This document shows positions 1 to 39,324 of a stretch of 39,324 nt of DNA, one piece after another. Numbering within the stretch: the first letter of the stretch is position 1; each line of letters starts with the position of its first letter. The DNA is taken from the IMG/VR virus record IMGVR_UViG_3300041991_000132, positions 1 to 39,324 of that record; one strand, 5' to 3'. Position numbers and translations under genes: made by a program. A model generated the notes under the pieces. It searched no databases. It saw only the letters and a list, made by a program, of their open reading frames with translations, and was not told the DNA's origin. Source of the stretch: a virus.

Positions 1-872
1 TTGAATCTCCTGTAGACGTGAGTAATGCAGTAGGTCACTACGACGTGGCCAGCGCGTGGGTCTTGCGCCAGCCGGGGTCCGGCATCGGAACCGCATGCCG
101 GAAACTCGGGCTCTGTGGATCTTCGAAGTCGCTGAAGAATCGCAGCGTGAACAGCCTTGCCCGCAGCAAACGGCAAATTCAAAAGTGCAGATTGCCAGAG
201 CGCGCAGGACCCTTGCGTGTCGCTGCGTGACCAGCGTGCCGCGGCGAACGGAGATTGTCTGAATACCCTGTCGCAATCTGTGCGACCGAAGCGCGGGCGT
301 ACCGATCGCACCAGATGCTGGATGTTGGAAATAGTGGGCATGGATGCGGATCGCCTTGAGGGATCATTCGTTTACGAAAATCGATGAGTTCCGGAGATCG
401 CTGCGGAACATCAGCCTTGCCAGGACGATAGCGCCGGTGCAGATAGCGCGGGGCATATAATCGCCTGCGCGGCTGACAAACCGGTCAGCGTGGCAGCGCG
501 GCCTCGACACCAAACTGCGCCGCAATTTTTTGCGCGCCGACGCCCTGCTCCGCGACCAGTCCTGCGCCGTTGCCTGCAGACGAACCTCACGCTGGATCGC
601 TCCTGCAAAGCGCTCCGAGCATCTCCCCCGATCTGATCGAAAACAGGCGCAAGTACGCGCCACGCGCTGCAGGGCGCGCGTTTCTTCGAATGCCACATGC
701 TCGGCGCCACAGAAACTCGGCAGCCGCACGCCGTTGTGCTTGTGAGGGGACACATGGTATGAGCAATGCGGGAAGGCACGGGGCATGGTGGGATTACGAG
801 GGATGGGCACCATCGACACAGGCACGAATAAAGGGATAGGATGAAAATCCCGAAAAAGCCGAGAAAGATGTC
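1..872. other. left flank without a supported gene
   Basis: Several overlapping open frames exist on both strands, the longest leftward at 364-825. None has a recognisable domain, and their composition looks like out-of-frame high-GC sequence. A leftward open stretch ending near 47 could be the C-terminal end of a degraded gene. I see no RNA gene, insertion sequence or clear promoter. The stretch is probably decayed host or old mobile DNA. Confidence 0.5.
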
Positions 873-1244
873 ATGGGCCGTCGATCAGCGATCACCAAGC
901 TACCGCTAGAACTTCAGAATAGCCTCGATACGCGGTTGCGCGAAAGCACCTACGGCGATTTCGATGTGCACGCCGCATGGCTGGAGTCGAAGGGCTACAC
1001 CGTTAGCCGGAGCGCCATACACCGCCATAGCGTAGCCCTGCGGGCAGCAGATTCTAGCCTTGGCGACGCTCGCGCCCGAACCGCAACGATCAAAGCCAGC
1101 CCGCGAAGGTCGCGCGACGACCTACTGATCGAGCTCGGGCGCCTTCACCTGGCCAAGGAGCGCGTTATTGCCCAACTGTTGGCACTGGATGGAAGTGGGA
1201 TCATCCCGATTGATGAAGGCTACGATCAATCGCTCAACAGCTGA
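873..1244 (+). CDS. DUF3486 / Mu gp27-like protein outside the prophage
   Basis: This 123-residue protein starts MGRRSAITKLP and continues with a KGYTVSRSAIHRHSV helix-turn-helix-like segment at about residues 45-60. That matches the N-terminal half of DUF3486 (Mu gp27, probable small terminase subunit) and parallels the prophage's own copy at 15075-15593. The start has a GAGAAAG ribosome site 5 bases upstream. The protein is about 50 residues shorter than the prophage copy, and its stop codon falls at the left phage end, so it may have been cut by the insertion. It could instead be a naturally short family member in a phage remnant. Family assignment is moderately sure; role outside a phage is unknown. 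Confidence 0.7.
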   Translation: MGRRSAITKLPLELQNSLDTRLRESTYGDFDVHAAWLESKGYTVSRSAIHRHSVALRAADSSLGDARARTATIKASPRRSRDDLLIELGRLHLAKERVIAQLLALDGSGIIPIDEGYDQSLNS

Positions 1245-1301
1245 TGACGTAGGTTTGCAAAATGGGCCAGAAAAAGGCGCGAAAGACACTAGATTTGCAA
1301 A
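1242..1301 (+). repeat. left prophage end with transposase sites L1 and L2
   Basis: GGTTTGCAAAATGG lies at 1252-1265 and a second TTTGCAAA at 1294-1301, 40 bp apart. The first is the inverted counterpart of CCAAATGG/TTTGCAAACC at the right end (38967-38984). A spaced pair on the left and a tight triplet on the right is the way MuA sites L1/L2/L3 and R1/R2/R3 are arranged in Mu. The terminal dinucleotide is probably TG at 1242 or 1245. Binding by the transposase is inferred. Confidence 0.7.
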
Positions 1302-1329
1302 TTGAAGCCGGCCATAGCGCCGGCTTCAA
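1302..1329 (-). terminator. hairpin, probable terminator of the leftward repressor operon
   Basis: A perfect 11-bp inverted repeat (TTGAAGCCGGC at 1302-1312, GCCGGCTTCAA at 1319-1329, 6-base loop) lies just beyond the stop of the leftward membrane gene. Read leftward it is followed by a short T-containing stretch (TTTGC). The position favours termination before transcription reaches the phage end. The U-tract is weak. Confidence 0.55.
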
Positions 1330-1346
1330 GCGTCTTTGAAGGGCGT

Positions 1347-1790
1347 TTACAAGACGGGGTTTGAAAAGAGGCGCGATAGGAGCCACGAGGGCACCAGGAT
1401 GGTGGCCGTGAGCAGCGCAGAGCCGACGGTGGCTTGCACCAGGAAGAACATCCCATGCACGCGCACCCAGTCGCCCACGTTGAGGATGTTGCCGGCGGCC
1501 TTGGAAATATCGAACAGCGATGTGGCCAGCCAGGCGGAGCAGATCAGGCTGTAGACGCGGACGAACAGGCGCGAACATGGGCGAAATCGTTGCACGGCCT
1601 GATCCAGGGCGTCAGCGGTGCTCGCTGACCGGATCTGGACGGTGTTGTTGTTGCCGTGCACCGCGACGCCGCCCGTGGCGGCGCTGATGATATGGCGCTG
1701 GCCCGCAGCAGCACGGCGCCTGGCCACGGTGCGCGGAGCCGCTGCACGGAATACGTCCTCTACCTCACGCTGAAATTGCTCTTTCGACAT
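1347..1790 (-). CDS. small membrane protein co-transcribed with the repressor
   Basis: This 147-residue protein is not recognised. A basic, soluble N-terminal part (about 1-75, with an RRRAAAGQR patch) is followed by two hydrophobic segments at about 80-98 and 112-135. That gives a two-helix inner-membrane topology. It starts 27 bases after the repressor stop, with an AGGGGG ribosome site, so it should be translated from the repressor transcript and made in the lysogen. By position it is a candidate for superinfection exclusion or another lysogenic-conversion role. That function is inferred from context only. Confidence 0.7.
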   Translation of the reverse strand: MSKEQFQREVEDVFRAAAPRTVARRRAAAGQRHIISAATGGVAVHGNNNTVQIRSASTADALDQAVQRFRPCSRLFVRVYSLICSAWLATSLFDISKAAGNILNVGDWVRVHGMFFLVQATVGSALLTATILVPSWLLSRLFSNPVL

Positions 1791-1817
1791 GAACTGCCCC
1801 CTGTGGCAGGTGTGTGG

Positions 1818-2345
1818 TTACCGTTTCACGGCATTTTTAATGGATTCGAGCACCGCCGCGACGACTTCAGCGGGCTGAAGCTGTCTTTCGACCAGCCGAC
1901 GGTACACGACCATCACCAGGCGCGCCTTGTCGGCCGCCTGCAACGTGACGTCGAGCGCACCCAAGCCCGCATCCACCGCCGCGATGGATGAAACCAGCGT
2001 TTCAGGGTCCAGTCTCATTGCCTGCGAAGCGCTATCTGATGCGGCTTGAGCGGCGTTACGCAACATCGGCTCTTCGCCGGCAGCCAGCCACCCCACCCTA
2101 ACGCCAGCCTCGACAGCCATCGCTATCAGCGCGGGCCTTGTGGGCTCGCTTATCCCGGCCACGTACTTGCGAAAGACCGTCTCCGACACGCCGGCAGCAC
2201 GCGCAAAAGAGCGCGCGCTGCGCCCTTTGAGGATGATTTCCAATCGATCGACGAAGCGTCCGAGTTCGCCAGCGGTACTCGGATGCTCCATCCGAGTTAC
2301 ATAGAGCGCATCCGAGTTGTTTTCAACTTCATGTTTTATATTCAT
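1818..2345 (-). CDS. lysogeny repressor, HTH DNA-binding protein (c-like)
   Basis: This 175-residue protein has a helix-turn-helix at about residues 44-66 (SFARAAGVSETVFRKYVAG) in a Cro/CI-type fold, with a 100-residue C-terminal part probably for oligomerisation. No LexA-type protease motif is seen. It is transcribed away from the early genes and faces the operator array. Its start is ambiguous. ATG at 2345 has a GGAG ten bases upstream, but this puts several operators inside the coding sequence. ATG at 2291 (residue 19) sits at the edge of the operators and would give a shorter protein beginning at MEHPSTAGE. It should block the rightward early promoter. Confidence 0.85.
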   Translation of the reverse strand: MNIKHEVENNSDALYVTRMEHPSTAGELGRFVDRLEIILKGRSARSFARAAGVSETVFRKYVAGISEPTRPALIAMAVEAGVRVGWLAAGEEPMLRNAAQAASDSASQAMRLDPETLVSSIAAVDAGLGALDVTLQAADKARLVMVVYRRLVERQLQPAEVVAAVLESIKNAVKR

Positions 2346-2392
2346 TTTTCATCAACTCCGAACCCTATGAGGTGCACCATCAACTCGGATGC
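2275..2392. promoter_or_regulatory. repressor operator array
   Basis: Five copies of one element lie in alternating orientation: ACTCGGATG 2277-2285, CATCCGAGT 2289-2297 (these two form an inverted repeat with a 3-base spacer), GCATCCGAGTTG 2308-2319, CAACTCCGAACC 2353-2364 (diverged), and CAACTCGGATGC 2381-2392. They cover the N-terminus of the repressor and the gap to the early promoter. Multiple sites in a divergent control region are typical of cooperative binding by transposable-phage repressors. Which protein binds is inferred. Confidence 0.8.
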
Positions 2393-2393
2393 T

Positions 2394-2431
2394 CCCTTTA
2401 GGCTTGACGTGCTCCCTAAAGGGCGTATATT
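2394..2431 (+). promoter_or_regulatory. early rightward promoter
   Basis: TTGACG (2404-2409) and TATATT (2426-2431) are separated by 16 bp, a good sigma70-type promoter upstream of the early operon. A 9-bp inverted repeat, CCCTTTAGG (2394-2402) and CCTAAAGGG (2415-2423), brackets the -35 and spacer. It is unrelated to the CATCCGAGTT operators, so it may be the site of a second regulator such as the Ner-like protein encoded next. Confidence 0.75.
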
Positions 2432-2477
2432 TACCCCCAGACATAGCCAGTAAATAACAAGGGGACTTCACGCCGCC

Positions 2478-2729
2478 ATGACACGCAAAACTGCACTCAC
2501 TCCCGATCAGGTACGTCAGCAATTGCGCCAGCGCGGCAAGACGCTGACCAAGTGGGCCGCCGAGAACGGCTACGACCGCAAGGCGGTGTATCGCGTCATC
2601 AACGGTGCCGACAAGGCGTACTACGGTCGAGCCCACGAAATCGCGGTGGCGCTCGGCCTGAAGGTAGTTGAGTCAGAGACTAGCACCCCGGCCAACGACC
2701 GCAATATGCAGCAAAGCCAGGCGGCCTAG
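2478..2729 (+). CDS. Ner-like early regulator, BcepMu gp16 family
   Basis: This 83-residue DNA-binding protein is the first gene of the rightward operon. The pattern LTPDQVRQQLRQRG, then TKWAAENGYDRKAVYRVING, then GRAHEIAVALGLK matches the BcepMu gp16 phage-associated family, with a helix-turn-helix at about residues 22-45. AAGGGGA lies 12 bases before the ATG. By analogy with Mu Ner it probably represses repressor transcription and tunes early transcription after induction. The family is clear; the regulatory role is inferred from position. Confidence 0.82.
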   Translation: MTRKTALTPDQVRQQLRQRGKTLTKWAAENGYDRKAVYRVINGADKAYYGRAHEIAVALGLKVVESETSTPANDRNMQQSQAA

Positions 2730-2731
2730 AC

Positions 2732-3190
2732 ATGGCCCCTATCCGCCGTGGCCGGTCCGATGGACATACCGGCGACCTGTTCCAGCTCCCGCAGCGACCG
2801 ATCGCGCTGCCGGGATCGATGGATTTTCGATCGTGTGTCAGCGAGATGATTTCCGTGATGCTCGCCGTGGCCAGCAAGGCCGGCATGGATCGCCACGAAG
2901 TAGCTGCCCGCGCCAGCCGCCTCAGCGGCAAAGACGTGACGAAAAACATGCTCGACGGCTACACCGCGCCGGCGCGCGAGGAGTTCAACTGCCCGCTGTG
3001 GCTGGCCCCCGTGCTGGAGACCGTCTGCGCCAGCACCGACCTGTGCAACTGGCACGCCACCGTGCACGGCGGCCAGGTGCTGGTGGGCGCCGCCCAGCTG
3101 GACGCCGAGATCGGCCGGCTGATGCGCGAACGCGAGCAGGCCGACGCCCAGCTGCGCAACCTGAAAGAAATCCGCCGGAGGGCCAGCTGA
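2732..3190 (+). CDS. early protein upstream of transposase, possible DNA-binding
   Basis: This 152-residue protein resembles the accessory early protein often found just before the transposase in Mu-like phages of Burkholderia and Pseudomonas. It has a conserved-looking middle (VASKAGMDRHEVAARASRLSG, then KNMLDGYTAP) suggesting an HTH-like helical domain at about residues 48-85. A charged C-terminal helix (REREQADAQLRNLKEIRRR) may form a coiled coil. It starts 2 bases after the previous stop and its TGA overlaps the transposase ATG by one base, so it is translationally coupled to it. Its biochemical role is not known to me. Confidence 0.75.
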   Translation: MAPIRRGRSDGHTGDLFQLPQRPIALPGSMDFRSCVSEMISVMLAVASKAGMDRHEVAARASRLSGKDVTKNMLDGYTAPAREEFNCPLWLAPVLETVCASTDLCNWHATVHGGQVLVGAAQLDAEIGRLMREREQADAQLRNLKEIRRRAS

Positions 3191-5154
3191 TGGCCGACGG
3201 ATCAGGCGCATCGCGCTGGTATACCGCCGCGCTGCTGGCTGGCCTGGCTGGTGTTCCAAGCACTGAACGAAACGTGCGGGAAAAGGCTGATCGAGAAGAG
3301 TGGATATCCCGCCCGCGCGAAGGCCGTGGCGGTGGCAAGGAATACGCCTTCACCAGCCTGCCAGCGATCACCCAAGCCGCCATCCTGCTGCGCGAAAAGC
3401 CGGCCACGGCCACCACGCCACGCCGCAATAAACTCGCCCCCAGCGACGCCCAGCTGAAATCCGCCTGGCAGCGCTACGAGCAGGCCAAGCAGCCCATGAA
3501 AGACGAGGCCGCCATGCGCCTCAAGGCATTGCAAACCGTCGCCAGCCTTGTGCGCAGCGGCACCCCGCTCATGCAGGCACGCGATATCGTCGCCGCCCAG
3601 CTGCAGCGCGACGGCATACGCGGCGGCAGCGCGCCCAGCATCGCCCGCTGGCAGCAGGCGGTGGCGCATGCCGGCCAGCATGACTGGCCCGCGCTGCTGC
3701 TGCCGCACTACACCGGCCGCACCGCCACCGTCGAGATCGAGCCCGAAGCCTGGGAGCTGTTCAAGGCCGACTATCTGCGCCTGGAGCAGCCCACCGCCAG
3801 CAGCTGCTACGACCGCCTGGTACGCATAGCGGCCACGCGCGGGTGGCAGCTGCCCAGCCTCAAGACCTTCACCCGCCGCGTGGTGCGCGAGCTACCCAGG
3901 GCGGTGCGCGTGCTGGCCCGCGAGGGCGAGGAGGCACTCGCCCGCAGTTACCCCGCGCAGATCCGCGACCGCAGCCTGATGGCGGCCCTGCAGGGCGTGA
4001 ACAGCGACGGCCATCGTTGGGACTTCAACGTGGTTTTCCCCGACGGCACCATCGGCCGCCCATGCATCCTCGGCTGGCAAGACCTTTACAGCGGCAAGAT
4101 GCTGTCGTGGCGCCTGTGCGACCACGAATCCAGCGACGTGGTGCGGCTCAGCTTCGGCGACATGGTGCGCCAACACGGCATTCCTGGCAGCGTCTACCTG
4201 GACAACGGCCGCGCCTTTGCCAGCAAGTGGATGACCGGCGGCACACCCAACCGCTACCGCTTCAAAGTGCGCGAGGAAGACCCCGCCGGCCTGATCACCA
4301 CCCTGGTCGGCGCCGAGAACGTGCACTGGGTCACCCCGTACCACGGCCAGGCAAAACCCATCGAGCGCGCCTGGCGTGACTTCTGCGATCGCATCGCCAA
4401 GCACCCCGCGTTCGCCGGCGCCTACGTCGGCAACAACGTGATGAACAAGCCCGAGAACTACGGCAGCCGCGCGGTGGCCTGGGACGAGTTCGAGCGCGTC
4501 GTCAACAGCGAGATCCACGCCCACAACGCTCGCGTCGGCCGGCGCACCACCGTCTGCGCCGGGCGCAGCTTCGACCAGGCATTCGCCGCCAGCTACGCCA
4601 CCATCACCGTGCGCAAAGTCAGCGAGGAACAGCTGCGCCAGTTGCTGCTGGCCGCCGAGGCCGTCACCGCCAGCCCGATCGATGGCAGCGTGCGCCTGGC
4701 CGGCAACCGCTACTGGACAGAGGCACTCAGCGAGCACGCCGGCCGCAAGGTGGTGCTGCGCGTCGACCCCTGGCACCTGCAGGGCGTGGCGCACGTCTAC
4801 GCACTGGACGGCACCTACATCGGCGATGCGCCATGCACCGCCGCCGTCGGCTTCGCCGATACCCAGGCGGCGCGCGAGCATGCACGCGGCAAGAAGCAAT
4901 ACAAGCGCGCCGCAAAAGACATGCTCGCCGCCGAGCGGCTGATGGACGCCGCCAGCGTCGCCGCGCAACTGCCCAACGTCGAGCCGCCCGGCATGCCGAT
5001 CGCCACCGTGCTGGCGCCGGTGTTCGGCCTGCACGGCAAGAAGCCCGAGCCACAAGCGCAGCGCATGGCAGCCACCGGTACCGATGGCCCGAGCAAGCTT
5101 GATCTCTTCGCGACGGCCTACCAGCGCCAGCGCAAGGAGGAATCCCTTGACTAA
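3190..5154 (+). CDS. A: MuA-type DDE transposase
   Basis: This 654-residue protein cuts and joins the phage ends for integration and replicative transposition. An N-terminal winged-helix DNA-binding region (about 5-65) is followed by a helical end-binding region (about 85-250). The RNase H-like core carries D273 in NSDGHRW, D338 in YLDNGRAFASKW, and E392 in KPIERAW. These correspond almost residue for residue to MuA D269, D336 and E392. A beta-barrel and a basic C-terminal tail (about 480-640) match MuA domains II and III. ATG at 3190 overlaps the preceding stop; longer upstream frames lack support. It should bind the TTTGCAAA sites and be activated by the ATPase at 5787. Confidence 0.97.
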   Translation: MADGSGASRWYTAALLAGLAGVPSTERNVREKADREEWISRPREGRGGGKEYAFTSLPAITQAAILLREKPATATTPRRNKLAPSDAQLKSAWQRYEQAKQPMKDEAAMRLKALQTVASLVRSGTPLMQARDIVAAQLQRDGIRGGSAPSIARWQQAVAHAGQHDWPALLLPHYTGRTATVEIEPEAWELFKADYLRLEQPTASSCYDRLVRIAATRGWQLPSLKTFTRRVVRELPRAVRVLAREGEEALARSYPAQIRDRSLMAALQGVNSDGHRWDFNVVFPDGTIGRPCILGWQDLYSGKMLSWRLCDHESSDVVRLSFGDMVRQHGIPGSVYLDNGRAFASKWMTGGTPNRYRFKVREEDPAGLITTLVGAENVHWVTPYHGQAKPIERAWRDFCDRIAKHPAFAGAYVGNNVMNKPENYGSRAVAWDEFERVVNSEIHAHNARVGRRTTVCAGRSFDQAFAASYATITVRKVSEEQLRQLLLAAEAVTASPIDGSVRLAGNRYWTEALSEHAGRKVVLRVDPWHLQGVAHVYALDGTYIGDAPCTAAVGFADTQAAREHARGKKQYKRAAKDMLAAERLMDAASVAAQLPNVEPPGMPIATVLAPVFGLHGKKPEPQAQRMAATGTDGPSKLDLFATAYQRQRKEESLD

Positions 5155-5386
5155 GAGCCATACCACGGCCGTCCTGCGAACGAACCGAAGCGATCTGCTC
5201 GACCTCGTTACGCAGCTAGAAGGCGGCTTACGTCCACCACAAATTGAGGAAAGCGAAGATTTCTATCGCGGCTATGCGCGAGGCATCTGGTTCGCTTGCT
5301 ACTTCATTGAAAAATCCCACCTGAGCGGCCCCGGCAAGCCCGATAAAAGCCCGCTCCGTCTAGTGATCCACAACACCAAGAAATAG
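5147..5386 (+). CDS. small hypothetical early protein (TTG start)
   Basis: This 79-residue product (M/LTKSHTTAVLRTNRSDLL...) is read from TTG at 5147, with a strong AAGGAGG ribosome site 6 bases upstream inside the end of the transposase gene. It overlaps the transposase stop by 8 bases. An ATG start further upstream would lie deep in the transposase frame and lacks such a site. It has no recognised domain. The middle contains a YRGYARGIWFACYFIEKS segment that is aromatic and mildly hydrophobic. Function is unknown. Confidence 0.65.
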   Translation: MTKSHTTAVLRTNRSDLLDLVTQLEGGLRPPQIEESEDFYRGYARGIWFACYFIEKSHLSGPGKPDKSPLRLVIHNTKK

Positions 5387-5458
5387 GCGCCGCGGCGGTG
5401 TTAGGGCACCGCCGAGGCAAGGCAGCACCACGCGTCACCACCAAGGGGCAACACCATG
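5387..5458 (+). repeat. duplicated leader with hairpin, copy 1
   Basis: A 72-base intergenic segment contains an 8-bp stem (CGGCGGTG 5393-5400, CACCGCCG 5407-5414, loop TTAGGG) and ends in AAGGGGCAACACC directly before an ATG. A close copy lies at 5717-5789 before the next gene. There is no U-tract, so it is more likely an RNA-stability, translation-control or attenuation element than a terminator. Confidence 0.75.
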
Positions 5459-5716
5459 AGCACCAAACACGAACTGATCGCCGAGCACTACGCCGCCGCG
5501 CTGGAGCGGGTGCTGAACACCCACCTCACGCAAGACCGCGAAACCGTGCAGCTGCAGCTGGACGAGCGCCAGCCACTGATCGACCTGATGGAGGCCGATC
5601 TCCTCTCCGTGCTGACCCCGGAGCACCGCGAGCTGTACGTCGCGGTGATGGAGCAGACCGCGCTCGATGCGATCTGGTGGTACCGCGATCAGAAAGCCAA
5701 GCAGGACCAGGCATAA
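5456..5716 (+). CDS. hypothetical protein between A and B
   Basis: This 86-residue acidic, helical protein (MSTKHELIAEHYAAALERVLN...) is of unknown function. It lies between the transposase and the ATPase, bracketed by two copies of the hairpin leader. That suggests its expression, and that of the ATPase, is set by the same post-transcriptional signal. AAGGGG lies 7-12 bases before the ATG. The C-terminal WWYRDQKAKQ is the only distinctive stretch. Confidence 0.72.
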   Translation: MSTKHELIAEHYAAALERVLNTHLTQDRETVQLQLDERQPLIDLMEADLLSVLTPEHRELYVAVMEQTALDAIWWYRDQKAKQDQA

Positions 5717-5789
5717 GCGCTGCGGCGGTGTTAGCGCACCGCCGCAGCTAGGCAGCAACACCACTCACTGACAAGGGGCAACACCAATG
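5717..5789 (+). repeat. duplicated leader with hairpin, copy 2
   Basis: This is the second copy of the 5387-5458 element. The stem is GCGGCGGTG 5722-5730 and CACCGCCGC 5737-5745, with loop TTAGCG. The ribosome-site segment AAGGGGCAACACC is the same and ends at the ATG of the MuB-type ATPase. The stem bases changed at both ends together (C-G to extended G-C), which supports selection on the fold. Confidence 0.75.
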
Positions 5790-6746
5790 AACGACACCGC
5801 TACCGTGGCACCAACATATCAGGGCGACATCGACCTGCGCGAGCAGATCCGCACCGCGCTCAGCCAGAAGCGCCTCAGCCAGGCACTGCTGTCCAAGGAA
5901 GCCGGCATCAGCGCGGCCACCCTCAACCAGTGGCTCGGCAGCAAATATGCCGGCGACAACGAAGGCGTCGACGCCAAGCTGCGGTTGTGGCTGGAGGCCG
6001 ATATGGCCCGCCGCGCCGCCGGCAGTGCCATGCCGGTCGCGCCCAGCTTCGTCAACACGCCCACCGCCGCGCGGGTGCTCGGCGCGCTGGCCTACGCGCA
6101 GATGGCCGGCGATATCGCCGTCACCTACGGCGGCGCCGGCCTGGGCAAGACCACCGCCTGCGAGCACTACCGTGATAGCAGCCCCAACGTGTGGATCGTG
6201 ACGATGGAGCCGAGCACCAGCGGCGTGGTCACCGCACTGCAGGAGATCGCCGAGGCGCTCAACCTGGACGTCGGCGGCGGCGCACGCGCCATCAACAAGC
6301 GCGTCTGCAAGCGGGTGAAAGACACCCACGGCCTGCTCATCATCGACGAGGCCCAGCACCTGTCGGTGCAGGCACTCGATCAGATACGAGCCATCCATGA
6401 CGCCACTGGCATCGCCATCGCCTTTGTCGGCAACGACGGCGTGTTCGCCCGCATGGCCGGCGGCCGCAATGCGCAGCAGCTCGACCGCCTGTATAGCCGC
6501 GTCGGCAAGCGCCTCAGCCTGCGCCAGAGCACCGAGGCCGACATCATCGCCCTGATCACCGCCTGGGGCATCGACGACGCCAAGTGCCGCAACACGCTGA
6601 TCGAGATCGCGCGCCGGCCTGGTGCCCTGCGCACCCTCACCAAGACCCTGCGCCTGGCCAGCATGCACGCCGCCGCCGAGGGCCGCGGTGTGTGCTGCGA
6701 AGACGTGCGTGCCGCCGCCACCGAGCTGATGGACGGCGGCAAATAA
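5787..6746 (+). CDS. B: MuB-type AAA+ ATPase, target-DNA activator
   Basis: This 319-residue protein pairs with the transposase: MuB-type ATPases coat target DNA, deliver it to MuA and give target immunity. An N-terminal lambda-repressor-like HTH (about 28-52, LSQALLSKEAGISAATLNQWL) precedes the ATPase. Walker A is GGAGLGKT at 115-122 and Walker B is LLIIDEAQ at 183-190. A C-terminal helical domain (about 235-319) follows. Its length is close to MuB (312). It lies two genes downstream of A behind the second hairpin leader. Confidence 0.95.
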   Translation: MNDTATVAPTYQGDIDLREQIRTALSQKRLSQALLSKEAGISAATLNQWLGSKYAGDNEGVDAKLRLWLEADMARRAAGSAMPVAPSFVNTPTAARVLGALAYAQMAGDIAVTYGGAGLGKTTACEHYRDSSPNVWIVTMEPSTSGVVTALQEIAEALNLDVGGGARAINKRVCKRVKDTHGLLIIDEAQHLSVQALDQIRAIHDATGIAIAFVGNDGVFARMAGGRNAQQLDRLYSRVGKRLSLRQSTEADIIALITAWGIDDAKCRNTLIEIARRPGALRTLTKTLRLASMHAAAEGRGVCCEDVRAAATELMDGGK

Positions 6747-6774
6747 CCGAACCCCTGCCACCCGCGAGGACGCC

Positions 6775-7146
6775 ATGCAATCCGACCTTTTCTGCAGCCA
6801 AGACCTGACGCCCGACACCGTGCTGGCCCATCTGCAGCATTGCGTCGGTGAGTCCAGCGGGCACACCGCCGAGCAACTGGTACAGGCCATCACCGGCCGG
6901 CACAGCGATGCCGACCAGCGGCGGCTGCGCACCGTGATCGAGGCGCTGCGCACCGCGGGTCACCGCATCTGCGCCAACCCGACGCATGGCTACTACCTCG
7001 CCGCCACCGAAAACGAACTCGACCGGGCCTGCAGCTTCCTGTTCGACCGGGCCATGACATCCCTCCGCCAGGTCAGCGCCATGAAGCGCGTGGCCCTGCC
7101 GGACCTACGCGGGCAGCTCGGGCTGCCGCTGGAGCCAACACCATGA
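6775..7146 (+). CDS. early winged-helix-like protein
   Basis: This 123-residue protein follows the ATPase, as similar proteins do in many B3/BcepMu-like phages. The segment from TPDTVLAHLQHCVGE to RRLRTVIEALRTAGHRIC (about 12-66), followed by a GYYLAATENELD wing, has the layout of a winged-helix DNA-binding domain. A C-terminal helix ends in LPDLRGQLGLPLEP. Its last 4 bases overlap the next start. DNA binding is inferred from the pattern. Confidence 0.75.
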   Translation: MQSDLFCSQDLTPDTVLAHLQHCVGESSGHTAEQLVQAITGRHSDADQRRLRTVIEALRTAGHRICANPTHGYYLAATENELDRACSFLFDRAMTSLRQVSAMKRVALPDLRGQLGLPLEPTP

Positions 7147-7469
7147 TCAAGTCTTTCAAGGGCATTCAATCCGCCATTGCGCTGCGGTTGAGCAACCACA
7201 GCAACCAGACGCTGGACACCATCCGGCGGGCCGAGAAGTGCGTGATCTACCTGCACCTGAACCACTGCACCGTGCTGCAGGTCACCGTGCGCAAGGATTA
7301 CGCCGTGATCGAGATGGACCCGCCGACCGACAAGTGGCTGCAGGGCTCCATCTGCATCCGGCGCGTCAACGGCGCGCACCGCGAGACCACGAAGGTGGCC
7401 AAGGTCATGGGCTGCCAGGTGCAGTGGATCGAGCGCGAAGCGCACGTGCTGCTGCAGCGGGAGGGCTGA
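7143..7469 (+). CDS. hypothetical early protein
   Basis: This 108-residue protein starts in an ATGA overlap with the preceding gene, so it is translationally coupled. It appears to be alpha/beta, with two basic patches (RRAEK and HRETTKVAKV). No domain is recognised. Its place among early accessory genes suggests a role in takeover or replication, but there is no direct evidence. Confidence 0.65.
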   Translation: MIKSFKGIQSAIALRLSNHSNQTLDTIRRAEKCVIYLHLNHCTVLQVTVRKDYAVIEMDPPTDKWLQGSICIRRVNGAHRETTKVAKVMGCQVQWIEREAHVLLQREG

Positions 7470-7472
7470 CCC

Positions 7473-7715
7473 ATGCTCAAGCGACGCATGCTCACTTTCG
7501 CCATCTCGATGATAGCGCTTGCATCGGCATCGGCCATGCCGCAGCTCAACGCATCGGGCAAGACCCTGCCTGATGCGAGCCGTAGCGGTGGCAAGCGCCG
7601 CCCTGTGCCGCGCCATCGGCACGGCATGCCGAAGGTGAAGCACAAGGCACGTCAAAAGCATCGCCTGGCTCGGCTTCGCCGCCGGCGTGCCCGCCTCAAC
7701 CAGGGGAGGCACTGA
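7473..7715 (+). CDS. small secreted, strongly basic protein
   Basis: This 80-residue protein has an evident signal peptide (MLKRRMLTFAISMIALASASA, cleavage near residue 21). The mature part is extremely rich in Arg, Lys and His, with RHRHG near residues 47-51 and RLRRRRARL near residue 70. No family is recognised. After export it would be a polycationic periplasmic peptide of about 59 residues that could bind nucleic acid, LPS or peptidoglycan. The start lies 3 bases after the previous stop. Small early phage genes with signal peptides are uncommon. Confidence 0.6.
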   Translation: MLKRRMLTFAISMIALASASAMPQLNASGKTLPDASRSGGKRRPVPRHRHGMPKVKHKARQKHRLARLRRRRARLNQGRH

Positions 7716-7718
7716 GCC

Positions 7719-7937
7719 ATGCGGCATTACGGCTTCAACTGCCACGGCAAGGTTGTGCCGGGCCCAGAGATCCCCGACAGCCTGCTGCCGCCCTGCCTGG
7801 CCAGTGCGCAGCAGGAGCCCGATGGCGACAACGACGAGCTGCCGCCCTGGCTGGGCGAGCGCATGCGCGACACGACTCACGACATTCACCGCGCCGCCGC
7901 TGAGGCGGCGCAAGACTCCCAGGACCACGCCGAATGA
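7719..7937 (+). CDS. small hypothetical protein
   Basis: This 72-residue acidic protein (MRHYGFNCHGK...) has a proline-rich centre (LPPW motif) and an Ala/Asp/Glu-rich C-terminal helix. It has no recognised domain. It starts 3 bases after one gene and overlaps the next by 4 bases, so it is a normal member of the early operon. Confidence 0.6.
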   Translation: MRHYGFNCHGKVVPGPEIPDSLLPPCLASAQQEPDGDNDELPPWLGERMRDTTHDIHRAAAEAAQDSQDHAE

Positions 7938-8554
7938 ACGCACACGCACACACCATCCCCGCCGGACACCGGCAAGACGCCAAGGGCCGTCTGGTGCCCG
8001 AGAGCCAGATCAAGCCCATCGACCTCACGCGCGACGAGCTGGTACGCGAGCTGTTCGCCAAGGCTGAGGCGGTGCACCAGGTGCTGGCTGAGTTCAAGCG
8101 GGCCACCTTCGCCGATATCGAGGCGTTCGTGGATCTGAGTGCCAACGAATACGGCGTCAGCCTCGGCGGCGACAAGGGCAACGTGCAGCTGCTCAGCTTC
8201 GACGGCGAGTTGCGCATCCAGCGTGCGATCGCGGAGCGCATCGTGTTCGACGAGCGCCTGCAGGCAGCGAAGAAACTGATCGACGAATGCCTGCACGAGT
8301 GGACCCTCGACGCCCGCCCGGAGATCGCCCTGCTGGTGCAGGACGCGTTCCGCGTCGACAGCGCCGGAAACATCCGCACCGGCAACGTGCTGGCCCTCAA
8401 GCGCCTGGCGATCGAGGACGAGCGATGGCTGCGTGCGATGGAGGCCATTGGCGATGCCGTCCAGGTGGTCGGCTCCAAGAGCTATATCCGCTTTCACCGT
8501 CGCCAGGCCAATGGCAGCTACCAGGCGCTGAGCCTGGATCTTTCGGGGGTGTAA
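7934..8554 (+). CDS. DUF3164 family protein
   Basis: This 206-residue protein matches DUF3164, an early protein conserved in Mu-like phages. Characteristic parts are GHRQDAKGRLVPESQIKPID near the N-terminus, EYGVSLGGDKGNVQLLSFDG in the middle and KSYIRFHRR near the C-terminus. Its biochemical function is unknown; constant linkage to A, B and GemA suggests a replication or regulatory accessory role. ATGA overlap with the preceding gene indicates translational coupling. Confidence 0.88.
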   Translation: MNAHAHTIPAGHRQDAKGRLVPESQIKPIDLTRDELVRELFAKAEAVHQVLAEFKRATFADIEAFVDLSANEYGVSLGGDKGNVQLLSFDGELRIQRAIAERIVFDERLQAAKKLIDECLHEWTLDARPEIALLVQDAFRVDSAGNIRTGNVLALKRLAIEDERWLRAMEAIGDAVQVVGSKSYIRFHRRQANGSYQALSLDLSGV

Positions 8555-8556
8555 GC

Positions 8557-8976
8557 ATGATCACCCTGCAGATCAACACCGCCGGCAGCTGGAAGCACAT
8601 GCTGCAGTTCGAGCCGGCGCGCCGCACCGAGATCCTGCAAGCACTCGGCGTGTTCGCCGGCGTGCTCGGTGACACCACCCGCTGGTGCTTGCTGCACCAG
8701 GACGGCACCCGCGAATGGCTGCGCGAACCGCTCAGCCAGTGGAGCCCGATCACCGGTGCCGAACCCAAGCTGCTGGAGGACGTCATGGTCAGCGTGTTCG
8801 CACCGGGCGACGATCATCCGGTGGTGTTCATGGCCTACCGCAAGACGGACGGCGAGTTCTACATCAGCGGTACCTGCGACCAGGTGGTGCGTGGCGTCTA
8901 TGCCTATGCGCCGATCATCGACGCTGCACCGGCGCCGAACATGCAGCCGCTGCACGCGGCGAAGGCGGCGGCATGA
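8557..8976 (+). CDS. hypothetical early protein
   Basis: This 139-residue protein starts at ATG 8557, two bases after the DUF3164 stop. It is mostly alpha/beta, with SWKHMLQFEPARR near the start and several Trp residues. No domain is recognised. Its stop overlaps the next ATG (ATGA). The longer open frame upstream runs through the DUF3164 gene and is not real. Confidence 0.65.
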   Translation: MITLQINTAGSWKHMLQFEPARRTEILQALGVFAGVLGDTTRWCLLHQDGTREWLREPLSQWSPITGAEPKLLEDVMVSVFAPGDDHPVVFMAYRKTDGEFYISGTCDQVVRGVYAYAPIIDAAPAPNMQPLHAAKAAA

Positions 8977-9185
8977 GCTTTTGCCCAACAGAAAGGCCGC
9001 TGGCAGTGCGCTCGGTACGTACGCTGGATCGCGTTGCGAAGCTCCTGGAATCGATCGAAAACGAATGGTCGGACGTCGACGAGTACCTCCGCGGCCAGTT
9101 TGAGGATCAGCGCCGCTTGATCGACGCACTAAAGGCCGATGTGGTCGAGACGTATCCGGGCCGCAAAAAAAAGGCCGCGGCATGA
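8973..9185 (+). CDS. small hypothetical protein, coiled-coil-like
   Basis: This 70-residue product starts in an ATGA overlap and ends in an ATGA overlap. A central helix (VRTLDRVAKLLESIENEW) and a basic tail (GRKKKAAA) suggest a small helical, perhaps nucleic-acid-associated protein. It has no recognised family. Confidence 0.6.
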   Translation: MSFCPTERPLAVRSVRTLDRVAKLLESIENEWSDVDEYLRGQFEDQRRLIDALKADVVETYPGRKKKAAA

Positions 9186-9319
9186 AAGCCGGCCTCCTCT
9201 TCCGCCTCGGCAGCTGCTGGATCGGCGCGCACTGGTCGAGCCAGCACAAGCGCCTGTGCATCAACCTGATTCCGTGTGTGACGGTCTGGATCGTCGCGCG
9301 CGGTGGTGATGCACCGTGA
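9182..9319 (+). CDS. short conserved phage protein
   Basis: This 45-residue product has a WIGAHWSSQHKRLCINLIPC core. I recognise it as a short conserved protein of Mu-like and other temperate phages, typically containing HYSPYNKR..CINLIPCVTIW. Its function is unknown. It is coupled on both sides: ATGA with the previous gene and GTGA with the next. Confidence 0.6.
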   Translation: MKAGLLFRLGSCWIGAHWSSQHKRLCINLIPCVTVWIVARGGDAP

Positions 9320-9471
9320 ACCGCCGCCGCAGCGACCAGCCATCTGACCTTGACGGCCTGTGCATGGTCGGCTGGTGCTGGGTCGCCTACCTCGCCTTTG
9401 TGGCGCTATGCGTCTTCGCGGCCACGCCAGCTGGCCATGCACTGCTTGTCACTATCTGGAGCCACCCATGA
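9316..9471 (+). CDS. small membrane protein
   Basis: This 51-residue product is read from GTG at 9316, overlapping the previous stop. One hydrophobic segment at about residues 17-45 (WCWVAYLAFVALCVFAATPA) predicts a single transmembrane helix. The stop overlaps the ATG at 9468. Function is unknown. Confidence 0.5.
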   Translation: MNRRRSDQPSDLDGLCMVGWCWVAYLAFVALCVFAATPAGHALLVTIWSHP

Positions 9472-9677
9472 TCCGCGATCCCCGTATCAACCCGCAGCAG
9501 GGCGACCGCGTCACCGTCGCCGGCGAAACCCGCGAAGTCGAGACCATTAACGGCGAGCGCGTGATCTACAGCTGGCCCGGCAAGGTGGCCGTGCGCACCA
9601 TATACATCGACGCCTGGCGGGCCTGGGCGGCAAGCGCCTCGGTCTTCAACGTCGCCGAACTGTCCGAGGCCGCGTAA
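9468..9677 (+). CDS. small beta-rich hypothetical protein
   Basis: This 69-residue protein begins MIRDPRINPQQGDRVTV. The alternating beta pattern, with GD..TV..ETREVE and VIYSWPG, resembles a small KOW/SH3-like barrel. It starts in ATGA overlap and its TAA overlaps the next ATG by one base. It is a member of the early operon with unknown role. Confidence 0.62.
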   Translation: MIRDPRINPQQGDRVTVAGETREVETINGERVIYSWPGKVAVRTIYIDAWRAWAASASVFNVAELSEAA

Positions 9678-9898
9678 TGGGCCGGCACGTAGGACGCCCA
9701 GCCGGCAGTCAGCGGCAACGCGCGATGCGATTCGCATTGTGGGCGCGCGCGCAGCCGAAGGTGCCAACGCCCGAGCAGATTGCCCAGGTGCTGGATGTCT
9801 GCCTGGCGCAAGCGCGCGCATGGCGTACCGACTGGCTGAATGCCGTCAATCCAACCCAGTCGTTGCCAGGAGAACACCATGCCCAACCCCATCAGTAA
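9677..9898 (+). CDS. small HTH-like hypothetical protein
   Basis: This 73-residue basic protein has a stretch at about 22-50 (WARAQPKVPTPEQIAQVLD, then AQARAWRTDWLNA) that suggests an HTH of the kind used by small phage regulators. It overlaps the GemA start by 20 bases, so its extreme C-terminus may not be conserved. No family is recognised with certainty. Confidence 0.5.
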   Translation: MGRHVGRPAGSQRQRAMRFALWARAQPKVPTPEQIAQVLDVCLAQARAWRTDWLNAVNPTQSLPGEHHAQPHQ

Positions 9899-10328
9899 AC
9901 CGTCAGCCCAGCGCAACCGCGAGTTGGCTGCCATCCACGTGCTAGCCAGCAAGAAGCTGCACCTGGACCGGGACACCTATGTGGCACTGCTGCAGCGCGT
10001 GGGCAACGTGGCCAGCAGCGCTGACCTCGACCATCAGGGCCGAGCCAAGGTATTGGACGAGTTGCGCCGCCTGGCTGGCGAAGGCCAACGGCAGATGCGC
10101 AATGCGGTGAACATGCCCGATGCACCGCAGAACGTGCGCGAGGAGATCGCCGGCATGGTAGGCAAGGTCGGCGCCATCCTCGCCGAGACCGACAAGAGCT
10201 GGAACTACGCCCACGGAACCGCCAAGCGCATGTTCAAGGTGCAACGCGTGGAGTGGCTGCGCGCCGACCAGTTTCACCGGCTGGTGGCGGCGCTGCAGAT
10301 GAGTGCCAATCGAAAGAGGGGAAAGTGA
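9879..10328 (+). CDS. gemA: GemA-like regulatory protein (DUF1018)
   Basis: This 149-residue protein matches the Mu GemA/gp16 family. It has RELAAIHVLASKKLHLDRDTY at about 10-30, a central helical part and a C-terminal WNYAHGTAKRMF motif at about 107-118. Mu GemA modulates host gene expression and DNA supercoiling early in infection. ATG at 9879 has CCAGGAGA upstream. The final stop overlaps the next ATG. Confidence 0.92.
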   Translation: MPNPISKPSAQRNRELAAIHVLASKKLHLDRDTYVALLQRVGNVASSADLDHQGRAKVLDELRRLAGEGQRQMRNAVNMPDAPQNVREEIAGMVGKVGAILAETDKSWNYAHGTAKRMFKVQRVEWLRADQFHRLVAALQMSANRKRGK

Positions 10329-10612
10329 TGGCCAATAAGCTGAAAAATGAGCCGATGTGCGTGGTGAAGATCGGCTACTACACCCATCTAATGCCGGCGA
10401 CTGCGGGTATGAAGGTGGTGCAGCTGCTCGCCCAGGCCGTGGAGTGCGAAGAGCACTACGAAGACGCAGGCTACGTCTATGAAGCCGGTGACGAGGTGAA
10501 CGTGTCCTATCGGAATGTTCGCTCCGGACAAATCAGGATGCCGCAGGGCACAACTAAACCATCGCCGCGACGTCTGCCGAAACTTCCCCTGCAGTTGGGA
10601 CTCGACGACTGA
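10328..10612 (+). CDS. hypothetical protein
   Basis: This 94-residue protein starts at ATG 10328, overlapping the GemA stop by one base. The N-terminal half looks alpha/beta (VVKIGYYTHLMPATAGMKVV), followed by an acidic region and a basic tail ending LPLQLGLDD. Its layout resembles small early phage proteins of unknown function. No domain is assigned. Confidence 0.6.
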   Translation: MANKLKNEPMCVVKIGYYTHLMPATAGMKVVQLLAQAVECEEHYEDAGYVYEAGDEVNVSYRNVRSGQIRMPQGTTKPSPRRLPKLPLQLGLDD

Positions 10613-10812
10613 TGCCACTACATGAAGAAGAGGTCGAGCAGCGCCGTCTGCGCTGGCACCAGCTGTGGCTGCGGCGCTTTATCGACGAGGTGTCGCTGCT
10701 GCGACCCCGCGACCAGGGACGCGTGCATGAGCTGCTCAAACGCGCCTATTACGCCGGCACCAACGATGAGCGCCGCAAACATGAACCGACGCAGCTGGGA
10801 GGGTGTGACTGA
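10612..10812 (+). CDS. small charged hypothetical protein
   Basis: This 66-residue protein is highly charged (EEEVEQRRLRWHQLWLRRF), probably two amphipathic helices. It has one-base stop/start overlaps on both sides. No family is recognised. Confidence 0.58.
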   Translation: MPLHEEEVEQRRLRWHQLWLRRFIDEVSLLRPRDQGRVHELLKRAYYAGTNDERRKHEPTQLGGCD

Positions 10813-11012
10813 TGAACGATGAAGAGATCGAAGCCGCGCACATCGCTAAGGTCAAGTCGCGCGAGTGGCGCGTGATCGGTAACAAGCATCGCCGACGCAA
10901 GCTGCGAAAGCGTGGTGAGGCCGTGCGCTGGTCGCGCTTTGTCGGCTGGTTCTGGATACCCGGCAAGCCAGACTTCGGCTACTTCACCGACTACAAGGGG
11001 AATCGACTATGA
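10812..11012 (+). CDS. small basic hypothetical protein
   Basis: This 66-residue product has a very basic middle (KHRRRKLRKRG, about residues 25-35) and an aromatic C-terminal part (RFVGWFWIPGKPDFGYF). The composition suggests nucleic-acid binding or membrane-surface association. It is coupled to the genes on either side by short overlaps. Confidence 0.58.
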   Translation: MNDEEIEAAHIAKVKSREWRVIGNKHRRRKLRKRGEAVRWSRFVGWFWIPGKPDFGYFTDYKGNRL

Positions 11013-11374
11013 GCACGGAAGACCGCGACGACAACGTGCGCGTGCTTAAAATCGCCGGCGAGCTCCCTGATTGCCCCGTAACCATCAAGCACCAACCCTT
11101 TGGCTTCTGTAATCACGCATCGCTGGTGATCGACGAACACGAAAGGGAGATTCGCTGCGCCAAATGCAATGCCGCGCTCGATCCGTTCGATTACCTCCAT
11201 AAGAACGGCGCGCAGATCCAGAGCGCATGGCGGAATTACAAGTTCGTGCGTAACCGTATCGATGAGCTCAACGTCAGCGTGGACAAGCTGCGCGCTGAAG
11301 AAAAGCGCCTCAAGGCTTCGGTGCGGCGCCTGCAAGCCAAGCCCGGCGTCACCCTCAACACCAGGGGCGACTGA
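11009..11374 (+). CDS. zinc-ribbon and coiled-coil phage protein
   Basis: This 121-residue protein has a putative metal site formed by C34 and H36 (FGFCNHA) and C50/C53 (RCAKC). A long heptad-like helix follows at about 82-112 (VRNRIDELNVSVDKLRAEEK...). I recognise the layout, ELPDC..TIKHQPFGFC...IDEHEREI.C..C...LDPF, as a conserved phage protein of unknown function. It may be a small DNA- or RNA-binding dimer. Confidence 0.72.
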   Translation: MSTEDRDDNVRVLKIAGELPDCPVTIKHQPFGFCNHASLVIDEHEREIRCAKCNAALDPFDYLHKNGAQIQSAWRNYKFVRNRIDELNVSVDKLRAEEKRLKASVRRLQAKPGVTLNTRGD

Positions 11375-11376
11375 CC

Positions 11377-11967
11377 ATGCACGTCACCTGCCCGAGCTGC
11401 AACGACAGCTTCCCGATCGTCGCCGGCTTCCTGGAACCGGACGGCAAGCGCTTCGGCATGCTGCTGGCCGGCATGGAGCCGGCGCTGGGACGCGCGGTGG
11501 TGGAGTACCTTGCGCTGTTCACCCCGGCCAAGCAGAAGCTGCGCCTGGTCAAGGCGGTGAAGCTGGTGGCCGCGCTGGACGCCCTGGTGCGCGAGGGCAC
11601 GGTGTGCCGCGACGAGCGCGGCGGCGTGCGCCGGCCGGCATCGAGCGCGCACTGGGTCGCCGGCATCGAGCAGATGCTGGAGCAGCGCGCCAAGCTCACC
11701 CTGCCGCTGGGCAACCACCACTACCTGCGCGCCATCGTCTACGGCATCGCCGACCAGGCTGATGCCGCGGGTGAGCGTGCGCGCGAGGCCTCCATACGTA
11801 CAGGTCATCGCCCGGTCGGGCCAAGCCCACCGAGCGTGGCGGCGGATCCGCTGAAAGAGCAGCTGCTCTATGTCGACAAAATGCACGAATACGGCAGGCT
11901 CAACGATGAAGAGTGGGATGCCGAGCGCGCTAAAGCCTTTGCCAAATACGGAAAAGCAACCGCGTGA
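11377..11967 (+). CDS. hypothetical protein with N-terminal CxxC
   Basis: This 196-residue protein starts two bases after the previous stop. Its N-terminus has CPSC (residues 5-8), half of a zinc-ribbon. A helical region of about 130 residues follows, then a charged C-terminal segment (LNDEEWDAERAKAFAKYG). It lies immediately before the Mor/C gene, where Mu-like phages often have an uncharacterised protein of this type. It ends in a GTGA overlap with that gene. Confidence 0.65.
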   Translation: MHVTCPSCNDSFPIVAGFLEPDGKRFGMLLAGMEPALGRAVVEYLALFTPAKQKLRLVKAVKLVAALDALVREGTVCRDERGGVRRPASSAHWVAGIEQMLEQRAKLTLPLGNHHYLRAIVYGIADQADAAGERAREASIRTGHRPVGPSPPSVAADPLKEQLLYVDKMHEYGRLNDEEWDAERAKAFAKYGKATA

Positions 11968-12368
11968 ACGCGCAGCTGCACATGGTCGATGCGGGCGACC
12001 TGCCGCCTCGCCTGGCTGAGCTGGCCCAGGTGATCGGTCTGCCGGCCACGCTGCGCCTGGTGGAGGCACGCGGCGGCACGCGCATCTATGTGCCCGAGCA
12101 GGCCACACCCGACCACTGGCTGGTACCGCTGATCGGTCTGCCGGCGCTGCAGCAGCTGGTGGGCGTGCATGCCCGCGAATATCTCGAACTCGATCGCGCT
12201 GCCGCCGCGCTGCGCGCCGCCCGCGATCGCCACATCGTGGCCCAGGTGCGCGCAGGTGCATCCACGGCAACAATCGCGCTACAGTGCGCCCTCACGCAGC
12301 GGCAAGTGTTCAATATCCTTGCCCGCGCTGACACCGACGCCGTCGACGAGCCGGACCTGTTTCGGTAG
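11964..12368 (+). CDS. mor: Mor/C-family middle/late transcription activator
   Basis: This 134-residue protein activates phage promoters that lack a good -35 by binding a dyad as a dimer. The dimerisation part includes LPPRLAELAQVIGLPATLRLVEARGG at about 13-38, cited here as the LPPRLAEL and GLPATLRLVEARGGTRIYVP segments. The HTH is at about 90-122 (VRAGASTATIALQCALTQRQVF). It starts at GTG 11964 in GTGA overlap; ATG at 11982 is an alternative. It is the last gene before the lysis block and the only Mor/C member seen, so it may do the work of both Mor and C of Mu. Confidence 0.9.
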   Translation: MNAQLHMVDAGDLPPRLAELAQVIGLPATLRLVEARGGTRIYVPEQATPDHWLVPLIGLPALQQLVGVHAREYLELDRAAAALRAARDRHIVAQVRAGASTATIALQCALTQRQVFNILARADTDAVDEPDLFR

Positions 12369-12373
12369 GCGCA

Positions 12374-12418
12374 CTGAAGCGCTTCAGCCTGACCGCTTCG
12401 ACCCCCACTCCGTAGCCT
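12374..12418 (+). promoter_or_regulatory. candidate Mor/C-dependent promoter before the lysis genes
   Basis: A perfect 14-bp palindrome, CTGAAGCGCTTCAG (12374-12387), is followed by CCTGACCGC. The same arrangement with two base changes recurs at 21502-21524. A weak -10-like TAGCCT (12413-12418) starts 39 bases after the palindrome start, the same spacing as at the second site. There is no good -35. The dyad position fits activator-dependent Mu-type promoters. The rest of 12369-12504 holds a small hairpin (CGCATCG/CGATGCG near 12428-12443) and no gene. Confidence 0.6.
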
Positions 12419-12504
12419 GACACCTGGCGCATCGTTCGATGCGACTCCGCCGGGCTCGCTTAACCCCTTGGGCGCAGCCCGGCATCCTTTCAGGAGCCGG
12501 TGTC

Positions 12505-12792
12505 ATGTCGTTGAAAACCAACCTGCAGGACAAGCTGCGCGCGTGGCCGCTGCTGCTCCTGTTTGCGCTGTGTATCGTGCCCGTGCTGATCCTCGCGCCG
12601 ATGAAGCTGGGGCTGGCCCTGTGGGGCATCGCCAAGCTCGGCATGGGCGGCTACGCCGGCTACCACATCGACCGCGCCATCTTCCCGTATGCGCGGCCGC
12701 ACCAGCTCACCGGCATCGAGGCGGGCACGGCATGGAAGCGACGGGCGCTGATTGTGGCGGCGGCGATCATCGCTGCGGGGCTGCTGCCGTGA
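12505..12792 (+). CDS. putative holin
   Basis: This 95-residue membrane protein has hydrophobic segments at about 14-34 (WPLLLLFALCIVPVLILAP), 36-52 and 80-95. Between them lies a conserved-looking GYAGYHIDRAIFPYARPH, typical of the putative holin of Mu-like phages. CAGGAG lies upstream of ATG 12505. It is the first gene of the lysis block and overlaps the endolysin start. It should form membrane lesions that permit lysis; the role is assigned by family and position. Confidence 0.75.
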   Translation: MSLKTNLQDKLRAWPLLLLFALCIVPVLILAPMKLGLALWGIAKLGMGGYAGYHIDRAIFPYARPHQLTGIEAGTAWKRRALIVAAAIIAAGLLP

Positions 12793-13529
12793 TGCTTGCC
12801 ACAGTCTTTGCTGTGATCCTCATACTCAGGGGCGTGCTTTGGATCGCTGGGTCCATGACCGCGAAACCGGAAACCCTGTCGCCCGCTGTACGCGCGGTCA
12901 TTGGCACGGCGTTCTTGATTGCCGGCGTGGTGCTGATGTCGATGCGCACCGCTCACGCCACCGAGCCCAGCATCCCGCCTGCTGCGATCGCCTATCGCCT
13001 GACGCTGGAGCATGCGGCTGCTGATCGCTTCGGCCTCAATGCGCCGGTGGCGCGATTGGCCGCACAGATCCAGCAGGAGAGCGGCTGGAAGCCCAGGGCC
13101 GCCAGCGCCTATGCGCAGGGGCTGGCGCAGTTCACCCCGGCCACCGCGCGCTGGCTACCGGGCATCTGTCCCGATGTCGGCGCGCCGGATCCGTGGAACC
13201 CGCAATGGTCGGTGACCGCGCTGGTTTGCTACGACGCCTGGCTGCACGACAAGATCCACGCGCATGGCACCGCCCTGGCGGCCTGCGCGCATTGGGCCAT
13301 GACGCTGGCCGCCTACAACGGCGGGCTTGGATGGGTGCAGCGCGATCGCGCGCTGGCATCACGCGCGGGCCACCCACCGGACACCTGGTTCGGTAGCGTC
13401 GACCGCGTCAACGCCGGACGCAGCGCGGATGCCTGGGCCCAGAACCGCGCTTATCCGCGTCACATCCTGCTGACGCTTGAGCCGGCCTACCTGGCGGCCG
13501 GCTGGCCCGGTCAGCAGGCGTGTCCATGA
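12792..13529 (+). CDS. membrane-anchored lytic transglycosylase (endolysin)
   Basis: This 245-residue protein cleaves peptidoglycan glycan strands. Two N-terminal hydrophobic segments (about 3-20 and 33-52) are followed by an SLT/GH23-type domain from about 60. The catalytic Glu is probably E96 in QIQQESGWKP. GLAQFTPATARW (110-121) and an AAYNGGLGW motif further on are also typical. In related phages the N-terminal membrane part is sometimes a separate small gene. Here it is fused, or translation of the enzyme begins internally near residue 49 (MSMRTAHA), where a signal-like segment ends. Confidence 0.88.
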   Translation: MLATVFAVILILRGVLWIAGSMTAKPETLSPAVRAVIGTAFLIAGVVLMSMRTAHATEPSIPPAAIAYRLTLEHAAADRFGLNAPVARLAAQIQQESGWKPRAASAYAQGLAQFTPATARWLPGICPDVGAPDPWNPQWSVTALVCYDAWLHDKIHAHGTALAACAHWAMTLAAYNGGLGWVQRDRALASRAGHPPDTWFGSVDRVNAGRSADAWAQNRAYPRHILLTLEPAYLAAGWPGQQACP

Positions 13530-13951
13530 AAACCCTGATTCTGGACGTGCTGATTCTGCTGGCCGTCGCTGCGTGCGGTGCACTGGCCACCGGCTGGGTG
13601 ATGCAGCACCACCAGGACACCAAGGTCACCGCGTCGTCGGTCGACCTCAGCAAGTGCACCGAGTCGGCTGCAGCCAGCACGGCCGTGCTGGCCAGGGTCA
13701 AGTCGGACGACGCCGCGCAGATTGCGCAGCTCAATCTGCAAGACCAGCTGAACAAAACCGCGCTGGCCAAGCGTGATGCAACGATCAACCAACTGCGCGA
13801 GCGGGCACAAGCTGCCAGCCGTGCCATCGAGGAGATGCCCCATGCGCACCCGGACTGCGTTGCACTGGCTCGCATGCCTGTGTGTCCTACCGTTGCTGGC
13901 GAGCTGTGGCCAGACCAGGCCGACCGTCGTCACCCGCACCCAGCTCATTGA
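13526..13951 (+). CDS. Rz: Rz-like inner-membrane spanin
   Basis: This 141-residue protein has an N-terminal transmembrane helix (about 5-27, LDVLILLAVAACGALATGW). A periplasmic helical part at about 40-110 is rich in Ala, Lys and Gln, with NQLRERAQAASRAIEE. This is the Rz/i-spanin layout. ATG at 13526 overlaps the endolysin stop (ATGA); a GTG two codons earlier is also possible. The last 110 bases also encode the start of the Rz1-like lipoprotein in another frame. Confidence 0.82.
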   Translation: MKTLILDVLILLAVAACGALATGWVMQHHQDTKVTASSVDLSKCTESAAASTAVLARVKSDDAAQIAQLNLQDQLNKTALAKRDATINQLRERAQAASRAIEEMPHAHPDCVALARMPVCPTVAGELWPDQADRRHPHPAH

Positions 13952-14192
13952 GCACCCAGTGGTGCGCTATCGACCGATGCCACCGGCACTCACTTACGAG
14001 CTAACTGGACCACCGACCCCTGCAGCTCATTGCACCGATGCACAAGGCAAGCTGGCTGTATGCGCGCTCACCGCGCTGGCAACCATTCCGCTCTGGCGCG
14101 GTGTGGTGGATCGATGCAATGCCGACCGCAAGAGCGTCGCGACGCTTGGCATGCCGGCATCTGCAGCCAGCGCTGGGACCCCGCATGATTGA
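13842..14192 (+). CDS. Rz1: Rz1-like outer-membrane spanin lipoprotein
   Basis: This 116-residue protein is encoded partly inside Rz in a shifted frame (overlap 13842-13951), the classical Rz/Rz1 arrangement. Signal sequence MRTRTALHWLACLCVLPLLASC ends in an LASC lipobox at about residues 19-22. The mature part contains proline-rich YRPMPPALTYELTGPPTP, typical of Rz1. It is longer than lambda Rz1 because a second segment with two more Cys residues follows. It should bridge to Rz and fuse the membranes at lysis. Confidence 0.8.
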   Translation: MRTRTALHWLACLCVLPLLASCGQTRPTVVTRTQLIEHPVVRYRPMPPALTYELTGPPTPAAHCTDAQGKLAVCALTALATIPLWRGVVDRCNADRKSVATLGMPASAASAGTPHD

Positions 14193-14418
14193 TGAGATCG
14201 ACCGCGCCAGCGAGCTGAGTGAGCGTGAGCGCAGCGACGTCGTAGCGCAGCGCGTGACCAACGTGGCCGAGTCGTTACCGGCACGAACGCACTGCAGCAT
14301 ATGTGCCCTCCCGATTGAGTCGGGACGGCTGCTGGTGTTGCCATTCACTCAGTGCTGCGCCGAGTGCGCGCGCGAGGCGGCGGCATACCAGCGCACGCAG
14401 ACAGGGAGGTTCCCGTGA
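14185..14418 (+). CDS. TraR/DksA-family C4 zinc-finger protein
   Basis: This 77-residue protein has an N-terminal helix (about 1-30) and a CSIC...CAEC zinc finger (C37, C40, C58, C61), the TraR/DksA C4 pattern. Small TraR-like phage proteins act on RNA polymerase through its secondary channel without ppGpp. Its place between the lysis genes and DUF2730 matches many Mu-like phages. It overlaps the Rz1-like stop by 8 bases. Confidence 0.85.
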   Translation: MIDEIDRASELSERERSDVVAQRVTNVAESLPARTHCSICALPIESGRLLVLPFTQCCAECAREAAAYQRTQTGRFP

Positions 14419-14765
14419 TCCAGCTTTCATTCGCCACCGCGATCACGCTGATCGTGGCCATCGTGACGATGATCTTCGCCTTCGGCCGGATTCTGATGGT
14501 GCAGTTCGAGAAGCGCATGGCCGAGAAGTTCAACGCCCAGGCCGAGCTGCGCGCTACCGAAAAGGAGAGCAGCAGCACACGTATGGCCAAGCTGGAAAAC
14601 GACATGGGCGGCCTGATCCGGCGGGTGGAAACCCTCAGCGTGAAGCTGCCGCTGGAATACGTCCGGCGCGAGGACTGGATCCGATTCAGCACCACCATCG
14701 ACACCAAGCTCGACCGCCTGGCCGAGCTGGTGCACCAACGATTCAACGCAGGAAACGAGACGTGA
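14415..14765 (+). CDS. DUF2730 family protein (Mu gp25-like)
   Basis: This 116-residue protein starts at GTG 14415, in GTGA overlap. An N-terminal transmembrane helix (about 5-27, FATAITLIVAIVTMIFAFG) is followed by a long coiled coil with two stretches, about 30-80 and 95-112. The layout and position are those of DUF2730/Mu gp25. Its exact role is unknown. Confidence 0.82.
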   Translation: MIQLSFATAITLIVAIVTMIFAFGRILMVQFEKRMAEKFNAQAELRATEKESSSTRMAKLENDMGGLIRRVETLSVKLPLEYVRREDWIRFSTTIDTKLDRLAELVHQRFNAGNET

Positions 14766-15073
14766 GCGAAGTCGATATCGAGAAGGCGCAGCGCGAGAGC
14801 ACCCGCTGGCGGATCCTGTGCGTGCTGCAGGCCGGACGCCCGCTGCCGGTGAGCGAGGACATCGTCCAGCGCGCGCTCGAGGATGCCAGCATGCGCATCA
14901 CGCCCAGCCTGCTGCGGCGCGAGCTGGACTACCTCAGCGACCGCAAGCTGGTGACCCTGCACGGGCTGGAAGGTCCGGTGTGGTCAGCCCAGCTGACCCA
15001 CTACGGCGTGGACGTGGTGGAGTACACCGTCGATTGCTTCCCCGGCATTGCGCGCCCGCGCAAGTGGTACTGA
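14762..15073 (+). CDS. gp26-like winged-helix protein (VpaChn25_0724 family)
   Basis: This 103-residue product starts at GTG 14762, in GTGA overlap. A winged-helix body (WRILCVLQAGRPLPVSEDIV, then SLLRRELDYLSDRKLVTL) and a C-terminal LTHYGVDVV..........PGIARP match the family found between DUF2730 and DUF3486 in Mu-like phages. It may help terminase or packaging. The function is not established. Confidence 0.8.
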   Translation: MSEVDIEKAQRESTRWRILCVLQAGRPLPVSEDIVQRALEDASMRITPSLLRRELDYLSDRKLVTLHGLEGPVWSAQLTHYGVDVVEYTVDCFPGIARPRKWY

Positions 15074-15074
15074 C

Positions 15075-15593
15075 ATGGCACCGCGCTCGAAAGTGCTGCT
15101 GCTGCCCGAGGCAGTGCGCCAGGCGCTGGAGCAGCGCCTGCTGGCCGGCGGCTTCTCCGGCTATGAGGCGCTGACCGACTGGCTGGGAGAACAGGGTTAC
15201 GCGATCAGCAAGAGCGCGCTGCACCGGTTCGGCTCGGCGTTCGAGGAACGCTGCCAGGCGCTGAAGATCGCCACCGACCAGGCGCGCGCGATCGTGGAGG
15301 GAAGCCCCGACGACGACGGTGCCATGAGCGAAGCGCTGATGCGGCTGACCCAGCAGAAGCTGTTCGACGTGCTGCTGGAGATCAACGTGGATCCGGAGAC
15401 GATCGAGCTGCCGAAGCTGGCCCGCGCGATCGCCGACATGAGCCGCAGCACGGTGACGCTGAAGCGGTATCGCGCCGAGGTGCACGCCAAGGTCAAGGCA
15501 GTCGCCAGTGACCTGCAGGAGGCAGTGCGCGCGCAGGGCATGAGCGAAGACCAGGCCGAGTTCTGGCGCAAGAAAGTACTGGGGATCGTCTGA
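15075..15593 (+). CDS. DUF3486 protein, probable small terminase subunit (Mu gp27-like)
   Basis: This 172-residue protein has an N-terminal HTH-like part (QALEQRLLAGGFSGYEALTD, then GYAISKSALHRFGSAFEER at about 40-60). A helical part at about 75-165 includes LPKLARAIADMSRSTVTLKR. Size and order just before the large terminase match Mu gp27. It should recognise phage DNA for headful packaging. The last base of its stop overlaps the terminase ATG. A shorter homologue lies outside the prophage at 873-1244. Confidence 0.88.
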   Translation: MAPRSKVLLLPEAVRQALEQRLLAGGFSGYEALTDWLGEQGYAISKSALHRFGSAFEERCQALKIATDQARAIVEGSPDDDGAMSEALMRLTQQKLFDVLLEINVDPETIELPKLARAIADMSRSTVTLKRYRAEVHAKVKAVASDLQEAVRAQGMSEDQAEFWRKKVLGIV

Positions 15594-17251
15594 TGGCCGA
15601 CGGCACGCTGCGGCCCCTGTCGAGCACGCTGCGCACCGTCGAATGGGACGAGTTGCCGGCCAGCGTTCGCGATGTGCCGGACGGCTTCAATCCGTTGGCC
15701 TCTGGTGTGCTGATGGCACACCAGACGGCGTTCCTGAAGATCCACGCATCCATCAAGGTCGCCGAGAAGGGCCGGCGCACGGGCATTACCTTTGCCGTGG
15801 CGCTGGACTGCACGATCAAGGCCGCATCGCGCAAGAGCGCCGGCGGCGACAACATCTTCTACATCGGCGATACCAAGGAAAAGGGCCTGGAGTTCATCGG
15901 CTACTGCGCCAAGTTCGCGCGTGTCATCGCGCAGGCGCAGGGTCAGGGTGTATCAGGCATCGAAGAGTTCCTGTTCGAGGACCAGGACGAGAAAGGCCAG
16001 ACCAGGCACATCACTTCGTACCGGATCCGCTTCGCCAGCGGTTTCCAGATCACGGCGCTGTCGTCGCGCCCCGCCAACATCCGCGGCCTGCAGGGCACCG
16101 TGGTGATCGACGAGGCCGCTTTCCACCCCGACGTGCAGGGCGTGCTCGATGCGGCCACGGCGCTGCTGATCTGGGGCGGCGAGATCATCATCATTTCCAG
16201 CCACAACGGCCGCAGCAACCCGTTCAACCAGCTGATCAAGGATATCCAGGAGGGGCGATACGGCGAAGACGCCAAGGTGTTTACCGTGACGTTCGACGAT
16301 GCCGTGGCCAACGGCATCTACGAACGCGTCTGCATGATGAAGGGCTGGACGGCGGACGTCGATGGCAAGCTGAAGTGGTACACCAAGATCCGCAACAGCT
16401 ATGGCACGCGCAAGGCGGCCATGCGCGAGGAGCTGGATGCGATCCCGCGAGACGGCAACGGCGTGTGTATTCCCGGCGTGTGGATCGACCAGGCGATGGT
16501 GCCCGGGCGCACCGTGTTGCGCCTGGCGCTGGATGACAGCTTCACCAACAAGTCAAACGCCGAGCGCGAGGCGTTCGGTGTGGACTGGATCGAGCGTTAT
16601 CTGAAACCCGAGCTGGCGAAGCTCGATCCCACGCTGCGGCACGTGTTCGCGCAGGATTTCGCGCGCCACCGCGACTTTTCGATTGCCGGTCCGATGGCGA
16701 TCCACCAGGACATGCGCCGCTCCGTGCCGTTCGTGATCGAGATGAACAACGTGCCGGCGCGCCAGCAGGAACAGATCGTGTGGACGCTGATCGATGCGCT
16801 GCCACGCCGCTGCGGCGGCGCGATGGACGCCACCGGCTCGGGCGAGACATTCGCCGAATACACCGGCGACAAATACGGCAGCAGCGTGCACCAGATCAAG
16901 CTGAGCCGGAACTGGTACGGGATGTGGATGCCCAAGCTGATCCAGGGTCATGAGGATGGCGTGATCGACTATCCCGCCGATGCCGATCTGGGCAACGACG
17001 TGCGCGCGATCGAGGACGTCGACGGCATTCCGCAGATCACCGCTGCACGCCGCAAGGATCTGAAGGATCCCGACCTGCACCGGCACGGCGACTTTGCCGT
17101 GTTCCTGGTGCTGGCATGGTTCGCCACCGTCAATCTCTCCGAGCAATACGCCTATCAGGCCGTGCCGACACGGCACAAGAAAGGCACCGATCTGCCCGAC
17201 CGAACCGTGCGCCTCACCGCCGGCTTCAAGACCTCTGAAAGGGCCATGTAA
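15593..17251 (+). CDS. terminase large subunit (Mu gp28-like)
   Basis: This 552-residue DNA-packaging motor and nuclease has a deviant Walker A at 58-66 (EKGRRTGIT) and Walker B VVIDEA at 170-175. A motif III-like IIIISSHNG follows at about 198-206. The C-terminal RNase H-like nuclease has acidic residues in FAQDFAR, AMDATGSG and HGDFAVF. The size is typical of Mu gp28. The DFARHRDFS segment is a typical nuclease strand of this family. It is coupled to genes on both sides by one-base overlaps. Confidence 0.95.
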   Translation: MADGTLRPLSSTLRTVEWDELPASVRDVPDGFNPLASGVLMAHQTAFLKIHASIKVAEKGRRTGITFAVALDCTIKAASRKSAGGDNIFYIGDTKEKGLEFIGYCAKFARVIAQAQGQGVSGIEEFLFEDQDEKGQTRHITSYRIRFASGFQITALSSRPANIRGLQGTVVIDEAAFHPDVQGVLDAATALLIWGGEIIIISSHNGRSNPFNQLIKDIQEGRYGEDAKVFTVTFDDAVANGIYERVCMMKGWTADVDGKLKWYTKIRNSYGTRKAAMREELDAIPRDGNGVCIPGVWIDQAMVPGRTVLRLALDDSFTNKSNAEREAFGVDWIERYLKPELAKLDPTLRHVFAQDFARHRDFSIAGPMAIHQDMRRSVPFVIEMNNVPARQQEQIVWTLIDALPRRCGGAMDATGSGETFAEYTGDKYGSSVHQIKLSRNWYGMWMPKLIQGHEDGVIDYPADADLGNDVRAIEDVDGIPQITAARRKDLKDPDLHRHGDFAVFLVLAWFATVNLSEQYAYQAVPTRHKKGTDLPDRTVRLTAGFKTSERAM

Positions 17252-18834
17252 TGGCAAAATCACGCATCCTTGGCCCTGACGGCCAGCCGATCGAGCTGGG
17301 AGTACTCACCGAAGAGGTGGCGCGGCCCACGATCACCGGCATCCGCTCGGTGTGGGGCTATACGCCGATCGCCGGCTCGCTGACGCCCACGCGGCTGGCC
17401 AGCATTCTCACCGATGCGGTGCAGGACTGGCCGCGCGACTACCTGACCCTGGCCGAGGAGATGGAGGAGCGCGAGTGGCACTACGGCAGCGTGCTGGGTA
17501 CGCGCAAGCGCGCGGTGTCGGGGCTGCAGGTGTCGGTGGAACCGGCCAGCGATGCGCCGCAGGACGTGAAGCTGGCCGATGCGGTGCGCGAGCTGACCCG
17601 CAGCGCGGACTTCGGCGACATGGTGGACGATTGCCTGGACGCGATCGCCAAGGGCTACAGCGCGGTGGAGATCGTGTGGGACCGCAGCGGCAAGGAGTGG
17701 CAGCCGACGTACACCTGGCGCGACCCGCGGTTTTTCCGCTACGACTACGCGACGCAGAGCAAGCTGCTGCTGCTCGATGACGAGAACATCATGGGTGGGC
17801 CGCTGGCGCCCTACAAGTTCATCGTGCACACGCCGCGGCTCAAGAGCGGCCTGCCGATTCGCGGTGGCCTGGCGCGGCTGGCGGCGGCCGCCTACATGTG
17901 CAAGAGCTACACGCTGACCGACTGGATGGCGTTTGCCGAGGTGTTCGGCATGCCGCTGCGCATCGGCCGGTATTCGCCCGGCGCGACGCAGTCGGACATC
18001 AACACGCTGATCACTGCGGTGGCCAACATCGGCACCGACGCGGCGGCGATCCTGCCCAAGTCGATGGAGATTCAGTTCGAGTCGCTGCAGAAAACCAGCG
18101 ACGGCGGCGACAAGGTGTTCATGGGCCTGGCCGACTGGCTCGACCGCCAGGTGAGCAAGGCGGTGCTGGGGCAGACCTCCACCACCGATGCGCTGAGCGG
18201 CGGCCTCAACAACAACACCGCCAGCGTGCACAACGAAGTGCGCACGGATATCCAGATCGCCGACGGCAAGCAGCTGGCCAACACGCTGAACCGCGACCTG
18301 GTGCGGCCGTTCGTCGACCTCAACTACGGCCCGCAGAAAAAGTACCCGCGCATCGAGATCAAGGTGATCGAGCCGGAGGACACCACGGCGCTGTCGACCG
18401 CGCTGTCGCTGCTGGTGCCGCTGGGCCTGCGCGTGGGCCAGGCGCCGATACGCGCCAAGCTGGGCCTGGCCGAGCCGGCCAAGGACGAGGAGCTGCTGCA
18501 GCCGCCCGCGCCGCCGCCGGCTGCTCCGCCGGCAGCGGCACCGGTACCGCCGCCCGAGCCGAGCGCGCGCAACCGCGCGCAGGGCGGCATGCGGCTGGAT
18601 GACACCATCGACCACCTGACCGACGGCGCGCTGGATGACTGGCAGCTGCTGAGCGAGCCGATGGTGGATCCGGTGCGCGCCCTGGCAGCGCGCTGCGACA
18701 GCGAGCAGGCGTTTCTCACCGGCCTGGGCGAACTGATGCGCACCACTGACCCGGAGCAGCTGCTGCGCTCGCTGGCCAGCAATGCGTTCAAGGCGCGCGG
18801 GCTCGGCGACGCCACCGACGATCCGGCGGCCTGA
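17251..18834 (+). CDS. portal protein, DUF935 (Mu gp29-like)
   Basis: This 527-residue protein forms the dodecameric head vertex for DNA entry and exit. The body includes SVWGYTPIAGSLTPTRLASI near 30-50, DMVDDCLDAIAKGYSAVEIVW near 128-148 and WLDRQVSKAVLGQTSTTD near 290, all typical of DUF935. A Pro/Ala-rich linker at about 415-435 (PPAPPPAAPPAAAP) leads to a C-terminal part. It follows the terminase with a one-base overlap. Confidence 0.94.
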   Translation: MAKSRILGPDGQPIELGVLTEEVARPTITGIRSVWGYTPIAGSLTPTRLASILTDAVQDWPRDYLTLAEEMEEREWHYGSVLGTRKRAVSGLQVSVEPASDAPQDVKLADAVRELTRSADFGDMVDDCLDAIAKGYSAVEIVWDRSGKEWQPTYTWRDPRFFRYDYATQSKLLLLDDENIMGGPLAPYKFIVHTPRLKSGLPIRGGLARLAAAAYMCKSYTLTDWMAFAEVFGMPLRIGRYSPGATQSDINTLITAVANIGTDAAAILPKSMEIQFESLQKTSDGGDKVFMGLADWLDRQVSKAVLGQTSTTDALSGGLNNNTASVHNEVRTDIQIADGKQLANTLNRDLVRPFVDLNYGPQKKYPRIEIKVIEPEDTTALSTALSLLVPLGLRVGQAPIRAKLGLAEPAKDEELLQPPAPPPAAPPAAAPVPPPEPSARNRAQGGMRLDDTIDHLTDGALDDWQLLSEPMVDPVRALAARCDSEQAFLTGLGELMRTTDPEQLLRSLASNAFKARGLGDATDDPAA

Positions 18835-18836
18835 CG

Positions 18837-20210
18837 ATGGGCGCCACCAGCGCCGGCCCGGTACCGCAGGAGGCCATCGACTACCTGAAGGCGAAGCGGC
18901 TCAAGCCCGGCTTCGACTACCGCGACGTGTGGCGCGAGGAGCACGCCAGCGCGTTCACCGTAGCAAAGATGGGCGAGCTGGACATGCTCAGCGACACCCG
19001 TGACTCGCTGGTCGAGGCGCTGGGCAAGGGGCAGACCTTTCGCACCTGGTCAAAGCAGATCACCCCCGAGCTGCAGAAGCGCGGCTGGTGGGGCGTGCAG
19101 GAGGCCACCGACCCGCTCACCGGCGATCGCGGCCTGGTGCAGCTGGGCTCGCCGCGACGGCTGAAGACGATCTACGAGGCCAACCTGCGCACCGCGCGCG
19201 CGGCCGGCCAGTGGGAGCGGATCCAGCGCACCAAGGTCACGCACCCGTTCCTGCTGTACCAGCTGGGGCCCAGCGCGCACCACCGGCCACAGCACGTGGC
19301 GTGGTCGGGCACCGTCCTGCCGGTGGATGACCCGTTCTGGAGCTACGCCTACCCGCCCAACGGCTACGGCTGCAAATGCTGGGTGCGCCAGGTCAGCCGC
19401 GGCGAATACGGCCGCCTGCGGGACAAGGGCTACCAGGATCCGCTGGCGCCCATGCAGCTCAACCCCGATACCGGCCTGCCTACCGGCCACCGCGAGACGC
19501 GCCTGCTCCAGGTGAAGACCGAAGCACCGCCGGTGAAGTACCGGCGCTGGGTAAACAAGCGCACCGGCGAAGTGGAGCGTGTGGTCGACGGCATCGACCC
19601 CGGCTGGGACACCAACCCCGGTCAGGCCGCGCGCAAGCAGCAGCTGGCGCAGGAGTTCATGCGCTCGGTGAACCGCGCACCGGCCGCCGCCGGCGCCAGC
19701 GCGATGGCGCAGGTGATGCCGGTCATCCAGGGCGACCTGCAGAACGCCTATGGCGAGTGGGTGGACGCCATTGCCGATGGCAGCCTGGCCGACGCCGGCG
19801 GCCGCCGCACCATCGGCGCGCTGAGCCCGCAGATCGTGCGCGCGCTGCACGAGCGGGTGGGCGTGGTGCCCAAGACCGCCGGGCTGACGATCGAGCAGCG
19901 CGAGGTGAGCCACCTGCTTGCCGAGGCGCGCAAGGGCGACAAGTCGCTGACGCTGCTGCAGGTGCGTCACCTGGTGCACTACCTGGCCAGCCCGGAGGCC
20001 GTGATCTGGGACAGCACAGGCAAATTCCCCGCGCTGCTCTACGTGCTGGAAAGGGATATGGCTGATGGCAAGTACGGCCGGCTGGCCGTGCGTATCGACT
20101 TTGCCCGCGATGGCGTGCAGATCAATGCGATTCGCAGCGGTGGCCGGGTGGCCAAGGCCAACCTGGAACAGGCTGGCATGGTGCGTCTGGACAAGGGTGG
20201 TGCACTGTAG
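18837..20210 (+). CDS. F: MuF head-morphogenesis protein with possible C-terminal nuclease-like domain
   Basis: This 457-residue protein resembles Mu gp30/F: an N-terminal helical region, then the MuF domain (about 60-190) with its HxxW-type stretch and PPNGYGCKCW at 173-182. After a linker, a separate C-terminal domain (about 345-457) contains LTLLQVRHLVHYLASPEAV, then WDSTGKFPALLYVLE and RLAVRIDF. MuF proteins of temperate phages are known to carry variable toxin/PBECR-type nuclease domains at this end, and the pattern here is compatible with that. The MuF assignment is firm; the nuclease assignment is tentative. Two bases separate it from the portal gene. Confidence 0.92.
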   Translation: MGATSAGPVPQEAIDYLKAKRLKPGFDYRDVWREEHASAFTVAKMGELDMLSDTRDSLVEALGKGQTFRTWSKQITPELQKRGWWGVQEATDPLTGDRGLVQLGSPRRLKTIYEANLRTARAAGQWERIQRTKVTHPFLLYQLGPSAHHRPQHVAWSGTVLPVDDPFWSYAYPPNGYGCKCWVRQVSRGEYGRLRDKGYQDPLAPMQLNPDTGLPTGHRETRLLQVKTEAPPVKYRRWVNKRTGEVERVVDGIDPGWDTNPGQAARKQQLAQEFMRSVNRAPAAAGASAMAQVMPVIQGDLQNAYGEWVDAIADGSLADAGGRRTIGALSPQIVRALHERVGVVPKTAGLTIEQREVSHLLAEARKGDKSLTLLQVRHLVHYLASPEAVIWDSTGKFPALLYVLERDMADGKYGRLAVRIDFARDGVQINAIRSGGRVAKANLEQAGMVRLDKGGAL

Positions 20211-20554
20211 CCGCGGTGGGACGCCCTCCAGGTCAAACCTGGCACCCCCACATGGAAGCTCGGAAGCAACCACTGGCCCGGCGATTTTCCAGTCTTCGCG
20301 GCGACAGCGTGCCGAGTATATCGCTTGCGAAGCGCATTTGCGGGGCGTATAAATTGGGGCACGGGCTTCAAAACCCGTTTACTCAACAGACGGAACCGCC
20401 ACCGACACCATGCGGGCTTTCGACTTCTATCGTTTACGGCCGGGTGGCTGCAGCCATACAACACCCTTCGGGGGAAAGCTGCGGGCCACATCTGTTGGTG
20501 GTTTTGAACCGCCCGGCCACCTATTCGCCTTCAAAAGCGACAACAGGAGTCACC
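20211..20554 (+). promoter_or_regulatory. structured leader region, no confident gene
   Basis: This 344-base stretch has several foldable elements. They are a CCAGGT/ACCTGG hairpin (20228-20242), ACGGG...CCCGT around a CTTCAAAA loop, and a long-range stem GGCCGGGTGG (20438-20447) with CCGCCCGGCC (20509-20518, one G-U). The long stem encloses a CCC-TTCG-GGG tetraloop (20464-20473). An open frame runs through it into the next gene, and I considered an Ash/Icd-like phage leader peptide. The density of paired elements suggests an RNA element controlling the two genes downstream. Confidence 0.5.
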
Positions 20555-20779
20555 ATGAATATTGCGACCGTAAGCATCTCTCCACAGGGCATTGAACGCG
20601 CCCGCCAGTTGATCGACGTCATCAGCCTGATCGGTCAAGCCGCGCCAACGCGAGTCAAAAGCGAAGCCGCAAGTGAACTGGACGAGGTGATCACGCTGTT
20701 CCTCGCCGCCATCAATACCGCTGAAATGTCTCCGCCGCCGCGCACCGGCACGGTCTCGCATCTTTCCCTGGTCAAATAG
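20555..20779 (+). CDS. small hypothetical accessory protein
   Basis: This 74-residue protein starts at ATG 20555 with ACAGGAG upstream. It is a mostly helical product (ISPQGIERARQLIDVISLIG, then SEAASELDEVITLFLAAINT). No known domain is recognised. An upstream start at 20216 in the same frame would add 113 unusual residues translated from the structured leader, and I do not favour it. It lies between MuF and the protease, where Mu has gene G, so it is accessory rather than structural by context. Confidence 0.6.
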   Translation: MNIATVSISPQGIERARQLIDVISLIGQAAPTRVKSEAASELDEVITLFLAAINTAEMSPPPRTGTVSHLSLVK

Positions 20780-20789
20780 GACCGCCGCC

Positions 20790-21314
20790 ATGTATCAGAA
20801 GACCTACGCCATCGACACCACCGGCCTGGATCAGGATCAGGTGATCGCCTTTCTTTCCACCGTGTTTGAGGCGCTCGGGGTTCACTCGAGAACTGTTGGA
20901 AGGCCTCCTTTGTTACCAGCACGGCTGGCCATGAAGGCGCCAGACGCGTTTCGCTTCGTCACCGGGGCGCCTGATGAATGGTTGACGACGGAGCGGCAGC
21001 TATTTGCCGAAGCGTGCTTCTCGATCACCTTCGGCTGCGGCCTGTCCCATGCCCATCAGCGCTGGGTCAATGATGCGCACTGGTCACCGCACAACCCGCG
21101 CGCGCATGACGACTTGGCAAATGCCCGGATCGATCTTGAATTTCTGGATCAGTTCGGCATGAATATGTCAGGCTGGGATGAGACGTTCGGAACGTCCGGA
21201 TTTTTGAGCCGTTCCGCCAAGAATTTGGACTCCGCCGGAGACAGGATAAGGGTGGTGATTGGCCTTTCGATGCTCGGATTTTCCGACCCGATGCAATTTT
21301 TCACCCGACGCTAG
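20790..21314 (+). CDS. unknown accessory protein (moron candidate)
   Basis: This 174-residue soluble protein (MYQKTYAIDTTGLDQDQ...) has no signal peptide or membrane segment. Aromatic and His/Trp-rich middle parts (CGLSHAHQRWVNDAHWSPHN at about 89-108) could hold a catalytic or metal site. No family is recognised. It starts 11 bases after the previous stop. Its composition is less GC-biased than the flanking head genes, suggesting separate acquisition. It is followed by about 190 bp without a gene and then the second late-promoter palindrome. Confidence 0.65.
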   Translation: MYQKTYAIDTTGLDQDQVIAFLSTVFEALGVHSRTVGRPPLLPARLAMKAPDAFRFVTGAPDEWLTTERQLFAEACFSITFGCGLSHAHQRWVNDAHWSPHNPRAHDDLANARIDLEFLDQFGMNMSGWDETFGTSGFLSRSAKNLDSAGDRIRVVIGLSMLGFSDPMQFFTRR

Positions 21315-21501
21315 CCCTTCGCATGGCTCTTCAAAGGCCGTTAAATGGGGCGGTGGAGATTCTTTTCCCCCGGGGTAGCCAGCGTAGCAATAGCATCCAA
21401 GGCGGCGCTTAGAACGCGATTTTGGGCGCCCCCGATTTTTAGCCCTTGCATCGGCCAACCCCGCTGGCGCATCCTGATCCCGCCCAAGCCCCGCCGTCTG
21501 A

Positions 21502-21546
21502 CTGAAGTGTTTCAGCCTGACCGCGCCAGCCGGGCATCGGCAACAT
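21502..21546 (+). promoter_or_regulatory. second candidate Mor/C-dependent promoter
   Basis: CTGAAGTGTTTCAG (21502-21515) followed by CCTGACCGC (21516-21524) repeats the 12374-12396 element with only two changes in 23 bases. A weak -10-like CAACAT (21541-21546) lies at the same 39-base spacing. It would drive the protease/scaffold/capsid block, the place of the Mu PI promoter. The predicted start would be at or next to the ATG at 21553. Upstream 21315-21501 holds no gene that I can support. Confidence 0.6.
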
Positions 21547-21552
21547 GGCTCC

Positions 21553-22560
21553 ATGTTCGCCACTCCGCCCCCTGCCACCGCCCTCTGCGCGGCCGAAACC
21601 TCGGCCGATCGGGCCGCCTTGTGCTTCGCCCTGACCGAGGGCGATGCCGCTGACCTCGCCGCGCCGCAATGGCGTGAGCTGATCCCTGCGCCCAATGCCC
21701 AGGGCAAGGTGCAGGGCATGGACGGCCGCTGGTGGCGCATGACCGACCCGCAGGCCATCGCTACCAACTTCCGGTTGGCACTGGCGGTGGATCTCAACCA
21801 TGCCAGCGAGCTGGTGGCGCCCAAGGGCGGCGAAGCACCGGCATACGGCTGGGTGGAAAAGCTCGAAGTGCGCCAGGGCGCGGTGTGGGGCTTGGTCGCC
21901 TGGAACGCCAAGGGCCAGCAGGCCGTTGCCGGCAAGGAGTACCGATTCCTGTCGCCGGTGTTCAAGTTCGACCCGACCTCACGCGAGATCAAACGGCTGA
22001 CCAGCGTCGCGCTGGTCAACGAACCCAACTTTCCCCTGGCGCTCAACCGCGCCACCGACCAGGAGACACCCCCCGTGGATGAAGCTATCCGCAAGGCCCT
22101 CGGCTTGCCCGAGCAGGCCACGGCCGACCAAGCCGTGACCGCGATCAATTCGCTGCGCAGCTCCGCCGGCACACCGCCGCTGGACAAGTTCGTGCCGCGC
22201 GCCGACTACGACACCGCGCTCAACCGGGCGACCACCGCCGAGACGTCGCTGCGCGAGCGTGACGAGGCCAACAAGAAGGCCACGATCGACGCGGCGATCG
22301 ACGGCGCGCTGAGGGCCGGCAAGATCACGCCCGCCACCGTGGACTACCACAAGGCCAGCTGCGCGGCCGAGGGTGGCCTGGAACGCTTCAAGGCGTTCGT
22401 GGAGGCTGCGCCCGCCGTGGCTGACGCCAGCGGCCTGGAGGGCAAGGCCATGCCAGGCAACGACCCCAAGGCGCTCAACGGCGCCGCCAAGACCATCGCG
22501 GGGATGTTCGGCAACAGCGCCGAGGACATCGCCAAGTACGGTCAACAGGAGACCGCATAA
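21553..22560 (+). CDS. I: prohead protease with fused scaffold (Mu I-like)
   Basis: This 335-residue protein matures the capsid. The N-terminal part (about 25-170) is Mu gpI/peptidase U35-like, with WRELIPAPNAQGKVQGMDGR and EYRFLSPVFKFD, then TSVALVNEPNFP, as in Mu-type proteases. The C-terminal part (about 175-335) is the helical scaffold. No ribosome site is obvious before ATG 21553, and the candidate promoter lies so close that a leaderless message is possible. An internal in-frame start gives the scaffold alone. Confidence 0.88.
   Translation: MFATPPPATALCAAETSADRAALCFALTEGDAADLAAPQWRELIPAPNAQGKVQGMDGRWWRMTDPQAIATNFRLALAVDLNHASELVAPKGGEAPAYGWVEKLEVRQGAVWGLVAWNAKGQQAVAGKEYRFLSPVFKFDPTSREIKRLTSVALVNEPNFPLALNRATDQETPPVDEAIRKALGLPEQATADQAVTAINSLRSSAGTPPLDKFVPRADYDTALNRATTAETSLRERDEANKKATIDAAIDGALRAGKITPATVDYHKASCAAEGGLERFKAFVEAAPAVADASGLEGKAMPGNDPKALNGAAKTIAGMFGNSAEDIAKYGQQETA
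22075..22560 (+). CDS. Z: internal scaffold protein, in-frame start inside the protease gene (Mu Z-like)
   Basis: A GTG at 22075, in frame with the protease, is preceded 8 bases upstream by AGGAGA. It would yield a 161-residue protein equal to the protease C-terminal half (starting DEAIRKALGLPEQ). In Mu the scaffold Z is made the same way from the 3' part of gene I. The sequence is helical and charged (TSLRERDEANKKATIDAAID), as scaffolds are. The start is inferred from the ribosome site and the Mu precedent. Confidence 0.68.
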   Translation: MDEAIRKALGLPEQATADQAVTAINSLRSSAGTPPLDKFVPRADYDTALNRATTAETSLRERDEANKKATIDAAIDGALRAGKITPATVDYHKASCAAEGGLERFKAFVEAAPAVADASGLEGKAMPGNDPKALNGAAKTIAGMFGNSAEDIAKYGQQETA

Positions 22561-22965
22561 ATGCCACTGAATGCCGATCGCAATACCTGGGAGACGGACG
22601 GTTCCGAGATCGCCGTACCTGTCGGTGCCAACGCCAAGATCTTCGCCGGCGCCCTCGTGGCGGCCAACGCCACGGGCTTCGGCGTGCCTGGCAGCACTGC
22701 CGCCACGCTGACTTACCTCGGCCGCGCCCAGGAGTACATCGACAACACCGGCGGCGCCGATGGTGCGGTCAGCGTGCGGGTGCGCCGCCTGCGAGCTTTC
22801 TACTGGCTCAACTCCGGCAGCGACCCGGTTACCCAGGCCAGCCTGGGCAAGCCCTGCTACATCGTCGACGACGCCACCGTGTCGAAGACCAACGCAGGCG
22901 GCAACACGCAATCCGTGGCCGGCACCGTGATCGGTGTCGATGCCGGCGGCGTCTGGGTCTACTGA
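22561..22965 (+). CDS. probable head decoration/capsid cement protein (Mu gp33-like)
   Basis: This 134-residue, Gly/Ala/Thr-rich beta protein lies directly between the scaffold and the major capsid gene. ETDGSEIAVPVGANAKIFAG and TGFGVPGSTAATLTYLGRA are typical of small decoration proteins in Mu-like phages. It should stabilise the mature capsid. The start abuts the protease stop. The assignment is from composition and position. Confidence 0.75.
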   Translation: MPLNADRNTWETDGSEIAVPVGANAKIFAGALVAANATGFGVPGSTAATLTYLGRAQEYIDNTGGADGAVSVRVRRLRAFYWLNSGSDPVTQASLGKPCYIVDDATVSKTNAGGNTQSVAGTVIGVDAGGVWVY

Positions 22966-22978
22966 GGAACACGCTGAC

Positions 22979-23893
22979 ATGCTGATCAATCGAGAAAACC
23001 TGGCTCTCGTTTTCCTAAACCTGAAAACGACCTTCAACAAGGCATTTTCCGACGCGCCAAGCGATTGGCAGGAAACGGCCATGCTGGTGCCCAGTGGCAG
23101 CAGCCAGAACAACTACGACTGGCTCGACCGCTTCCCCAAAATGCGAAAGTGGATCGGCTCCAAGGTCTTCAAGGCGCTCAAGGCCAACCAATACGTCATC
23201 GTGAATGACGACTTCGAAGCCACCGTGTCGGTGCGCCGAAATGATATGGAAGACGATCAACTGGGTATCTACGCTCCGATGGCCCAGGATGCCGGCTTCA
23301 GCGCGAAGCAACTGCCTGACGAAATTGTTGCTGACCTCAAGAACAACGCCTTCGTCACCCCTTGCTATGACGGACAGTATTTTTACGACACCGATCATCC
23401 GGTGACGAATGCGGCCGGTGTAGTGAGCAGCGTCAGCAACAAGGGCACGGCGGCGCTGGATTCCAGCACGCGAGCAACGGCCACTGCAAGCTATGGCGCC
23501 GCACGTACGGCCATCATGTCGATGACCGACAACGAGGGCCGTCCGCTCGGCCTGGTTCCGAACATTCTGGAAGTTCCACCGGCATTGGAAGCCGTGGCCC
23601 GCATCATCTGCGAGAACGCGAAGCTTGACGACAACGGACCGAACCCTTTCAAGGGGACTGCCAAGGTCTTGGTCAATCCGCGCCTCACCAGCGCTACTGC
23701 TTGGTTCCTGCACTGCACTGTGCGCCCGGTGAAGCCGTTCATCTATCAGCAGCGCAAGGCTCCGATATTTGTGCAGCAGATCAACATGGACAGCCCGGAC
23801 GTGTTCAACCTCGGTGAATACAAGTTCGGCGCCGAGGCGCGCGCGGCCGGCGGCTATAGCTTCTGGCAGATGAGCTACGGCTCGACCGGCTGA
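22979..23893 (+). CDS. T: major capsid protein (Mu T-like)
   Basis: This 304-residue protein has the Mu gp34/T family signature: MLINRENLALVFLNLKTTFN at the start, YDWLDRFPKMRKWIG at about 42-56, and PVTNAAGVVSSVSN near 140. A C-terminal APIFVQQINMDSPDVF follows. It forms the icosahedral shell. It lies 13 bases after the decoration gene, with GAGGAAC upstream. The gene has more AT-rich codons than its neighbours, as capsid genes expressed at high level may. Confidence 0.95.
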   Translation: MLINRENLALVFLNLKTTFNKAFSDAPSDWQETAMLVPSGSSQNNYDWLDRFPKMRKWIGSKVFKALKANQYVIVNDDFEATVSVRRNDMEDDQLGIYAPMAQDAGFSAKQLPDEIVADLKNNAFVTPCYDGQYFYDTDHPVTNAAGVVSSVSNKGTAALDSSTRATATASYGAARTAIMSMTDNEGRPLGLVPNILEVPPALEAVARIICENAKLDDNGPNPFKGTAKVLVNPRLTSATAWFLHCTVRPVKPFIYQQRKAPIFVQQINMDSPDVFNLGEYKFGAEARAAGGYSFWQMSYGSTG

Positions 23894-23987
23894 TAGCACG
23901 CGCGTCGATCTGATCGTTTCGACCTGATCACATCGGCCCGGCGTTCAACCCGGGCCGATGTCTTACCGAACCCACGAGGAAACCGCA

Positions 23988-24293
23988 ATGGCCCCGAAAC
24001 CCTCTGTCGCTGCCGTCGAAACCGAGGCGAAGAACGAACTGGTGAAGATCAAGGCGCTGGTGGTGAAGTCTGTCGCCAATAGCTTCCGGCGCATCGGCCT
24101 GGCGTTCACGCGCGAAGCTACGCACCTGGATCCGAGCCTGCTCACCGACGCACAGGTGACCGCGCTGAAGTCCGAGCCCAATCTGTCGGTGAGCGAAGCC
24201 ACCGTCACGGTGGTCGCTCCAGCCGACAAGCCCGCCACGCCGGTGGTGACACCGGTGGCGCCGGCCGCTGACGCCGGCAGCGAAGGCAAGTAA
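23988..24293 (+). CDS. HI1506-like protein (Mu gp35-like)
   Basis: This 101-residue protein has the core KIKALVVKSVANSFRRIGLAF, then DPSLLTDAQVTALKSEPNLSV (about 18-65), matching the HI1506/FluMu domain found after the capsid gene in Mu-like phages. A Pro/Ala/Val-rich tail follows. ATG 23988 with ACGAGGA upstream is preferred to the ATG at 23958. The role may be in head completion, but it is not established. Confidence 0.8.
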   Translation: MAPKPSVAAVETEAKNELVKIKALVVKSVANSFRRIGLAFTREATHLDPSLLTDAQVTALKSEPNLSVSEATVTVVAPADKPATPVVTPVAPAADAGSEGK

Positions 24294-24301
24294 GCCCTGC
24301 C

Positions 24302-24712
24302 ATGAGCTACGCCGCACAAACCGACATCGACAGCCGCTACGGCACCGACCTGCTGCTGACCATTGCCGATCGCAACGGCGACGGCGTGGTGGACGGCGAC
24401 GCCGTACTGCTGGCGCTGTCCGATGCCGACGACATCATCGACTCGCACCTGGCGCAGCGGTATCAGATGCCGCTGGCCACGGTGCCGCCGATGCTGGTGC
24501 GCCTGGCGGTGGATCTGACTATCTACCAGCTGGCGGTGCTGCCGACCGAGGAGATGCGCAACCGCTACACCGAGGCGCTGCGCGTGCTGAAGAACCTGGC
24601 TACCGGCGTGCAGCAGCTGGATCTGGCGCCGCCGCCCTCCACCGAAGGGCAGCAGGCCACGTTGATGGCGCCGCCGCGCATGTTTGGCCGCGGTACGGTG
24701 CGCAACCTATGA
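24302..24712 (+). CDS. DUF1320 head-completion-like protein (Mu gp36-like)
   Basis: This 136-residue protein begins MSYAAQTDIDSRYG and includes DADDIIDSHLAQRYQMPLA at about 42-60 and a helical C-terminal half with DLTIYQL. These are the DUF1320/Mu gp36 marks. It probably forms part of the head-tail connector. ATGA overlap couples it to the next gene. Confidence 0.9.
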   Translation: MSYAAQTDIDSRYGTDLLLTIADRNGDGVVDGDAVLLALSDADDIIDSHLAQRYQMPLATVPPMLVRLAVDLTIYQLAVLPTEEMRNRYTEALRVLKNLATGVQQLDLAPPPSTEGQQATLMAPPRMFGRGTVRNL

Positions 24713-25179
24713 GCGGGCTGGGCATGGAGTGGGCCATTGTCGACTTCGCCGCGTTGCAGCGGCGGGTGGATGCAATGGCGCACCTGGACACGCGCGAGCT
24801 GATGGACAGCATCGGCGCCGAAGTGGCCACGCAGACCAAGCGGCGCATCGGCGAGGAGAAGACCTCGCCCGAAGGCCAGTCGTGGCCGGCCTGGTCGGAT
24901 GCCTACGCAGCCACGCGCACAGGTGGACAGAGCCTGCTGCAGAACGAGAACCACCTGCTCGACAGCATTACCCACGTGGTGGAGCTGCAAGGCCAGGAAG
25001 TGGATGTGGGCTCGAACCTGGTGTACGCGCGCATCCAGAACGATGGCGGTGCCGACGTGGGCAAGCCGAACCTGCCTGCCCGTGAGTATGTGGGCCTGTC
25101 AGCCGAGAACCGCATGGACGTGCACCAGGTGGCCAGCGACTGGCTGGACAGCTGGCTGCTGCGCACGGTGATCCAGTGA
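24709..25179 (+). CDS. G: virion morphogenesis / tail completion protein (Mu G-like)
   Basis: This 156-residue protein matches the phage virion morphogenesis family. Marks are RELMDSIGAEVATQTKRRI at about 26-44, KTSPEGQSWPAWS at about 51-63 and VGSNLVYARIQNDGG at about 100-114. It also has the PAREYVGLS motif. In Mu the equivalent gene G lies between F and I; here it lies after gp36, next to the tail genes. ATGA overlap upstream and GTGA downstream. Confidence 0.9.
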   Translation: MSGLGMEWAIVDFAALQRRVDAMAHLDTRELMDSIGAEVATQTKRRIGEEKTSPEGQSWPAWSDAYAATRTGGQSLLQNENHLLDSITHVVELQGQEVDVGSNLVYARIQNDGGADVGKPNLPAREYVGLSAENRMDVHQVASDWLDSWLLRTVIQ

Positions 25180-25718
25180 GTCTGCTCGACGTGCGCACCG
25201 CGATGGTGGACGGCCTGAAGGCCGCGCTGCCGGCCGGCACCACGGTGGAGGGTCACCGCGGCCGGTTCGACAACGCGGCGGAGATCCAGCGCTTTGCCAC
25301 GCGCGCGCCAGCGGTGCTGGTGGCGTGCGTGCGATCGCAGTTCCACGACGCCAGCGTGGGCATGCCGATGATCGAGGCGGCCTGGGCGGTGTTCGTGATC
25401 ACCCGCGACCAACCGCAGCTGGCGCGCGATGCCGGCGCGCTGGGCCTGGTGGAGGCCGTGCAGCTGTGCATCAGCGGCAACACCTGGAGCCGCGACGATA
25501 CCAGCGCACCCACGGGCATCGATGCCCGCAATTTGTATTCCGGTTCGATCGACAAGCTGGGCATCGCACTGTGGGGCATCAGCTTCGAGCAGACCGTAAT
25601 GAACCCCGCGATCGACAGCAGCACGCTGGGCCTGTTTGAAACCTTCCACCAGGACATCGACATGGCCCCGGCCGATGGCCAGATCGACATCACCGAAACC
25701 GACACCCTGCCGCAGTAG
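25176..25718 (+). CDS. DUF1834 tail terminator-like protein (Mu gp37-like)
   Basis: This 180-residue product starts at GTG 25176, in overlap with the G-like stop. The fold and order (before DUF2635 and sheath) match Mu gp37/DUF1834. FATRAPAVLVACVRSQFHD and AWAVFVITRD are typical. It is thought to cap the tail or take part in head-tail joining. Confidence 0.87.
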   Translation: MSLLDVRTAMVDGLKAALPAGTTVEGHRGRFDNAAEIQRFATRAPAVLVACVRSQFHDASVGMPMIEAAWAVFVITRDQPQLARDAGALGLVEAVQLCISGNTWSRDDTSAPTGIDARNLYSGSIDKLGIALWGISFEQTVMNPAIDSSTLGLFETFHQDIDMAPADGQIDITETDTLPQ

Positions 25719-25727
25719 GAGCGACCC

Positions 25728-25943
25728 GTGAGCCTGACCAACCAGCTGTACCTGATCCCCAAGGCCGGTATCACCGTGCGCGACCCGGCCACCGGCCAGC
25801 CGCTGCCTGCCGCCGGCGGCAACAAGCCGCGCACCAGCTACTGGCTGCGGCGCCTACGCGATGGCGACGTCAGCGAGGGCGAGCCGCCCAAGGCCGCGCC
25901 GGCGCCGAACCCTTCCACCGCTGCGAAAGCTGAGGCCAAGTAA
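25728..25943 (+). CDS. DUF2635 family protein (Mu gp38-like)
   Basis: This 71-residue product starts at GTG 25728. PKAGITVRDPATGQPLPAAG and the SYWLRRLRDGDV motif are the DUF2635 signature. A Pro/Ala-rich tail ends it. It is invariably found just before the tail sheath gene; the role is unknown. Confidence 0.88.
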   Translation: MSLTNQLYLIPKAGITVRDPATGQPLPAAGGNKPRTSYWLRRLRDGDVSEGEPPKAAPAPNPSTAAKAEAK

Positions 25944-25945
25944 TC

Positions 25946-27406
25946 ATGGACTTCAACACCATCCCCAACGACAACTACATCCCGCTGGCGTATATCGAGT
26001 TCGACTCGACGCGCGCCCAGTCGGGCCTTGCGCTGGGCAGCTACACCCTGCTGGTGCTGGGCCAGCGCCTGCCTGCCGGCACCGTGTTGGCCGGGGTGCC
26101 CACGCCGATCCCGAGTGCCGCGCTGGCCGAGCAGTATTTCGGCCGCGGCTCGATGCTGGCCAGCATGCTGGCGGCGGTGAAAAAGGCCAACCCCAACACC
26201 TCGGTGGTGGCCATTGCGCTGGACGACGCGCCGGCCGCCGTAGCGGCGTCCGGAACGATCACCTTTACCGGCGCGGCCACCCAGGCCGGCACGCTCAACC
26301 TGTACATCGCCGGCACCAAGGTGCCCGTGCTGGTGAATTCCGGCGACGCGCCTGCGGCGATTGCCACCGCCGTGGCGGCGGCGATCGCGGCCAACACGCA
26401 GCTGCCGGTGACCGCCGTAGCGGCCCTGGGCGTGGTGACCCTGACCGCCGTCAACAAGGGCCTGTGCGGCAACGACGTGGACGTGCGCCTCAACTACTAC
26501 ACCGGCGAGCAGACGCCGGCCGGCGTGGACGTGGCGCTGGTCGCCATGAGCGCGGGCACCAGCAACCCGGATATGAGCACCGCGATCGCCGCGATGGGTG
26601 ACATCTGGTATCAGGCGATTGTGATGCCCTACACCGACGCGGCCAGCCTGACGGACTTGGAGACGGAGCTGCTGAGCCGCTTCGGTGGCGTGCGCCAGAT
26701 CGATGGCGTGGGCTATACCGCCTTTCGCGGTACGGCGGCGGCCACCGACACGTTCGGCCAGGGCCGCAACTCCCCGCTGATGTCGTGCATGGGCACATCG
26801 ATTTCGCCTACCCCGCCGTGCATCGTCGCGGCAGTGAATGGCGCGGTGGCTGCCTTCAACCTGGACAACGACCCGGCTCGCCCGCTGCAGACCCTGGTGC
26901 TGCCGGGTGTGCTGCCGCCCGCAGAGGCGGACCGGTTCACCTGGGATGAGCGCCAGCTGCAGCTGCACAGCGGCATCAGCACGTTCAACGTGGACTCGGG
27001 CGGCAACGTGCTGATCGAGCGCCAGGTGACCATGTACCAGAAGAACGCGCAGAACATCGCCGACACCAGTTACCTGGACGTGACCACCATCGCCACGCTG
27101 AGCTACCTGCGCTGGGCCACGCGCGCACGCATCACCACCAAATACCCGCGCTGCAAGCTGGCCGGCGACACGGTGAAGGTGGCGCCGGGGCAGCCCACCG
27201 TGACGCCAAGCATCATCAAGACCGAGCTGGTGGCACTGGGGCAGGACTTTGTCGACGCCGGCCTGATCGAAGACCTGGCGCAGTACAAGGCCGACCTGCT
27301 GGTGCAGATCAACGCGCAGAACCCCAACCGCGTGGACGTGCTGGCCAGCCCCAACCTGGTGAACGGGCTGACGGTGTTCGCCGAGCAGATCCAGTTCATC
27401 CTCTGA
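25946..27406 (+). CDS. L: contractile tail sheath protein (Mu L-like)
   Basis: This 486-residue protein forms the contractile sheath. Its N-terminal FDSTRAQSGLALGSYTLLVL and the QYFGRGSMLASMLAA segment are typical of Mu gpL. A variable insert (about 90-190) precedes the conserved body. C-terminal FVDAGLIEDLAQYKADLLVQ lies at about 431-450. It is followed 16 bases later by the tail tube gene. Confidence 0.96.
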   Translation: MDFNTIPNDNYIPLAYIEFDSTRAQSGLALGSYTLLVLGQRLPAGTVLAGVPTPIPSAALAEQYFGRGSMLASMLAAVKKANPNTSVVAIALDDAPAAVAASGTITFTGAATQAGTLNLYIAGTKVPVLVNSGDAPAAIATAVAAAIAANTQLPVTAVAALGVVTLTAVNKGLCGNDVDVRLNYYTGEQTPAGVDVALVAMSAGTSNPDMSTAIAAMGDIWYQAIVMPYTDAASLTDLETELLSRFGGVRQIDGVGYTAFRGTAAATDTFGQGRNSPLMSCMGTSISPTPPCIVAAVNGAVAAFNLDNDPARPLQTLVLPGVLPPAEADRFTWDERQLQLHSGISTFNVDSGGNVLIERQVTMYQKNAQNIADTSYLDVTTIATLSYLRWATRARITTKYPRCKLAGDTVKVAPGQPTVTPSIIKTELVALGQDFVDAGLIEDLAQYKADLLVQINAQNPNRVDVLASPNLVNGLTVFAEQIQFIL

Positions 27407-27422
27407 TTGAAGGAACACCGCA

Positions 27423-27782
27423 ATGGCCAAGATGTTTGGTAAAGCAAAAGTCACCGTCGACGGCCAGCTGCTGCTGACAGCCGAAGATGCCAAGCTCAAC
27501 CTGGGCGGCAACAAGCGCAACGTGGTGAAGGGAAACCAGGTCTACGGCTATGCCGAGGAGACGATGGAGGCCACGGTGGAGTGCAACGTGTTCATCGACG
27601 CCAGCCTCAACCTGGACACGCTGAACAACACCACCGACGCCACCATCATGTTCCAGTGCGACAGCGGCCAGACCTATGCGCTGGCCCACGCCTGGCTGGA
27701 AAGCCCGGTGGAAGCGGCGGCGGCCAACAGCGGCGGCAAGACAGCGCTGAAGTTCGCCGCACCCAGCGCGGAGCAGGTCTGA
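27423..27782 (+). CDS. M: tail tube protein (Mu M-like)
   Basis: This 119-residue protein forms the inner tube. GKAKVTVDGQLLLTAEDAKL at about 6-25, GNKRNVVKGNQVYGYAEETM at about 29-48, and a C-terminal GGKTALKFAAPSAEQ mark the Mu M/tail-tube family. AAGGAA lies upstream. The last base of its stop overlaps the next ATG. Confidence 0.93.
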   Translation: MAKMFGKAKVTVDGQLLLTAEDAKLNLGGNKRNVVKGNQVYGYAEETMEATVECNVFIDASLNLDTLNNTTDATIMFQCDSGQTYALAHAWLESPVEAAAANSGGKTALKFAAPSAEQV

Positions 27783-28084
27783 TGAGCGCCACCGTCAAGG
27801 GCACCCTCAAACACGGTTTGAAGATCGGTGAAACGCTGCACCGCGACTACGAGCTGCGCGAGGCCGGCACGGCCGATCTGTTCGATGCCGAGGACTCGGC
27901 GCCGGTCAGCAAGCGGCTCGCCTTCCAGGGCGCGCTGATCGCCCTGCAACTGGTGAAGCTTGGCGAACTGAGCGGCCCGATCGACTTCAAGCTGATCCGC
28001 AAGCTGCATCCGGCCGACTTCGACCAGCTGGTGGCCGACAAGCAGAGGGCCGACGAGCTGGGAAAAACCGAACCCGGCGGCTGA
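27782..28084 (+). CDS. tail assembly chaperone, short form (Mu gp41-like)
   Basis: This 100-residue protein (MSATVKGTLKHGLKIGE...) lies between the tube and tape measure genes and matches the Mu gp41 chaperone position. The coding end contains the slippery heptamer GGGAAAA (28060-28066), in phase as G GGA AAA, five codons before the stop. A -1 shift here produces the longer form ending at 28212. Confidence 0.88.
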   Translation: MSATVKGTLKHGLKIGETLHRDYELREAGTADLFDAEDSAPVSKRLAFQGALIALQLVKLGELSGPIDFKLIRKLHPADFDQLVADKQRADELGKTEPGG

Positions 28085-28212
28085 AAGCCCTGCATCAGCA
28101 GGTGCTGATGCTCGGCACCCGCACCGGCTGGAGCCACCGGGAGATTGTGTCGCTGCCGCGCAGCACGTTCGACCTGTACGTGCAGATCCTGACCAACACG
28201 GACGACGACTGA
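27782..28212 (+). CDS. tail assembly chaperone, -1 frameshift long form
   Basis: The ribosome would read 95 codons to 28066, slip back one base at GGGAAAA, and continue with NRTRRLKALHQQV to a stop at 28210-28212. The product is 143 residues. The added part (LGTRTGWSHREIVSLP) has the typical look of chaperone C-terminal extensions. Programmed -1 slippage in this gene is established in Mu and lambda. The slippery site, phase, distance and extension all agree here. Confidence 0.82.
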
Positions 28213-28216
28213 GCCG

Positions 28217-28444
28217 ATGAGTGACACCCTGACCAACCACCCGCATCAAGTTGCCTTCGCCCAAGCAGCCACCATGCCTGCAGATCGGTTGCGTCCGATG
28301 CAGGGTCTGATCAGCGATGCAATAGCTGAGGGAATGGCCAGCGATGTTCTGCAAACCAAGCTAGCACCGCTGGCCCGAGCTGCTGCGGGCCGCAGCCATC
28401 CAGAAAATCCGATGGGTAAGGAAGATCAGGGTTCACGGCCGTGA
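28217..28444 (+). CDS. short rightward open frame, possible tape-measure-start remnant
   Basis: This 75-residue frame begins MSDTLTNHPHQVAFAQ; its first 16 bases are identical to the tape measure start at 28749. It may be a real small protein, since QGLISDAIAEGMASDVLQTKLA looks helical. It may instead be a leftover of the tape measure start created when the antisense gene was inserted. Its second half is antisense to the leftward gene 28311-28664, so both cannot be under free selection there. Confidence 0.35.
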   Translation: MSDTLTNHPHQVAFAQAATMPADRLRPMQGLISDAIAEGMASDVLQTKLAPLARAAAGRSHPENPMGKEDQGSRP

Positions 28445-28664
28445 ACATGACGTATTGGCTGATCAGCTCGAAGGCGGCCGCGCCATATGCGCGTGGCCAT
28501 TGGCATACCTCTTCCACGGATATCGGCACAAGAGATTCCAGACGTTCAAACAGCCATTGTTCGACCAGAACGGTTGGTAGAGCGCGTTCCATATCCTCGC
28601 CGATGAAGGCGCGCTGCATGAAATCCCACAACGTGGTGCCAACGTCTTCACTCGTGACGCTCAT
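28311..28664 (-). CDS. antisense accessory protein in the tail operon
   Basis: This 117-residue protein starts MSVTSEDVGTTLWDFMQ, with GAGGGAG about 9 bases upstream on the minus strand. It is acidic and Trp/Phe/Leu-rich (FERLESLVPISVEEVCQWP, then AWFAEHRWPFPQLL), with no signal peptide or clear transmembrane segment. No family is recognised. It lies against the direction of late transcription between the tail chaperone and the tape measure, so it must have its own promoter and be expressed at other times, probably in the lysogen. A conversion or anti-phage role is inferred only from this. Confidence 0.6.
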   Translation of the reverse strand: MSVTSEDVGTTLWDFMQRAFIGEDMERALPTVLVEQWLFERLESLVPISVEEVCQWPRAYGAAAFELISQYVMFTAVNPDLPYPSDFLDGCGPQQLGPAVLAWFAEHRWPFPQLLHR

Positions 28665-28748
28665 GGGGCTTACTCCCTCGGTGGTGGATGACGCGGGCAG
28701 CGTCGCCGCCGAGGGTAGCAGCCCCACCTTCCCGGAAGCCGTGCACTG

Positions 28749-30647
28749 ATGAGTGACACCCTGAAACTTGCCATGCGCATCAGCGCCGTCGACCTCTTCT
28801 CGGGAGTGCTGCGGCGCTTTCGCAATGAGGTCGCCGGCACCGGCGCGGCAGCCAAGTCGGTGCAGCGCGATTACGACAACATGATCCGGCACAGCCAGGC
28901 TGGGCTGAAGTCGCTGGCGGTGGGAAGTTTTCTCTATGACAAGTTGAAACCTGCCGTCGAGCAAGCGTCGCTGTTTCAGGACTCGATGCTAAAGACAGAG
29001 GGACTGCTACAGAACCAATACAAGGGCGCCACGCAGCTCCGGAGCGTGATGGGCGAGCTTGCCGACAATGCGCGAGATGTCGCCAAGCACATGATGTACA
29101 ACGCCGTAGCCGTTTCCGATGTGCAGCGTCAGTTGGTGCAGGCCGGCGTTCCCAAAGATGCAATTCTCGAACGCCGCAATGCATCCGGCAAAGTCATAGG
29201 TCACGGTGCTGCGTATCAGATCGAAGCGTTCGCCGAGGTCAACGACCTTGACCCCGCTACGACCGCGCGCAACGTTGCAAACGTAGCGCATGCATTTCAA
29301 TTGGTGCCCGATCAGTACGGCGGGATGGTTGATATTTTGCAGAAGGCAATGAACTTGGGCTCGGGCGACGCCACCGAGTTTTTTCACAATATGCAGAACT
29401 TCGGGGCGATTGCCCACCTCGGTAATACCAGCCCGAAGGATGCAGCGATCGCGTTGAAGGTGATATCACCGCTTGGCGAATCCGGCGGAAGCGACCTTGC
29501 TCAAGCTATGAGCTATGCCTTCGGCGGCAGCATGCGTGGGTCGAAACAGCTGGAAAAGTACGGCCTGAACTTCTACGACAAGGCAGGTAAGTTCATCGGA
29601 CTTTTTCCGATGCTCGACAAGCTGTCAGCTTATATTTCCAGTCACCACATGACGGAAGAAGAGCGCAACAAGATGCTGGCCCGAGGATTCCAACAGTCGG
29701 GCCTGAAGGCGATCTCGTTGGAAATTGAGGCTGACAAGCCCGGCGCAAAGAGCCGGCATGAGATGGCTAGAGATTTCGATAAGCAGGCCTCGCTTGCGCA
29801 GTTGGTTGCTACCCGTGAAAAGGGTTTCAAGATGTCGTGGCAGGAGATGGTTACAACTATCCAGACAACCGAAGCGACCATCTTCAACCCGCTGCTTCCA
29901 CAACTGACAGCCGTCGCCAAATTAACCAATAAATGGGCTGGCGATCTGGGCAAGGTGGCGAGTAATCACCCAGCCTTTGCTAAGGCTGTTTCCTATGGAT
30001 CAGAGGCTGCCATTGGTGTTGCGGGCGCCTATGGCCTGTACCGACTGGGGCAGACGGGCTTCTCGCTGAAGAGCTTCCTCAAGGGCAAGGCCGGGCTGGC
30101 TGGCGGCATTGTCGAGGGCGAGGCGGTGAAGGCGGCTACGGGTATCGCGCCCGTTTTTGTGACCAACTTTCCGGCCGGCTTCGGCGCAGGCGTGGCAGGT
30201 GCTGCTGGTGCTGCTGAAGAAGCGGCGGAGGGCGCAGGTACCGTAGGAATCGTCAAGCGTCTTACCACCCGCTTGGGCATCGCTGGAACGGCCTTTGCTG
30301 AGCTGGGTGGTGGTGGTGCTACTGGCGCGGCGATCGCCAGCGGTGGCGTGGCGATCGCGGGAGGCGCCGGCTATCTCACCGGGCATGAACTCAGCAAGCA
30401 TGTGATCGAAGGGACGCGATACGGCGACGCGATCGGTGAACGAATTGCGCACGTGCTTGCGTTCTTCGGCGACAAGGAATCGCAGCAGGCGATCGCGCAG
30501 ATGAACAAGGCGCAGCCGGCGCTGCAGAAACTGGAAGGGACTATCCATATCCAGATCAGCCAGGACGGTCGCGCCAGAGTTACCTCGGTGCAGAGCAGCA
30601 ACCCCAAGGTGCCGCTCGATGTCGGCACGATGTTGATGCTGCCATGA
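28749..30647 (+). CDS. tape measure protein (Mu gp42-like)
   Basis: This 632-residue protein sets tail length. It begins MSDTLKLAMRISAVDLFSG, as tape measures of Mu-like phages do, followed by a long helical region. A Gly/Ala-rich hydrophobic stretch at about 420-545 probably inserts in or crosses the membrane on DNA injection. The gene is more AT-rich in its middle (29250-29950) than the flanking genes. It ends 2 bases before the antisense lipoprotein gene. Confidence 0.87.
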   Translation: MSDTLKLAMRISAVDLFSGVLRRFRNEVAGTGAAAKSVQRDYDNMIRHSQAGLKSLAVGSFLYDKLKPAVEQASLFQDSMLKTEGLLQNQYKGATQLRSVMGELADNARDVAKHMMYNAVAVSDVQRQLVQAGVPKDAILERRNASGKVIGHGAAYQIEAFAEVNDLDPATTARNVANVAHAFQLVPDQYGGMVDILQKAMNLGSGDATEFFHNMQNFGAIAHLGNTSPKDAAIALKVISPLGESGGSDLAQAMSYAFGGSMRGSKQLEKYGLNFYDKAGKFIGLFPMLDKLSAYISSHHMTEEERNKMLARGFQQSGLKAISLEIEADKPGAKSRHEMARDFDKQASLAQLVATREKGFKMSWQEMVTTIQTTEATIFNPLLPQLTAVAKLTNKWAGDLGKVASNHPAFAKAVSYGSEAAIGVAGAYGLYRLGQTGFSLKSFLKGKAGLAGGIVEGEAVKAATGIAPVFVTNFPAGFGAGVAGAAGAAEEAAEGAGTVGIVKRLTTRLGIAGTAFAELGGGGATGAAIASGGVAIAGGAGYLTGHELSKHVIEGTRYGDAIGERIAHVLAFFGDKESQQAIAQMNKAQPALQKLEGTIHIQISQDGRARVTSVQSSNPKVPLDVGTMLMLP

Positions 30648-30649
30648 AG

Positions 30650-31027
30650 CTACGGATCAACCACCACGCGCATCGTCCAATAGGCGTCCGACTCGCCTTC
30701 CGGCCTGATTTTTATGCGGCCCTTCAATTCTTCATCATCGATGACCTGAACCACGGTACCGGGATCAAGCTCGATGCATTTTCCGGAATCAAAGAGATTC
30801 TGGACTTCTTCTTTCGATTGATCGGACGCTGGGTCAGTGAACAGTTTGACCGCTCGGTTATATGTATCGAGCGAAGCGCACCCAAGATTAGCTGTCGCGA
30901 TGCGGTGCACCTTATTCGGACTGGTGGACTGAGCTTGCGAGAGGTCGGATCCATCCGAATCCGAGCAACCCACCATACCCATGCAACCCGCAAGGATCGC
31001 CACCGCAAGCATCCATTTCGCGCACAT
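30650..31027 (-). CDS. antisense lipoprotein in the tail operon
   Basis: This 125-residue protein starts at ATG 31027 with AAGGGG upstream on the minus strand. Signal MCAKWMLAVAILAGC has an LAGC lipobox at residues 12-15; MVGC at 18-21 is an alternative. The mature part has CASLDTYNRAVKLFTD and ends in a probable SH3-like beta domain (CIELDPGTVVQVIDD, then GRIKIRPEGESDAYWTMRVV). It lies between tape measure and DNA circularisation genes, opposite to them. Phage-encoded lipoproteins often mask receptors, so superinfection exclusion is plausible but unproved. Confidence 0.75.
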   Translation of the reverse strand: MCAKWMLAVAILAGCMGMVGCSDSDGSDLSQAQSTSPNKVHRIATANLGCASLDTYNRAVKLFTDPASDQSKEEVQNLFDSGKCIELDPGTVVQVIDDEELKGRIKIRPEGESDAYWTMRVVVDP

Positions 31028-31067
31028 CGTCGTTCCCCTTTGGCCGTGACCGCCCGGAGCATAACCC

Positions 31068-32378
31068 ATGTCCTGGCGTGACAGCCTGAAGCCGGGGAGC
31101 TTCCGCGGCGTACCGTTTCTGATCGACACGGGTGTGTCGACGCAGATCGGCCGGCGCACGCAGCTGCATGAGTACCCGCTGCGCGATGTGCCCTGGGCGG
31201 AAGACCTTGGTCGGCGCGGGCGCCGCTTTTCGGTGAACTGCCTGGTGATTGGCAGCGACTACATGACGGCACGTGACCAGCTGATCGCCGCGCTGGAGGC
31301 GGCAGGCCCCGGCACGCTGGTGCATCCGTACTACGGCACCATGCGCGTGTCGGTAGTTGACGCGGTCGACGTGCATGAGAGCACCAAGGATGGCGGCGTC
31401 GCGCGGTTTCGTATTCCCTTCGCCGAGGCGGGCGACAAGCTGGAACCGGCGTCGACCACGGACACCGCCGCGCAGAGCCAGGCGCAGGTGGAGACCACCA
31501 CCGCCCAGCTGGCGGCGAGCTTTGCCAATGGCGGCTACAGCACCACCGCCGTGCCGGGCTGGGTGACCGACTCGGCCACGGGCGACCTGGGCAGCCTGAC
31601 GGGCATGCTGACCCGTCTGCGCGACAGCATCCCCGGCATACCGACCAGCATCACGGATTTCAACGCGCAGCTGCAGGCGTTTTCGGACAGCTTGAGCAGC
31701 CTGATCCGCACGCCGTTCAACCTCGGCGCGAGCGTGGTGAGCCTGCTGGTGGGTCTGGGAACCATTGCGCAGCAGCCGCTGGATGCGCTGGGCCTGTATA
31801 CGCAGCTGCTGGACTTTGGCAACGACGCGACGCCGATTGCCACGACCACGCCCAACCGCCAGCAGCAGGCTACCAACCGCGCCGCGCTGAACGCCCTGGT
31901 ACAGGGCACGGCGGTGGCACTGGCGGCAGCGGCCGCAGCGAGCGTGCCGGCGCAGACGCAGGACGTGGTGCAGCTGCTGCCAGCGGCATCGAGCTCCAGC
32001 ACGCCGTCGACATCCGCTACGCCTGCCACGTTGGTGGCCACCACCGTCACGCTGCAGGGTTTCGACACCAGCGATGCTGGCATCAGCGTGCGCGACCAGC
32101 TGACGGACGCGATCGATGCGCAGAGCCTGACGGTCGACGACACGGCCTACCCGCCGCTGCAGGATCTTCGCGCCGCGCTGGTAACGGACATCGAGGCGCG
32201 TGTGTCGGGACTGCCGTCGCTGATCAGCTTTGTGCCGGGTGCCACCTTGCCCACGCTGGTGCTTGCCTACCGGCTCTACGACGACGCCACGCGTGATGCG
32301 GAGATCGTGGCGCGCAACGATTTGCCATACCCCGGCTTTGCCACGGGTGGCCACGCGCTGGAGGTGCTCAGTGACTGA
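31068..32378 (+). CDS. N: DNA circularisation / baseplate protein (Mu N-like)
   Basis: This 436-residue protein has an N-terminal DNA_circ_N domain (about 1-130): SWRDSLKPGSFRGVPFLID, then HEYPLRDVPWAEDLGRRGRR and VHPYYGTMRVSV. This matches Mu gp43/N. The rest is helical and Ala/Thr-rich. The protein is a baseplate/tail component despite its family name. It overlaps the next gene by 8 bases. Confidence 0.93.
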   Translation: MSWRDSLKPGSFRGVPFLIDTGVSTQIGRRTQLHEYPLRDVPWAEDLGRRGRRFSVNCLVIGSDYMTARDQLIAALEAAGPGTLVHPYYGTMRVSVVDAVDVHESTKDGGVARFRIPFAEAGDKLEPASTTDTAAQSQAQVETTTAQLAASFANGGYSTTAVPGWVTDSATGDLGSLTGMLTRLRDSIPGIPTSITDFNAQLQAFSDSLSSLIRTPFNLGASVVSLLVGLGTIAQQPLDALGLYTQLLDFGNDATPIATTTPNRQQQATNRAALNALVQGTAVALAAAAAASVPAQTQDVVQLLPAASSSSTPSTSATPATLVATTVTLQGFDTSDAGISVRDQLTDAIDAQSLTVDDTAYPPLQDLRAALVTDIEARVSGLPSLISFVPGATLPTLVLAYRLYDDATRDAEIVARNDLPYPGFATGGHALEVLSD

Positions 32379-33411
32379 CGTGCTACTGAGCATCGGCGGT
32401 GAGCGCTACGGCGGCTGGACCAGCGTGCGGATAAGCCGCGGGCTGGAACAGGTGTCGGGCAGTTTTGACTTCGGCGTGAGCGAGCGCTTCGATGGCGTTG
32501 CTCGACCACGGCCGATTCGCAAGGGTATGGCGGCGTCGGTGCTGCTGGGCAGCATGCAGGTGATGCAGGGCTTTACCGACGTGGTGGCGCCGCAGTACGA
32601 CGCGCAGACGCATGGCTTGAGCGTGAGCGGGCGCGACGCCACCGGCGACCTGGTGGACTGCGCGGCGATATGCAAAAGCTCGAGCTGGAACAACCGCACG
32701 ATGGCGCAGATCGCCAGCGACCTGTGCGCGCCATTCAAGGTGCCGGTGAAGGTGCTAGCTGACGTGGGCCCCACGTTTGCGCAGTGGCAGATCGAGCCGG
32801 GCGAAACGGTGATCGACAACATGGACCGCATGGCGCGCTATCGCGGCGTGCTGCTGTTGTCCGATGGGCTGGGCAGCCTGCTGATCACCCAGCCGGGCGC
32901 CGCCGCGGCCGCTGGCTCGCTGGTGCTGGGGCAAAACATCCGCTCTGGCAGTGGCCAGAGCAGCATGCAGCAGCGGTTTTCGGAGTACCTGGTCAAGGCC
33001 CAGCAGGCGGGCAGTGATACGACGTTCGGCGCGATCGCCGCCGGGCCGAGCGCGAGCGTGATGGATCCCACCGTCGGCCGCTACCGGCCCACCGTGATCA
33101 TGGCCGAGGATCAGGGCAACCCCACCACCTGCAAGCTGCGCGCGCAGTGGCAGCGCACGGTGGCGGCGGCGCGCAGCGAGCAGATTACCTACACGGTCGA
33201 CGGCTGGACGGCCAACGGCAAGCTGTGGCAGCCGAACACGCTGGTACCGGTAAACGACAGCTTCATGGGCATCAACGAAACGCGACTGATCTCCCAGGTG
33301 GTGTTCACGCTGGATGAGCAAGGCAAGCGCACCGAGATCAGCGTGGTGGGCCGCCATGCGTATGACCCGATCAAACTGCCGCAGCCGCCGGCGCATGGAG
33401 GCCTGTGGTGA
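32371..33411 (+). CDS. P: baseplate hub protein (Mu P-like)
   Basis: This 346-residue product starts at GTG 32371 with GGAGG upstream, inside the end of the N-like gene. The GpD/gp44-type hub fold is suggested by VLLSIGGERYGGWTSVRISR near the start, VSGRDATGDLVDCAAI at about 86-101 and EPGETVIDNMDRMARYRGVL at about 141-160. It forms the ring above the spike. GTGA overlap couples it to the spike gene. Confidence 0.9.
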   Translation: MTDVLLSIGGERYGGWTSVRISRGLEQVSGSFDFGVSERFDGVARPRPIRKGMAASVLLGSMQVMQGFTDVVAPQYDAQTHGLSVSGRDATGDLVDCAAICKSSSWNNRTMAQIASDLCAPFKVPVKVLADVGPTFAQWQIEPGETVIDNMDRMARYRGVLLLSDGLGSLLITQPGAAAAAGSLVLGQNIRSGSGQSSMQQRFSEYLVKAQQAGSDTTFGAIAAGPSASVMDPTVGRYRPTVIMAEDQGNPTTCKLRAQWQRTVAAARSEQITYTVDGWTANGKLWQPNTLVPVNDSFMGINETRLISQVVFTLDEQGKRTEISVVGRHAYDPIKLPQPPAHGGLW

Positions 33412-33971
33412 GCGCGCGCGTGATGACGGCATTGGCGCGGCGCATACGCATGCTGCTGGCGCGCAGCGTGGTGACGCTGGTGAACGACGCGCTGATGGTG
33501 CAGGGCCTGCAGGTGACGGTGCTGGACGGCGAAACGGCGCAGGTGCAGCGCTTTCAGAACTACGGTTTCAGCAGCGTGCCGCTGAGCGGTGCCGAGGCGA
33601 TTCTGGCAGCTATCGCCGGCGCACGATCGCACCTGGTGGCGCTTGCGGTGGACGACGGCCGCTACCGGTTGAAGAACCTGCAGGACGGCGAGGTGGCCAT
33701 CTACACCGACGAGGGCGACAGCATTGTCCTCAAGCGCGGCCGCATCATGCAGGTGACCGCCGGCAATGAGCTGGATGTGTCGGCGCCGGTGGTCAAGGTG
33801 ACTGCCACCACCTCGGTGACACTCGACTCGCCGACCGTCACCTGCACCCACGACCTGCAGGTGGGTGGGAAAATCCATGCCGACAGCGACATCACCACCG
33901 ATACGCAGGTGACCGCCACCACGCAGGTGACGGCGGCCGGAATCACCCTGACATCGAGGGCGGCGGCATGA
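33408..33971 (+). CDS. baseplate spike protein (Mu gp45-like)
   Basis: This 187-residue product starts at GTG 33408; a GTG one codon earlier is possible. The N-terminal OB-like part (LQVTVLDGETAQVQRFQNYGFSSVPLSGAE, quoted as LQVTVLDGETAQVQRFQNYG) and the repeated beta strands from about 110 (VTATTSVTLDSPTV) are typical of Mu gp45/P2 gpV. The family tip normally ends with an HxH iron-binding motif. Here the protein ends GITLTSRAAA, with no HxH. The stop overlaps the next ATG. Confidence 0.88.
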   Translation: MSARVMTALARRIRMLLARSVVTLVNDALMVQGLQVTVLDGETAQVQRFQNYGFSSVPLSGAEAILAAIAGARSHLVALAVDDGRYRLKNLQDGEVAIYTDEGDSIVLKRGRIMQVTAGNELDVSAPVVKVTATTSVTLDSPTVTCTHDLQVGGKIHADSDITTDTQVTATTQVTAAGITLTSRAAA

Positions 33972-34411
33972 CCGATATCGCCCTGCAATGGTTGGGCAGC
34001 CACGGCGACGTGGCGATGGGTTTGACCGACCTGGTGACGGACGACGGTCTGGAGACAGCGGTGCTGCTGAGCCTGTGCCTTGACCGCCGTGCCGAGGACG
34101 ACGACGGCGTTGCGCTGGATGAAGACCCGCGCGGCTGGTGGGGCGACAGCTATGCCGACGTGTCGGGCGACCAGATCGGCTCGCGCCTGTGGCTGCTGCG
34201 GCGCGAGAAGAAGCTGCCCAGCGTGGCTAGCCGCGCGCAGGACTACGCATCCGAAGCGCTGGCGTGGCTGGTGGACGACGGCGTGGCGTCCTCCGTGGAT
34301 GTGCAGGCGAGCTGGACGGCGCCTGGCCAGCTCACGCTGGCGGTGCAGATCAACCGGCCCAACCAGCCGCCTTTCATTCGCCAGTATCAGAACGTTTGGA
34401 GTGCCATGTAA
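33968..34411 (+). CDS. baseplate wedge protein, GP46 family
   Basis: This 147-residue protein has the GP46-family marks LETAVLLSLCLDRRA and DPRGWWGDSY at about 53-62, then GSRLWLLRREK at about 71-81 and C-terminal RPNQPPFIRQYQNVW. It forms the gp25-like part of the baseplate wedge. ATGA overlap with the spike gene; one-base overlap with the next. Confidence 0.92.
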   Translation: MTDIALQWLGSHGDVAMGLTDLVTDDGLETAVLLSLCLDRRAEDDDGVALDEDPRGWWGDSYADVSGDQIGSRLWLLRREKKLPSVASRAQDYASEALAWLVDDGVASSVDVQASWTAPGQLTLAVQINRPNQPPFIRQYQNVWSAM

Positions 34412-35466
34412 TGGCGTTTGCACGACCGACCCTTGCCAACCTGATCAGTCGCATCGCAAGCGATATCGGTAGCCGCTTGCCCGGTGCAATGGCCATGCTG
34501 CGCCGGGCCATGACTACTATCGTGGGCCGCACGCTGGCAGGTGCGGTGCATGGCCTCTATGGCCACCAGGAGTGGATTTCACGGCAGATCCTGGTAGATA
34601 CCTGCGACGAGGACACGCTCGCGCGCCATGCCGCGACATGGGGCGTACCGCGGAAGGCCGCATCGCAGGCGAACGGCCCGGTGGCAATTGCAGGCGTCGA
34701 CGGCTATACCCTGCCAGCTGGCAGCGTGTTCACTCGCGGCGATAACACCGAATATGTGACGCAGGCCGACGCTACCATCGCAGGCGCCGTGGCCAGTGTG
34801 AGCGTGACGGCATCGGTAGCCGGCGCTGCAGGCGATGCGGTAGCCGGCACGGCGCTGACACTGGCTGCGCCCGTTGCCGGCATCAACAGCGCAGCAAGCG
34901 TCGACGTGGCGGGTATCGGCGGCGGCGCCGATATCGAGGATGTGGAATTGTGGCGCGCGCGCGTGATTACGCGCATCCAGCAGAAGGCCAAGGGTGGCAC
35001 CAGCGAGGACTACATCGAGTGGGCCTTGAACGTGGCCGGCGTCACCCGGGCATGGTGCTATCCGAAAGAGTTGGGGCTGGGCACGGTGACGGTGCGCTTT
35101 GTCACCGACAACGCGCCCGGCGGCCTGATCCCCGATGGCGCCACCGTGACGGCCGTGCAGAACTACATCAACAGCGTGTGCCCGGTAGATGCCGACGTGT
35201 CGGCGTTGGCACCGGTGGCTGACCCACTCAATTTCACATTGCACCTGACTCCCGATACCGCTGGCACTCGCGCGGCGGTGCAGGCCGAGCTGCAGGATCT
35301 GATTGCGCGTGAGGCAGTGCCGAGCGGCACGCTGCTGATCACCGACATCGACGAGGCGATCAAGACCGCTGCCGGTGTGACGGATTACGTGCTGACCGTA
35401 CCTGCTGCCAACGTGGTGGAACCGACCGGACACATCACTACGCTCGGGGTGATCACGTGGGTATGA
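34411..35466 (+). CDS. baseplate J-like wedge protein (Mu gp47-like)
   Basis: This 351-residue protein matches Baseplate_J/Mu gp47: ARPTLANLISRIASDIGSRL at the start, GHQEWISRQILVDTCDEDTL at about 51-70, and DVELWRARVITRIQQKAKGG at about 179-198 followed by YIEWAL. It makes the wedge arms that hold fibres. ATG at 34411; its end overlaps the gp48-like start (ATGA). Confidence 0.95.
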   Translation: MAFARPTLANLISRIASDIGSRLPGAMAMLRRAMTTIVGRTLAGAVHGLYGHQEWISRQILVDTCDEDTLARHAATWGVPRKAASQANGPVAIAGVDGYTLPAGSVFTRGDNTEYVTQADATIAGAVASVSVTASVAGAAGDAVAGTALTLAAPVAGINSAASVDVAGIGGGADIEDVELWRARVITRIQQKAKGGTSEDYIEWALNVAGVTRAWCYPKELGLGTVTVRFVTDNAPGGLIPDGATVTAVQNYINSVCPVDADVSALAPVADPLNFTLHLTPDTAGTRAAVQAELQDLIAREAVPSGTLLITDIDEAIKTAAGVTDYVLTVPAANVVEPTGHITTLGVITWV

Positions 35467-36041
35467 CGCCTGACCAATACCGCGAGCAGCTGCGCGCGCT
35501 GTTACCGCCTGGCAAAGCACTCGACGACGGTGGCCAAGGCACGCTGACGCAGCTGCTGGACGGCCTGGCGCAGGAGCTGGCGCGCGTCGACGCGCGTGGC
35601 GATGCGCTAATCGAAGAATCGCTGCCGGACTCCACGCTGGAGCTGCTGGCCGACTGGGAGCGCAATGCCGGGCTGCCGGATGACTGCACGCCCGCTGGCC
35701 AGACTATTCCGCAACGGCGCTCTGCCTTGGTGGCCAGGCTCACCGGCAATAGCGGGCCTTCCAAGCCCTACCTGATCGCGCTGGCGGCATCGCTTGGCTA
35801 CACGGTGACCATCGTCAACCGCCGCGCCCGTCGCTTTCGCGCAGCGATGGGTGACTACTACGGCGGCGCCGACTGGCAGTTTGTGTGGGAGGTGCATGCG
35901 CCGCTCAACAGCGTGGTCTACCGGCGCTTCGGTGACTCGGTATATGGCGAAGCCTATGCCAGCTGGCAAAACGCCGTGCTGGAGTGCGTGCTCACGCAGC
36001 ATGCGCCGGCACACACGCAAGTCAATTTCTTTTATAGCTGA
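35463..36041 (+). CDS. baseplate protein, DUF2313 (Mu gp48-like)
   Basis: This 192-residue protein matches the YmfQ/DUF2313 family. Marks are YREQLRALLPPGKALDDGGQ, then LLADWERNAGLPDDCTPAGQ at about 59-78 and IPQRRSALVARLTGNSG. ATG 35463 in ATGA overlap is preferred to GTG 35457. It connects the wedge to the tail fibre encoded next. Confidence 0.93.
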   Translation: MTPDQYREQLRALLPPGKALDDGGQGTLTQLLDGLAQELARVDARGDALIEESLPDSTLELLADWERNAGLPDDCTPAGQTIPQRRSALVARLTGNSGPSKPYLIALAASLGYTVTIVNRRARRFRAAMGDYYGGADWQFVWEVHAPLNSVVYRRFGDSVYGEAYASWQNAVLECVLTQHAPAHTQVNFFYS

Positions 36042-36050
36042 GGAACGATC

Positions 36051-36887
36051 ATGGACTATCCCGTAAGCGATCCCACCGTCGGTCTGGTAGGCGGCAAGTT
36101 CACCGATGGCAATCCAGTCGGCGGCATTCCTGCCAGCCGCGATCCGTCGAGCTGGGCCAACTTGGTCACCGACGAGCTGCTCGCCGTTATCGAAGCTGCC
36201 GGCATCGCGCCGAGCGAAGCAATCGCGAACCAGCTCGCAATCGCGATCCAGTCGGGCAGCCTCAACCGCGCAGACGACACCGGCGTAGCCAATGCTTACG
36301 AATGTAATTTCGCGCCAGCATTCAATGTGCTGGCCGACGGGATGATCCTTTCGTTCCGTGCGGCCCATGCCAATACTGGGGCATGCACCCTGATGGTCAA
36401 TGGTTATGGTCCGTACAACATTATCGGGCAGGCATTTAAGGCGTTGCAGGGCGGTGAGATCGTTGTCGATAGCGAAGTTAGAGTGATCTGGAGCAGAACT
36501 TTTAGTGAATTCTTCATGCTGTCGAATAGCGGAGGATCCCTACAAACACCGTTCGGGCTGAACTATTGGCAAGCGGTCGCCCTGGGGCAGTTCACTGGAA
36601 ACCAGTTGCTGGGGCCCAGCGGTTACCAGAAGCTCCCCGGTGGCCTGATCCTTCAATGGGGCACGATTGCCGTGACATGCGTTGCCAATACTAACGTTGC
36701 ATACTCCTGGACCTACCCGATTGCTTTTCCAACGGCGACGCTGGCTGGCTTTGCTACTGCTGGTAATCAACTGCAGGGCAATCCGGTGATCTCATGTGAG
36801 GGATTTTACCCAACCGTGCTGACTGGCTTCGCGCGCAGCACGGATGCCATCACACGCAACTTTCGACTCTTCGCCATCGGCTACTGA
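36051..36887 (+). CDS. tail fibre protein
   Basis: This 278-residue protein has an N-terminal connector (VGGKFTDGNPVGGIPASRDP, then SSWANLVTDELLAVIEAAGI), a short shaft and a C-terminal gp53-like receptor domain starting near GYQKLPGGLILQWGT (about 192-206). It is short for a Mu fibre and has no chaperone-cleaved tip that I can see. It probably decides host range. Confidence 0.88.
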   Translation: MDYPVSDPTVGLVGGKFTDGNPVGGIPASRDPSSWANLVTDELLAVIEAAGIAPSEAIANQLAIAIQSGSLNRADDTGVANAYECNFAPAFNVLADGMILSFRAAHANTGACTLMVNGYGPYNIIGQAFKALQGGEIVVDSEVRVIWSRTFSEFFMLSNSGGSLQTPFGLNYWQAVALGQFTGNQLLGPSGYQKLPGGLILQWGTIAVTCVANTNVAYSWTYPIAFPTATLAGFATAGNQLQGNPVISCEGFYPTVLTGFARSTDAITRNFRLFAIGY

Positions 36888-36896
36888 GGATTACCC

Positions 36897-37469
36897 ATGA
36901 CACTCTTTTACTCAGCATCCAGCCGCGGATTTTATGACTCTGCTGTCGGTGGAGTAGTGCCCGTCGACGCCGTTGAGATCACGACGGATACGCATGCCGC
37001 GCTGATGTTGGCGCAGGCGCAGGGGGATAGGATTGAGCCCGATGCTGCTGGCAAGCCGATCGCGGTACCGCCAGCGGCTCTCACCTTGGCCCAGGTTCAG
37101 GCCAGTCTATGCGCCGCGGTCGATGCCGCTGTCGATGATGCCTATGTGGCTATCGGTGGCCCAAGCCCTGGCCGGCTGGCTGAGTACCAGCAGGCGAACA
37201 ATGACGCCACCGCATACAAGGCGGCGGGTTATGCCGGCGTAGTACCACAGACCGTGCAATGCTGGGCGACGGCCTCAGGTATCACACCGAAGGCCGCGGC
37301 CGACAGTATCCTGGCGACGGCTGTGCAATGGATGGCCGTGCTCAATGGTGTGCGTTCGGCTAGGCTGATCGGTAAAGGCACCGTGAATGCTGCAACGACC
37401 GTCGCAGATGCTGAAGCCGCTGCTGCCACGGCGATCGCCAATGTCACCGCGGCGGCAGGTGGTGCATGA
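36897..37469 (+). CDS. tail fibre-associated / assembly-like protein
   Basis: This 190-residue protein opens with MTLFYSASSRGFYDSAVGG, then VPVDAVEITTDTHAALMLAQ, like the N-terminal part of tail-fibre assembly proteins. The rest is Ala-rich and helical. It follows the fibre gene by 9 bases and overlaps the next gene (ATGA). It may be a fibre chaperone or a second fibre component; the function is inferred from position and N-terminus. Confidence 0.72.
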   Translation: MTLFYSASSRGFYDSAVGGVVPVDAVEITTDTHAALMLAQAQGDRIEPDAAGKPIAVPPAALTLAQVQASLCAAVDAAVDDAYVAIGGPSPGRLAEYQQANNDATAYKAAGYAGVVPQTVQCWATASGITPKAAADSILATAVQWMAVLNGVRSARLIGKGTVNAATTVADAEAAAATAIANVTAAAGGA

Positions 37470-37930
37470 GCGCCGTCAAGCTGCTGTTCTGTAGCAACCC
37501 GCGCAACCCGCTGAGCTGGGCCATCCGCGTCGGTAGCTGGTCGCGCTGGTCGCACGTGGCCATCGTGGATGGGGATTCGGTGATCGAGGCAGTGGCGCTC
37601 AAAGGCGTCACCCGCACATCGCTGGATGCTCGCCTGCGGCAGGATCCGTCATGGGCAGTCAGCGAGCTGCCCTGCAACGATGCGGCCGCTGTCATCGCTG
37701 CGGCGGCCGGCCAGATCGGCAAGCCCTACGACTACACCGCCGTACTCGGCCTCGGGCTGCATCGCGACTGGCAGCAGGACGACAGCTGGTTCTGTTCCGA
37801 GTTGGCCGCCTGGTCGTTTCAAGAGGGCGGCTCGCCGCTGTTCCGTGCCCATGCGGCAAGGAGGGTGACGCCGCAAGATTTGTGGATGCTGCAGCCGGTG
37901 GCCAACACCCTCATCGCGCACGCCGCCTAA
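37466..37930 (+). CDS. permuted papain-like (YiiX/NlpC-P60-type) amidase-like protein
   Basis: This 154-residue protein has the circularly permuted papain/NlpC order: His first (H30 in RWSHVAIV), an acidic residue (E41), and Cys late (C110 in SWFCSELAAW). That is the YaeF/YiiX-like pattern. GKPYDYTAVLGL at about 86-97 is also typical. Such enzymes cut amide or ester bonds. In phage tails they may process cell envelope or fibre, but no signal peptide or fusion indicates which. It closes the late operon, before a hairpin. Confidence 0.78.
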   Translation: MSAVKLLFCSNPRNPLSWAIRVGSWSRWSHVAIVDGDSVIEAVALKGVTRTSLDARLRQDPSWAVSELPCNDAAAVIAAAAGQIGKPYDYTAVLGLGLHRDWQQDDSWFCSELAAWSFQEGGSPLFRAHAARRVTPQDLWMLQPVANTLIAHAA

Positions 37931-37940
37931 TAGAAAAATC

Positions 37941-37975
37941 GGGGCGTCGCGCTGCGTCAACAGCGCGACCCCTTT
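37941..37975 (+). terminator. probable late-operon terminator
   Basis: GGGGCGTCGCGCTG (37941-37954) pairs with CAGCGCGACCCC (37961-37972) apart from a two-base bulge, with a CGTCAA loop, followed by a short TTT. It lies 11 bases after the last late gene stop. The U-tract is weak, so termination may be partial. Confidence 0.65.
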
Positions 37976-38062
37976 CCACGTGAGATGTGGATCAAGCAAG
38001 GCCCCTAGCCGGTACCGGCATGGAAAGCCTAGAACCGTGCGATCTCATATGTGGAGACACTG

Positions 38063-38857
38063 ATGGCCCTTCCGATCATTCCCTGGCTGGGTGGCAAGCG
38101 CCGCTTGGCTGACCGGATTTTCAAGTTCTTTGACAACACGCACACCTGCTATGTCGAGCCCTTCGCCGGCGGCGCTGCTTTGTTCTTCCTGAAGCCGTCG
38201 TGCGAGGTCGAGGTGATCAACGACATCAACGGCGATCTGATCAATCTCTACCGCGTAGTGCAGAACCACCTGGAAGAGTTCGTTCGGCAGTTCAAGTGGG
38301 CGTTGAGCAGCCGCAAGGTGTTCGAGTGGCTCAAGATTACTCGGCCCGAAACCCTGACCGATATCCAGCGCGCTGCCCGCTTCTATTACCTGCAGCAGAG
38401 CGCGTTCGGCGGCAAGGTCACCGGGCAAAGCTATGGCACCGCGACCACGGCGCCGCCGGGCCTGAATCTGCTGCGTATCGAGGAGACGCTCTCGGCGGCA
38501 CACCTTCGCCTCGCCAACGCCTACATCGAGCACCTGCCGTGGCGCGAATGCGTGGCCAAATACGACCGCTCGCACACCCTGTTCTTCATGGACCCGCCTT
38601 ACTGGGAGACCGAGGGCTACGGCGTCGACTTCGGCTGGGAGCAGTACCAGGCGCTGGCCGAGACGCTGGCCACCATCAAGGGCCATGCCATCCTCACCCT
38701 CAATGACCACCCCGCCATCCGTGAGCTGTTCTCCGCCTTCCACATTGAGCGCGCCGAGCACACCTACACGGTCGGCGGAGGCGCCAATGCCAAGGAAGTT
38801 GGGGAGGTTCTTATCTTCAGCTGGGACGTGGTGGCGGAGCCTGCGGGCCTGTTCTAG
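38063..38857 (+). CDS. D12-class N6-adenine DNA methyltransferase (Dam-like)
   Basis: This 264-residue enzyme transfers methyl from SAM to adenine N6. PWLGGKRRLA at 7-16, motif I VEPFAGGAALFF at 31-42, NDINGDL at 53-59 and motif IV FMDPPYW at 175-181 mark the D12/Dam class. ATG 38063 has GGAG 6 bases upstream. It occupies the position of the Mu mom modification gene at the right end. Two GATC sites (37990-37993 and 38041-38044) lie upstream. It probably protects phage DNA from host restriction; the target sequence cannot be read from this. Confidence 0.93.
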   Translation: MALPIIPWLGGKRRLADRIFKFFDNTHTCYVEPFAGGAALFFLKPSCEVEVINDINGDLINLYRVVQNHLEEFVRQFKWALSSRKVFEWLKITRPETLTDIQRAARFYYLQQSAFGGKVTGQSYGTATTAPPGLNLLRIEETLSAAHLRLANAYIEHLPWRECVAKYDRSHTLFFMDPPYWETEGYGVDFGWEQYQALAETLATIKGHAILTLNDHPAIRELFSAFHIERAEHTYTVGGGANAKEVGEVLIFSWDVVAEPAGLF

Positions 38858-38892
38858 CTGGTGTTCCGGGGCAGGTGCCGGTACAAGGTGCG

Positions 38893-38909
38893 TTTGAGGC
38901 CCCCTCAAA
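38893..38909. terminator. small hairpin after the methyltransferase
   Basis: TTTGAGG (38893-38899) and CCTCAAA (38903-38909) form a perfect 7-bp stem with a CCC loop 36 bases beyond the stop. There is no T-run after it. It could end the methyltransferase transcript or be part of the phage end. Confidence 0.45.
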
Positions 38910-38922
38910 GGGTCAGTTACGA

Positions 38923-38993
38923 TGCCTTTAAACCACCCCTAGCCACTTCGCAAACCAAGTGACTCGACTTTGCAAACCAAATGGCCGCTTACA
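38923..38993 (+). repeat. right prophage end with transposase sites R1-R3
   Basis: AAACCA cores at 38974-38979, 38952-38957 and 38930-38935 are spaced exactly 22 bp. Their contexts are ACTTTGCAAACCAAATGG (38967-38984), ACTTCGCAAACCAAGTG (38945-38961) and a diverged CCTTTAAACCACCCC (38925-38939). Three contiguous 22-bp sites are the Mu right-end plan, and the outermost is inverted relative to L1 at 1252. The terminal CA is probably at 38992-38993. Confidence 0.8.
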
Positions 38994-39078
38994 GTGCTCG
39001 AACCAGACCATGACTCCCCCTCTCCCACACTATGCCGCAGTTGCCATCGCTCTGCGAACAAAGATGGACTTCCAAACG
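38994..39078. other. right flank next to the prophage end
   Basis: This short stretch between the right end and the broken epimerase-like gene has no supported gene, and no continuation of the left-flank DUF3486 gene could be seen in it. It probably reflects rearrangement of the host DNA next to the prophage. Confidence 0.4.
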
Positions 39079-39324
39079 TCACCCAGCATTGAACCGCGTG
39101 CCCGGGCAGGACGCGTATTGAAAGAGGACCCGGTGAATTCCCGCGATCGACTCAGTCGGACCGCACGCGCCCGAGCGCGCTGATGTCCGCAGCCTGCTGG
39201 AATGCGGCTGACCCGTACGGCTGCGAGCCACGGTTTGCACCAGGCTCATGTCCACGGCCGTAAGGCATTCGCGCAAGACGCCCTGACCGACCATGCCAGT
39301 GGCGCCAAACAGCAAGACCTTCAT
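39079..39324 (-). pseudogene. broken NAD(P)-binding epimerase-like gene (host)
   Basis: The first 40 or so residues have a Rossmann start MKVLLFGATGMVGQGVLREC, then SLVQTVARSRTGQPH, closely like NAD-dependent epimerase/dehydratase-family proteins of about 215 residues. After about residue 48 the frame no longer resembles the family and ends at residue 81. The gene is therefore truncated or rearranged. It starts at the window edge and reads towards the prophage but does not reach it, so the break lies about 200 bp outside the right end. Confidence 0.7.

Follow-up and report, generated by a model that had tools for sequence, protein, structure and literature searches.

What lies between the MuF gene and the head protease gene of a phage related to Mu, when that interval holds two genes of no recognised family, and how are these genes kept in check? 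The question is raised by one virus record of IMG/VR, 39,324 bases long, which was analysed at full length and is called the window here. The Mu transposase, MuB, Gp27, the Mu portal, MuF, the Mu I protease, Gp36 and a gpG-like protein were recognised in it, and by this gene content the window is a Mu-like phage. At its right end lies a D12-class adenine methyltransferase (38051-38857), in the place that the DNA modification gene takes in Mu. The minor head protein MuF (18837-20210; PF04233, E 3e-15; phrog_220) forms the left neighbour of the interval, and the Mu I-like head protease (21553-22560; PF10123, E 6.9e-42) the right one. The roughly 1.3 kb between them hold ORF74 (20555-20779) and ORF174 (20790-21314). 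All these head and insert genes lie on the plus strand, as do the gpG homolog, the candidate promoter and the RNA with its arms and targets described below. An earlier note on this DNA had mapped the interval in the same way, from the end of MuF at 20210 through both reading frames to the protease at 21553, and the map proved correct.

The same note had read the block as an accessory module that replaces gene G of Mu. The replacement is ruled out by a homolog of Mu gpG (Phage_tail_S, PF05069, E 2.7e-18), which sits downstream at 24709-25179; in phage B23 of the Alteromonadaceae, a virion morphogenesis gene occupies the same place. The module itself is real.

Close relatives at the MuF/protease site are the viral contigs L002 (the same contig as L158), L156 and L157. 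In a pairwise alignment with L002, whose MuF is 78% identical to that of the window, similarity extends to about 20316 and resumes from TTCAAAGGCCGTTAAA at about 21330; the insert is, therefore, about 1 kb in size (approximately 20322-21330). In all three relatives, the gap carries no genes and a short noncoding stretch leads directly to the protease. The corresponding 273-bp gap of phage B23 is also gene-free. Further, the GC content is 0.57 in the insert and about 0.69 in the head genes beside it (portal and MuF); the third-position GC (GC3) is 0.69 in the insert and about 0.90 in the same two genes. The insert is thus missing from the same place in relatives and differs from its surroundings in composition, the two marks of a moron. 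Judged by this comparison, it is accessory, as the note had proposed, and foreign in composition. Only one of the five phages compared, that of the window, carries anything in the gap. This is enough to speak of an accessory insert, but it is insufficient for the 'cargo hotspot' that, according to the note, variable content at this junction would mark.

Just outside the insert, about 100 nt of noncoding DNA follow the MuF stop (20211-20311). This DNA is common to the relatives with an empty site and is near-invariant in four phages (L002 7369-7470; the same place in L156 and L157). It includes 49 identical nucleotides, though the MuF proteins of the window and L002 differ as much as stated above. 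It can fold, with one co-varying pair, and it lies close to the genome centre (19.7 kb). In Mu, the strong gyrase site has this central position, near genes G and I (PMC10052514). That the element is such a site would be a guess from its position; no similarity was found between it and the candidate gyrase site of phage Ab30.

The insert may have its own start signal. A candidate promoter, TTGCGA-17-TATAAA, was read by eye at its left edge (20325-20353); a stricter consensus promoter scan did not report it. Behind the insert, a terminator-like stem is present at 21404-21430, with 1.7 such sites expected by chance. Before the protease lies the palindrome CTGAAGTGTTTCAG of a probable late promoter (21502-21515), which is also found upstream of the protease in L002, L156 and L157. 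A second copy is located at 12374-12387, with 0.16 matches expected in the window. The copies of CTGAAGYGYTTCAG are probably sites for a late activator and correspond in position to Plys and PI of Mu. The palindrome at 21502, its second copy and its presence in the relatives all support the proposal that the module ends before a late promoter.

A scan of the whole window with cmscan returned a single family, RF02221 (sRNA-Xcc1), at 20438-20526. With 69.7 bits, the match exceeds the family's gathering score (53); it spans the full length of the model (1-87) and has an E-value of 8e-11 computed over the whole window. The predicted fold consists of a closing stem and two hairpins. The C4 model RF01695 (threshold 45 bits) gave no match in the window at E up to 10, and the c4-2 model RF02944 gave none either; in phage P1, taken as a positive control, RF01695 scored 68.8 bits and c4-a1b1 51 bits. 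In Rfam, C4 and c4-a1b1 belong to clan CL00128, and RF02221 is assigned to no clan. The 'structured leader' of the earlier note is correct for the RF02221 element, a recognised structure, but not for the leader as a whole, which folds no better than its shuffles (z -1.07). A free 61-aa upstream reading frame (20410-20592) runs through the RNA; it has no family in Pfam, PHROGs or NCBIfam and was taken as a by-product of the RNA sequence.

It is the pairing capacity of this RNA that gives the leader its likely meaning. The C4 antisense RNA of phages P1 and P7 confers an RNA-based superinfection immunity. In the RF02221 element of the window, the loop of the last hairpin carries an antisense arm b', CTGTTG (20492-20497), and a second arm a', TTTTGAA (20502-20508), is placed between the last hairpin and the closing stem. 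Downstream, the matching target a2, TTCAAAA (20530-20536), lies ahead of ORF74, and b2, CAACAG (20541-20546), overlaps the Shine-Dalgarno sequence AGGAG of this gene (20545-20549). The arms are thus complementary to a target at the ribosome-binding site of the next gene (20530-20546). A second target, a1/b1 (TTCAAAA...CAACAG, 20367-20389), lies upstream of the RNA in the same place as a1/b1 of P1, a further feature of the C4 type.

On both strands of the window, the motif TTCAAAA-N(2-20)-CAACAG occurs three times, namely as the two targets and the antisense arm; the expected number is 0.00, with zero occurrences in 100 shuffles. This occurrence in three places and the E-value of 8e-11 exclude chance for the element. 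The downstream pairing is short, with 7 and 6 bases around a 4-base gap, and dinucleotide shuffles of the downstream region reach the a2/b2 match in 41 of 2000 cases (13 of 2000 for a1/b1). The case, therefore, rests on the joint occurrence in three places and on the set of relatives. A T-run after b1, present in many relatives, is weak in the window. The GG with which the closing stem begins fits the processing site reported for C4-like RNAs (PMC5320573). To judge from the sequence, the element would act as a C4-type antisense RNA; its family is RF02221.

The two genes behind the leader were described in the note as a 74-residue helical protein and a 174-residue unrecognised protein with an aromatic, His-rich middle, and both descriptions hold. 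ORF74 (74 aa), in the position of icd, is predicted to form two helices (pLDDT 65). ORF174 (174 aa), in the position of the effector gene ant, contains CGLSHAHQRWVNDAHW. No family was found for either protein in Pfam, PHROGs, NCBIfam or PADLOC; the last returned nothing for ORF174, and for ORF74 only part of an unrelated model, with E 0.038. Homologs of ORF74 were found neither in viral contigs nor in plasmids. For ORF174, searches of phages, plasmids, viral and genome contigs and 369 genomes of the class gave no homolog, and no relative of either protein was found in the C4-type loci. Among 210 genomes of the order to which genome G142 belongs, two weak matches to ORF174 were seen. One (L159; 27% over 85 residues) falls in an overlapping frame of high GC content, lacks a neighbouring RNA element and was put down to chance; the other (L160) contains two stops and was dropped. 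The structure prediction suggested for 20790-21314 was run on the single sequence, and the resulting model (pLDDT 35) is unusable. No link of the module with the C-terminal domain of MuF was found. In sequence, ORF174 resembles no antirepressor. By its position, it is most likely an effector, antirepressor-like or host-directed. A toxin ranks next, and a defence role has in its favour only the general habit of morons.

If the arrangement is a genuine silencing device, arms and targets should change together in other elements. A pattern from the conserved RNA core was scanned over viral contigs, a sample that is biased to the exact core and refers to the matches listed. Among these, 18 loci were checked with Rfam, giving 14 RF02221 matches and no C4; L010 and L015 fall below the RF02221 threshold and yet have the same layout. 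In nearly all elements among the matches listed, a target for the arms is present at the next ribosome-binding site and another one upstream. In 61 distinct classes of elements from this sample, complementarity between arm and target was counted for own pairs and for pairs permuted among the classes (20,000 permutations). The own downstream pairs had 14.6 complementary bases against 9.8 in the permuted ones (z 14), and the own upstream pairs 15.6 against 10.7 (z 16). None of the 20,000 permutations reached the observed means. Arms and targets co-vary across RF02221-type elements.

The first genes downstream of the listed elements include AntA, Rha, Bro-N and ORF6N regulators as well as small-gene pairs. 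L089 and L108 each have a short gene, of 72 or 69 aa, ahead of a Bro-N or ORF6N antirepressor, the same arrangement as in icd-ant and ORF74-ORF174. The viral contig of L108 also carries a Type II hammerhead ribozyme (3355-3425, minus strand; 59.3 bits). At L098 and L125, two RF02221 RNAs stand in tandem within one contig. Further, at six loci of gammaproteobacterial genomes (L130, L132, L144, L145, L150 and L154), an RF02221 RNA with C4-type targets precedes a gene for a SymE-like protein of 66-76 aa, of which that of L130 matches PF08845 with an E-value of 1.8e-12. Four of the six lie in one genome (G142), and no plasmid copy of the SymE-type element was found with L154 as the query. In integron cassettes, sRNA-Xcc1 has been reported upstream of symE (PMC12444791).

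In the openly readable papers searched, no record was found of RF02221 as a C4-type class, and the one paper found to name both sRNA-Xcc1 and C4 gives them as separate RNAs. The class appears to be unrecorded in that literature. Taken as a whole, the family probably consists of C4-type, cis-encoded antisense leaders that silence the adjacent gene, be it an antirepressor, a SymE toxin or a pair of orphans. The 'trans-acting virulence sRNA' would then be at heart a phage-type switch, and ORF74/ORF174 a new kind of cargo.

How, then, might the module work? The anatomy of the leader, its pairing, the co-variation across relatives and the insertion can be read directly from the sequences compared. 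We consider it likely that the block is a two-gene moron silenced by a C4-type RNA, in which ORF74 takes the place of icd and ORF174 that of ant. Processing, silencing, polarity and timing are modelled here on P1 and on the C4-like RNAs of A. baumannii. A single transcript, started at the candidate promoter, would contain a1/b1, the RF02221 RNA, a2/b2, ORF74 and ORF174. In P1, the C4 RNA is cut from its transcript by RNase P. By analogy with P1 and A. baumannii, the RF02221 RNA would be cut out at the GG that starts the closing stem. Arms a' and b' would then pair with a2/b2, cover the Shine-Dalgarno sequence of ORF74 and stop its translation. ORF174 begins 10 nt behind ORF74, and its AGGA overlaps the ORF74 stop. 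Coupling or polarity should, therefore, silence it along with ORF74, in the way that ant relies on icd in P1. The RNA made in a lysogen would keep the pair silent, including a copy arriving with a second phage; in a newly entered cell that lacks the RNA, a brief burst of the pair would be expected.

Other readings of the locus have to be weighed against this one. The plainest takes ORF74 and ORF174 for normal head morphogenesis genes behind an ordinary spacer, and they do lie on the same strand within the head operon. However, it is contradicted by the empty sites of L002, L156, L157 and B23, where the note had expected the same two genes in all relatives if they were essential to the head. 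The differing composition and the presence of gpG elsewhere also speak against it, and it is extremely improbable. Another reading concerns the RNA, which might be a free trans-acting sRNA like sRNA-Xcc1 that mainly regulates host mRNAs and stands in front of genes by chance. The founding member was indeed cloned, originally from Xanthomonas campestris, and its mapping gave an 88-nt RNA (PMC2996969); Chen 2011, as cited in PMC12444791, applies 'trans-acting' to it in the title, and seven Xylella copies have been assigned trans (bacterial) and plant targets (PMC12189769). Nevertheless, a trans RNA does not predict arms that match the next ribosome-binding site and an upstream site and change together with them. 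A mainly trans role is, for this reason, quite improbable, while an additional trans role beside the cis one is possible.

The remaining readings concern the products. Phage morons often carry anti-phage or superinfection-exclusion functions. The note had named the block as the likeliest place for an undescribed conversion, immunity or anti-phage system, and ORF74 and ORF174 could accordingly act in immunity and be expressed in the lysogen. Both the accessory nature of the insert and its foreign composition would fit, and C4 logic suits a potent product that needs to stay off. However, PADLOC, Pfam, PHROGs and NCBIfam gave no match, and a C4-type RNA predicts silence in the lysogen rather than constant expression. 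The word immunity is partly right in a different sense, since the RNA is of the P1/P7 immunity type, but it would silence the genes of the module itself. We regard the anti-phage reading as unlikely. What stands of the note's interpretation is an accessory insert before a probable late promoter; gene G is not replaced, and the hotspot and the anti-phage or conversion role are not supported. A toxin unit that the RNA keeps silent, similar to a type I toxin-antitoxin system, has more in its favour and is a real, if lesser, possibility. The SymE-like genes behind RF02221 RNAs at six loci provide a precedent, and Icd of P1 blocks cell division (PMC11897509). Against this, neither ORF74 nor ORF174 is SymE-like or Icd-like in sequence, and the antisense RNA lies on the same transcript, unlike in classic type I pairs.

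The preferred reading, a two-gene moron silenced by its own leader RNA, joins P1-type RNA immunity, the control of SymE toxins in integrons and prophages and many antirepressor switches in one design. It would offer a concrete mechanism for an RNA family hitherto read as a trans-acting virulence or vesicle-borne sRNA. It also leads to a simple target prediction for RF02221 RNAs, namely two arms and the next start codon. In this view, the phage goes to some length to keep ORF174 unexpressed, and the protein would be a good candidate for an effector directed at the host or at a repressor.

The module may finally be set beside the systems already known. With sRNA-Xcc1 of Xanthomonas integron cassettes, it shares the RF02221 family and the position of the RNA ahead of a short gene; that RNA has so far been described as trans-acting and virulence-regulated, whereas the genes downstream in the window are orphans and not symE. 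The Group 1 sRNAs of A. baumannii are also prophage-borne RNAs of the C4 type, with a variable a' arm, and are processed from longer transcripts (PMC5320573). They differ in that they were recognised through the C4 model and their targets were not assigned there to the neighbouring genes. The Bro-N/ORF6N modules (L089, L108) similarly begin with a small, helical-looking first gene of 69-72 aa followed by a second gene, which in them is a recognisable antirepressor and in the window is not.

The closest parallel is the immI operon of P1/P7 (c4-icd-ant), represented in Rfam by RF01695 and RF03163 in clan CL00128. The annotated P1 record gives the order promoter, a1, b1, a 77-nt C4 RNA, a2, b2, icd (73 aa) and ant1. 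A match to isrK (RF01394) was also seen in the P1 leader between b1 and C4 (L129 331-412, which corresponds to P1 48230-48311), at 35 bits (threshold 50), and isrK and the c4 leader may be related. In both systems, a promoter, which in the window is a candidate, is followed by a1-b1, an RNA of about 80 nt, a2-b2 at a ribosome-binding site, a gene of about 73 aa and then a larger gene. Both RNAs fold into two hairpins and a closing stem; the last hairpin carries b' in its loop, and a' adjoins the closing stem. Nevertheless, neither the arm sequences nor ORF74 and ORF174 are related to their P1 counterparts, and where the P1 operon lies in the immunity region, the module of the window is a moron in the late region.
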